Source: Clostridiaceae bacterium (lineage in GTDB: Bacteria; Bacillota; Clostridia; Saccharofermentanales; DTU023). Taken from it: 47,828 bases of DNA. The stretch lies in contig JAAZKT010000085.1 in NCBI GenBank assembly GCA_012799695.1, positions 1 through 47,828 on the forward strand, read 5' to 3'. Under the pieces are notes generated by a model. That model did no database searches. It was given only the letters and a program-made list of their open reading frames with translations, and had not been told where the DNA came from. This document shows, one piece after another, positions 1 through 47,828 of the stretch. The number at the start of each line of letters is the position of its first letter. Position 1 is the stretch's first letter. Both the position numbers and the translations under genes were made by a program.

Positions 1-3000
1 GTCGTAGTTCGCCGCAAGCGTGCCGTCTTTCAAGGTGTAGTCAAATGTATTATCGCTCTTGCCCACTACAGTCTGCGAACCCGTCACGTCGTACGTCGCG
101 CCTTCGCCGGTCGCCCAGCCGTCACCGCCGACCGTCACCGTGTCGTTCGTCAGGGCCGTGCCGTCGTAAACCTTGCTGGCCGTCGCGGAGGTCAAAGTCA
201 CTTGACGCTTCGTGACCGTCAGTGTGCCGGGGACCCTCGTCACGTTCGTGAAATAGTCGGTCTGATCGACGCCGTTACCGTCCTTAATCACGTAGCTGCC
301 CACGACGTTCGCGCTGCTGCTGGCATTCGTCTGGCTGCCAATCGTTGTCGCTTCGACCGTGAACCCAGTCGGCAGACCTGTAGCAGTTACGCCTGTCTCG
401 GTCAGGGGAGTGCCGTCATAGGTCTTGATGGCGGATTGCGCGGTCAAGGTGACTTCAGATGTGTTATTGTAAGTATTGGTTGCTGTTAAACCGTCATAAC
501 TTACTTCGTAATTTTCAGGAACTTCAGGCTCAACGACATAGTATTCGTAAGCTACATCGTTGATGTCGGTCTTTCTCTGTTTACCGAAGTTCACCTTGTT
601 AGTGGTAGCGTCAACTTGAGTAGCATTTTCTACCTTTTCACCGGTTCCTGCTGTGCCGCCTTTTCTCCAAAGTTCTAAGCTTACAGAAGGTCTTGGTGTC
701 AGGCCGCCTTTCCAATCCTTGATTCCGAAAACATCCACATTGGTTAACTTGTAGTTGTATACAATGAGTCCGGATTCTTCTTTTTCAAAACCTTCCGGTA
801 CCCAATCATTCCCGTCCTTGTCTGTTTCCTTGACATAGAAAGTATAGGCATTGCCGTTTTCATCTTCACCCAAGAGGTTATTCCAATGTGCGGAATCATT
901 CCCCGGAGGAATTTTTTTGGGATCTAGGTCGGGTACCTTTTCGTCTGTGCCGGTTGTTGTTGTCCTGTACAAGGTAAACCAAACCGCAACTTTATCACTT
1001 GTATCGACTACACCACGCCAATACTTTTTCGCTTCAACTTCTTTACTATTGTGATAAGTATTAGTTACGGTGAATACATACCCTTCGCCGCTTACTACAG
1101 CTGTATAGCTGGAGTGGACAGTCGGTTCTGCTACGCGATAGGTATAGAGATCGCCTTGCTCAGTGTGGGTTGGAAGATTTTCCCAAGTATGAGTAAAGGT
1201 ATCATGGGTGCCTGAAGATGGGGTGACAACAGGTTCCTGAGTCACTTTTTCTTCTGTACCGCCTTCTGGAGTACGATACAAATCTATAACCACTCTCGTG
1301 TGATTTACTGCGTGTCCACCTACCCAATTTTTTGTAACGACTACATCTTTAACGCTACGAGTCCACTGTGCATATAGGATATTTTCCGTCTCTTGGTTTA
1401 TCCTATCGACTGTAACCTTAGTTCCAGCATTAAAGGTAGTGCCGCTTCCATCAGCCTTACTGTTCCATCCTGCAAATACATATCCAACAAGTGTAAAGGT
1501 ATTTTCAATAATAGTATGGGTTTCATTATTGGCCAAATTTATAGTGGTTGGGCCGCCTGTACCACCATTTGCATCATAGGTAATAAAGGTTCCTGTGTTT
1601 ATATCTCCCCACTGTGCTGTTAGAGTCATATGACCAGTAATCAGAATCTTACTGACGGGCTGATAGATAGTTCCATTAACAACAGGTGTTCCATTCACCT
1701 TTGTAATTTTCCAACCTAGGAAAACTTTGTCGGTGGGTGGTGTCAGGCCCGTAGGAGACTTAATTTCTGCATAGGAACCCTTGGCATATTTATTGCCATC
1801 TGTGGGCGGATTCCCGCTGCTTCCATCTCCTTCTACTGTGTTATAGGTTACTGTCAGTTTTGAATTATCAACATAATATGGGTAAAGTACTATATCACTC
1901 AAAATCAAAGTGTCAAAGTTAAAAGTAATATAGTCGTCCCCATCCTTGGTAGACCAGCCTATCCATTCATGATTTGCCGGAACTGTAACGAAATTAATGC
2001 CATCGCCTTGGGATAGGACATTGCCTTGATGGTCCTTAACCGTCGGCATATCATCGGGGCCAATTTTCTGACCATAAGTTAGGGTCTTTTCTACAGGGAT
2101 GCCCGTACCCTCTGTATTAAGGTATATGGTCCCTGCTACCACCGGAGGTGCCCATTTCGCATAGATCATCAAATTATTTGATGGCATGGTCTCCGTAGCA
2201 AAGTTGAAGGGCTCGGAACAGGCACTATCCTTATACCAGCCTTTGAAAACATATTCATCCGGTAATCCGGCCGGTTTCGGAGGCACATAGCCAGACTGAC
2301 CCGATAAGGGGGCTTCAAACTTTAATTCCTCTGTTTTCGCAACCGCATTGTAATTATAAAAGGTTAAGATGTAGCTGTTACGTGTATGTCGGATATACAA
2401 TTTAGTACTATACGATACACCCTGACCACTAGTGCCGGAGTGCCAAGTGGTGCCATTGGTACTATAGTAAGCAACTGTAAAGCCAGTGTATTTATCTCCT
2501 AGATAGAACGTTCCGCCACCACTTTTTATTTCATTGGCCTTACTCCAAGTTCCATCAAGATTTTCTTTATAGTGAGTAATGGTCGCATCAGTATCTAGAC
2601 TTCTTTGTTGTAAACGAATCGTGTCTGTTTTATTTGGGTCAAGATAGTCCTGGATTGGATCAAAGATAAATGAGTCAAGAAATGTTAATGTACTGCCTGA
2701 AGCATTCCATCTGGACCATCGAGAACTACTTGGCCAGGTATAACCATTTTGAGCAAGGGTCTGACCATAGAGACCGGTCATGGTTTGATCAATTACCCAT
2801 GATCCGCTCCATCCCGAAGATTGATATCGATAAAAATCAATGGTCAATAAATTTCTATCATAGTAGATATTCAGGATGGTCGTCCCGTCACCTTTAACGG
2901 TTACAGACTCAGATTTTGAAGCATTATAATGGAAATTTGGATAGCTCTTATTTCCATCAGCAGTTGTCGGCGACACCGTTGCTCCGGATGCTGCCGTCCT

Positions 3001-3891
3001 AACTTCGGATTCTGCAAAATCGTAGGTCTTTTCATCATTAGTTGCGTTCTTGTTATCATTGACCGATTGCTTCCAAAAGACCACGGTGTAACTCGTATTT
3101 GATTTCGGTGTCCAAACCGCGTACAAGGTTAGATTCGCAGCTAAGGGCTGACCAAAGGTATAAACTGCCCCACCTTCAGTTTCAGACCAATGGCTGAAGG
3201 TATAGCCAGGTCTGGTTGGCGCAGTCGGTTCTACTGTATTCTTACCAGGCGGAACGAATTGAGGTTCAATATAAGTTCCATTTTCACCGGAAACAAAATA
3301 CAGGTAATTACCGTTTTCAATTTTAGGCCATAAGTTTTGGTTGGCCTCTTCAATTGTGTAGTAATCTCCAACCGGTCCGTCCGTAAGAACCTGATCTTTA
3401 TACCAACCTGTGACCGCCTGCGTTGAACCAAGAGGAAGTATGACGTCAGTTGTAAAAACTTGGGTGCCCGACGTACCTTCTTTAGTCTTAAATACGCGGG
3501 CATCATCCCCGACGCAGTCCATGAAGAAGACATAATAAACTTTTTCAAATTTGGCTACAGCGTCAAACTCTTCAGTTAAGGTAACAGTAACCGCCTGACT
3601 GAAATCGATCGGATTGTCACCAACATACCAACCGATAAATTTATGGTCGGCTTTTTCAGGCGCTTCAGGCTGAAGAAGAAACTCATTGTTTTTTACAATT
3701 TGCGTCTGGACTAGTTGGCCGTCAACCTTAAAATTATAGGTATGTGTCGGTGCCTCGGGAGTAATAATCTTCATAATAGAGGATTGATCCCCCTTAATGT
3801 CTACCGCAAATACCGCTGGCGGCGTCATTTGCACCATTAATGACAATAGCAGCAGTGCCACCAGAAATAGTTTAGTCTTACTCTTTTGCAT
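1..3891 (-). CDS. Giant secreted surface protein (Listeria-Bacteroides repeats, Cna-B and MBG-like domains), 3' end outside window
   Basis: An uninterrupted reading frame of 1297 codons runs from ATG at 3891 to the left edge with no stop, so the C-terminus, where a sortase signal would lie, is not seen. AAAGGAGAGGG sits just upstream of the ATG. Residues 1-29 are a signal peptide (MQKSKTK, a hydrophobic core, cleavage near VFA/VDI). About 222-265, 540-578 and 767-842 carry Listeria-Bacteroides-type repeats (GYTFSHW, YVFKGWYKD, GYVFAGWNSKADGSG, each closing in a Y-A-x-W motif). About 845-945, 948-1045 and 1047-1138 are three Cna-B-like folds with the Lys (VTKNW, AKKYW, IKDW), the Glu (VAEP, VKET, VVEP) and in places the NTY expected for isopeptide bonds. 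From about 1140 two MBG-like repeats with KTYDGTPL and KVYDGTAL begin. It is probably a stalk-like adhesin anchored to the cell wall; ligand unknown. The DNA of the MBG part (1 to about 450) is visibly richer in G+C than the rest. Confidence 0.9.
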   Translation of the reverse strand, partial: MQKSKTKLFLVALLLLSLMVQMTPPAVFAVDIKGDQSSIMKIITPEAPTHTYNFKVDGQLVQTQIVKNNEFLLQPEAPEKADHKFIGWYVGDNPIDFSQAVTVTLTEEFDAVAKFEKVYYVFFMDCVGDDARVFKTKEGTSGTQVFTTDVILPLGSTQAVTGWYKDQVLTDGPVGDYYTIEEANQNLWPKIENGNYLYFVSGENGTYIEPQFVPPGKNTVEPTAPTRPGYTFSHWSETEGGAVYTFGQPLAANLTLYAVWTPKSNTSYTVVFWKQSVNDNKNATNDEKTYDFAESEVRTAASGATVSPTTADGNKSYPNFHYNASKSESVTVKGDGTTILNIYYDRNLLTIDFYRYQSSGWSGSWVIDQTMTGLYGQTLAQNGYTWPSSSRWSRWNASGSTLTFLDSFIFDPIQDYLDPNKTDTIRLQQRSLDTDATITHYKENLDGTWSKANEIKSGGGTFYLGDKYTGFTVAYYSTNGTTWHSGTSGQGVSYSTKLYIRHTRNSYILTFYNYNAVAKTEELKFEAPLSGQSGYVPPKPAGLPDEYVFKGWYKDSACSEPFNFATETMPSNNLMIYAKWAPPVVAGTIYLNTEGTGIPVEKTLTYGQKIGPDDMPTVKDHQGNVLSQGDGINFVTVPANHEWIGWSTKDGDDYITFNFDTLILSDIVLYPYYVDNSKLTVTYNTVEGDGSSGNPPTDGNKYAKGSYAEIKSPTGLTPPTDKVFLGWKITKVNGTPVVNGTIYQPVSKILITGHMTLTAQWGDINTGTFITYDANGGTGGPTTINLANNETHTIIENTFTLVGYVFAGWNSKADGSGTTFNAGTKVTVDRINQETENILYAQWTRSVKDVVVTKNWVGGHAVNHTRVVIDLYRTPEGGTEEKVTQEPVVTPSSGTHDTFTHTWENLPTHTEQGDLYTYRVAEPTVHSSYTAVVSGEGYVFTVTNTYHNSKEVEAKKYWRGVVDTSDKVAVWFTLYRTTTTGTDEKVPDLDPKKIPPGNDSAHWNNLLGEDENGNAYTFYVKETDKDGNDWVPEGFEKEESGLIVYNYKLTNVDVFGIKDWKGGLTPRPSVSLELWRKGGTAGTGEKVENATQVDATTNKVNFGKQRKTDINDVAYEYYVVEPEVPENYEVSYDGLTATNTYNNTSEVTLTAQSAIKTYDGTPLTETGVTATGLPTGFTVEATTIGSQTNASSSANVVGSYVIKDGNGVDQTDYFTNVTRVPGTLTVTKRQVTLTSATASKVYDGTALTNDTVTVGGDGWATGEGATYDVTGSQTVVGKSDNTFDYTLKDGTLAANYD

Positions 3892-4720
3892 GTTTCCCTC
3901 TCCTTTACAAATTACGATGAGGTTATTGTGAGATCGTTCCAGCCTGTTTAACATGGCAAAAAACATCGTCACTTCTGTAGAATTTGTTCATATCGTAATT
4001 AGATGGAGTTACATCGAGGTTACAAATCGCGTTCTTTCGCAAAAATCTTGAGTAAATTCGTTTTTTTTCGATAAAAATCGTATTTGCAATGGCCAAATTT
4101 TAGTTTTCCGTCTTGATTTTTTGTACAATTTTCGATTGTTAAATGCAGTCTAGACATCATGCAGGCTAGACATCATATTAGCCAGTCCGGACTGCTTTTT
4201 AGCAGATTTTTCCTCCGTAAAACCTAGATATAGAGCTTGGTGTCGTGTCAGATTTCAGTGGCTCCTGAATCAATGACGCCTATATTGCGGAAAGCATTCT
4301 CATTACGAATAGGCTCTTCAAATCGCTGCATAACGAAGAATTGTTTTGGAATTTCATCCTCGAATTAGCTCTGGTACCGGGAAGGGTTTGAATTGAAGTT
4401 TTGCTCAGATGGACAAGCGATGACAACAAAGGGTATCGCAGGATATATTTATTCCGTACTCGATCAAACGGGATTGATGTGCGATGGGAATGTTACCGGC
4501 GCTTTTTCTGTTTTTTTAAGTTGGCGGGTACTTTACAATGATTAGGTACGTTACTACAATACAGAGAAGCGGCAAGAGAACTTCAAACAATCATGTAGAA
4601 TGTGTGGTCGGAGATCTCAAGCTTCAAAAACTTGAGATTACTAAGTACGTCAACAAGCATTTTATGGAAGATGAATAGCTTATATTTTGAGTGGCAAATG
4701 GGCTCGGGAGAAGAATTTAG
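3892..4720. other. 829-base intergenic region with upstream signals of the surface protein and decayed sequence
   Basis: No convincing gene is present. Near the surface-protein gene, AATTACGAT (3910-3918) and ATCGTAATT (3992-4000) form a 9-base inverted repeat in what would be its leader, one arm lying next to the ribosome binding site. A very A+T-rich stretch (about 4040-4140) follows, where a promoter could sit, but no clean pair of hexamers stands out. A hairpin ATCTCAAG/CTTGAGAT lies at 4614-4638 without a T-run. Between about 4270 and 4680 there are short codon-like fragments in different frames (for example a 41-codon ATG frame at 4420-4545 without a ribosome binding site), compatible with a decayed gene that I cannot identify. 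Confidence 0.5.
4145..4176. repeat. Tandem 16-base direct repeat (two copies, one mismatch)
   Basis: GCAGTCTAGACATCAT at 4145-4160 is followed directly by GCAGGCTAGACATCAT at 4161-4176; they differ at one base. A small palindrome CAGTCCGGACTG follows at 4183-4194, then TTTTT. The first GCAGTC can also pair with GACTGC (4190-4195). It may be a regulatory site or a weak terminator-like structure; function unknown. Confidence 0.6.
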
Positions 4721-5419
4721 GTGTTGAAGGAAATTAGGGAAGAGTTCAATAGCGTGGCAATTTTCGACCTCGACGGCACGTTGCAGAAGACATTGCCTTC
4801 CATTACCATTTCAGCCAATATGACGTTGGATCATTTCGGTCTTCCCGGTTTGAGTCAAGAGACCGTTGTCGGATTTATCGGCAAGGGTGCGCGCGTACTT
4901 ACGGAGAGCGTTATGCGCCATTCGGGCATCGATGATCCCGATACCATCGAGGAAGCTTATCGCGTCTATACAAGAATATTTGACGAGCATTGTACCGATG
5001 AACTGGAGCCTTATGAGGGAGTGCCTGAGATGCTCGAACGTCTTCTAGCGATGGGTGTCGATGTCGCTGTCGTGACGAATAAGAATATGTCAATGGCGCC
5101 GCGTGTTCTGGCGACATCTTTTTCTTTGGATCTCTTTTCGGAGATTCGCGGTTTTAGTCCCGACTTTCCGCTCAAGCCGGACGCGTCCCAAACGATTGAT
5201 GTGTTGGAGAAACTCGAGGCTTCGCCCGAAAGGTCTTTCTTCATCGGCGACAGCGACATCGATGTGCTGACAGGCAGGAATGCCGGGATGCGTACGATCG
5301 CTGTCAAATGGGGTTACCAGCCGATCGAAAAGTTGGAAGCGGTAAATCCCGATTATCTCGCCGAGAGTCCGGAAGATTTGACGGCGTATATCGAGCGTAT
5401 TCTGTCGCAACAGGACTAA
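4721..5419 (+). CDS. HAD-superfamily hydrolase, phosphoglycolate phosphatase-like
   Basis: A 232-residue protein with GTG start preceded by GGGAGAAGAA. It is a haloacid dehalogenase phosphatase of the Gph/PGP type. Motif I is FDLDGTL (residues 15-21, nucleophile and general acid Asp), motif II is VVTNK, and motif IV is FFIGDSDIDVLTGRNAGM (magnesium-binding acidic residues). The region between motifs I and II is the helical cap of subclass IA. Such enzymes dephosphorylate small phospho-compounds in the cytoplasm; 2-phosphoglycolate from DNA repair is the classic substrate, but the sequence does not fix it. It is a single gene, and its TAA overlaps the stop of the convergent acyl-CoA synthetase gene. 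GTG at 4721 is the best start because the fold begins about 12 residues later. Confidence 0.85.
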   Translation: MLKEIREEFNSVAIFDLDGTLQKTLPSITISANMTLDHFGLPGLSQETVVGFIGKGARVLTESVMRHSGIDDPDTIEEAYRVYTRIFDEHCTDELEPYEGVPEMLERLLAMGVDVAVVTNKNMSMAPRVLATSFSLDLFSEIRGFSPDFPLKPDASQTIDVLEKLEASPERSFFIGDSDIDVLTGRNAGMRTIAVKWGYQPIEKLEAVNPDYLAESPEDLTAYIERILSQQD

Positions 5420-7167
5420 GGTCGTTCTGTCGCGTCTCGCCTTTGGAGTTCCATCTCTTCGAGTTTTCTGGCGTCAATCTTGCCGATGGCAGTTTTTGGA
5501 AATTCGTCGATATATTCAATTTCTTCCGGAACGGCGTAGCGCAAAAGTTGTTGTCGGATGGTCTCCTTAATTTTTTCTTCGAGAAGCTCTCTATCGGTTC
5601 CCTCACGGACACTGACAAACACTTTGACGACTTGCATTTTGTACGGGTGCGGTATGCCGATCGCGGCCACTTGCAAGACTTCAGGGAGCTCCGCGATGAG
5701 CGTCTCGACTTGTGAAGGATAGACGGGAACACCCGATACTTTGATCATCCTCTTGATTCTGCTTAAAAAATGATAGAATCCGTCGGGATCGCGCAATCCG
5801 ATGTCGCCGGTCTCCACCCAGTATTCACCGTCCTCGTGCTTTCTAATGGCGTTTGCCGTAGCCTCGGGGTCGTTCAAGTAGCTTTTCATGACCGTTGGTC
5901 CCGAGACGCATATCATGCCCGTCTCGCCATCGGGAAGAGTTTCTCTCGAGACAGGATCGACAATTTTCATCTTCATGCATGCGAGCGGAAAGCCGATGCC
6001 GTTGCGATCGGATGTTCGGTCATGCGAAAGGCTGCAAACGGTTACGGTCTCCGTCAGACCGTATCCCTCTCGCAGTTTGCACGCAGAGCCGTGCTCGGAT
6101 AGAAAATGATCAAAACGCGTCTTCAGCTCGGGCGTGAGCGTGTCACCGCCACAGAATAGCGCCTTGAAACATGAGAAGTCGACGTCCTTCATCGCGGGTG
6201 AGTTGAGTATGCCTTCGAAAAGTGTCGGGACACCTGCCATCAGGGTCGGTCGATGTTTTTTGATGACTGAAGCCAGTGCGTCAGGAGAAAACTGCGGGAC
6301 GAGTATACAACATTGACCATTGACCAGCATCGAGTGCATTCCGATACATAGTCCGAAACCGTGAAAAAGAGGAAGAATTGTGATCATCGAATGTCCTGTG
6401 ATCGTGAGGTCACCGGGTTGTTCGCCGATTGCCCATACGATTTGGTAGGCGATCACATTGAAATTATGGTCGGACAGTTCAATGATTTTAGGATCCGCAG
6501 TCGTTCCCCCGCTATGCAAATAGACTGCGACCCGATGTGGATCTCCGTGCTCGGAGAGGTTGACGGAGGAAGTTGAGACTCCTTTTTTGATCATGTCTTT
6601 CCACAAGATCCAATGTTTGCTTTGGGGCATCGTTTTGAGAGCTTTACGCCCCTTTGCCAACCATAAACCGAGTCGGCTGATCGTGTCACCTGATCCGGCC
6701 AAGGGGACGACGACTACACGTTCGAGAGAGATCGTGTCGCATTTTTCTTCGAGTTGCGAAGCGAGACGCGGGAGAAAGAGCTCGGGGAAAGCCAAAAAAC
6801 GGCTACCCGTCGAGGTCATGGAATCGATCACGATTGCCGGGGGCGCAAGCGGGTGAATCATGTTACAGATGCCTCCCAGACGGTTGACGGCGTAGAACAG
6901 AACGACCGTCTCGGGGATGTTCGGCATGCAAAAGGAGAAGACATCACCTTCCTTGAAACCGATGGCAAGGAGGCCGCGAATACATGCGTCGATACGCTCG
7001 TTTAATTCACCGTACGTGATGTGGTCGCCGAGAAACGAGATCGCTCTTTCGTTAGGTCGAGACGCACAAACGCTTTCAACAAACTCCGACATTGTTTTTT
7101 CAGGAATATCGAAAGTCTCGCGAAAAGACGAATCTATAACAGTCGGATCGGGGAATTGTTTTGGCAA
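5416..7167 (-). CDS. AMP-dependent acyl-CoA synthetase/ligase
   Basis: A 583-residue member of the ANL (acyl-CoA synthetase, NRPS adenylation, luciferase) superfamily. The start is TTG at 7167, supported by TAGGAGG nine bases upstream and by no nearer ATG. Visible motifs in order: the phosphate-binding loop as HSGGTTADPK (one Gly replaced by Ala), the A5 motif GYGLTETV, the A7 motif TGDIG, the hinge motif FLSRIKRMIKVSG and the catalytic lysine region TAIGKID close to the C-terminus. All core residues for adenylate formation seem present. The likely reaction is ATP-dependent activation of a carboxylic acid, probably a medium or long fatty acid, to acyl-CoA. It is monocistronic, divergent from radA, and tail to tail with the HAD phosphatase with overlapping stops. 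Substrate cannot be read from sequence. Confidence 0.88.
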   Translation of the reverse strand: MPKQFPDPTVIDSSFRETFDIPEKTMSEFVESVCASRPNERAISFLGDHITYGELNERIDACIRGLLAIGFKEGDVFSFCMPNIPETVVLFYAVNRLGGICNMIHPLAPPAIVIDSMTSTGSRFLAFPELFLPRLASQLEEKCDTISLERVVVVPLAGSGDTISRLGLWLAKGRKALKTMPQSKHWILWKDMIKKGVSTSSVNLSEHGDPHRVAVYLHSGGTTADPKIIELSDHNFNVIAYQIVWAIGEQPGDLTITGHSMITILPLFHGFGLCIGMHSMLVNGQCCILVPQFSPDALASVIKKHRPTLMAGVPTLFEGILNSPAMKDVDFSCFKALFCGGDTLTPELKTRFDHFLSEHGSACKLREGYGLTETVTVCSLSHDRTSDRNGIGFPLACMKMKIVDPVSRETLPDGETGMICVSGPTVMKSYLNDPEATANAIRKHEDGEYWVETGDIGLRDPDGFYHFLSRIKRMIKVSGVPVYPSQVETLIAELPEVLQVAAIGIPHPYKMQVVKVFVSVREGTDRELLEEKIKETIRQQLLRYAVPEEIEYIDEFPKTAIGKIDARKLEEMELQRRDATERP

Positions 7168-7399
7168 GGTATGAGTCCTCCTATTCAGAGCGCGCTAAGT
7201 GATGCGTTTTAGATGCTTTAATGTTTGAACTATGGGTACGTGATCCGTTAGCACGCGATGACGTAATTATCGTTCAGTCAATTACTTATACTTTTTGAAG
7301 TATTGATTATCATTCTATCATTTCAGCCGGTGTTAACCTATACTTAAACCTATAAATACCGGAGTATGACGAGAATATAAAAAAAAGGAACGGGAGAGG
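7168..7399. promoter_or_regulatory. Divergent control region between acyl-CoA synthetase gene and radA
   Basis: This 232-base A+T-rich region must hold promoters for both directions. An inverted repeat ATACTT-TTTG-AAGTAT at 7288-7303 could be an operator. TTGAAG (7296-7301) followed by TATCAT (7317-7322) is a poor, short-spaced promoter candidate towards radA. Nothing clearer is seen. Confidence 0.35.
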
Positions 7400-8797
7400 A
7401 TGTCGAAGACAAGGAAAATATACGTCTGTAGCGAGTGTGGACACGAGACGAGCGGATGGCTCGGTCGATGTCCGACCTGTGAAGCGTGGAACTCGTTTTC
7501 CGTTGTACATGAGATGCCTGCAAAGGCGTCAAGTGTTCGTACAGGCAGCTGGTTGCCGGGCACCGATGATGTGGAGCGTGCCGAGGTAATCGACTTATCC
7601 AAAGTGGAAGCTGAAGAGACGCGCAAAATACCGACAAATATTAGCGAACTTGATCGTGTGCTCGGCGGTGGACTCGTCCACGGATCGCTGATTCTGCTTG
7701 GCGGCGATCCGGGTATTGGAAAATCGACTCTTGCGTTGGAGATTTTGGGTCGTATTCCCGACGGAGAGATCCTCTATGTCAGCGGTGAGGAGTCGGAAAC
7801 GCAGATAAGGATGCGCTGCGAACGTCTGGAGCTCAGCGACAAAGCGATCCCCCTTCTGACAACGACCAACTTCTCGACGATTGAGAGAATTTTGCTTGAA
7901 CGGCGACCGTCGGTCGCGGTGATCGACTCAATTCAGACCGTTTATTCCGATGATTTAACAACAGCGCCAGGTTCCGTCTCGCAAGTGAGGGAAGCGGGGA
8001 TGGGGCTCTTACGTATCGCCAAAAGCTGCGGAATCACGATTCTGATGACGGGGCATGTAACGAAAGAAGGCGCCATCGCCGGGCCGCGTGTGTTGGAGCA
8101 TATGGTCGACACCGTACTTTATTTTGAAGGAGAGAGAGACAGCTCGCTGCGCATTCTTCGCTCCGTGAAGAATAGGTTTTATGCGACGGACGAAATTGGC
8201 ATTTTTGAGATGACGGAGAAGGGGCTCGTTTCCGTCGACCAAGCGACGAGCCTTTTTATCGACGGTAAACCCAGAAATGTAGCAGGTTCCGTGGTCACCG
8301 CTATTCTGGAAGGGTCGCGCCCACTTTTATTGGAGTTGCAGGCACTGACTGTTTCGTCGAATTATGGTTCGCCGATCAGGATGGCGCAGGGAATTGATCG
8401 TTCTCGCCTGATCATGTTGATGGCGGTGGCAGAAAAGAAGACGAATCTCGATTTCAGTTCGCTGGACGCGTACATTAATGTGACGGGCGGTATGAGGATC
8501 CGAGGGACTTCCGCCGATTTGGCGATATTGGCGGCACTGTTGTCGAGTGTCCGAGACGAACCGTTGGGACTTGAAGGTATCGTGCTCGGAGAAGTGGGAC
8601 TTACGGGTGAGGTGCGCTCCGTTTCGCGTATCGCCGATTATCTCGAGGAGGCATACCGCGCCGGATGGACGCGCTTTGTCGTACCCGCCTCCGCGCGCAC
8701 AAGATTGCGCCGTTTTGAAAAAGAGCGCGACGTACGCGTATACTACGTAAGTGAGTTGAACGAAGCATTTGATTTATTGTTTTCGAAGGAAAGTTAA
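7400..8797 (+). CDS. radA: DNA repair protein RadA
   Basis: A 465-residue RadA (Sms), the usual length. Order of parts: an N-terminal C4 zinc finger with C10-x2-C13 and C24-x2-C27; a RecA-like ATPase with Walker A GGDPGIGKST at about 101-110; the RadA signature KNRF at about 255-258; and a C-terminal Lon-protease-like domain. RadA is an ATP-driven helicase loader or branch-migration factor in recombination and repair and, in transformable Gram-positives, helps incorporate incoming DNA. AAAGGAACGGGAGAGG precedes the ATG. The stop overlaps a possible ATG (TAATG) of the ispD frame, so radA and ispD are one operon, as in many Firmicutes. Confidence 0.96.
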   Translation: MSKTRKIYVCSECGHETSGWLGRCPTCEAWNSFSVVHEMPAKASSVRTGSWLPGTDDVERAEVIDLSKVEAEETRKIPTNISELDRVLGGGLVHGSLILLGGDPGIGKSTLALEILGRIPDGEILYVSGEESETQIRMRCERLELSDKAIPLLTTTNFSTIERILLERRPSVAVIDSIQTVYSDDLTTAPGSVSQVREAGMGLLRIAKSCGITILMTGHVTKEGAIAGPRVLEHMVDTVLYFEGERDSSLRILRSVKNRFYATDEIGIFEMTEKGLVSVDQATSLFIDGKPRNVAGSVVTAILEGSRPLLLELQALTVSSNYGSPIRMAQGIDRSRLIMLMAVAEKKTNLDFSSLDAYINVTGGMRIRGTSADLAILAALLSSVRDEPLGLEGIVLGEVGLTGEVRSVSRIADYLEEAYRAGWTRFVVPASARTRLRRFEKERDVRVYYVSELNEAFDLLFSKES

Positions 8798-8820
8798 TGA
8801 ACGGCGGAGGTTTTGGAAGA

Positions 8821-9549
8821 ATGATCGTTTACGCTCTGGTACTTGCCGCCGGAAAAGGAACGCGACTCGGCGGCGATGAGAATAAAGTTTTTCGAGCTGT
8901 CGGGGGTCGTTCTATACTCGAGCGCTCCGTCGATGTTTTTGTTAAGTGTTCCGACATCGATCATATTGTGATCGTCGCCGATGAGGATGAGATACACCGT
9001 GTTAATTGTATGATTGAGGAGAGTTTCCCCGGCGAACCAATTTATGTCGTGAAAGGCGGATCGTCTAGACAGGAATCGGCACTGTCAGGGCTCTTGAGCA
9101 TTGAACGCCTTTTTGTCTCACTTGCAACATCTGATCCTGTACGTCGTATCGTGCTGATCCACGACGCTGCCCGCTGTTTTCTACCGCGTGAGCTTGTAAC
9201 GGAATTGATCGATACGATCAGGAATCATTACGTCGGTGTTGCTCCGGCTATTGCCGTCACCGATACAATACGATTGACGGACGAGCGAGGTGATACAATT
9301 ACGCAGACGCTGCCTCGGAGACGGTTGGTAGCAATGCAGACACCGCAAGGAGCAGATTTTGACATCATGTTGAAGGCGGCCCTTGTCGCAAAAGAGGAGG
9401 GCGCTCTTGTTACGGATGATCTCGAATTGTTGACGCGGATCGGTTATCCCGTCAGGCTCGTACAAGGTGACGATCGCAATCTGAAGATTACGACTCCGAG
9501 GGATTTAATCATCGCAGAAGCGATGGTATCCGATGAGATGAATATGTGA
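8821..9549 (+). CDS. ispD: 2-C-methyl-D-erythritol 4-phosphate cytidylyltransferase
   Basis: IspD makes 4-diphosphocytidyl-2-C-methyl-D-erythritol from MEP and CTP in the non-mevalonate isoprenoid pathway. The N-terminal nucleotide-binding loop LAAGKGTRLGGDENK follows the first strand directly, with the catalytic Arg and Lys present. IHDAARCF, TDTIRLT and MQTPQG are further family motifs. The frame is open from ATG 8797 (overlapping the radA stop), but ATG 8821 has CGGAGG about ten bases upstream and starts the protein right before the Rossmann strand (MIVYALVLAAGKG), as family members do; this gives 242 residues. No ispF follows; the next gene is unrelated. The pathway's presence fits a clostridial genome. 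Confidence 0.92.
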   Translation: MIVYALVLAAGKGTRLGGDENKVFRAVGGRSILERSVDVFVKCSDIDHIVIVADEDEIHRVNCMIEESFPGEPIYVVKGGSSRQESALSGLLSIERLFVSLATSDPVRRIVLIHDAARCFLPRELVTELIDTIRNHYVGVAPAIAVTDTIRLTDERGDTITQTLPRRRLVAMQTPQGADFDIMLKAALVAKEEGALVTDDLELLTRIGYPVRLVQGDDRNLKITTPRDLIIAEAMVSDEMNM

Positions 9550-9627
9550 TATTTATGTTAAACTGTAATGCAGTAGATGAACGAGGAAAGCGACCTCATT
9601 ATTAATTGATTTATCAGGAGGCATCTT

Positions 9628-11385
9628 ATGGCAAAGGCATCCGGACCGATCTCGGCAAGGCTGGTCGCAACGATTAATGCCCGTTATTACCCCGTAGAGG
9701 GTATTGCGGACTCCTATTGTTTGGACGGCAAATTCCCTAGTAAGCGGGAGCTTCGTTCTGTCAATACGACACTTGATCGCGAGTCTAAAGGTTCTTTCAT
9801 TGCTCTGTTCGGCTATTCGTCAGATGGGCGATCTCAGGCATCCGCGTGGCGGGAGCCTCTTAAGCGTTTGGCGGAGCAAGTTAATTTCGATCGAGGCGAC
9901 ATCGACAATGACATAAACGACCTCGCCGAAACGGCGATGGATGTGACGGGGCGTATCCGTTTAGGGGAAGACGCCACGCGTGAGCCTTATTTTTCCGGCG
10001 TTATTATCCGTGATGGAGAGATGGCAGCCGTGACGATAGGCGAAAGTATGGCGTTTGTTTATCGGCATGAGGCCCTCTATCCGTTGACCGGCAGCTTGAA
10101 AGATCTCGAGCCGACCGATCTGTATGGCGATCATGTTGAAGGATTTAATGATTTTATTGCCGGGGAAGCGGGGACGATCCGCTATTCCAATATCGCTCAG
10201 ATTGAGCAGGGAGATCGACTCGTCCTTTGCAACAGCGAGGTGTTTGACACCGTAGGGCAAAGTCAGATGATGCGTCATTTGGAAGATGCGGAAGACTCGT
10301 TGGATGCCGCGGGGCTTCTTCTGACCGCTGCCGCCTCTCAAATGCCCGGCACGCCGATGCAGGTCGCCGTCGTAGATGTTGTTTCGTTTAAAGAGGATGA
10401 AACTGCGGCGACACGCTTCAGTTTAGGGCGGTTCGCGACACAGGCAATGGAGCCGGTTGTTGATCCCGTTCATGAAAGTAAGGATGTGGATTTTGACAGG
10501 ACACAGCGATACAAAAAGCAGGATATGGTTGACATGATGAAAGAGCCCCCCGCTGCTGAAAAATCTGCGTCTTTCGAGGATGAATGGAGTGAAGAGTCGT
10601 CCATCGAGGCTGAAAGAAAATCACCGTTCTTATTCGATCCGCCGGCTGACTCAGCTATTTCGGAAGAGAGTCCGCTTTTCCCGAAGTATCCGGGTCTTGA
10701 TGAAAGGCAAGAGATCGCGTCACGTCATCAATTTGACGACGATGACGATTATTCGGACTACGATGAAGAGAGCGCTCCTCCCTCACATCTTCCCGTGTTT
10801 GCGTACAACCAAGAAGCTCAAAGGCGTCGGAAGGCACAGTCGCGGTATGACGACTACGGACAATCCGATGCTTGGGATACCGGTGGCGATATTGACGATG
10901 AGCGCGCCTACGACCCGTACAGTGATGATGATTATGACGAGCTCGGTTATGATAGAAAACCGCATACATCCACTCGCACGAGGCGAATCGCATTCTATGC
11001 CATATTTATTGTCATTATTGTTGTCAGTATAATTGCCCTGATTAATCTGTTGAAGGGTGGCGGCTCATCCAAACCTTCCGAAACGACAACGACGACTCAG
11101 ACGGATCCGATTGTCATTCCTAGTGTAACGACCACGACCACGCCGTTCGTAGAGCCTACGACAACAACGACAACAGGAGGAACTCTCAGTGATACGATTT
11201 ACATCGTGAAGGCCAATGACACTCTCTGGTCGATCGCCAGCAACTTTTACGGATCAGGTACTTTGAGTCAAAAAGGACTTGACAAACTGGCGCGTTACAA
11301 CGGTATGAGCAGCTCCAGCCAGCATATCTATAAAGGGCAAGAGCTTAAACTGCCTCCTATTGAGACGTTGAGAGCAATGGATTAA
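9628..11385 (+). CDS. Membrane protein: degenerate PP2C-like cytoplasmic domain, acidic linker, one TM helix, extracellular LysM
   Basis: A 585-residue protein with TCAGGAGG upstream of its ATG. Residues 1 to about 255 follow the PP2C (PPM) phosphatase pattern: a buried strand FIALFGYSS (57-65) where active enzymes have DGMGG; VTIGESMAFVYR (about 135-147) where they have GDSR; GDRLVLCNSEVFD (about 194-206) where they have SDG; and PMQVAVVDV (about 242-250) where they have DN. The metal-binding Asp residues are replaced at all four places, so catalysis is unlikely. Residues 260-450 are acidic, Tyr/Asp-rich and probably disordered. About 451-475 is a transmembrane helix after Arg-Thr-Arg-Arg; 480-520 is a Thr-rich wall linker; about 525-578 is a LysM domain (YIVKANDTLWSIA) that binds peptidoglycan. 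It could link wall state to a cytoplasmic partner such as a Ser/Thr kinase system. The PP2C call rests on motif spacing only. Confidence 0.75.
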   Translation: MAKASGPISARLVATINARYYPVEGIADSYCLDGKFPSKRELRSVNTTLDRESKGSFIALFGYSSDGRSQASAWREPLKRLAEQVNFDRGDIDNDINDLAETAMDVTGRIRLGEDATREPYFSGVIIRDGEMAAVTIGESMAFVYRHEALYPLTGSLKDLEPTDLYGDHVEGFNDFIAGEAGTIRYSNIAQIEQGDRLVLCNSEVFDTVGQSQMMRHLEDAEDSLDAAGLLLTAAASQMPGTPMQVAVVDVVSFKEDETAATRFSLGRFATQAMEPVVDPVHESKDVDFDRTQRYKKQDMVDMMKEPPAAEKSASFEDEWSEESSIEAERKSPFLFDPPADSAISEESPLFPKYPGLDERQEIASRHQFDDDDDYSDYDEESAPPSHLPVFAYNQEAQRRRKAQSRYDDYGQSDAWDTGGDIDDERAYDPYSDDDYDELGYDRKPHTSTRTRRIAFYAIFIVIIVVSIIALINLLKGGGSSKPSETTTTTQTDPIVIPSVTTTTTPFVEPTTTTTTGGTLSDTIYIVKANDTLWSIASNFYGSGTLSQKGLDKLARYNGMSSSSQHIYKGQELKLPPIETLRAMD

Positions 11386-11416
11386 GATCCCTTGGAAAAG
11401 GGATGACAATTGAGAG

Positions 11417-11437
11417 GCCCGGTTCTTCCGGGCTTTT
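11417..11437 (+). terminator. Intrinsic terminator after the LysM protein gene
   Basis: GCCCGG (11417-11422), loop TTCTT and CCGGGC (11428-11433) are followed by TTTT. It is a compact G+C-rich hairpin with a short T-run, placed 31 bases after the LysM gene and before alaS. Confidence 0.6.
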
Positions 11438-11470
11438 CACATACGATACTGATATTTAAGGGGGTGCCTC

Positions 11471-14128
11471 GTGGAAGCGTTAAGCTTGAACGAAGTTCGA
11501 CAGTTATTTCTTGATTTTTTTGAGGAACGCGGCCATCTTGTGTTGCCAAGCTTTTCACTTGTCCCGGAAGATGATCCTTCCGTGCTCTTGATTAACGCGG
11601 GCATGACACCGATGAAACCGTGGTTTACGGGGGCGAAAACGCCGCCTTCGACGCGTGTCGCCACATGTCAGAAGTGCATCCGCACTCCCGATATTGATAA
11701 TGTTGGCAAGTCCGGCCGCCACGGAACATTCTTTGAAATGCTGGGCAATTTTTCATTCGGGGATTACTTTAAGAGGGAAGCGATTCTCTGGGGATGGCAG
11801 TTTTCTGTCGATGTGTTGAAACTCGATCCGGAGCGCATCTACGTCTCGATCCACTTGGATGACGATGAAGCCTTTGAGTATTGGCGTGACATCGGGTTCC
11901 CTGCGGAGCGAATTTTCAGATTTGATGAAAGCAACTTCTGGGAACACGGAGTCGGTCCTTGCGGCCCTTGTTCCGAAATGTTTTATGACAGGGGAGAAGC
12001 GTATGGGTGTGACGATCCGAATTGTAATGTCGGCTGTGAATGTGATCGTTACGTCGAATACTGGAATCTCGTTTTTACGCAATTTGACCGTTTAGAGGAT
12101 GGCACGTATGTGCCGCTCGAAAAGAAAAACATCGATACGGGTGCGGGTCTTGAGCGCATCGCGTCCATTGTTCAGAATGTTCCGACGCTTCTCGATGTCG
12201 ATACGGTGAGGGCGATTGTCGACAAAGCGTGTGAGGTGACGGGAACGGTATACGGTGAAGACGAGTCGAAAGATATCGCCATCCGAATTATCACCGATCA
12301 TGTTCGCTCTTCGATGATGATGATTGCTGACGGTGTGCTTCCCGGCAACGAAGGACGCGGCTACGTTTTGCGCCGACTGATCAGACGAGCGGCTCGGCAA
12401 GGGCGTCTTCTCGGAGTCGATGAGCCGATCCTCGCTCCCGTTATGCGCGTCGCCATCGCTCAGTCTAAGGGGCACTATCCGGAGCTTAAGAATGAGGATC
12501 GGATCATTCGTGTGCTGGAGGCTGAAGAAAAGCGCTTCAATCGGACAATCGAACAAGGTTTAGCACAATTGAAAGAGGCGATTGAGCAGGAACGCGCCAA
12601 AGGTTACGATGTGTTGCCGGGCGATATCTGCTTCCTATTGCATGATACATACGGCTTTCCTATTGAGCTCACGGTCGAGATTGCCGCTGAGGACGGGATG
12701 AAGGTTGATATGGAGTCATTCTCTCAGCTGATGAATGCGCAACGCGAGAGAGCGCGCAGAGATTTCCTTGCAAAATCATCCACCGCATGGGGAGCTATTT
12801 CATTACCCGATCACATTCGCGCGCTTGAACCAACGTCCTTTTACGGTTATGACCGGCTCGATTTGCCCGCTAGACTCCTTCACATACTTAAATTGTCAGA
12901 AGCCGAACGCTCTTTTGTTGAAGTGAAGTCAGCTGCGGAGGGTGAAGAAGTCATTCTGATCTCTGACGGCACACCTTTCTATGCACTCGGAGGCGGTCAG
13001 ACGAGTGACCGCGGCACGATGAAACAGGGCGAGACGATCGTTGACATTTTTACCGCGGACTCGTCCGGCGACGGAATTGTACTACATCGAGCGAAAGTCA
13101 GGGCAGGGACATTGCATGCCGGTCACGATGTCTTATTCAATGTCGACAGAGTGACGAGGCTTTCAACTGCTCGCAACCATACGGCGACGCATTTGCTTCA
13201 TGCCGCCTTGCATCGAGTGCTCGGAGACGGCGCCGACCAGAGGGGATCACTCGTTGCGCCGGACCGCCTGCGCTTTGACTTCGTACACGACGGTCCCGTC
13301 ACATATGAACAGTTGCGCGAGGTGGAAAGACTCGTCAATGCCAAGATTCTGGAGAATTTGCCGGTTATGACGGAAGTGATGAGTTTGGAGGATGCCAAGG
13401 CGAAAGGTGTAACGGCTCTTTTCGGTGAAAAGTACGAGGACAACGTCCGCGTTGTCTCTTGTGGCGACTGGTCGCGTGAATTATGCGGCGGGACGCATGT
13501 AAAATCGACGGGTGAACTCATTTTGTTCCGTATCTTGTCAGAGAGCGGCATTGCCGCCGGCATTCGGCGTATTGAAGCTGTGACGGGCGAAGGCGCTATG
13601 CGCGAGATGTTCAAAGACGCCGAGATTGTGAAACAACTGTCGGATCGCCTGCATGTCAGTCGAGATGAAATGATGACGCGCCTTGACGCGATCGAAACTC
13701 GTGTTAAGGATCAGCAGGAAGAGATTAAGCGTTTACAACGTGAGAGGCTCAGCGGATCCGTTTCGGATCACAGTGCGGTTGAAAGTGACATAGGACCATT
13801 TAAGGTGTTGACGGCAGTTTTGCCGAATTGCGATGCGGAGATGCTTCGCGAGGCGGGTGATCGCTTCCGTGATAAGGTCGGCAAGTCCGCCGTTATCTTA
13901 CTCGCATCCCCATCGGACGATGGCGACAAGGTTCTCTGGTTGGCGATGGCGGGCGCAAAAGCGATTTCCGATGGCGCCAAGTCAGGTGACCTCGTTCGCA
14001 TTGCCGCAAAGATCACAGGCGGCGGCGGCGGCGGACGCCCCGACATGGCTCAGGCAGGAGGACGCGACGTCACAAAAATTGATGATGCAGTGGAAGCAGT
14101 CCGCGCTCATTTGGCATCCATTTTGTAA
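11471..14128 (+). CDS. alaS: Alanyl-tRNA synthetase
   Basis: An 885-residue full-length AlaRS that charges tRNA-Ala. The start is GTG at 11471 with AAGGGGG upstream. The class II catalytic core includes LINAGMTPMKPWFTG and GCGPCSEM-type sequence; the editing domain carries HTATHLLH and CGGTHV, the zinc-binding His and Cys set that removes Ser and Gly mischarged onto tRNA-Ala. The C-terminal half has a coiled coil and a DHHA1-like domain with a glycine-rich end (GGGGGGRPDMAQAGG). The upstream gap of 85 bases contains a terminator but no T-box. The HIT gene follows after 15 bases, so the two are probably co-transcribed. Confidence 0.97.
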   Translation: MEALSLNEVRQLFLDFFEERGHLVLPSFSLVPEDDPSVLLINAGMTPMKPWFTGAKTPPSTRVATCQKCIRTPDIDNVGKSGRHGTFFEMLGNFSFGDYFKREAILWGWQFSVDVLKLDPERIYVSIHLDDDEAFEYWRDIGFPAERIFRFDESNFWEHGVGPCGPCSEMFYDRGEAYGCDDPNCNVGCECDRYVEYWNLVFTQFDRLEDGTYVPLEKKNIDTGAGLERIASIVQNVPTLLDVDTVRAIVDKACEVTGTVYGEDESKDIAIRIITDHVRSSMMMIADGVLPGNEGRGYVLRRLIRRAARQGRLLGVDEPILAPVMRVAIAQSKGHYPELKNEDRIIRVLEAEEKRFNRTIEQGLAQLKEAIEQERAKGYDVLPGDICFLLHDTYGFPIELTVEIAAEDGMKVDMESFSQLMNAQRERARRDFLAKSSTAWGAISLPDHIRALEPTSFYGYDRLDLPARLLHILKLSEAERSFVEVKSAAEGEEVILISDGTPFYALGGGQTSDRGTMKQGETIVDIFTADSSGDGIVLHRAKVRAGTLHAGHDVLFNVDRVTRLSTARNHTATHLLHAALHRVLGDGADQRGSLVAPDRLRFDFVHDGPVTYEQLREVERLVNAKILENLPVMTEVMSLEDAKAKGVTALFGEKYEDNVRVVSCGDWSRELCGGTHVKSTGELILFRILSESGIAAGIRRIEAVTGEGAMREMFKDAEIVKQLSDRLHVSRDEMMTRLDAIETRVKDQQEEIKRLQRERLSGSVSDHSAVESDIGPFKVLTAVLPNCDAEMLREAGDRFRDKVGKSAVILLASPSDDGDKVLWLAMAGAKAISDGAKSGDLVRIAAKITGGGGGGRPDMAQAGGRDVTKIDDAVEAVRAHLASIL

Positions 14129-14143
14129 GAGAGGAAGAGATTG

Positions 14144-14494
14144 ATGGAAAATTGTGTTTTTTGCAAAATCGTTCGAGGCGATATACCGTCGAAGAAAGTA
14201 TATGAAGACGAGAATGTCTTGGTTTTCAAGGACCTACACCCTGTTTCACCGGTGCATGTGCTGATCATTCCGAAGGTTCATTTTGAAAACGTTCATGCGA
14301 TGTCGGTTTCTGAAGAAGGGCTTGCGGCACTGAATGCAATGTTTCGGGCTTTACCCGAGATTGTGCGTCTTGTAGGACTCGAGGAGAAAGGATTCCGTCT
14401 TATCAACAATTGCGGCGTAGCAGCCGGGCAATCGGTTATGCACGCGCATTTTCATCTGATCGGCGGTCGTTCTCTCGGAACGAAGATACTGTAA
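14144..14494 (+). CDS. HIT family purine nucleoside phosphoramidase (HinT-like)
   Basis: A 116-residue histidine triad protein, normal length for HinT. CVFCKIVRGDIPSKKVYED opens the fold, with two Cys typical of zinc-containing bacterial forms; VLIIPKVHFENV follows; the active triad is HAHFHLIGGR near the C-terminus. HinT hydrolyses AMP-lysine and aminoacyl-AMP-type phosphoramidates, which fits its place right after alaS. I chose ATG 14144 rather than the TTG one codon earlier; GAGGAAGAG precedes it. A strong hairpin follows the gene. Confidence 0.93.
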   Translation: MENCVFCKIVRGDIPSKKVYEDENVLVFKDLHPVSPVHVLIIPKVHFENVHAMSVSEEGLAALNAMFRALPEIVRLVGLEEKGFRLINNCGVAAGQSVMHAHFHLIGGRSLGTKIL

Positions 14495-14533
14495 AGGCAA
14501 GAGTTTCGCCCGATCGTCCAAGTCAATTACAAA

Positions 14534-14565
14534 CGGCGACCCTCAACACTGGATGAGAGTCGCCG
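14534..14565. terminator. Bidirectional terminator between HIT gene and the convergent PRPP synthetase genes
   Basis: CGGCGAC (14534-14540) pairs with GTCGCCG (14559-14565), with an inner extension CTCA/TGAG after one mismatch. It lies between two convergent transcription units, with AAA on the left side (TTT in the minus transcript) and a weak T-rich tail on the right. Confidence 0.6.
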
Positions 14566-14624
14566 CTTACTTTGTCGTTCTACAGCAATACGCATCGAAT
14601 CGATGTCGCAGTACGCATCCTTTT

Positions 14625-15884
14625 CTATTGATCCTTATCGATCGTTCCGTTCGGTGCCTGCTTATTTTCGTCCATCGCCTGCAGAAGCTTTCTAATCTTA
14701 GCGGTCGGATCGAGGAGAGACGATAGTGACGCGTTGTGATTCAGTGCGTCTATGATCAAGGCGACAAAACGCGAAGCGTTGACGTCCTTGTACCACTTTG
14801 CCGCGAGCAGTTCCGGAGGTCGGTAAATTAGATTTGTGCAGAAGACTGCGTCGATGACGCCGTCCTCATACGCCTTGTCGAACGATCCGAGACCGTCCGT
14901 AAAGAGACCGAATGTCGCGGCGCAGAAGATTTTTCGCGCGTTGCCGGCCTTGAGCGTTCTCGCAATCTCGAGCATCGACTCGCCTGAAGAGATCATGTCA
15001 TCGACGATCATGACGTCGCGCCCGGCAATCGGCTCGCCTAGGAATTCATGCGCGATGATCGGGTTGCGTCCGTTTTTGACGACTGTATAGTCGCGTCTCT
15101 TGTAAAACGTTCCGAGCGGAAGCCCGAGGACGGATGCGTAATAGACGGTGCGGAAAATCGCACCCTCGTCGGGACTAATCATCACCATCTCCCTGTTGTT
15201 GAAGTCGATGTCGGGGTAAGCGCGTATCAATCGTTCGAGTACTTGGTAGGTCGTCGGCACATTTTCAAAACCTGAGGTCGGAACGGCATTCGCGACGCGG
15301 TCGTCGTGTGCGTCGAAAGTAATGAAGTTGTCGACACCCAACTGATCGAGCTCTTCGAGCATATGAGCGCAGTCAAGTGATTCGCGCGCATTGCGGCGAT
15401 GCTGTCGACCTTCATACAAATAGGGCATGATGACGTTGACGCGTCTCGCTTTTCCGGAGGCGGCAAGTATGATCCGTTTCAGATCCTGATAATGGTCGTC
15501 CGGGCTCATTCTGTTTTGAAAACCGCGCATATTATATGTGACGGAGTAATTTGTCACATCGCAGATGATGTAGAGGTCATGTCCGCGCACCGTACGTTCA
15601 ATGACGGCCTTGCCTTCTCCGGATGAGAAACGGAAGGTATTGACGGGGATATGAAAATCATCGCGCAGGAATCCGGGTGTGATTTCATCGGGCAACGCCT
15701 CGTCGAGGTAGGCCATTCTTCGGTCTACAAGCGCCCTATTAATTTCTTTCGAGAGATCCGCCGCACCGCGCATGGCGATGATTCCGACCGGAGCGAGCGG
15801 CACCATCGGGTTGTTGCCATATTGGTCATACTTGTAATAATCGCTGTCGCTTCGGCTTGTGAGTCTTCCAGTATTATGCGGCAT
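14625..15884 (-). CDS. prs: Ribose-phosphate pyrophosphokinase (long-form), likely active copy
   Basis: A 419-residue PRPP synthetase, longer than the usual 310-320. It makes PRPP from ribose 5-phosphate and ATP for purine, pyrimidine, His and Trp synthesis. RFSSGEGKA and the GHD motif occur in the N-terminal half; PYLYEGRQHRR stands where PYFGYARQDR is usual; ITFDAHDDR keeps the catalytic His of the DLHA motif; and the PRPP-binding loop IVDDMISSGES keeps both Asp residues, the Gly and the final Ser. CAGGAGGT lies upstream of the ATG. It is second in a two-gene operon, 18 bases after its paralogue. The extra length is an N-terminal segment of about 30 residues plus insertions, which suggests a separate subfamily. 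I regard this copy as the functional synthetase. Confidence 0.85.
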   Translation of the reverse strand: MPHNTGRLTSRSDSDYYKYDQYGNNPMVPLAPVGIIAMRGAADLSKEINRALVDRRMAYLDEALPDEITPGFLRDDFHIPVNTFRFSSGEGKAVIERTVRGHDLYIICDVTNYSVTYNMRGFQNRMSPDDHYQDLKRIILAASGKARRVNVIMPYLYEGRQHRRNARESLDCAHMLEELDQLGVDNFITFDAHDDRVANAVPTSGFENVPTTYQVLERLIRAYPDIDFNNREMVMISPDEGAIFRTVYYASVLGLPLGTFYKRRDYTVVKNGRNPIIAHEFLGEPIAGRDVMIVDDMISSGESMLEIARTLKAGNARKIFCAATFGLFTDGLGSFDKAYEDGVIDAVFCTNLIYRPPELLAAKWYKDVNASRFVALIIDALNHNASLSSLLDPTAKIRKLLQAMDENKQAPNGTIDKDQ

Positions 15885-15902
15885 TCCATTTACCTCCTGA
15901 TG

Positions 15903-17162
15903 TTAGTTCATCTTTCCCAGATCGGAGAAAGTCATTTGACGACTTGACGTGCTGTCCGAGTGACCGAGCGATTCAAGAAGCTCATCAATCCGCTTGGCCG
16001 GCGCCATGAGTCTTGACAGCGAGGCGTCATGATTGAGTGCCGAGATTAAAAGGGCAAGATCGTCGGCCATCGGGATATCCGTGTACCATGGAGACGTGAG
16101 CACTTCGGGAGGCCTGTACGCCATATCCGTCGAGAACACTCGCTCGATGATCCCGCTCTCCCATGCTTGCCTCAGTCGTCTAATTCCTTCCGTAAATTGT
16201 GCAAACGAGGCGGTGCAAAGCACTCTGTTGGCGCCTCTTGTCTTCAACGCCGCGGCACAATCGATGAAATCATTGCCGCTGTCCAATAAATCGGCGACTA
16301 TGATGATGTCCTTGCCATCGACGCTGTCGCCCAGAAAAGTTCTCGAAGTCGTCTGTGTTAACACGTCATCGACGTATTTGAAATCGCGTCGGTGGTAAAA
16401 AATACCGAGCGGCAATTTCATCGCGGAAGCGTAGAAAATGGCCCTGCTGATATTCTCCTCATCGGGGCTGACGACCATCATGTGTTCGCGATCCACGCGC
16501 AAATCGGGGATCGTTTGAAGGATTGTCCTTATGCTCTGATAGGACGTAGGGAAGGATTCGAAATTTGATCTTGGAACTGCATTGGCGACTCGTGCGTCAT
16601 GTGCGTCAAACGTGATAAAGTTGTCGATGCCCAATCCGAAAAGTGAGCGCAACATGGCGCCGCAATCGAGTGATTCCCGATCGGATTTTCTGTATCGACG
16701 ACCCTCGTACAGGAAAGGCATGATCACATGGATGCGAGCGGCGGAGTCCCGTGTGCAGAGGATGAGACGCGTTAAATCGAGGAAATGCTCATCGGGCGTC
16801 ATGGAGACATCGGTGCCATACCGTTTATAGGATGTGCCATAGTTGAGAACATCCGTTAAAATGAAAACGTCGTGTCCTCTCACCGTATCGATAACGCGCG
16901 CCTTCCCTTCCCCCGAACTGAATCGCGAGAGATCGACTCGGATACGGTAGTCGTTGCGGACATAGCCTGGGAGTTGAAGGAGATCGGGGTTTTGTTTTGC
17001 GAGTGCTTTTCTGCGAGATGCGAGCTGATGGTTGATACGTTCCGCGAGGGGCGGGTCAAGTTGATGCACGATTAAGGCGATAGGTCCGTTCGACTCCAGT
17101 ACCGGCTCATCGCCGAAAAGGTTCTTAACGGATTGGTCAGCCGGAAAAGTGAGACTTTGCAT
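15903..17162 (-). CDS. PRPP synthetase paralogue with altered PRPP loop
   Basis: ATG 17162, preceded by GGAGGG, gives 419 residues, exactly the length of the downstream neighbour and similar along the whole protein (RFSSGEGKA, TVRGHD, ITFDAHDARVANAVP, YRPPE and NHDASLS near the end). An upstream in-frame extension would run into the engB gene and lacks a ribosome binding site. The PRPP loop reads IVADLLDSGND: the first Asp of the conserved pair is Ala and the closing Ser/Thr is Asn. The ATP-loop RQDR-like site is RRYR. Loss of the loop Asp suggests a weak or inactive enzyme. By analogy with eukaryotic PRPP-synthetase-associated proteins it may form mixed oligomers with the downstream copy; that is inference. 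An altered specificity is the other option. Confidence 0.8.
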   Translation of the reverse strand: MQSLTFPADQSVKNLFGDEPVLESNGPIALIVHQLDPPLAERINHQLASRRKALAKQNPDLLQLPGYVRNDYRIRVDLSRFSSGEGKARVIDTVRGHDVFILTDVLNYGTSYKRYGTDVSMTPDEHFLDLTRLILCTRDSAARIHVIMPFLYEGRRYRKSDRESLDCGAMLRSLFGLGIDNFITFDAHDARVANAVPRSNFESFPTSYQSIRTILQTIPDLRVDREHMMVVSPDEENISRAIFYASAMKLPLGIFYHRRDFKYVDDVLTQTTSRTFLGDSVDGKDIIIVADLLDSGNDFIDCAAALKTRGANRVLCTASFAQFTEGIRRLRQAWESGIIERVFSTDMAYRPPEVLTSPWYTDIPMADDLALLISALNHDASLSRLMAPAKRIDELLESLGHSDSTSSRQMTFSDLGKMN

Positions 17163-17213
17163 GTGTATCCCTCCAGTGTGTATAGTATAACAGAAAGATC
17201 GCGGGTGATTCGA
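17163..17213. promoter_or_regulatory. Divergent promoter region between the PRPP synthetase pair and engB
   Basis: Only about 50 bases separate the two starts. The segment TATAGTATAACAG (17181-17193) contains -10-like hexamers on both strands (TATAGT or TATAAC to the right, TATACT to the left). TTGCAT at 17158-17163 is a possible -35 for engB with a 17-base spacer. Confidence 0.4.
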
Positions 17214-17858
17214 ATGACTCAAGTAGCAAAGGGCAAAAAAAGACAAAAATCTCAAGGGTATATCGCTGCGGCGAGCGCGAAACAGTTTCCCTCTCCGTCG
17301 CGTCGTGAGATCGCATTCGCCGGACGTTCCAACGTCGGCAAATCGACGCTCATCAATGCGCTGAGCAAAAGAAGAAATCTCGCACGGACGAGCAAAACAC
17401 CCGGCAAAACGAGGCTGGTCTTTTTCTATGAGACGGAGAGAGCCGATCTCTACTTCGTTGATCTTCCCGGTTACGGCTATGCGAAGGCTTCGCGCGATGA
17501 GCTGACATCGTTTTCACGCGTGACGGACGATTACTTCAAGTCGGGAAGGCCGATTGGCGTCGTTCTCTTGCTTATCGATATACGGCGCGGTTTTGGCGAC
17601 CTCGATCTGCAAATGCTCGATTATCTTTGTCATTTTAACATCGCATGGCAGGTCGTCTTGACAAAAGCCGACAAGTTGTCGCGGCAAGCCATTGTAAAGG
17701 CTGAACGCGAAGCGATGGCGATGATTGAAAAGTACGCGGATCAGTATGGTCATAAAGCTTATGCGCCCATTTCGGTCGCAGCAGGTCCGTCTCCGAGAGA
17801 CTTAGCTGTACAGTCGCTCGAGAGGCGCATCTACAACATCGTCGACGGGATAGAATAG
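17214..17858 (+). CDS. engB: Ribosome biogenesis GTPase EngB/YsxC
   Basis: A 214-residue small GTPase of the TrmE-Era-EngA-EngB family needed for late 50S subunit assembly. G1 is GRSNVGKST, the switch-I Thr lies in KTPGKTR, G3 is DLPGYG and G4 is TKAD, with ISVAAG at the G5 position. The frame stays open upstream to 17133 inside the divergent gene, but ATG 17214 (MTQVAKGKKR) gives the expected length and lies just after the promoter-like segment; GTG 17205 is an alternative. The ribosome binding site is weak (CGGGTGAT). A terminator-like hairpin follows, so it may be transcribed alone. Confidence 0.92.
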   Translation: MTQVAKGKKRQKSQGYIAAASAKQFPSPSRREIAFAGRSNVGKSTLINALSKRRNLARTSKTPGKTRLVFFYETERADLYFVDLPGYGYAKASRDELTSFSRVTDDYFKSGRPIGVVLLLIDIRRGFGDLDLQMLDYLCHFNIAWQVVLTKADKLSRQAIVKAEREAMAMIEKYADQYGHKAYAPISVAAGPSPRDLAVQSLERRIYNIVDGIE

Positions 17859-17904
17859 TCACCGTATTCATAGGGGTATACTGGTTGGATTGTTTACTCT
17901 CGTC

Positions 17905-17937
17905 TCTTCGTCGATTTGGCCGACGGAGGCTGTTTTT
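17905..17937 (+). terminator. Intrinsic terminator after engB
   Basis: TCTTCGTCG (17905-17913) pairs with CGACGGAGG (17921-17929), including two G-U pairs, with loop ATTTGGC, followed after two bases by GTTTTT. It separates engB from comEC. Confidence 0.6.
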
Positions 17938-17965
17938 GCTGTGAAAGTTGATTGAATGATCTAAT
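17936..17965 (+). promoter_or_regulatory. Possible promoter of comEC-holA
   Basis: TTGCTG (17936-17941) and TCTAAT (17960-17965) are separated by 18 bases and lie right after the engB terminator and 22 bases before the comEC start. The -35 match is poor (three of six). Confidence 0.3.
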
Positions 17966-17986
17966 TCAGTCCCCCAATATCTTTGC

Positions 17987-20314
17987 ATGGGCACAAAGAT
18001 CGTTCAAATGTCTGACGTATGCGGGAGACCAATTCGTTACCCGCTCATTCTTTTCTTTTTTGTCGCAGTTCTATCTTTTACGATCACGGGAAAGATGCTT
18101 ACTTATTGGGAAAGCCGGTTAGAATGCGGTGCTCAGGCATTTAGCGGAACCGTTATCGATGCAGGTGTCGGTATCCCGGGATGTCCGGAGAAAGGTCGGT
18201 GGCAGATTGTCCTGTTATCGGACGGCGTGCCCGCTATGTTGTGGATGAACGAACCGGGGAGGTTCGGGGATCGAGTCAGGGGTGTGGCCTCTTTCAAACG
18301 TGGGGAAGGGATGAGAAATCCTGGCGGATTTTCAACGCGGTTGTGGCTTTGGTCGAACGGAGTCTCGCATTCCGGGCAACTTGTAAACTATGAGATCGAA
18401 CGTGTCGAACATTTCGTCTTGGCGATTCGACGTTTGCCGGACGCTTTTCGTGATAGAGTGCGATTCCGCCTCTCGTCATTCTGGGATAATACGAGCGGCG
18501 GGTCCCTGTTGGCATCTCTTACACTCGGAGACACGAGCCTAATGAGCGATATGGAGCGGTATCATCTGCGCGTTTCCGGGCTTTCACATCTGACGAGCGT
18601 ATCCGGAACGCATCTCTACTTTTTCCTCGCTCCATTTCACGTCATGACACGGAAAATAAGCCTAAAGCGGCGCGGAAGACAGAGAGTACTCCTTGCCTTA
18701 ACACTTATACCCGGTGTGCTGTGCGGGTGGAAGAGCGGCATTGCACGCGCCTCATTGTCTGTTTTTATGTTACGACTTGACGCGATCCTCGGAAGGCGAC
18801 GAGATTCGATCAATAGTTTGCTGACGGTGACGACTTGTCTCTTGCTTCTCAACCCCTTCGCCATTCGTTCTCAATCCTTTTGGATGAGTCTTTCCGCCGC
18901 CGGAGCGATACGTTTCGTCACATCTTCCGTCATCGAACGAGCACATGGCGCCGCACGAATCGGCGATGCCAAGGATGACGATGGATCGGAAGACCCTTCC
19001 CTCGTGGGCGCAGTCATTCTCTTTTTGTGCCGTTTAGCGCCTGCGATCAAGCGTGTTCTCCTGATATCATTCATTGCTCAAATAGCTGTTCTTCCGTACG
19101 TCTTAATGTCTTCCGCGGGATTCCAGTTGCTCTCGCCGTTGATCAATGCTGTCGCCATGCCGATCGCATCGCTATTAACGGCATTTGCCTACATCTTGAC
19201 GACAATACTTTCACTGATTCCCGTGAGAGGTCACTGGTTGTTGAGGGTTGGGACACTCTTTGCCTCTTTACTCGAACCCGGGGCGAAGTTAATTCATCAA
19301 TTGGCGCGACAGGCGGCATCTCTCAGGGGCGCTTACATTCCTGTCAAATGGATCGCATTGATTCTCCTCATTGTGTTTTTAGGCTATTTGTTGTTTAAGA
19401 AGAGGACAAGATTATTTAGAAGAATATGTGTCGCCATCTCTATCTTGACGCTGGGAATAGTGATAACAATGGTTTGGATTTCGGATCGGAGGAAAGAGTG
19501 GCGCGTCATCTTTCTCGATGTCGGTCAAGGTGACGCGACGCTGGTGATCTCACCCGAAGGCTATACTTGTCTCATTGACGGCGGCGATTGTGGTCACGGC
19601 TACGATACGATTTTGCCCGTTGTTCGTTTGCATTCGTTGCGAAAGATCGATCTTGCCATCTTGACACATGCGCACGGTGACCATGCTTCCGGCATTGTAG
19701 AGCTTCTCGAGTGCGGTATGATCGACCGATTATGTTTACCCGTCACATCTCACCGATCATCTCGAATACCGAGCGAAAATGATTGGGAAAGCGATTTAAC
19801 GGACTTGCTTCTTGACACGGCACGCGAGGCCGGGGTTACATGTTTTTCCCTAAAAGCCGGCGACCGTTTGGAACTTGGTTCGATATGCGCCGATATCTAT
19901 TATCCAGAGGAGGAGCGTGACAACTATGACTTGAACGATGATTCGCTCGTTCTGCGATTTGATATGGACGGGTTTAAGATATTGTTTACAGGAGATTTGA
20001 CGCAGGAAGGGGAGAGACTATTAGTTTGTCAGTCGAGAGAATTGTCTGCCGATTTACTTCATGTGTCGCATCACGGTTCAAGAAGTTCAAGTTCGGTGTC
20101 ATTTCTCAAAGCTGTTTCACCGAGCGTCTCGATTATTTCCGTCGGAAGAGAAAATCGTTTTTCGCACCCGCACATGACCGTGCTGCAAAGGCTGATAGAT
20201 GTCGGGTCGGACGTCTTCAGGACAGATCGCTCAGGTGCGCTCATCTTGAACATCCGCGGGGGAAAGGGTACGATAACAGAGTGGATTGCATCGTTTGAGG
20301 GAGGAGTCCGGTGA
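17987..20314 (+). CDS. comEC: ComEC/Rec2 family competence protein
   Basis: A 775-residue polytopic membrane protein that forms the channel for single-stranded DNA uptake in natural transformation. Order: N-terminal TM helices and an OB-like segment (VLLSDGVPAMLW); the competence domain with HLTSVSGTHLYFFLAP, where most homologues have VSGLH; several TM helices; and a C-terminal metallo-beta-lactamase domain starting at about residue 503 with VIFLDVGQGDATLV, HAHGDHASGI and HVSHHGSRSSSS. The start is ATG 17987; there is no clear ribosome binding site, and ATG 18008 is an alternative. The stop overlaps the GTG of holA (GTGA). No comEA lies upstream, so whether the cell is competent cannot be judged. 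Confidence 0.9.
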   Translation: MGTKIVQMSDVCGRPIRYPLILFFFVAVLSFTITGKMLTYWESRLECGAQAFSGTVIDAGVGIPGCPEKGRWQIVLLSDGVPAMLWMNEPGRFGDRVRGVASFKRGEGMRNPGGFSTRLWLWSNGVSHSGQLVNYEIERVEHFVLAIRRLPDAFRDRVRFRLSSFWDNTSGGSLLASLTLGDTSLMSDMERYHLRVSGLSHLTSVSGTHLYFFLAPFHVMTRKISLKRRGRQRVLLALTLIPGVLCGWKSGIARASLSVFMLRLDAILGRRRDSINSLLTVTTCLLLLNPFAIRSQSFWMSLSAAGAIRFVTSSVIERAHGAARIGDAKDDDGSEDPSLVGAVILFLCRLAPAIKRVLLISFIAQIAVLPYVLMSSAGFQLLSPLINAVAMPIASLLTAFAYILTTILSLIPVRGHWLLRVGTLFASLLEPGAKLIHQLARQAASLRGAYIPVKWIALILLIVFLGYLLFKKRTRLFRRICVAISILTLGIVITMVWISDRRKEWRVIFLDVGQGDATLVISPEGYTCLIDGGDCGHGYDTILPVVRLHSLRKIDLAILTHAHGDHASGIVELLECGMIDRLCLPVTSHRSSRIPSENDWESDLTDLLLDTAREAGVTCFSLKAGDRLELGSICADIYYPEEERDNYDLNDDSLVLRFDMDGFKILFTGDLTQEGERLLVCQSRELSADLLHVSHHGSRSSSSVSFLKAVSPSVSIISVGRENRFSHPHMTVLQRLIDVGSDVFRTDRSGALILNIRGGKGTITEWIASFEGGVR

Positions 20315-21357
20315 GACCGATCGTGAACAAACACATGGATTATAAGGAGCTCACGGCTGATCTTACACGTGCTGCGGATCGTCCCGCCTATATTCTTTGC
20401 GGGGAAGAGACATATCTTCTTCAGCAGATACGCCAACATCTCTTGGAAAAACTCATCACGCCCGGATGTGAACCAATTGACAGAGTCAATATTGCAGGAG
20501 ATGGCAATGCGCGCTCAATCGACTGGCAGCGTATCATGGCGGAGATGAAGACTCCCCCATTTCTCTCTTCGAAAAAAGTAATATCGCTTACGAGGACAGG
20601 TCTGTTTTCGTCTTCTTTAGCTACAGATCATGAGGCGGAGGAGCTTGAAGCGTTGCTGACACATATTCCGGAATTCTGTTGCTTAGTTTTTCTCGAAGAA
20701 GACGTTGTTTACAATAACAGGCTGCTTCGCCGGATGCGTGAGGCAGGGGCCGTTTCTGCAAAGCTCGACAGACAGAATATGAATGATTTGATGCGGTGGG
20801 TGGCAGGGCTCTGTAGTAGAGAAAACCTTCGTATTACAAGAGAGGCCGCCGAATCACTCATTTTGCGTTGTGAGTTGTCCATGTCCGATATTGCGAGTGA
20901 GTTGTCGACGGTGTTCCTGTTCTATCAGTTCACGGGCAAGGAAGATATCCTCACGGAAGATATCGATTTTCTTTGTAGAGAGGACATGACGGGCAAGATT
21001 TTCGATCTGACGGATGCGATCGCGGAGCGCAGAATTGATGCGGCGTTGCGTATGATTGATGTCTTTCACGAGCGTCGGGAACCGCCACTTTTCATCCTGA
21101 CGATGTTGGCGCGCCAATCGCGTGATCTGATAGTCGCGAAAGATGCCGGCGAGGCGGAGAGAATTATCGCCTCCGGTGTGACGAAGAGCTTGTTTTATGC
21201 GCGCAAATTGATGAGACAAGCGAGAAGATTTTCGATGGAAAAACTTGAAAGTATGCTGGAGGGGTGTTTTCAAGCCGACTTTGCAATCAAAACGGGGAGG
21301 ATGGACGACCAAGATGCCGTAACCGTACTTGTTATTCGAGCGTGTGAAGCAGGTTAG
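20311..21357 (+). CDS. holA: DNA polymerase III, delta subunit
   Basis: A 348-residue HolA, the clamp-loader wrench subunit that opens the beta ring. Family features: PAYILCGEETYLLQQIR at the N-terminus, a degenerate ATPase fold without Walker A, PPFLSSKKVISL and a helical C-terminal collar domain. GTG 20311 overlaps the comEC stop and has GGGAGGAG five bases upstream, so translation is probably coupled; ATG 20335 (MDYKELTADL) is a less supported alternative. comEC followed by holA is a common Firmicute arrangement (comEC-yqeN). Confidence 0.9.
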   Translation: MRPIVNKHMDYKELTADLTRAADRPAYILCGEETYLLQQIRQHLLEKLITPGCEPIDRVNIAGDGNARSIDWQRIMAEMKTPPFLSSKKVISLTRTGLFSSSLATDHEAEELEALLTHIPEFCCLVFLEEDVVYNNRLLRRMREAGAVSAKLDRQNMNDLMRWVAGLCSRENLRITREAAESLILRCELSMSDIASELSTVFLFYQFTGKEDILTEDIDFLCREDMTGKIFDLTDAIAERRIDAALRMIDVFHERREPPLFILTMLARQSRDLIVAKDAGEAERIIASGVTKSLFYARKLMRQARRFSMEKLESMLEGCFQADFAIKTGRMDDQDAVTVLVIRACEAG

Positions 21358-21408
21358 TTTCGACCAATTGTCGTGTTCACGGTGAGTGTCAAGAACGGAG
21401 ACAATGCG

Positions 21409-22137
21409 ATGCGTCGGAATGATTCTGCAATACCTGACAGCCGATTGATGGATGCCTCTCTTACGATGAAGGATATTCCCGAATCGGAACGACCGTATGA
21501 GAAGGCGGAAAGCAAGGGTGTGCGTACGCTGACAAATGCGGAGTTGATTGCAGTTTTACTTACAACGGGACGCACCGGTGAAACTGCCGTTCAGACAGCG
21601 CAAAAAGCCCTCGTGATGAGCGGCGGTCTCTCGGGACTTCTCGATACGAGTCTGGAGGAGTTGCAAGAAGTACCGGGAATCGGCCGAGTCAAGTCCATTC
21701 GCATTCTGGCGGCTTTGGAATTGGGTCAACGAGCTGTTTCGGATAGACAACGGGAGACGCGCACAGCTGCTGAAAGCCCGGACGATGTGATTCGTTACGT
21801 CGAGGCGAGTATGCGTTACCTGCCTCGAGAGGAATTTCATGTATTACTTTTAGATACGAGAAATCGCATCATCAAGTCAGTCAGGATTTCTCAGGGCGGA
21901 CTTGCTTCCGCCGTTATCCATCCTCGTGATATTTTTCGCGAGGCGGTTAAAGCCAATGCGGCATCGATTGTTCTTGTCCATAATCATCCGAGTGGGGATT
22001 CCGCACCGTCGAGGGCGGATGTGGAATCGACGCGAAAATTCACGAAACTCGGAAACATGATGGGCATCCCCGTACTTGACCACATTATAGTCGGCGCCGA
22101 GTCATCATCCAGTTTTAAGCGGCTAGGACTTTTCTAA
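21409..22137 (+). CDS. radC: RadC family JAMM-domain protein
   Basis: A 242-residue protein with an N-terminal helix-hairpin-helix (LQEVPGIGRVKS) and a C-terminal MPN/JAMM domain whose metal site HNHPSGDSAPSRAD is intact, with the conserved Glu in REEFHVLLLD. The name RadC is historical; the role in repair is uncertain, and the domain is a likely zinc hydrolase. The frame is open from GTG 21373, but ATG 21409 has CGGAG eight bases upstream and is preferred. In many Firmicutes radC sits just before mreBCD, as here, where mreB itself is missing. Confidence 0.9.
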   Translation: MRRNDSAIPDSRLMDASLTMKDIPESERPYEKAESKGVRTLTNAELIAVLLTTGRTGETAVQTAQKALVMSGGLSGLLDTSLEELQEVPGIGRVKSIRILAALELGQRAVSDRQRETRTAAESPDDVIRYVEASMRYLPREEFHVLLLDTRNRIIKSVRISQGGLASAVIHPRDIFREAVKANAASIVLVHNHPSGDSAPSRADVESTRKFTKLGNMMGIPVLDHIIVGAESSSSFKRLGLF

Positions 22138-22216
22138 CGCGTTGATTTCTTCGGCAAAGTATTGCCTCCGATGACAGTGTAAGGTAGCGGTGTGCATCTA
22201 GTGTTGGGCGGCATAG

Positions 22217-22225
22217 TGATATAAT
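22217..22225 (+). promoter_or_regulatory. Extended -10 promoter of the mreC operon
   Basis: TGATATAAT is a perfect extended -10 element (TGn plus TATAAT at 22220-22225), 93 bases before the mreC start. No good -35 hexamer lies at 17 bases, as is usual for this promoter type. Confidence 0.6.
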
Positions 22226-22318
22226 GCTTTTACCGCACGAGAAGAAGTCGATATTTACATTGCGCGTATGATCATTCCGTGTTGAATTATGACTGTGATT
22301 TAAGAAAGGTTGACCGCT

Positions 22319-23167
22319 ATGAAACGTCGCGTCCCGCGTGTAATGGTGATCGTGATTGTTACCGTCGCGTTGCTCGCTTTATTCATACTGACCGCGCTTC
22401 CCGGAACGACCCGGTCGCGTCTTGGCGACTTTTTCGGGAACATCTTTGATCCTTTGACTACGGCTTTTAATAAAGCGATTGACGGGGTAGGCGGTTTTTT
22501 CACGGCTGTCAGAGACAATAGAGATCTGAAAATACGTATCGGTGAACTGGAAGATGAAGTAGGCAGGCTTAATCGCGAAATCGTCGACAATAAAGAAAAA
22601 GTGAAAGCATACGAAGAGCTCAAGGAGGCACTCAATCTCGTCACGAGATTTGATGATTCCAAGGTACTGGGTTCCGTTGTTCTCAATGAATCACTCGGAC
22701 CGTATCATGACCTCATGCGGATTAAGGCGGGACGCAAACACGGACTCGATGCGAGCGTTATCTCGTATCCCGTTGTCGATCGGCACTCCGCACTTGTAGG
22801 TCGCGTTCATTCATCGGAAACTTACTCAAGCAAGGTGTTGCCTCTGTTACATGAGGCTTTTTCCGTGAGTGCGCGCGTTGATGGGAGCTACCGTTCGACC
22901 TTTCGCGTACGCGGCGACGTTTTGTTGCGCGAGCAAGGTTTGTGTCTGGGAGACAATATCCCTGAAGGCACGCCTCTGAAAGTCGGCGACCTGATTGTCA
23001 CATCGGGTGAGGGCGGTATTTTCCCGGGCGGAATTCCTATCGGCGAAGTCGTTTCGTTGCAGTCGAGCGAAGACGGAAAAATTGTGACATGCTCCATCAA
23101 ACCGACTTGTGACTTTGACAGCCTCAGCTATGTGTTCGTCATTGTGGAGAATGAGCATGAATCTTGA
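22319..23167 (+). CDS. mreC: Rod shape-determining protein MreC
   Basis: A 282-residue bitopic protein. Residues about 8-28 are one TM helix, residues about 65-105 form a coiled coil (ELEDEVGRLNREIVDNKEK), and the rest is the two-barrel extracellular MreC domain, with GDLIVTSGEGGIFPGGIPIG typical of the family. It couples the MreB cytoskeleton to PBP2 during side-wall growth. The start is ATG 22319 with AAAGG upstream; the frame extends three codons further to a TTG. It overlaps mreD by 11 bases. No mreB gene is next to it. Confidence 0.94.
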   Translation: MKRRVPRVMVIVIVTVALLALFILTALPGTTRSRLGDFFGNIFDPLTTAFNKAIDGVGGFFTAVRDNRDLKIRIGELEDEVGRLNREIVDNKEKVKAYEELKEALNLVTRFDDSKVLGSVVLNESLGPYHDLMRIKAGRKHGLDASVISYPVVDRHSALVGRVHSSETYSSKVLPLLHEAFSVSARVDGSYRSTFRVRGDVLLREQGLCLGDNIPEGTPLKVGDLIVTSGEGGIFPGGIPIGEVVSLQSSEDGKIVTCSIKPTCDFDSLSYVFVIVENEHES

Positions 23168-23732
23168 CGCCACAATTTGGAGACGCTTGGCAGTCTATCT
23201 GCCCGGATTGTTTGTAGCGGCATTTGTCCAAACACTGCCGAACCTTTCGAGTGCGCTGATTTCACCTGATTTACTTTTTCTTTTTCCGTTGCTTGCGGGT
23301 CTTTGGACCGGAGGCTACGACGGTTTTGTGACGGGTATGGTCGCCGGTTTTCTACGTGATTACATGGCGGGTAGAGGGTACGGCATGGGGATGTTGGCTG
23401 GTATGTTTATCGGCCTTATCGCCGGACTGGTCGCCAGTGAGGGTTGGCAACAGTACGCACTCCGCGGAAGTATCCTCGTCGTTGTGACCACTTGGCTCGA
23501 CGAGATGATCATGTCTTTTCTGACGTGGCTTCTCCCGATGGGAGATTTTAGGACACCGCTCGGTTTGATTTGGAAGATCGCGCTTTCACGCTCTCCGGCA
23601 AAGCTGCTTTCCAACATCATCGGCGCTTTGGTGCTTACGGGTTATATGTCAATTGCATTTTATCGTCGTAAATCGAAACGCGAGAAAGATGACGGCATAG
23701 GGGATGTGAGAGGCGGTGAGTCGCTTGCGTGA
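23157..23732 (+). CDS. mreD: Rod shape-determining protein MreD
   Basis: A 191-residue membrane protein with about five TM helices, the size and hydrophobic pattern of MreD. LISPDLLFLFPLLAGLWTGG and GMVAGFLRDYMAG match the family pattern. It starts inside the end of mreC (ATG 23157, GGAG eight bases upstream; ATG 23151 is also possible) and ends inside the start of the PBP2 gene, so the three genes are translationally coupled. It scaffolds the elongasome with MreC and PBP2. Confidence 0.9.
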   Translation: MNLDATIWRRLAVYLPGLFVAAFVQTLPNLSSALISPDLLFLFPLLAGLWTGGYDGFVTGMVAGFLRDYMAGRGYGMGMLAGMFIGLIAGLVASEGWQQYALRGSILVVVTTWLDEMIMSFLTWLLPMGDFRTPLGLIWKIALSRSPAKLLSNIIGALVLTGYMSIAFYRRKSKREKDDGIGDVRGGESLA

Positions 23733-26037
23733 CGCAAATGGTAAAACGCCTGAATGGGTACCGCTTTCACAGAACACGTCGATAAGACGCGCGCAAAAAG
23801 GTCGTTCATGGGCACCGTTTTTCAAGGGGAATCGTTTTGCGTTGTTGGCCGGGGTTCTCGTGATCATGCTTCTTCTCATTCTCATAAGGACAGGTTCACT
23901 TCAGATTTTCAGCAGTGGGGAGATTAACGTCTTGGAGACAGTCGGGAGTGACGGGGAAATTGTTTTGGAGGCTCCGCGCGGTGACATTGTCGACAGGGAC
24001 GGACGACCGCTCGCCGTCAGTGACGCAATCCATCGCGTTTCTCTAATCTCGACCGGCATGACGAATGCCCAGCTGAACCGCTTTCTTCTTGACGTCGCCA
24101 TTCTTTTCGATGAGTTTGATTGTTCGTTCCGAAGTCCTCTGCTCAACTGGTTCGATGTGCCATCGGATATGCGAGGTGAAAATTTGTTGGCGAGAGATCA
24201 ATCATTAAGTTTTGTGTTTCGTCAACCCTTGGAAGATATTATACGGTGGCAGACGGATCCTAATGTTTTGAATCTCGTCGATCCCGAAAAAGCGAATACG
24301 GCACGAAAGATGAAACGTGTCGTGCGGGAGCGACCCGATGAATTTTTCGACTATCTTCTGTTTGACTACTTTCAAATTGAACCGGATCGCACATCGGGGA
24401 GCAGGCTTTATTCCGATGGTGAAGCATTTCTTATTATGCAGTTGCGCTATTTGATCCTTGAGAATAACTGGCTTTTTTCAAATCGTCAGCCGATTACGTT
24501 ATCCGAATCCGTCCCCGCGTCGATGTCGGCTCGTCTCGTAGAACAGAATTACCGTTATCCCGGTCTTATCGTGACTCAACAATATCATCGGCGGTACACC
24601 GACGACAGCCGCTATGTCGGTCACGCTTTGGGTTATATCGGCGCCATATCCGCGAATGAATACGCAAGATTGCAATCAGTCGGATACGGGATAAACGACA
24701 TCATCGGGAAGACGGGTGTGGAGCAGGCCGCCGATCGTTATTTGAGAGGCGTGAACGGCCTAGCGACGTTTCAGACGTGGCAGCAAGACCAGTCGACATC
24801 TCCCGTATTGGTGCCGGGTGAAGTTCAAACGCTACCGATTCCCGGGAACGAAGTGAAGATGACGATCGATCTGAAATTGCAAAAGCGCGCTCTTGAAGAG
24901 TTGGAACGCAAGATTTTCGAATTTCGCGGGAGTACACACAAGGATAGGGTGATGGAAGCGCCCGGCGGTTGTGTCGTCGTGCTCGATGCGAAGACGGGTG
25001 CCGTTCTCGTCAATGCGAACTACCCCAATTTCGACCCGTCCGATTTTATCAATCAAACTCGTGATCCCGATGCGGCAAGACGTGTTCGCAGTATGCTGAC
25101 GGATACGAAATACCGCCCGCTTCTCAACCGCGCGATTGCCGAAACTTATACGCCGGGGTCAACTTTCAAAGCTTTCTCAGGCATGGCGGCTTTGGAGGCG
25201 GGCGTCGTGACGTCGAACAATCAGGTGCGGACGTGCCGCGGCAGTCAGGAAATTGGCGGAATCAAATGGCACTGTTACAAGACGTACGGGCATGGCAATC
25301 TTACATTCGCTCGCGGCATGGCAACGAGTTGCAATTTGTATTTTTTTCAAAATGCGGTGCTGACGGGTATCGATACGATCAGTGAGACGGCGCGCAGGGT
25401 CGGTTTAGGCGAGAATCCGGGACTGGATATCACCGGGGGTGTTTCCGGTATCAGGCCGTCCCGTGCCGTTAAGAAACAGTTGAATGCTAGACCTGAAGAT
25501 CAGCGGTGGTTTATCGCCGATACATGCCAGACATCGATCGGGCAGTTTTATAACAGTTATACAATGATGGAAATGGCACGCGGCGTGACGGGGCTTGCAA
25601 CGAATTACCTTGTGACTCCTCATTTTATTAAAGAAATCGTATCGCCTGACGGGACGGTGCTCGTTCCGGAGAAGATAGAGCGCGTACCTATCGGATTTAA
25701 AGAGCAGAACGTAAAAATGTTGCGGGATGCGATGATCTCCCTATCAAAGGATATGGGCAACCGAACAGGTCGCCTGCTACACGATTTCCCTTATCCTGTG
25801 GCATGTAAAACGGGTACAGCGGAAGCGTTCAACGAAAAAATGGAGCCGATCTCAAATTCTGTTTTTGTCTGTTTTGCACCTGCGTATGACCCGGAGATCG
25901 TCATTGCGCACGCTATTTCCGATGGTGCGTACGGCGAATATTCCTCCGATATCTCGTATCGCATTTTGTGTGAGTATTTCGGCGTGGAGCCGACACATGA
26001 ACGAATGGGCAATTTTGACACGTATAGGGGACGATAA
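23716..26037 (+). CDS. Penicillin-binding protein 2 (class B transpeptidase of elongation)
   Basis: A 773-residue class B PBP (PBP2/MrdA type) that cross-links new peptidoglycan in the side wall. Residues about 35-57 are the membrane anchor; then comes the dimerisation domain starting APRGDIVDRDGRPLA; then the transpeptidase with the active-site SxxK in TPGSTFK (about 478-484), SCN in MATSCNLYFF (about 537) and KTGTAE (about 697). The start is GTG 23716 with GAGAGG upstream, 17 bases before the mreD stop. The larger than usual size comes from a long insertion between the anchor and the transpeptidase (about residues 150-270). rodA is not adjacent. Confidence 0.93.
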   Translation: MSRLRDANGKTPEWVPLSQNTSIRRAQKGRSWAPFFKGNRFALLAGVLVIMLLLILIRTGSLQIFSSGEINVLETVGSDGEIVLEAPRGDIVDRDGRPLAVSDAIHRVSLISTGMTNAQLNRFLLDVAILFDEFDCSFRSPLLNWFDVPSDMRGENLLARDQSLSFVFRQPLEDIIRWQTDPNVLNLVDPEKANTARKMKRVVRERPDEFFDYLLFDYFQIEPDRTSGSRLYSDGEAFLIMQLRYLILENNWLFSNRQPITLSESVPASMSARLVEQNYRYPGLIVTQQYHRRYTDDSRYVGHALGYIGAISANEYARLQSVGYGINDIIGKTGVEQAADRYLRGVNGLATFQTWQQDQSTSPVLVPGEVQTLPIPGNEVKMTIDLKLQKRALEELERKIFEFRGSTHKDRVMEAPGGCVVVLDAKTGAVLVNANYPNFDPSDFINQTRDPDAARRVRSMLTDTKYRPLLNRAIAETYTPGSTFKAFSGMAALEAGVVTSNNQVRTCRGSQEIGGIKWHCYKTYGHGNLTFARGMATSCNLYFFQNAVLTGIDTISETARRVGLGENPGLDITGGVSGIRPSRAVKKQLNARPEDQRWFIADTCQTSIGQFYNSYTMMEMARGVTGLATNYLVTPHFIKEIVSPDGTVLVPEKIERVPIGFKEQNVKMLRDAMISLSKDMGNRTGRLLHDFPYPVACKTGTAEAFNEKMEPISNSVFVCFAPAYDPEIVIAHAISDGAYGEYSSDISYRILCEYFGVEPTHERMGNFDTYRGR

Positions 26038-26050
26038 TCCGACAAATCGC

Positions 26051-26079
26051 TTGTCTCGTCGTGATAATTTGTATACAAT
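26051..26079 (+). promoter_or_regulatory. Promoter of the MGS-like/MBL operon
   Basis: TTGTCT (26051-26056) and TACAAT (26074-26079) with a 17-base spacer lie 82 bases before the next start and right after the PBP2 gene. Confidence 0.55.
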
Positions 26080-26161
26080 GTATATGTTTCGGATTTATAT
26101 TTTTCGTTGACGGAGAGGAGGCTCTGCGCACATTTTGCGAAGGCAGCCTGAAGGTGCAAAT

Positions 26162-26554
26162 ATGAAGATTATTTTACTGGCTGACACATCAAGAAACGAA
26201 TTACTTGTTAATTTTTGCGTTGCCTATCAGCAGATTTTGGCCAAACATGAGTTGGTGTCTCCGATTAACACGGCGCGTTTGATTGAGGAAGCGACTTCAT
26301 TGAAGTTGGAACGCTTCTCGGCCGATGCGTTCAGTGTTTATAGCCAGCTTGCTTCGATCGCCCTTTACAACGAAATAGACGCTTTGATTTGCCTGCGGGA
26401 TCCCAGCATCCCCGTTCCGGATTCTCAACACCGCATGTTTCAGGCTTGCGATACAAACAGTATCCCTTATGCAACGAATACGGCGACCGCGGAAATTCTC
26501 ATTCTTGCCATTAGCAGGGGCGATTTGGACTGGCGCGAGTTGGTTCGTTCATGA
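26162..26554 (+). CDS. Methylglyoxal-synthase-like domain protein lacking the catalytic site
   Basis: A 130-residue protein aligned by eye to methylglyoxal synthase (MgsA). KIILLADTSRNELLVNF matches the first strand and helix, LICLRDPSIPVPDSQH matches the FFRDP region, and PYATNTATAEILILAI matches the conserved end. But the active enzyme's GPLGGDQQ, with the catalytic Asp, reads DAFSVYSQ here, and the phosphate-binding TGTTG reads SPINT. The dihydroxyacetone phosphate elimination reaction is therefore unlikely. It may bind a small phosphate ligand. ATG 26162 is preceded by AAGGTG; a TTG at 26135 is less likely. The stop overlaps the next gene's start (ATGA). Confidence 0.75.
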   Translation: MKIILLADTSRNELLVNFCVAYQQILAKHELVSPINTARLIEEATSLKLERFSADAFSVYSQLASIALYNEIDALICLRDPSIPVPDSQHRMFQACDTNSIPYATNTATAEILILAISRGDLDWRELVRS

Positions 26555-27228
26555 TCAAACAATCACACCAGATAACGGAGGAACTCCGTTACTATCGCGA
26601 GGGATTTCGGAGTTGCAATGTCTACGCGCTGACGTGTTTTGACTGCGAAGTGCTGTTTGATCCATCTCTCAGCCCCGATACCGTTGAGCAAAAGCGTCCG
26701 ATCTCGAAGTTGATCGCAACGCATGCCCATTACGATCATATCGGCATGATCAATGAGTGGAAGAAAGAGTATCCCGATGTCCCGTTTTTGATGCACGGTG
26801 GCGATATTGAGATGCTCGATAACCCCACATTGAATGCCTCTATCTTTTTTGGACGCCCCAATGCCTTTGTAAAGCCGGATCTTGTCTTGAATGATGGCGA
26901 TACTATCGAGCTTGACGGGCGGTATTATCTAGATGTTTTGAATACTCCCGGCCATTCGATGGGCTCATCATGTTTCGTGATTTACCGTCGGGATGATGCT
27001 AAATCGTTACCTGTGGCAATGATCTCGGGCGACACGCTCTTTGATCGCGGTTGGGGGCGCACTGATTTCGCAACGGGAAATGACTCACTTATGCGAGATT
27101 CGCTTTCACGGTTGTTTCGCATCCTTTCTCGGATGCCCGCCGATTTGCCTGTCTGTCCCGGACACAGCGCCCTGACGAATGCCTCTGACGCCTGTCGTTT
27201 TTTGGCGGCTATGGGGTTTTCCTGCTAG
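26551..27228 (+). CDS. Metallo-beta-lactamase-fold hydrolase (glyoxalase II-like)
   Basis: A 225-residue MBL-fold enzyme. Zinc ligands are all visible: THAHYDHIG, GHSMGS, SGDTLFDRGWGRTD and the final His in CPGHS. The GDTLF-x-x-GxGRTD pattern is typical of the glyoxalase II-like group, which hydrolyses thioesters such as S-lactoylglutathione or bacillithiol analogues. The gene is coupled to the MGS-like gene by an ATGA overlap; the pairing hints at methylglyoxal handling, but the partner appears catalytically dead, so this is only a hint. The ribosome binding site lies inside the preceding gene. Confidence 0.85.
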   Translation: MIKQSHQITEELRYYREGFRSCNVYALTCFDCEVLFDPSLSPDTVEQKRPISKLIATHAHYDHIGMINEWKKEYPDVPFLMHGGDIEMLDNPTLNASIFFGRPNAFVKPDLVLNDGDTIELDGRYYLDVLNTPGHSMGSSCFVIYRRDDAKSLPVAMISGDTLFDRGWGRTDFATGNDSLMRDSLSRLFRILSRMPADLPVCPGHSALTNASDACRFLAAMGFSC

Positions 27229-27237
27229 TTATCATTA

Positions 27238-27435
27238 TCACCTTTTCCGGATTGTTGAGCCGGTACCTGTAAATTCGTTTTGATCTGTCTTGATTTCCGT
27301 GTATTCGTTTCGCAGGCTGTTTGCTGGAAATCCTTTAAACCAATTCCATGACATCGGAAAGTCGTCAATTTGACCTGTTGATGCCGTTGTCGTCACCGCA
27401 ATACTTTCGTACAGCCGACGCCACGCTCCTACCAT
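27238..27435 (-). other. Unresolved 65-codon antisense reading frame
   Basis: Most of the 245-base gap between the MBL gene and the TadE-like cassette is covered by an open frame on the minus strand (MVGAWRRLYESIAV start). The codons look protein-like, but no ribosome binding site precedes the ATG, and both neighbours run the other way. I do not recognise it. It may be chance or a small gene. Confidence 0.15.
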
Positions 27436-27473
27436 AATAGTGCGTTATGACAACGTTTGTGGAGGTGGTGTTT

Positions 27474-27779
27474 ATGGGTCTATCTATTGAATCGATTATT
27501 GCGATACCGTGCTGTCTGACGATTCTGGCTCAGACGACGGGAATGGCTCTACCGCTCGCGTGTGATGCGAAGCGCGCGGCGAATGCCAATGCTTACACAT
27601 CAATGATCGAAAATCGTTCGGGTTACACGTATCAGTACGAGACGATCATGCGTGAATCGTATGAAGTGCCCTATGTGTACACGTGCCCCCAAAAGATCGT
27701 CGAGTCTCTTTCTCTGGGGCGCGACATTATTTCGATGATTAAGACATATAGGGATCATAATTCAGGAAGTGACGAATGA
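27474..27779 (+). CDS. Small TadE-like (pseudopilin-like) protein
   Basis: A 101-residue protein. ATG 27474 has GGAGGTGG with seven bases spacing, which favours it over the upstream frame extension. A short N-terminus runs straight into a hydrophobic segment (MGLSIESIIAIPCCLTILAQ, residues 1-20), with Ser-Ile-Glu where TadE-type pseudopilins have their conserved Glu. The rest is small and polar. The stop overlaps the next start (ATGA), so it is the first gene of a coupled three-gene cassette. Function is inferred only from topology and neighbours: an envelope or pilus-like minor component. Confidence 0.6.
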   Translation: MGLSIESIIAIPCCLTILAQTTGMALPLACDAKRAANANAYTSMIENRSGYTYQYETIMRESYEVPYVYTCPQKIVESLSLGRDIISMIKTYRDHNSGSDE

Positions 27780-29224
27780 GCAAAAATACCTTCACGACCA
27801 TGCGTATAAGGCTATGCCGCAAGCGAACGGGCCAAGGTCTAAGAGCCGTTGTGCATGCGGGATCGATGAGTCTCGCTTTCTGTATCATTTTGCCGGCGGT
27901 ATTGTTGCTTTTTACAGAGGTCTTGCGTTTCAGTCGCGAGGCGAGAGCCGATGCAGACCTAGCGAGACATGCAAGGATGATTACCGATTCGGCACTCGCG
28001 CTTTACGATCGAGACTTGTACAAGACGTTCGGTCTTTTCGGGATGAAGGAGGAAGATGCAAAAAAGGCGCTCGATTCAGACGTGCTGCCCAACACGGGAG
28101 CAAGCTTGAAGTTGGAAATGGCGGATGAATTAAAGGAAAGCGACGTGATTAAAGACGGAATTGCGCGCCATATGACGTGGAGAGCCGCTACCTCCATTTT
28201 GGTGGATGCGATAGACAAGCTACGTGCATTGGAAAAAATCGGACATGAGGTCAATGTTACGCAGCTGTCCGATTACTTTCCCTCTGTTCTCAAACAGGGT
28301 TATGAAACTATCGATCCCGATCTCGGTGTCATTGATGAAGAGCCGGAATGGAAAGATGAGTATGAGGCGCTGATGAACACGGAAATTCGCGATGTCTACC
28401 AGAAAGGTCTGAGTTATCTGGCCCCAATCTTCATACCGAGCGAGGCGGGCGCCGAACATGAGACATTACACGTGAACCCCTTTGATAATAGCGGGCTTCA
28501 GAAGTTTGGCGGTCTAGTCGACAAAATGCTTTTTGTCGCTCCTGAGGGCGTGCTCGATCGCCTAATCCTAAGCGAGTATGCTCTATCCTATTTTTATAAC
28601 GACGTTCCGTATGTCATGCGACACGGTATTAGACGCGATGATTATACGCCAGACGGGAGAATGATCTCAAAATTTTCTGACTCAAGAAGGTATGAGGCGG
28701 AGGAGATCGCGACGGGCTTAAAGGGAAAGAAAGCTAAGACGGCGGTGCTCGTATTTATCGGGGCGATCCGTTTCGCGATACATTTTGTTGAAATCATCAC
28801 AAACGAAACGGAGAGGGCAAGTTTCAAAGCGACTGCAACGGCGACCGCGGCTGCGATCTCCGCAGTTTCGCTCGGAAGTGTCAACATCCCGCCCGAGGCA
28901 ATCGAATGGTTGCTGATGGCTACCACCGCTCTCACACGAGGCGCGATCGACTCATCGGCGTTGAATAAAGGCAAAGAAGTCGATCTTTGGCCCGGCAAAA
29001 AAAAGATCGAGCTCAAATTCAGGTATCGAGATTTTTTGCGCATTTTAATTGTCGCGCAGTCGCCTGACAAGATCGCAAAGAGAATTGCCCACACGATCGA
29101 TTATGTCTACCCGAGTCGGTATTATACGACGGTTTGCTGTGTGATCCATTGCGATGACAGGATTCTGCGTTTCGACGCGGGATTTCTCAGTCGAAAGCCG
29201 GAACAGGACGAGATAGTGCAGTGA
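27776..29224 (+). CDS. TadG-like / DUF5702-like envelope protein
   Basis: A 482-residue protein with a basic N-terminus (RLCRKRTGQGLR) and one TM helix (about 29-52, SMSLAFCIILPAVLLLFTEV), followed by LARHARMITDSALALYDRD and LYKTFGLFG. This sequence pattern is characteristic of the TadG-like proteins that accompany TadE/F pseudopilins in Clostridia. The bulk (about 70-480) is predicted extracellular, with an Ala-rich hydrophobic patch at about 345-385 (TATATAAAISAVSLG) that may be a second membrane or buried segment. It is coupled to both neighbours by 4-base overlaps. It is probably part of a cell-surface assembly; the precise role is unknown. Confidence 0.65.
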   Translation: MSKNTFTTMRIRLCRKRTGQGLRAVVHAGSMSLAFCIILPAVLLLFTEVLRFSREARADADLARHARMITDSALALYDRDLYKTFGLFGMKEEDAKKALDSDVLPNTGASLKLEMADELKESDVIKDGIARHMTWRAATSILVDAIDKLRALEKIGHEVNVTQLSDYFPSVLKQGYETIDPDLGVIDEEPEWKDEYEALMNTEIRDVYQKGLSYLAPIFIPSEAGAEHETLHVNPFDNSGLQKFGGLVDKMLFVAPEGVLDRLILSEYALSYFYNDVPYVMRHGIRRDDYTPDGRMISKFSDSRRYEAEEIATGLKGKKAKTAVLVFIGAIRFAIHFVEIITNETERASFKATATATAAAISAVSLGSVNIPPEAIEWLLMATTALTRGAIDSSALNKGKEVDLWPGKKKIELKFRYRDFLRILIVAQSPDKIAKRIAHTIDYVYPSRYYTTVCCVIHCDDRILRFDAGFLSRKPEQDEIVQ

Positions 29225-30195
29225 ACGATACTACACGAGACATACATTGCCCGGCTGTTAAGCATCGAGCGTCGCTCTCACTTGAAACAGTGATCGTGTT
29301 CCCGCTTGTCTTGATCATCGTGCTGATGTTATCTCTCGCCGTTCAAGGTGAGCAGGATGCGATGATTCTATCCCATGCCCTTGATCAGACTGCGAAGGAG
29401 ATTGCGCTCCTTCTACCTGTCGCCGATTTGCTCGAAAGTGTCGCAGACCCTGAAACACTGGTGAAACAATGGATTCCTAACGAATTGCTCGCGCGTGTGG
29501 CACTTGACGGGATGACGGACATCGCCGCGACGGTACTCGTGTCACCCTTTATACTCAGCCGTGTCGATACATGGGCGACGGAAATTGCCGTTGGACGAAA
29601 CAGGCAAAAACCGATGGGTGAAAGACGTCTCGCCGTCGATGTCGATAACGAGAATAAAACAGTATGGTTGATCTTGTCGCTCAAAAAGGACACTCCTGCG
29701 GGGCAGTATTACGATGTCATTCGTTCACGCATTCCCATATGGAATGCAGGGTTATTCAGCGGTAATGAGGAAAGTGCCGAGGAGAATTATGATGGCATTT
29801 GGGAGTTGAGTAACTTTGAGCGCGGGCAAAAATTCAGGAAACTGTTCGGCGGTCATCTGCCACTTCTCTATCCTGTTATCGCCTCTTGGGACGGGGCGGA
29901 GGCGACATCGATTAAAAGCATGGATTGGACTGCTCCTTCGTATTCATCATCTGTACAGGTCGAGAAACGGATCGATCGTTTTGTATCCGACCTTGCATCT
30001 TTTGAGGGCGCGGGCGGAGAAGGACCGGAACCGGGTTCTATACGTTACCGTCGCCTGATACTCGTTATCCCGAACAATGAGATACCTTGGAAATCGCAAG
30101 CGCTTCTTGATAGTTGGGTTGCTTTAGCCGCGCAAAAGGGCGTTGTGCTTGACATAAGAGAGTGCGGCACAAGCCACGTACATGACACTCCCTAG
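29221..30195 (+). CDS. TadE-like protein
   Basis: A 324-residue protein starting with GTG that overlaps the preceding stop (GTGA). The N-terminus has a polar stretch, then SLETVIVFPLVLIIVLMLSL (residues about 19-38), a TadE-like signal and anchor with the conserved Glu. The outer part is soluble with no catalytic motif I can name. RRLILVIPNNEIPWKSQALLDSW near the C-terminus resembles a Rossmann-like strand and helix. It is the last gene of the cassette. No tadA ATPase, tadB/C platform or flp pilin gene lies nearby, so assembly genes must be elsewhere or are not needed. Confidence 0.65.
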   Translation: MNDTTRDIHCPAVKHRASLSLETVIVFPLVLIIVLMLSLAVQGEQDAMILSHALDQTAKEIALLLPVADLLESVADPETLVKQWIPNELLARVALDGMTDIAATVLVSPFILSRVDTWATEIAVGRNRQKPMGERRLAVDVDNENKTVWLILSLKKDTPAGQYYDVIRSRIPIWNAGLFSGNEESAEENYDGIWELSNFERGQKFRKLFGGHLPLLYPVIASWDGAEATSIKSMDWTAPSYSSSVQVEKRIDRFVSDLASFEGAGGEGPEPGSIRYRRLILVIPNNEIPWKSQALLDSWVALAAQKGVVLDIRECGTSHVHDTP

Positions 30196-30350
30196 CGGAT
30201 ACATATCCACGGACATTTCCATATAATCGCCTTAGACTTCCGTGTCTTCTCCGGCAATCGATAGCAGCCGATCGAACTTTGTGAGAGAATGGCATAGAGC
30301 GAATGATATTGAAAGGAACGACAGTCTATCAGTCTCTTCGCCAGTTCTAT

Positions 30351-30400
30351 AAAGGAGCTAGAGGAATGTCCGACTTCATCTTATATTGAGGAGACATTCC
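30351..30400 (+). promoter_or_regulatory. Leader mini-ORF and hairpin before the DUF3048 lipoprotein gene
   Basis: AAAGGAG (30351-30357) is ideally spaced from ATG 30366, which opens a seven-codon frame MSDFILY ending at TGA 30389. The mini-ORF start lies within GGAATGTC (30363-30370), which pairs with GACATTCC (30393-30400). The lipoprotein ATG at 30412 has only a weak ribosome binding site nearby. An upstream TATAAT (30222-30227) may be the -10 element of this unit. Control of translation by the leader is possible. Confidence 0.4.
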
Positions 30401-30411
30401 AATCTTAAGAA

Positions 30412-31482
30412 ATGAAACGACTTGTCATAGTGTTTTTAATTGTCGTCACGTCCGCGGGTATGATGCTTACATCTTGCACCGGTGTCGATTCGGAAGATTC
30501 GACACCTGACACTTCGACGACGACGTCCTCGGTTACTGTAGATCCGACAACAGAGCCGACAACGATTATCACGACCCCCGCTCCGACTGAGACTGAACCG
30601 GATGCCACCCCGACCGAAGCAAACCATTTATTCGATAAAAAAGTCCCCATCGCACTTATGATCAACAATACAGCTAGTGCCAGGCCGCAATCAGGCATCG
30701 GACAAGCGAAGCTGATTTATCAGATGATGACTGAGGGCAGGACGACGAGACTCTTGATGTTTACCGATGTTGACGAGGGTGTTCTCGGGCCTGTAAGAAG
30801 CGCGAGACCCGCCTATCTCGACCTTGTTGTGCAGTACAATGCCCTCTACACGTATGCCGGTAACGGGAGAGTAATTGAGGCGTCGCCCGTGAATCACCTC
30901 GTCCGTAGAGTCGACGCTTTAGGTGCCGCCGGAAGGCTCTTCTACCGTATGCCGCACCGAAAGGCTCCACATAATTTGTATATTAAGGCGGAATCAATTT
31001 ACGCTTTTGGCGAGAAACGTGCGCCGGTTGAGTTGTCTGAGCCGCTTCCCGGTTTGATGATCAGGGAAACGTTCGTTCAACCCGACGGAGGAGAGGAAGT
31101 CGCGCGCATTGATTACCGGTTCAACAAACCGTCTGAGTCGTTTCGTTACGACGCGGGCAAAAAAATGTACGCAAAATACAACGGCGAACAACTTCTCGTC
31201 GATGAATTGACAAAAGAACCGGTTGAAGTAGGTAACATCTTCCTGATCTATGTCCCTCATAACTTAATGCCGAACGGCGTCCATATCAAGATCGACTGGA
31301 TCGGTTCCGGTGAGGCACTCTACTTTACCGGTGGAAAAAAGTATGATGTGACATGGAGTAAGAAGTCACATAACGCGCCGATGGTTTTTGAGTTGAACGG
31401 GGAGACATTGGTCTTGAATCCCGGACTGACATGGGTCGTCGTTATGGACGGTCAGGCGAATCGGACCGTCGTTTTTGATTAA
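30412..31482 (+). CDS. DUF3048 (YerB-like) lipoprotein
   Basis: A 356-residue exported lipoprotein. A lipoprotein signal peptide ends in the lipobox LTSC with Cys at 22, and a Thr/Pro-rich linker (about 30-75) crosses the wall. The DUF3048 domain follows with PIALMINNTASARPQSGIGQA, GRTTRLLMFTD and GPVRSARP, then VSWSKKSH-like sequence near the end. B. subtilis YerB is the named relative; its biochemical role is not known to me. It lies alone between the TadE-like cassette and secA. The leader before it is unusual. Confidence 0.9.
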   Translation: MKRLVIVFLIVVTSAGMMLTSCTGVDSEDSTPDTSTTTSSVTVDPTTEPTTIITTPAPTETEPDATPTEANHLFDKKVPIALMINNTASARPQSGIGQAKLIYQMMTEGRTTRLLMFTDVDEGVLGPVRSARPAYLDLVVQYNALYTYAGNGRVIEASPVNHLVRRVDALGAAGRLFYRMPHRKAPHNLYIKAESIYAFGEKRAPVELSEPLPGLMIRETFVQPDGGEEVARIDYRFNKPSESFRYDAGKKMYAKYNGEQLLVDELTKEPVEVGNIFLIYVPHNLMPNGVHIKIDWIGSGEALYFTGGKKYDVTWSKKSHNAPMVFELNGETLVLNPGLTWVVVMDGQANRTVVFD

Positions 31483-31521
31483 CTGCTGGAATTGCAGAAC
31501 TGGAGAGACTAAGGAAAACAC

Positions 31522-34368
31522 ATGGGTTTAATTAACACTCTATTTGGAACTTATTCAGAGCGCGAGTTGAGAAAAATTCGCGCAAAGACGAACGCCGTTC
31601 TTGAATTACAGGATAAATACGCGCGCATGACGGAAGGGGAGCTTCGCTCTTCTACCGACCGTTTCCGACGTCAAATTCGTGACGGGGCGGTGCTTGACGA
31701 CGTGTTGCCGGATGCTTTTGCTGCCGTACGAGAGGCGAGCACGCGCGTTCTCGGTATGACACATTTTCCCGTTCAAGTCCAAGGCGGAATCATTCTCCAC
31801 CAAGGCCGTATCGCCGAGATGCGTACTGGTGAGGGGAAGACGCTCGTTGCGACGCTTCCGGCATACTTGAATGCGCTTAACGGAGAGGGAGTTCACATTG
31901 TCACTGTCAACGATTACTTAGCACATCGCGACAGTGAATGGATGGGTAAAATCTACCGTTATCTCGGTCTCTCGGTCGGTCTTATCGTGCACGGTTTGGA
32001 CAACACGACGCGGCGCGCCGCCTATGCGGCCGATGTGACATACGGAACGAATAATGAGTTCGGTTTCGATTATCTGCGCGATAACATGGTGTTGTCGCTT
32101 GAGCACTGTGTTCAAAGAAGACTCAATTTCGCCATTGTCGATGAGGTCGACAGTATTCTTGTCGATGAGGCGAGAACGCCGCTTATCATTTCAGGACCCG
32201 GAACTGACTCGTCGGAGATGTATCAGCGTGCAAGTGATTTCGCGAGAGGCTTGACGCCGAAGCTAATCATTCAAAAAGAAGCGATGCGTACAACGGAAGA
32301 ACTCGAGGAAGTCGAGTCGGACGCCGATTATATCGTTGATGAAAAGGCAAAGAGCTCCGTCTTGACAGAGCGAGGTGTCAAGAAGGCGGAGCGTTATTTC
32401 GGAATTGATAACCTCTCCGATCAGGAGAATTATGAGATCAACCACCATATCAGCAATGCTTTAAAGGCACGCGGAACCATGCATCTCGATCGCGACTACG
32501 TGATAATAGACGGAGAGATTGTTATTGTCGATGACTTTACCGGTCGTCTGATGTACGGAAGGCGTTACAGTAACGGTTTGCACCAAGCGATAGAAGCGAA
32601 AGAAGGCGTCGAAATAAAAGAAGAGAATAAAACGCTCGCAACGATCACCTTCCAGAATTATTTCCGCATGTACAACAAACTGTCCGGTATGACGGGCACG
32701 GCGATGACGGAGGAAAGCGAATTCAGGGAAATTTACAATCTTGATGTCGTTTCGATCCCGACGAACGTTCCCATGATCCGTCAAGATGATCCCGACGCAG
32801 TCTTCAAATCGGAAGTAGGCAAATTCCGGGCAATTCTGGATGACGTTCGCTCGATCCATGAGACGGGACAACCTGTTCTCATCGGAACGGTCTCCGTTGA
32901 AAAAAGTGAAATCCTGTCGAAATTGTTCACGCGTGCCGGTATAAGACACAATGTCCTGAACGCCCGTCACCATGAACGCGAGGCGGAGATAGTCGCACAG
33001 GCGGGTAGATTCGGAGCTGTGACAATAGCGACGAACATGGCGGGGCGAGGAACTGACATTCTGCTCGGCGGAAACCCGGAGTTTATGGCTCGTGAAGAGA
33101 TGCGTAAACAAGGTTACGAAGAAGAATTGATCGAGCAGTCGACGGCATACAATGTAACGGACGATGAAGTGGTGCTGAAAGGGCGTGCATTATTTGCAAC
33201 CCTGAAGGATCGTTTCTCCAAGGAGATTGAAGATGAGAAGCGCCGCGTCATTGAGACAGGCGGTCTTTGTATTATCGGTACGGAGCGCCATGAGTCAAGG
33301 CGTATCGACAATCAGCTCCGTGGCCGCGCAGGCCGTCAGGGAGACCCCGGCTATTCAAAATTTTACCTTTCGTTGGAAGACGACCTAATGCGACTTTTCG
33401 GTGGGGATCGCATGGATCGCATCTTCTCTTCTTTAGGCGTCGACGAGGACACAGAAATCGCACATCCGCTCCTCTCGCGGACTATTGAATCGGCACAGAG
33501 GCGCGTAGAGGGTTCTAACTTCGCTATTCGAAAAAATGTTCTTGAGTACGACGATGTCATGAACACGCAACGCAACCTTATCTACAAGCAGCGCCGGGAA
33601 GTACTTGAGGGGCACGATTTGTATACGTACTATCAACGGATTATTGCGGAGACGATGGATGCGACACTTGCCGACTTCCTCTCAATTTCCGATCGTACGG
33701 ATGACTGGGATAAGGAAGCCTTCATCACGCGAGTCCATGATATTTTCGGGCCGCTGCCTTCGCTCGCTCGATTTGCTTCATCGAGACAGGCTATGGACGG
33801 GATCAAATTGGCTGCCGATTTAAAAGCTGATGCTTTAATGCGTCACGAAATGCGCGGTGAAGAACTCGGATCGGTTGAGATGCTCCGCGAAGCCGAGCGC
33901 ATTATTCTCCTTAATGCGGTGGACAGACACTGGATGGATCATATCGATCTCATGGACGATTTGCGCGACAGCATCGGCATGCGCGGATACGCGCAACATG
34001 ACCCCGTTGTCGAGTACAAACGCGAAGGGTATGACATGTTCGAAGCGATGAACGAGACGATCCAACGCGACGCCGTACGCCTGATCATGAGGGCGAGGCT
34101 AACGGCGGCAGACCCTGCACCGAAGAGACGCGTGCCGACACAATTACTTGAAGGAAGGGGTTCGAGCGGATGGTCGCGTGCATCGGAGGAATCGAGGATG
34201 GCTGCCGGCTCATCGTCAACATCTCCGGAGGCACGGAGCGGAGACGGAACGGCGCCCACGCCGTACAAGAAAAAACATATCCCGGGACGTAACGAACCTT
34301 GTTGGTGCGGGAGCGGGAAAAAATATAAGAATTGTCATTTAAGACAAGACGAACAAGAATCTATGTGA
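31522..34368 (+). CDS. secA: Preprotein translocase ATPase SecA
   Basis: A 948-residue SecA, the motor of the Sec pathway, that pushes unfolded precursors through SecYEG. Walker A is MRTGEGKT (about 101-108); TVNDYLA and [13 protein letters not shown] form the DEAD motor; the preprotein cross-linking domain follows; [10 protein letters not shown] lies in the second motor domain; and the C-terminal zinc-binding tail is [17 protein letters not shown], which binds SecB or ribosomes. Length and all motifs are normal. AAGGAAAACAC precedes the ATG. It would export the large surface protein, the lipoproteins and PBPs of this window. Confidence 0.97.
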
Positions 34369-34375
34369 GGAGACG

Positions 34376-36373
34376 ATGGAAATGAGAAACAGAAGAATGG
34401 ATGACCGTGCCGTGACTGCCATTCGTGCGTTATCAATCGATGCGATCGAAAAGGCGAAGTCGGGGCATCCGGGGTTGCCGCTCGGAGCGGCTCCCATGGC
34501 TTATGAGTTATGGGCACATCACATGAGGCATAATCCAGCCAACCCTAATTGGATGAATCGCGACCGTTTCGTGTTGTCGGCAGGACACGGTTCGATGCTC
34601 CTTTATTCGCTGCTATATCTGTTCGGGTACGGATTGACGACAGAGGATCTCGCATCATTTCGTCAGTGGGACAGCCGTACTCCCGGACACCCTGAATACG
34701 GACATACGATAGGCGTGGAAACGACGACGGGTCCGCTTGGGCAGGGGTTTGCCGCCGCATGCGGGATGGCGATGGCTGAGGCTCATCTCGCCGCGCGTTT
34801 CAACACGCCGGAGCACAAGATAATCGATCACAGGACTTACGTGCTGTGTGGCGACGGCGACTTGATGGAGGGGGTCGCAAGTGAAGCGGCATCGCTCGCC
34901 GGGACGTTAAAGCTCGGGAAGCTTATCGTGCTCTATGATGACAATGAGATCACGATTGAAGGGTCAACCGAATTGGCCTTCAGAGAAAACGTCAGTGCAC
35001 GTTTTGAAGCGTATGGATGGCACGTGCTTGAAGTTCCAAACGGAAATGATCGCGATGCAATCTCTCGCGCTTTGACCGAAGCGAAGACGCGCGAGGATCG
35101 CCCATCACTCATCAGGATCCGCACAAAGATCGGCTACGGTTCACCGAAAGAGGGTTCAGCTTCGAGCCATGGGGCGCCTTTAGGGGAAGAAAACGTTGTG
35201 AAGACGAAGCAAGTTCTTGGATGGCCTACCGAACTTGCTCCCTTTGAGGTTCCCGAGGATATTAAGGCATATCTCAGCCAGGTGTCAGAGAGACTTGCGT
35301 TGGATGAGGAGACGTGGAATGAGCTATACGATAGTTGGGCTTCTGCCAATGCCGAATGCGCCGAACTACTCGAACGCGCTTTGGAGCGGCGCGATCTGAC
35401 ACTTGACCTTGATGAGATGCTTACTGTACTTGATCGAGACGAGGCGACGCGCGCTTCATCGGGGAAGATTCTCAACTATGCTGCGGGTAAAACGCCTTTC
35501 CTATTCGGTGGAAGCGCCGACTTGGCGCCCTCGAACAATACGACAATTAAGGGCGGCGAATCTTTTTCGGCAGAGAATCCTACGGGTCAAACAATTCATT
35601 TTGGAATTCGCGAGTTTGCGATGGCGGCGATGGCAAACGGTATTGCGCAACACGGGGCGCTACGACCTTACGTCGCTACGTTCCTAGTCTTCTCGGATTA
35701 TTTGAAAGGTGCAATTCGACTGTCGGCTCTCATGAATCAACCTGTGATTTACATCTTGACCCATGACAGTATCGGAGTTGGAGAAGACGGCCCGACGCAC
35801 CAACCGATTGAACACTTACTAATGTTACGGTCGATTCCCGGTTTGAATGTTTACCGCCCCGCAGGGCGCTTTGAAACGGCGGCGGCGTGGTATATGGCCC
35901 TGATGAATGATGGACCCTCGGCGCTTATCTTGTCGCGCCAGAACATCTCCTCGAAGGAGACATCCGCCTATGACGCGTTGCATGGCGCATATGTCGTTCG
36001 TGACGGAGGGAAGACACCGGACGTACTCCTGATGGCGTCGGGTTCCGAATTGCCTGTGACGCTAGCCGCCGCCGATATATTAAAAGAAGAGGGGATTCAA
36101 GCGCGCGTCGTCTCCGTCCTGTCAATGGAAGTTTTCGAGGAGCAGGATACGGCTTACAAAGAATCCGTGATGCCGCCCGCGCTGCGAAAGCGAGTGGCAG
36201 TAGAGGCGGGAACGACACTGTCTTGGCATCGGTATACGGGGCTTGACGGAAAGGTGATCGGCATCGATCGCTTCGGTGCTTCGGCTCCCGGAAACGTACT
36301 CTTCGAAAAGTTCGGTTTTACTGCTCCACGTATTGCGGAGAGCGCACGAGAATTACTCGCTGGCGCCGATTGA
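34376..36373 (+). CDS. tkt: Transketolase
   Basis: A full-length, undivided 665-residue transketolase of the non-oxidative pentose phosphate pathway, moving two-carbon units between sugar phosphates with thiamine diphosphate. [28 protein letters not shown] and the thiamine-binding GDGDLMEG (about 160-167) lie in the N-terminal half; [10 protein letters not shown] and [14 protein letters not shown] lie in the second half, with the conserved catalytic His and Glu. It begins seven bases after the secA stop; GAGGAG is very close to ATG 34376 and better spaced for ATG 34382, so the start may be two codons later. Ribose 5-phosphate from this route feeds the PRPP synthetases of this window. Confidence 0.95.
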
Positions 36374-36407
36374 GCCTCGTTGAGATAAAAGTAATTTTAA
36401 ACTGTGA

Positions 36408-36438
36408 CAAAAGGGGTGTTGTTACAGCGCCCCTTTTG
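36408..36438. terminator. Terminator after tkt
   Basis: CAAAAGGGG (36408-36416) and CCCCTTTTG (36430-36438) form a perfect 9-base stem with a 13-base loop. The T-run is inside the stem, a common bidirectional form. Confidence 0.65.
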
Positions 36439-36558
36439 AATTTAAACAGTTTCATTTGTAGAATAAGTCCCTTATTAAAATGTAAACGCGCAAAAAATGC
36501 ACGTCGAGCTTCCTTACTATTTTCAGTCGAATTTACATGAATTTAACATGAGAAGGTC

Positions 36559-36587
36559 TTGACAGCCTCATTTTGTCAGAGTAGACT
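36559..36587 (+). promoter_or_regulatory. Promoter of the GntR/ABC operon
   Basis: A perfect TTGACA (36559-36564), a 17-base spacer and TAGACT (36582-36587) lie 59 bases before the regulator gene. The expected start of transcription, near 36594, falls just before the palindrome. Confidence 0.7.
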
Positions 36588-36598
36588 TGACTTGACTA

Positions 36599-36620
36599 GT
36601 TAATTAGTTAAGTAATTAAC
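36599..36620. promoter_or_regulatory. Palindromic operator, probable autoregulatory site of the GntR regulator
   Basis: GTTAATTA (36599-36606), six bases, then TAATTAAC (36613-36620) form a perfect 8-base inverted repeat directly downstream of the -10 element. A dimer bound here would block transcription, which fits YtrA-family repressors that control their own ABC operon. Confidence 0.65.
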
Positions 36621-36645
36621 CGGTGAAGTAAAAAAGGGGGTGCCT

Positions 36646-37020
36646 ATGAAGCTTGACAGTCAGGATCAAAAACCTATCTATATCCAATTACAAGAAGGTC
36701 TTGAGAATGCCATTCTTGCAGGAACCTACGCTGAAGAGACGCAGATACCTTCAACGACGGAGCTTTCCCGGGTTTTTCAAATTAATCCCGCTACAGCCGG
36801 AAAAGGAGTGAACGCCTTAGTCGATGAGGGCTTTTGTTACAAAAAACGCGGTATTGGAATTTTTGTTAAAGAAGGAGCGCGTAAAATGCTGATGAAGAAA
36901 CGTCAGGCCGCCTTTAAGGAAGATTATTTACTTCCCCTCATCAAGGAGGCTAGGCAATTAGATATTTCATCGGAAAATCTCATCCGTTGGATTAAGGAGG
37001 CTGAAGATGCAGACAATTAA
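36646..37020 (+). CDS. GntR-family regulator, YtrA subfamily
   Basis: A 124-residue protein: an N-terminal winged helix-turn-helix (about 10-75, with IPSTTELSRVFQINPATAGK and the wing KKRGIGIFV) and a short helical C-terminus of about 40 residues, the YtrA layout without a large effector domain. AAAAAGGGGG precedes ATG 36646; a GTG two codons upstream is less likely. It overlaps the ABC ATPase gene by 14 bases. It likely represses the operon until an envelope signal, such as a cell-wall antibiotic or peptide, is sensed. Confidence 0.88.
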   Translation: MKLDSQDQKPIYIQLQEGLENAILAGTYAEETQIPSTTELSRVFQINPATAGKGVNALVDEGFCYKKRGIGIFVKEGARKMLMKKRQAAFKEDYLLPLIKEARQLDISSENLIRWIKEAEDADN

Positions 37021-37864
37021 GGTATGTGATATATCGAAGAATTTCCATGATGTTCACGCTTTGAATACGATTAACCTCGAGTTCAAGGCGGGCAAAATAT
37101 ACGGTCTTCTAGGACGGAATGGGGCGGGTAAATCAACGCTCCTCAAAGTCATAGCCGATCGGATTAAACCGACAAGTGGGCGTATTCTGTACGACGGCGA
37201 GGCTATGTTGGACGACGTCACTTCGCGTGACCTTTACTTTTCCGAGCCTGAGAAGACAATGCCCGACTTAATGAAGGTGAAAGAGCTATGTTGCTGCACA
37301 AGCCGGTTCTATCCGAGGTTTAATTTAGCTGAAGCGTTACAGGTACTAAAGAACTTCGGCGTCAATGAGAAGAAACGCCTCAACCAACTGTCAACGGGGC
37401 ATTTCGCCATTGTCAGGTCGATAGTGGCTTTGCAGACGAGGGCAAGCTTTATTTTTCTAGATGAGCCGACAATGGGTCATGATGCTGTCAATCGAGAATT
37501 GCTCTACAACGAAATATTGCGCATCTATCGTGAAGAGGAAAACACGATAGTCCTTTCCACACACTTGATTGACGAAATCAGCAATCTTCTCGAAGAGGTC
37601 ATCTTCATCGATCACGGGCGGATTGTCCTGGAAGAGAGAGTGGAAGATATTCTCGGTAACCATTCTTACCTAATTGGTCCACCTGAGATAGCGGGGCATG
37701 TTGAGAAAGCGTACACGGTCATCAAGAAAAGAGAAGAACTTGGTTTTACATTCTTGCTTGTAAAACAATCAGGTGAAACGCCTGCTTTACCTCCGGGAAT
37801 TAAAGTTGCCCAACCAAGCTTACAGGATATCTTCATTGCATACAGCATGAATCTCGATAATTAG
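37007..37864 (+). CDS. ABC transporter ATP-binding protein (YtrB/BcrA-like)
   Basis: A 285-residue ABC ATPase. Walker A is GRNGAGKST, Walker B is FIFLDEPTMG, and the switch His lies in VLSTHLID. The signature reads LSTGHFAIV, where the second Gly is kept but LSGGQ is altered, as in many YtrB-type proteins. The C-terminal 65 residues are an accessory domain. AAGGAGG precedes the ATG, which lies inside the regulator gene. It pairs with the permease encoded next to form an exporter or envelope-stress transporter. Confidence 0.9.
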   Translation: MQTIKVCDISKNFHDVHALNTINLEFKAGKIYGLLGRNGAGKSTLLKVIADRIKPTSGRILYDGEAMLDDVTSRDLYFSEPEKTMPDLMKVKELCCCTSRFYPRFNLAEALQVLKNFGVNEKKRLNQLSTGHFAIVRSIVALQTRASFIFLDEPTMGHDAVNRELLYNEILRIYREEENTIVLSTHLIDEISNLLEEVIFIDHGRIVLEERVEDILGNHSYLIGPPEIAGHVEKAYTVIKKREELGFTFLLVKQSGETPALPPGIKVAQPSLQDIFIAYSMNLDN

Positions 37865-37873
37865 GAGGCTTAC

Positions 37874-38665
37874 ATGAAGACGAATAGAAAAAATCAATCA
37901 TTACTCATGAGCACAGTCAAAGTGTTGGCGCGCGATTATAAGAAGTACTTTATCAGCCTGTTTGTCGTGATGACGGTACTGTATCTTATAGGAATTATCG
38001 TTGTTCTATGTGGCATTACTTCTGGGTTTGGCGGCATTGAAGGCATCTATCTCATCGCCTGTATTGTTGCCGGATTATTCAGCTTTAAGGAAAACTTTGT
38101 TTTTCTTGCGCAAAATCAAGTACCTAAGTCGACGATGGTAAGGGCGTTTATCATTGAGGGCCTCTGTTTCGGGCTGTTCACAAGTGTTGCAGTCAGCATT
38201 TTCTCTCACATCATGCAGCTGATCAGTTCAGCACTCAATGGTTACATTTCGAGTATTCTCGACCTGATCCCCACATGGGAAAAACAGAGCGGCATTGTGG
38301 ATTTTGGACGTACCCTTGTTATTCTACTTTTCCTTTACGTTGGGGTTTATTTTGCCGGGCTAACATTAGGTGCGATAAATTACCGTCTGAACTGGTTCGG
38401 CAGGATTATTTTTTGGGTGCCTTTTGGAGTTATATCCCTGAATGGAGTGATCGGTGTATTACAGTATCATCTTGACAGCGTTGGACCGGAAAAGCTTGAG
38501 GTGTTTTCCATAGCGCTCGCCAAGCCTTTCATCAATGCTTTCAACTGGGTCTTACAAAGCCTAGGCAACTTCGTTATTGCAGGTACTGCAATAATCGTTA
38601 TCAGCATCGTCATAGGCGCCGTCGTCTTCCGCGGAGCGGAGGTCAAGTACAGCAACATTAAATAG
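37874..38665 (+). CDS. ABC transporter permease subunit
   Basis: A 263-residue protein with about six TM helices (starting near residues 30, 57, 88, 140, 173 and 233) and a basic cytoplasmic N-terminus, the ABC-2-like permease layout found in GntR/ABC operons. The ribosome binding site TTAGGAGG lies a few bases after the ATPase stop. There is no sequence signature to name the substrate. By context it is the membrane partner of the ATPase and would be induced by the YtrA-like regulator. Confidence 0.8.
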   Translation: MKTNRKNQSLLMSTVKVLARDYKKYFISLFVVMTVLYLIGIIVVLCGITSGFGGIEGIYLIACIVAGLFSFKENFVFLAQNQVPKSTMVRAFIIEGLCFGLFTSVAVSIFSHIMQLISSALNGYISSILDLIPTWEKQSGIVDFGRTLVILLFLYVGVYFAGLTLGAINYRLNWFGRIIFWVPFGVISLNGVIGVLQYHLDSVGPEKLEVFSIALAKPFINAFNWVLQSLGNFVIAGTAIIVISIVIGAVVFRGAEVKYSNIK

Positions 38666-38742
38666 TGAATCAGGCGACAAATGATGCAACTTGGAATTGT
38701 ATTTGCCTACTAGTGAGATTCATATAATAGACAACAACAAAT

Positions 38743-38777
38743 TCCGCCTGTATGAGAAATCGTATCGGCGGATTTTT
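38743..38777. terminator. Terminator between the convergent GntR/ABC and branched-chain amino acid operons
   Basis: TCCGCC (38743-38748) pairs with GGCGGA (38767-38772), followed by TTTTT on the plus strand. The loop is 18 bases. The minus-strand side has a weak T-rich tail, so it may serve both operons. Confidence 0.5.
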
Positions 38778-38811
38778 CGGGTCGACTAGGGATGACGTTG
38801 AAACAGCGAGT

Positions 38812-39513
38812 TCAACCCCCGAGATACGCTTTTTTAACTCGTTCGTCATTCAATAGATCGATACAATTTCCCATCGTGACGATTGAGCCTGTCTCCAAGA
38901 CATACCCGCGATCCGCGATTGAAAGTGCCATTTGAGCGTTTTGCTCGACGAGAAGAATGGTCGTGCCGGTTTCATTGAGTTCAACGATCAAATCGAAAAT
39001 TTGCTCCACTAGAATGGGCGCAAGCCCCATCGATGGTTCATCAAGCATCAGCAGTATTGGCTTTGACATCATCGCGCGTCCCATAGCCAGCATCTGCTGC
39101 TCGCCGCCTGAAAGTGAGCCTGCCAACTGAGTGCGGCGTTCCTCAAGGATGGGGAAGCGACTGAAAACATCGGCCATTTCCGCATCCATATCGATATCAT
39201 CACGTGCATATGCACCCATTTCAAGGTTTTCCTCAACACTCATCTGCAAGAAGAGACGTCGTCCTTCGGGACAATGTGCCAGTCGTTTGCGCACGATTTT
39301 ATGTGGAGTGAGATTGAGAATACTATGATCGAGAAATTCGATTGTACCTGCGGTAGGTCGGATCAATCCGGAGACTGTATTCAAGATCGTCGACTTGCCG
39401 GCGCCATTCGCACCGATCAAGGTGACGATTTCACCTTCCTCAACGTAAAAGCTGACGTCTTTGATGGCGTGAATATTACCGTAAAAGACTTGAAGACCGC
39501 TTACATTCAGCAT
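38812..39513 (-). CDS. livF: Branched-chain amino acid ABC transporter ATP-binding protein LivF
   Basis: A 233-residue ATPase of the high-affinity Leu/Ile/Val importer. Walker A is GANGAGKST, the signature LSGGEQQMLAMGRAM and Walker B LLMLDEPSMGL; ILLVEQNA is the LivF-type H-loop variant ending. It overlaps the livG stop by seven bases and has AAAGGTCACC upstream. It is the last gene of the operon. Confidence 0.93.
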   Translation of the reverse strand: MLNVSGLQVFYGNIHAIKDVSFYVEEGEIVTLIGANGAGKSTILNTVSGLIRPTAGTIEFLDHSILNLTPHKIVRKRLAHCPEGRRLFLQMSVEENLEMGAYARDDIDMDAEMADVFSRFPILEERRTQLAGSLSGGEQQMLAMGRAMMSKPILLMLDEPSMGLAPILVEQIFDLIVELNETGTTILLVEQNAQMALSIADRGYVLETGSIVTMGNCIDLLNDERVKKAYLGG

Positions 39514-40364
39514 ACTTGGTGACCTTTCTTTTTACCGAGGTACGCCTCAATCACGAGCGGATTTGTTTGAATTTCTTTAGGAGTTCCCTTTGCGATAATT
39601 TGTCCGTAATTAAGCACGGCGATACCTTCACAGATGCCCATCACAAGTCGCATATCATGCTCGATCAGCATGATGGCGATCTGGAATTGGTCACGAATCT
39701 TCTCAATGTTGCTCATCAATTCTTCCGTTTCGGAAGGATTCATGCCGGCAGCAGGCTCATCTAAAAGTAACAGTTTCGGATTGGTTGCCAGTGCGCGAAC
39801 GAATTCGAGGCGACGTTGTGCTCCGTACGGTAGCGAACCGGCGCGGTGGGAGGCGAGGGGCGTCATATCGAATAGATTAAGTAGATCCATAGCGCGCTCT
39901 TTGGCATGTCGTTCGGCTTTATAGAACGCTGGCAAACGGAGAATACCGGTACCCATGTTGTAGCCGATTTCGTTGTGCAAACCTATTTTGACGTTGTCTT
40001 CAACGGACAGGGAGGGAAAGAGCCGAATGTTTTGAAACGTTCGCGCGATACCCGCTCTATTGATCTGTGCCGTATTCATATTGGACGTGTCCTTGCCGTC
40101 GAGCAAGATCGCGCCGCTTGTCGGCTGGTAGACTTTTGTAAGTAAATTGAAAATGGTTGTCTTGCCTGCACCGTTCGGACCGATGAGTCCGCATATTTCA
40201 GTACGGCCGACAGCAATGTTGAAATCTTCTACAGCAACGAGACCGCCGAAATTGATGCCAAGTCGATAGACCTCGAGAATCGGTCTTTGTGTCGCGTCAC
40301 GCTCGGGGATAATGGCCTGACTCGGCAAGGGAACCATTTTTGTCTTGCTTCTCGACTCGTTCAT
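39507..40364 (-). CDS. livG: Branched-chain amino acid ABC transporter ATP-binding protein LivG
   Basis: A 285-residue ATPase with Walker A GPNGAGKTT, signature LPYGAQRRLEFVRALA, Walker B LLLLDEPAAGMNP and the H-loop LIEHDMR. An N-terminal extension of about 25 residues precedes the nucleotide-binding fold. The start overlaps the livM stop (ATGA) and is preceded by GAAAGGAAG. It works as a heterodimer with LivF on the LivH/LivM channel. Confidence 0.93.
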   Translation of the reverse strand: MNESRSKTKMVPLPSQAIIPERDATQRPILEVYRLGINFGGLVAVEDFNIAVGRTEICGLIGPNGAGKTTIFNLLTKVYQPTSGAILLDGKDTSNMNTAQINRAGIARTFQNIRLFPSLSVEDNVKIGLHNEIGYNMGTGILRLPAFYKAERHAKERAMDLLNLFDMTPLASHRAGSLPYGAQRRLEFVRALATNPKLLLLDEPAAGMNPSETEELMSNIEKIRDQFQIAIMLIEHDMRLVMGICEGIAVLNYGQIIAKGTPKEIQTNPLVIEAYLGKKKGHQVC

Positions 40365-41467
40365 ACCTCGCTTCCTTTCTTGCGTGTTGGCAGACTTTTG
40401 CTGAGTCTCGCACCAATTTGTTTGTAGACGTGTTGAAGCGTAGCATTATTTCTAACCAACATGACCGCGATCAAGATAACGGCGTAGGTGAGCATGCGAT
40501 ATTCATTAAAGGCGCGCAATACCTCCGGCAAGACGGTCAAGACCGTCGCCGCGATAATTGATCCGCGGATATTACCCATACCGCCTAAAACGACGAAAAC
40601 AAGCACGAGAATCGATGTATTGAAATCAAATTTGCGTGCGACGACGCTTGAGTAGTTGAGTGCATATAGAGCACCGGCTGCGCCTGCAAGAGTTGCCGAG
40701 GTCACAAAGGCCATCATACGGTAGCGCCACACGGAGATGCCGACCGACTCGGTCGCGATCTTGTCATCTCTGACCGCTTTGATCGCGCGTCCCGCTCTGC
40801 TGTTGATCAAGTTCAGAACAATTATCAACGTGATCAAGATAAGGATAAAACCGGCTGTGAACGAAGATAGTTTAGTGATGCCGATGACACCCATAGGACC
40901 GTTCATAATAATCGTGCCGCCCTCATCGAGTTTTAGCGCATTGGCGCTATCCATGCTTACTCGGATGCCGTTCGCATCGTAGCCGACATAGAGAATGCTC
41001 ATCACGTTCTTAATAATCTCGCCAAATGCGAGAGTGACGATCGCAAGATAGTCGCCTTGAAGTCGTAGAACGGGAACACCCACAAGAAAGCCGAAGATAC
41101 CGGCGATGATTCCACCGATAAGCATGGCCAAGGAAAGACGAATCCAAGGCGTAGAAAGTCCAAGGCGTATCCACGTCGTCGACGTCGTATCGGCTAATAG
41201 CTCCAATAACGTAGCGGTAATCGCTCCGCTAAAAGCGCCTACACTCATAAATCCGGCATGGCCAAGGCTCAATTCGCCAAGCACACCGACGGTCAAATTC
41301 AGCGAGACTGCCATTACGATGTAAACCGTGATCGGGACGAGTTGACCTTGCAGAGCGTAGGAAATGTTGCCGCCTGCAAGCAGGAGACGTACCGCAATAT
41401 AAGCGACGATAACGAGTCCATACGTCAGCCAGTTATCGACATTGGTTCGCAAGCGCAAGCGTTTCAT
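40361..41467 (-). CDS. livM: Branched-chain amino acid ABC transporter permease LivM
   Basis: A 368-residue permease with about nine to ten TM helices. The LivM signatures LNLTVGVLGELSLGHAGFM and LRLQGDYLAIVTLAFGEI, and VVLGGMGNIRGSIIAATVL near the end, are all present. AAGGTG precedes ATG 41467, two bases after the livH stop. It forms the inner-membrane channel with LivH. Confidence 0.93.
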   Translation of the reverse strand: MKRLRLRTNVDNWLTYGLVIVAYIAVRLLLAGGNISYALQGQLVPITVYIVMAVSLNLTVGVLGELSLGHAGFMSVGAFSGAITATLLELLADTTSTTWIRLGLSTPWIRLSLAMLIGGIIAGIFGFLVGVPVLRLQGDYLAIVTLAFGEIIKNVMSILYVGYDANGIRVSMDSANALKLDEGGTIIMNGPMGVIGITKLSSFTAGFILILITLIIVLNLINSRAGRAIKAVRDDKIATESVGISVWRYRMMAFVTSATLAGAAGALYALNYSSVVARKFDFNTSILVLVFVVLGGMGNIRGSIIAATVLTVLPEVLRAFNEYRMLTYAVILIAVMLVRNNATLQHVYKQIGARLSKSLPTRKKGSEV

Positions 41468-41469
41468 AG

Positions 41470-42351
41470 CTACACCTTGACCAATACTTTCTTGCCGAGC
41501 AAACCGGTCGGTTTAACGATCAGGATGATGATCAACACAGCAAACACGATCGCATCGGATAACTGAGTCGATATATACGCTTTGCCGAATATCTCGATAA
41601 TGCCAAGGAGAATACCGCCGAGGAAAGCGCCCGGAATAGATCCGATGCCTCCGAAAACGGCAGCAGTAAAGGCCTTGATGCCGGGCATCGCGCCCGTCGT
41701 AGGCATGAGAATAGGATATGCGGAGCAGAGCAAGACTCCCGCCACAGCGGCGAGTGCGCTGCCTATAGCGAACGTAATGGAAATCGTTCTGTTCACGCTG
41801 ACACCCATAAGCTGTGCGGCGTCCTTGTCCTCAGAGACTGCACGCATGGCTTTGCCGATCTTGGTTTTGTTGACGATCGTGTTCAGAGCCAAAATAATAA
41901 TGACGCAGACGAAAATCGAAACGATTGTCGTGCCCGAGATGATCAACCTACCGTTAAAGAGACGTAATGAGTCAAAAGGTACAACTGAAGAGAAACTTTT
42001 AGGATTGGCAGACCAGAGGAGAAGCGCCGCGTTTTGCAAAAAATAGCTGACCCCAATCGCCGTGATGAGCACAGCCAGTGACGGTGCCGCTCGCAATGGT
42101 TTGTAAGCGAGCTGCTCGATCACAATACCAAGCACGGTACAGACGACCATTGCGAATAAGACTGATAGCAGTGGATGCCAACCGAAACGGGTCGTCGCCA
42201 TAAAAGACATATATGCGCCAACCATAATAACGTCGCCATGGGCGAAGTTCAGCATCCTGGCGATGCCGTAAACCATCGTGTAACCGAGGGCAATAATCGC
42301 ATAGATGCTACCCAAGCTTATGCCTGAAATTAAGTAGGATAAAAAATCCAT
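41470..42351 (-). CDS. livH: Branched-chain amino acid ABC transporter permease LivH
   Basis: A 293-residue permease with about eight TM helices. GISLGSIYAIIALGYTMVYG, MLNFAHGDVIMVGAY and AFTAAVFGGIGSIPGAFLGG are typical LivH motifs. AGGA lies upstream of ATG 42351. A strong hairpin separates it from the binding-protein gene upstream. Confidence 0.93.
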   Translation of the reverse strand: MDFLSYLISGISLGSIYAIIALGYTMVYGIARMLNFAHGDVIMVGAYMSFMATTRFGWHPLLSVLFAMVVCTVLGIVIEQLAYKPLRAAPSLAVLITAIGVSYFLQNAALLLWSANPKSFSSVVPFDSLRLFNGRLIISGTTIVSIFVCVIIILALNTIVNKTKIGKAMRAVSEDKDAAQLMGVSVNRTISITFAIGSALAAVAGVLLCSAYPILMPTTGAMPGIKAFTAAVFGGIGSIPGAFLGGILLGIIEIFGKAYISTQLSDAIVFAVLIIILIVKPTGLLGKKVLVKV

Positions 42352-42375
42352 CTGGGTATCCTAACGTATATAAAC

Positions 42376-42408
42376 TGCGTCAGAAAGGCGTTACTCCTTT
42401 CTGACGCA
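42376..42408 (-). terminator. Intercistronic hairpin between the binding-protein gene and livH
   Basis: A perfect 13-base stem (42376-42388 with 42396-42408, TGCGTCAGAAAGG and its complement) with a 7-base loop is followed on the minus strand by GTTTATAT. The weak T-run suggests partial termination or mRNA protection rather than full stop, giving more binding protein than permease. Confidence 0.6.
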
Positions 42409-42434
42409 AATGTATCCCGCTAATGTCCATCTAA

Positions 42435-43598
42435 TCAATCCATCCCGACGTAGACGCCATTCTCAATGAACATGCCCTTCGGCGGTTTGGCCACTTCACC
42501 GTTCTTTGACCACACCATATTGTTGCCGGTCAAGCCACTGAACACGAATTTGTCATTCGTGAAAATTTCTATAAGCTGAGTGCACAATTCGCTTGCCGGT
42601 GTCTCGGCTGTGACATCTTTATCTTTAAGCGCTTCGTAAATAGCGTAGACGACGTCATAGCCGTCGGCTGCGAACTGGTTCGGAACATCGTGATGAAGCT
42701 CTTTATACTTTTTGACAAAGGAGGCTGTTCTCTCGTCCTGTGCATCAGCGGCAAATGGTGTTAAAAGCATAACGCCTTCAGCCAGTGTCGTATCGAAGTT
42801 TTCCATCTCCAAAATTCCGTCCATGCCGTCGACGCCGAAGAATTTCGGCTCGTAGTTCGTCGCTTTGGCCTGTGCCAAAATAAGCGAAGAAGGTTCATAA
42901 TAAATGGGAAGGAATATCAAGTCTGCTCCTGCATTTTGCGCTTCTTGTAACTGAACTGAGAAGTCGTTTGCCGTGTCATTCGTGAAGGTCGTGGTGCTGA
43001 CAACTTCAAGGTTTCTGGTTTCAGCTTCGCTGATAAACTTTTCGTAAATACCAGTCGAATACGCATCGGAATTGTTGTAGATGATAGCAATTTTCGAGCC
43101 GAGTTTTTTCTCTTGAATGTATTGTGCAGAGACGATGCCCTGGTAGGGGTCACTAAAACACATCTGGAAGGTGTTGTCCTTGCCTTTAACGACCTCAGGT
43201 GAAGAAGCGGACGGTGTTAGCGTGAAGATGCGATCTTTAAAACTCTCTGCCGCAACAGCAATGCAGGGATCGGTCGTGACAGTACCTACAAGTATTTGCA
43301 TGCCCCAGTCTTTCAAAACGTTATACGCATTGACTGATTTTTCCGCGTCATGCTCGTCATCTTGAAAATTCAGTTCAAACTGAATGCCACCTAAAGCATT
43401 AATCTCATCAACGGCTATTTTGGCGCCGTTGGCAACAGCGATACCGTACACTGCCGCTCCACCGGTAAGAGGTCCGATGCCTCCCAGTTTAATCGGAGCC
43501 GTTCCGGTTGGCTTAGAAGGCTTGTCGGCGCAACCTACCAGAAGAGCCAGACAGAGTGCCAAAGTTACTACAAAAGTGAAATAAAATTTGCGTTTCAT
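42435..43598 (-). CDS. Branched-chain amino acid ABC transporter substrate-binding lipoprotein
   Basis: A 387-residue LivJ/LivK-type binding protein. The lipobox LVGC places the lipidated Cys at 23. KLGGIGPLTGGAAVYGIA and GAKIAVDEINALGG open the first lobe; ITFTLTPSASS-like and FAADGYDVVYAIYEAL sequences belong to the two-lobe periplasmic-binding fold. GTGAGG precedes ATG 43598. It is the first gene of the operon and is separated from livH by the hairpin. The substrate may be Leu/Ile/Val or another small amide; the family includes both. Confidence 0.92.
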   Translation of the reverse strand: MKRKFYFTFVVTLALCLALLVGCADKPSKPTGTAPIKLGGIGPLTGGAAVYGIAVANGAKIAVDEINALGGIQFELNFQDDEHDAEKSVNAYNVLKDWGMQILVGTVTTDPCIAVAAESFKDRIFTLTPSASSPEVVKGKDNTFQMCFSDPYQGIVSAQYIQEKKLGSKIAIIYNNSDAYSTGIYEKFISEAETRNLEVVSTTTFTNDTANDFSVQLQEAQNAGADLIFLPIYYEPSSLILAQAKATNYEPKFFGVDGMDGILEMENFDTTLAEGVMLLTPFAADAQDERTASFVKKYKELHHDVPNQFAADGYDVVYAIYEALKDKDVTAETPASELCTQLIEIFTNDKFVFSGLTGNNMVWSKNGEVAKPPKGMFIENGVYVGMD

Positions 43599-43646
43599 TT
43601 TCTTTTCCTCACGATTGATTTGCCTAATAAAAATAAATATGCACGT

Positions 43647-43674
43647 ATTCTAATTTTTTACAGAAGAAAAACAA
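43647..43674 (-). promoter_or_regulatory. Probable promoter of the liv operon
   Basis: Reading the minus strand, TTGTTT (43674-43669), a 16-base spacer and TAGAAT (43652-43647) lie about 50 bases before the binding-protein start, in a strongly A+T-rich stretch. Confidence 0.4.
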
Positions 43675-43763
43675 ACTGCCGACTTGCTGAACTATTGACC
43701 TAATCCTTTCGTTTCATTGTTGAATTGACGAAGACAGCTCCGGTATGAAATGAAATTCGGAAC

Positions 43764-43806
43764 AAAAAAAGCAGCCATCGATACGAGAAACTGTATCAAT
43801 AACTGC
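43764..43806 (-). terminator. Intrinsic terminator of tRNA-Thr
   Basis: A 14-base stem (43793-43806 with 43771-43784, three G-U pairs in the transcript) with an 8-base loop is followed on the minus strand by seven T residues. It lies nine bases after the tRNA. Confidence 0.9.
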
Positions 43807-43814
43807 CTTAAAGT

Positions 43815-43889
43815 TGGAGCCGAAGGTGGGAATTGAACCCACGACCTATTCATTACGAGTGAATTGCTCTACCCCTGAGCCACTTCGGC
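43815..43889 (-). tRNA. tRNA-Thr (anticodon CGU), CCA encoded
   Basis: The minus strand folds as a complete cloverleaf: acceptor GCCGAAG/CTTCGGC, D-arm GCTC/GAGC, anticodon arm ATTCA/TGAAT with loop CTCGTAA, T-arm GTGGG/CCCAC with TTCAATT, and an encoded TCCA end. Anticodon CGU reads ACG. Its own promoter and terminator flank it. Confidence 0.96.
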
Positions 43890-43900
43890 GATCGTTAGCC

Positions 43901-43930
43901 ATTGTACAAGGGAATGCGACTTTGTGTCAA
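43901..43930 (-). promoter_or_regulatory. Promoter of tRNA-Thr
   Basis: On the minus strand TTGACA (43930-43925), an 18-base spacer and TACAAT (43906-43901) lie just ahead of the tRNA, close to consensus. Confidence 0.75.
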
Positions 43931-44023
43931 GCCGAAGCAATCTTATATAAGTGCGATGATACCTGTTGTTGATTTCATGATAAAGTAAGAGAGAAGAGAG
44001 GTCGTTTTGCGGAGGTATGTTTC

Positions 44024-46444
44024 GTGCGTCTATCTGAAGTGCGGTTGGTTCGAGGTGGCCGCGACGATGAATCTAACCGATATCAGTTGGCAATCGGCCA
44101 AGGCGTGACGTTTGTCTGCGGAGAACCCGATGATGCCGGAAACGATCCTTTCGCCGATCTTCATTTAAACCTCATCTTAGGCGAAAGCACTGATTCAAAA
44201 CTGCTTTCGCAACAGATTCCCTCTTTCGATGATCTTGAATTCTTCTCGCAAGGTCAGAGTCTAGCTGACCATTGGGAATTTCTTTTTTCCGGTGGAGAGA
44301 GAGAATATCGCCTGTCGTCCGAGAAGAGTACAAGGGGGCAGGTCGATTTTTTCAGTCAGACGATTATCGGTGATGAAGGCGGTCAACTCGGCCATCAACT
44401 AGATTTCCCCTTGCTTGCTGATTGTTACGTCTCGGATACGGCGAAACGTGAGAGCCTAAAAGAACTCCGCGAGAAAGTGAACCGCCTGCGACTAACTCTC
44501 TACGACGAATCGACGGGGCACGGGAAGCTCTCTTCCACGATGGCAGATTACGAGAGATGCCGTAATGATATTGAGGTTTTAAGTCGCAATATTGTGCCCG
44601 ATGATCAACTTGTTCCGCTATTGGAAAGTGAAGAAAGAACGTTGGTTGATCTCAAAAAGGATAATGACGCCCTCGCCCGGGAACAACGCCTGACGACACT
44701 GCTGGAACGTAAATCGGAATACGAAACGTTATTGGAGCTAAGGCGTGAGCTTAAGGAAATTGAGGAGCGTGAAGGGCGATATGGATCGCGCATCACGGAG
44801 ATTGGGCACGACATTACGGTACATGAATTGATGGCTCTAGTTCAATGGCGCGGAAACGCGGTAGACATTAAAGGCAATCTTGCTGAGTTGCAAGAAGCCG
44901 CACGGCAACGACGTGAACAAAAAGTGAGATTTGAACAAGAGCGCATCTTGCTCACACACCGTATAAAGAACAATCAAGAATTAAGAGACAGCTTGTTCGA
45001 CGAGTATGAATATTTTGCATTGAAAACCGATATAGATCACGACAATTTCGTTCGTTCAGACAAGGCTGTTGAACAAGGAACGATGAAGCGTACGTTTCCG
45101 ACGTCGTTTCATTTCTGTGTTCTTGCTTCACTTCTTGCGATGGCAATCGGGTTGCTGTTTCTCACGGTCGATAAAACGGTGGGTATTATCTTGCTCGTGC
45201 TTGCTGTTTTGGGACTGGTAGCAACCTTTATTCCGCGAATAGTAAGAAAATTAAAGGATCCGAAAGTAGAGACAGACGAGATGATTCTTCCCGACAAGGA
45301 AGAACTGCGTTCCAAGATTAACGATTTAGATCGTCACCTATCACATGACCGAGAGGAACTTGATGAAATAGGTGTGACCATCGGGGAATTGGAGCGACAG
45401 ATGACGCAAGGCAACATCGAAATTGAAACAACGGAGCGACATTTAAATCGTTTGAATAACGATCTTCTACGAACGATTAAGAAATACGCCGGACCTTGCG
45501 AGTTGAATGAAGTGGACGATGTCATCGAGGCGTTGTCAAAACAACGTGAGTCAAGTGCCGATCGCAATGAGGCGATTGCCGATCTCTTAAGAAGAATTGC
45601 CGATTTGAAACATGGTCGTTCAGACGCAGAGATGCTCCGTGAATATGAGAGTGTTTGCGAACAACTTTATGGAGGCGATCAGCTTGACTTGATGAAGGGA
45701 GACAGTCAATTAAGTCGCATGAAAACAATGCAACTTCATTACGATCCGATGAGGGCAAAGCAGATCTCGGAAGAACGTGTTGATATAGCACGTCAGATCG
45801 ATGAGAAAAAGGTTCTTATTAAGGAGACTAGGGAGAGACTCGCTCTTTCTAAAGAATCGTCAGTTAAAGTCGCAGGCTTAAAGAATCGGTTTACGATGCT
45901 CGAAAATTCGATCGCGGAAATGAAGTATGATTTTTCCCGACTCAGTAAATCAATCGCTTGGCTTGATCGCGTATTGGACACGTGGCACGAGAAGGATGAC
46001 ATTATGACTGTAATGGCTAAGGCGCTTCGTTATGTTGGCAGAATGTCGGGGCGTAGGATCGGCGATACACTTCCCGTGACGTCCGTAGATAAGCCTCCCG
46101 TTCACAAGATTAGAAGCCCCGCATTACTGGAACAGTCAATCACTTCCCACATGTCACCAATTTCGATTGAACCCGACGCCTTCAATCAGACATCGGCGGA
46201 GCAGAATTATCTTGCGCTCCGGCTAGCGTGGACTACGCAAAGTTTATCCGGAATGCCCGAAGGTTCGCCAGTTTTTCTGATGGCGCCGTCCATACCGTCC
46301 GAGTATTCTCAAATGGTGGAACTTGTCAACACAATGGAGGAGTGGACACTTGAGACGGGAAGACAAGCCGTCTTCTTCACGACGGATTTATATATAGCTG
46401 ATATCGCATTGAGCAGAAATTTGGTTGTGCACCGAATCGGGTGA
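44024..46444 (+). CDS. YhaN/SbcC-like coiled-coil membrane protein with degenerate ATPase motifs
   Basis: An 806-residue protein starting with GTG and preceded by GCGGAGG. It has the layout of YhaN/SbcC-like ATPases: an N-terminal nucleotide-binding half, a long coiled coil (about 150-350), two TM helices (about 362-405), a second coiled coil (about 425-650) and a C-terminal half with the ABC signature and Walker B. But the Walker A region (residues 33-42) reads GEPDDAGNDP where relatives have GPNEAGKST, losing Lys and Ser/Thr. Near 723 TSAEQNYLALRLAW keeps the signature helix, while Walker B (about 750-755) reads VFLMAP instead of a strand ending in Asp-Asp/Glu. ATP hydrolysis is improbable. 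No YhaO/SbcD nuclease partner is adjacent. It may be a structural or sensory membrane protein derived from a repair ATPase. Confidence 0.75.
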   Translation: MRLSEVRLVRGGRDDESNRYQLAIGQGVTFVCGEPDDAGNDPFADLHLNLILGESTDSKLLSQQIPSFDDLEFFSQGQSLADHWEFLFSGGEREYRLSSEKSTRGQVDFFSQTIIGDEGGQLGHQLDFPLLADCYVSDTAKRESLKELREKVNRLRLTLYDESTGHGKLSSTMADYERCRNDIEVLSRNIVPDDQLVPLLESEERTLVDLKKDNDALAREQRLTTLLERKSEYETLLELRRELKEIEEREGRYGSRITEIGHDITVHELMALVQWRGNAVDIKGNLAELQEAARQRREQKVRFEQERILLTHRIKNNQELRDSLFDEYEYFALKTDIDHDNFVRSDKAVEQGTMKRTFPTSFHFCVLASLLAMAIGLLFLTVDKTVGIILLVLAVLGLVATFIPRIVRKLKDPKVETDEMILPDKEELRSKINDLDRHLSHDREELDEIGVTIGELERQMTQGNIEIETTERHLNRLNNDLLRTIKKYAGPCELNEVDDVIEALSKQRESSADRNEAIADLLRRIADLKHGRSDAEMLREYESVCEQLYGGDQLDLMKGDSQLSRMKTMQLHYDPMRAKQISEERVDIARQIDEKKVLIKETRERLALSKESSVKVAGLKNRFTMLENSIAEMKYDFSRLSKSIAWLDRVLDTWHEKDDIMTVMAKALRYVGRMSGRRIGDTLPVTSVDKPPVHKIRSPALLEQSITSHMSPISIEPDAFNQTSAEQNYLALRLAWTTQSLSGMPEGSPVFLMAPSIPSEYSQMVELVNTMEEWTLETGRQAVFFTTDLYIADIALSRNLVVHRIG

Positions 46445-46526
46445 GATGTATAATTCAAAATTGTGGACACTTACCCAAGGTGAAACGAATACCGGGTGAT
46501 TTGAACCTGAAAAGAGAGGGAATTAA

Positions 46527-47714
46527 ATGAAAACAGGAATGAAGATTGTGATGGAAGAACTCGAAGCTTTGAAAGCGTCGGGCGTATACAGCGAGGAACG
46601 GGTTTTAACGGTTCCACAGGGAAGCCGTATCGATACGACCGAAAGAAAAGGCGTCATCAACATGTGCGCCAACAACTACCTCGGTCTCGCCAACAATAGG
46701 GAGCTTCTTGAGGCTGCAAAAAAGAGTTATGATCGCTGGGGATACGGGCTTTCATCCGTCCGTTTTATCTGTGGCACGCAACAGCTTCATAAAGACCTAG
46801 AGAGAGAACTGGCGAATTTTTTCGGCTTTGAAGACGCCATTCTCTATTCGTCATGTTTCGACGCGAATGGCGGACTGTTTGAATCGTTTTTGGGTCCAGA
46901 CGATGCGATTATCAGCGATCAACTCAATCATGCGAGCATCATTGACGGCGTACGCTTGACGAAATCGCGGCGCTATATCTACAGAAACAACGATATGGAC
47001 GAACTCGAGGCGCGACTCAAGGAGGCGGATGCGGCCGGATCGCGCATTAAACTGATCGCGACCGATGGCGTATTTTCAATGGACGGCATTATCGCGGACT
47101 TAAAATCCGTCTGCGACCTAGCCGACAAATACGATGCTCTTGTCATGGTCGATGATTCGCACGCGTCGGGCTTTGTCGGTAAGACAGGGAGAGGCACACC
47201 GGAGCACTGCGATGTGATGGGGCGCATCGATATCATGACGAGCACGCTTGGAAAAGCCATGGGCGGTGCATCGGGCGGATTTACGCTTTCTAGGAAACCT
47301 CTCGTCGACTGGTTACGGCAGAAGAGCCGTCCTTATCTTTTCTCGAACACACTCGCACCCGCCATCGCGTCGACATCGCTCAAGGTGCTCGAACTATTGC
47401 AACGCGACACACAACTGATCGATCGCGTCAACGAGAACACGCGCTACTTCAGAGAAGGCGTTGAGCGCATCGGGCTTGATGTTATTCCGGGGACACATCC
47501 AATCGTCCCGGTTATGGTGTACGATGCTGTCAAAGCGATTGAAGTCGCCGATTATTTGTTGGAGCTCGGCGTCTACGTCGTCGCCTTCAAATTCCCCGTC
47601 GTTCCGAGGAATTTGGCTCGCATACGTACGCAAATATCTGCCGGTCATTCGAAAGAAGAACTCGACTTCGTACTTGATTGTTTTGCAAAGGCGAAAGTAA
47701 AATTCGACCTTTGA
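46527..47714 (+). CDS. kbl: Glycine C-acetyltransferase (2-amino-3-ketobutyrate CoA ligase)
   Basis: A 395-residue PLP enzyme of the alpha-oxoamine synthase family. [21 protein letters not shown], the cofactor-stacking region, [10 protein letters not shown] and the Schiff-base lysine in [14 protein letters not shown] (about 243) are present; GTQ and the C-terminal [11 protein letters not shown] favour Kbl over AONS or ALAS. It cleaves 2-amino-3-oxobutyrate with CoA to glycine and acetyl-CoA in threonine breakdown. The usual partner, threonine dehydrogenase, is not in the window. GAGAGGG precedes the ATG. The gene's stop overlaps the tRNA-Lys promoter. Confidence 0.88.
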
Positions 47715-47740
47715 CAAAATGGAGAATCTGCTCTTATAAT
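47711..47740 (+). promoter_or_regulatory. Consensus promoter of tRNA-Lys, overlapping the kbl stop
   Basis: TTGACA (47711-47716) and TATAAT (47735-47740), both perfect, are separated by 18 bases; the TGA stop of kbl (47712-47714) is part of the -35 element. The predicted transcription start lies just before the tRNA. Confidence 0.85.
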
Positions 47741-47752
47741 ATCCGGGAGTTT

Positions 47753-47828
47753 GCACCATTAGCTCAGTTGGCAGAGCAACTGACTCTTAATCAGTGGGTC
47801 CGGGGTTCGAATCCCCGATGGTGTACCA
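47753..47828 (+). tRNA. tRNA-Lys (anticodon CUU), CCA encoded
   Basis: A 76-base cloverleaf reaching the last base of the window: acceptor GCACCAT/ATGGTGT with a G-U pair at 1-72, D-arm GCTC/GAGC, anticodon arm ACTGA/TCAGT with loop CTCTTAA, T-arm CGGGG/CCCCG with TTCGAAT, and encoded ACCA. Anticodon CUU reads AAG. Confidence 0.95.

Follow-up and report, generated by a model that had tools for sequence, protein, structure and literature searches.

A clostridial membrane protein joining a degenerate PP2C domain to an extracellular LysM domain: a putative wall-tethered pseudophosphatase

The window analysed here is a 47,828-nucleotide stretch of contig JAAZKT010000085.1 from a Clostridiaceae bacterium. 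An ORF on its forward strand (9628-11385, with the ATG at 9628 and the stop codon ending at 11385) encodes a bitopic membrane protein of 585 aa and is preceded by the ribosome-binding site AGGAGG (9616-9621, +), read directly from the sequence 6 bases 5' of the ATG. The upstream neighbour is ispD (8797-9549), itself following radA, and the downstream neighbour is alaS (11471-14128). Between the gene and alaS a terminator-like hairpin (GCCCGG-TTCTT-CCGGGC, then TTTT; 11417-11437, +) was found by eye; it was missing from the output of the terminator scanner, which requires five T, and promoter and terminator scans performed no better than on shuffled sequence. The surroundings are housekeeping genes and depend on lineage: ispD, radA and alaS flank the gene in part of the order and other housekeeping genes do so elsewhere, with no conserved gene neighbour among 20 flanking loci and no linked kinase gene in the flanks examined. 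Beyond alaS, two adjacent genes on the reverse strand (14625-15884 and 15903-17255) encode PRPP-synthetase-type domain proteins of 419 and 450 aa, longer than usual; the pair is also adjacent in close relatives, at ~85-93% identity.

The protein begins with a degenerate PP2C (PPM) domain (approximately residues 9-258; 9652-10401, +), predicted to be cytoplasmic and supported by hhalign with controls, Foldseek, VIA and dN/dS. Directly after it stands a conserved short motif, ATRFSLGRFATQAME (A.RFSLGRFATQAME; residues 261-275, 10408-10452, +), most of which is unchanged among the six closest sequences and which occurs as NLGRF.T or NLGLF.T variants across the rest of the family; it is a possible linear binding or phosphorylation site. 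An acidic, low-complexity cytoplasmic linker (residues 276-453; 10453-10986, +; dN/dS 0.16-0.24) leads to the only strong hydrophobic helix in the product (residues 454-472; 10987-11043, +; hydropathy 3.23), which carries TRTRR on its N-terminal side and is thus oriented N-in. A Thr/Pro/Ser-rich, fast-evolving extracellular linker follows (11056-11193, +; dN/dS 0.28-0.45), and then a LysM peptidoglycan-binding domain (residues 525-576; 11200-11355, +), matched in Pfam at E 2.8e-9 with 37.2 bits against a curated cut-off of 20.9. The LysM domain is C-terminal to the transmembrane (TM) helix, hence outside, and is the sole LysM match in the 1.71 Mb, 133-contig assembly. A first-pass annotation of this DNA had proposed a single-TM, N-in protein in which a PP2C-like cytoplasmic half is joined through a Thr-rich linker to a wall-binding extracellular LysM domain; hydropathy and the Pfam match bear out the layout and the identity of the outer domain.

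The PP2C-like half required indirect methods. Pfam and NCBIfam scans of the 585 aa protein detected no PP2C domain (Pfam returned LysM only), and hmmsearch with an order-level profile found no PP2C among PDB sequences. Profile comparison through the class Clostridia bridged the gap: the order profile matched the class profile in hhalign at 8.8e-24, and the class profile matched the solved PP2C tPphA at 1.2e-15, the PrpCs of these genomes at 1.7e-21, and PppA, PstP and Stp1 as well. The order profile also matched PrpC directly at 1.3e-5, against 0.03 for the best of 60 column-shuffled controls and 0.15 for the best of four unrelated families; chance likeness to PP2C was ruled out by the shuffled, reversed and unrelated-family controls. 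An AlphaFold2 model built from six sequences was poor (pLDDT 42), and the best 50 PDB matches listed for it by Foldseek were all PP2C, led by PstP at E 1e-5, with VIA aligning 181 residues at Z 8.5; a second, trimmed model (pLDDT 47) was weaker in VIA (best Z 5.3), and the matches listed were again all PP2C. At the level of sequence, the bridged profiles, the controls and Foldseek together demonstrate that the N-terminal domain descends from PP2C, as the first-pass annotation had supposed, and they lend tentative support to a PPM beta-sandwich as its fold, the model having a pLDDT of only 42.

The aspartates of the DG, GDSR, SDG and DN motifs are the direct metal ligands in PP2C structures. 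Aligned to PrpC, the DG aspartate is replaced by G62 (62/63 being G/Y), the GDSR aspartate by E139, the SDG aspartate by S203 and the DN aspartate by T242. The earlier claim that all four metal sites are replaced stands, with the one reservation that the motif-1 aspartate is retained as D28 (in 'ADSY' in place of 'NEDS'); it is present in 22/23 members of the order. The four ligand aspartates are lost in all 23 order-level sequences examined, with the exception of some GDSR aspartates and a DN-position aspartate in L050/L051 (L numbers denote members of the family); in the focal protein the D of GDSR has given way conservatively to E (GESM), and the near relatives L009 and L010 read GDSL. Two or three cations are required by every PPM phosphatase known (PMC12002173), and the focal domain has presumably lost phosphatase activity. 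It combines PP2C descent, lost ligands and purifying selection, the attributes of a PPM-type pseudophosphatase, the absence of activity being a prediction from sequence. In the order of strands and helices, and tentatively in fold, the domain agrees with the bacterial PP2C/PPM phosphatases PrpC, Stp1, tPphA and PstP (profile and Foldseek comparison), of which PstP also sits in the membrane (PMC12088040); it differs from them in lacking metal ligands at all four sites and in having an extra insertion after motif 1, a shorter stretch at the expected flap, and a LysM domain outside.

Relatives were sampled across the class Clostridia by a class-wide search and ORF reading, and because sampling was uneven the counts are lower bounds. 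The family bears the hallmark N-x-D-[NS]-F-Y-x-N-G and includes soluble, complete PP2Cs (L148, L150, L153-L155, L157, L177-L179), a complete PP2C with TM helix and Big_2 (L152, with L156 similar in layout), and a complete PP2C-TM-LysM protein with two LysM domains (L151), placed just outside the focal clade. Among LysM members, L074, L081, L087 and L144-L146 keep the four aspartates; still other members of the family are degraded. Whether or not the motif columns were included, the trees nested the focal order in a supported clade (100/99) that is TM-bearing and mostly LysM-bearing, and to which these four-aspartate LysM members also belong. The state of the metal site, full or lost, changed at least seven times on the tree by parsimony, which does not give the direction; with complete outgroups, repeated loss is the simple reading. 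On that simple reading the focal lineage stands at the inactive end of a clostridial PP2C family whose members are membrane-bound and bind the wall, with several further losses. The first-pass annotation had held that homologues with full metal sites at other positions would count against it; LysM relatives with four aspartates do exist, yet these aspartates occupy the same alignment columns, and such relatives therefore speak for PP2C ancestry and show where on the tree the loss falls. Six further members (L162, L163, L166, L168, L169, L171) are degenerate PP2C-TM proteins that have long tails of Thr/Pro repeats and lack LysM; they form a supported clade of their own, distinct from that of the LysM members, and the active site was apparently lost separately there. 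Two LysM members, L089 and L183, carry a very large acidic/Gly-rich insertion inside the degenerate PP2C domain.

Most family members carry LysM outside. In L050/L051, of one genus, SH3_3 (E 7e-14) stands in its place, and the C-termini of L044 and L052 had no Pfam match. The swap of one wall-type domain for another suggests that wall contact is the retained outer job, and that job is probably wall binding.

A homologue was present in 58/59 genomes searched at genus, family and order level, and conservation of the architecture, for which the first-pass annotation had called for a homologue survey, is supported. Among close relatives dN/dS was 0.05-0.08 for the PP2C-like domain, 0.15-0.36 for LysM and 0.16-0.45 for the linkers; being the lowest in the protein, the value for the dead PP2C domain marks it as the most constrained part. 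Pseudogene decay was ruled out by the intact ORF, the low dN/dS and the near-universal presence in the order. No relatives turned up in the viral contigs scanned, and so there was no sign of a phage origin. Within the domain the constraint has a new distribution. At the four ligand positions, invariant in the active PP2C set, order-level entropy was 1.58-2.76 bits against a domain mean of 1.63 (percentiles 49-86), and the old pocket positions 26, 27, 62, 63, 139, 203 and 242 vary in the focal order about as much as the domain average or more. Newly invariant in the order are R11, I92, D93, G108, G124, E131, A134, T136, S187, N188, G210 and Q245. A pocket that drifts freely while other positions are fixed argues against a phosphopeptide trap at that place and favours either a structural core or a new surface for contacts. 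Given the low confidence of the models (pLDDT 42 and 47), some of the newly invariant residues may be structural rather than part of one surface.

A domain with no metal site that is nevertheless the best-conserved part of its protein is probably a docking platform and not an enzyme. On balance we favour the view that the protein is a wall-to-cytoplasm adaptor whose dead PP2C domain has been kept as a protein-docking module working through a new surface. Outside, the Thr-rich stalk and LysM domain would hold the protein on peptidoglycan, as the nature of the domain suggests. Inside, sequence and tree show a domain taken over from a working wall-binding phosphatase whose metal site was then lost; its strong purifying selection would reflect retention for docking, and with constraint moved from the catalytic pocket to other residues a new surface most likely holds a cytoplasmic partner. 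The adaptor would position that partner or signal the state of the wall to it, and the partner would most plausibly belong to PrkC/PrpC Ser/Thr signalling or to the wall-synthesis and division machinery.

Four other readings were weighed against the adaptor. The protein might be a division-site or wall-synthesis scaffold of the MapZ kind, unrelated to Ser/Thr phosphorylation, with the PP2C fold as a rigid platform only. MapZ of Streptococcus pneumoniae has a cytoplasmic N-terminal part, one TM helix and a C-terminal extracellular domain (PMC7055233), and the focal protein has the same topology, with other domains on both sides. The exchange of the outer domain between two wall-type domains and the standing of LysM as the only such match in the genome also suit a scaffold, whereas division genes are absent from the adjoining positions, and we judge this reading rather improbable. 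The first-pass annotation had suggested a phosphoprotein-binding module, perhaps reading out a PrkC-like kinase: the dead domain would bind phospho-Ser/Thr peptides in the old substrate cleft and so compete with PrpC or protect PrkC substrates. PHLPP2, thought to be inactive, perhaps still binds substrate (PMC12002173), and PASTA proteins were found in 59/59 relatives searched and true PP2Cs in 38/39; both are so widespread that their co-occurrence with the focal gene carries little weight. A conserved phosphate pocket should not vary as the old pocket positions do, and given that free drift the suggestion, while possible, becomes less likely and is best regarded as unlikely. That enzymatic activity persists at a rebuilt or diminished metal site, around D28, D93 or N188 for instance, is very doubtful: D28 is kept, polar residues are among those newly invariant (D93, E131, S187, N188, Q245) and the four aspartates survive in some LysM relatives, but both catalytic metals have lost their direct ligands and the cation requirement of known PPM phosphatases applies. 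That TM helix and LysM alone matter, as a plain wall anchor with the N-terminal domain a neutral remnant, would fit the loss of the active site and nothing further, and is scarcely credible for a domain that is the most constrained in the protein and present throughout the order.

The adaptor reading has partial parallels in known systems. The PPM pseudophosphatases TAB1 and PHLPP2 resemble the focal protein in having a PP2C-type domain, a lost or altered metal site and a proposed scaffolding role (PMC12002173); they are eukaryotic and keep one metal site (PMC12002173), whereas all four inner ligands are missing from the focal protein, and the coupling of a PPM pseudophosphatase to peptidoglycan is new relative to them. 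The PASTA Ser/Thr kinases PrkC/StkP are likewise bitopic, with a wall-binding outer domain joined to an inner signalling fold; the focal protein has a dead phosphatase fold in place of the kinase and LysM or SH3_3 in place of PASTA, and a Pfam scan of it found neither kinase domain nor PASTA repeats. A catalytically dead signalling domain as a regulator of wall synthesis has a precedent in MviN/FhaA of Mycobacterium (PMC12599244), which involves a pseudokinase in another architecture rather than a pseudophosphatase.

No description of a bacterial PPM pseudophosphatase or of a PP2C-TM-LysM architecture was found in the open-access literature searched, and the text of a 2025 survey on the domain architectures of bacterial PP2Cs makes no mention of LysM. 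In Gram-positive bacteria, Ser/Thr signalling that senses the wall is described from the side of the PASTA kinases, and a conserved family in which PP2C or dead PP2C is joined to LysM or SH3_3 would be either the matching other half or an adaptor tethered to the wall. As a tentative proposal, possible rather than probable, class-wide wall-binding membrane PP2Cs of Clostridia may be the phosphatase-side counterpart of the PASTA kinases, from which several lineages would have produced dead wall-sensing adaptors, near-universal in the focal order, with a newly made docking surface by which they tune wall synthesis or PrkC/PrpC signalling. With intermediates from full to no metal site in one architecture, the family is a good natural series for studying the passage from enzyme to pseudoenzyme. 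A PF13672 search of the focal genome returned only two other genes, one of which adjoins a PASTA-bearing ORF on contig 14. The most telling context for the question of a partner is the operon of the active cousin L152, in another Clostridia family; the focal gene is without such linkage. That operon (L201:2296-9648) encodes a Hanks kinase with Big_2, an FHA protein, the complete PP2C-TM-Big_2 protein, and TadZ-like and TadA-like ATPases of Tad-type secretion, and its kinase and phosphatase share Big_2 outer domains.
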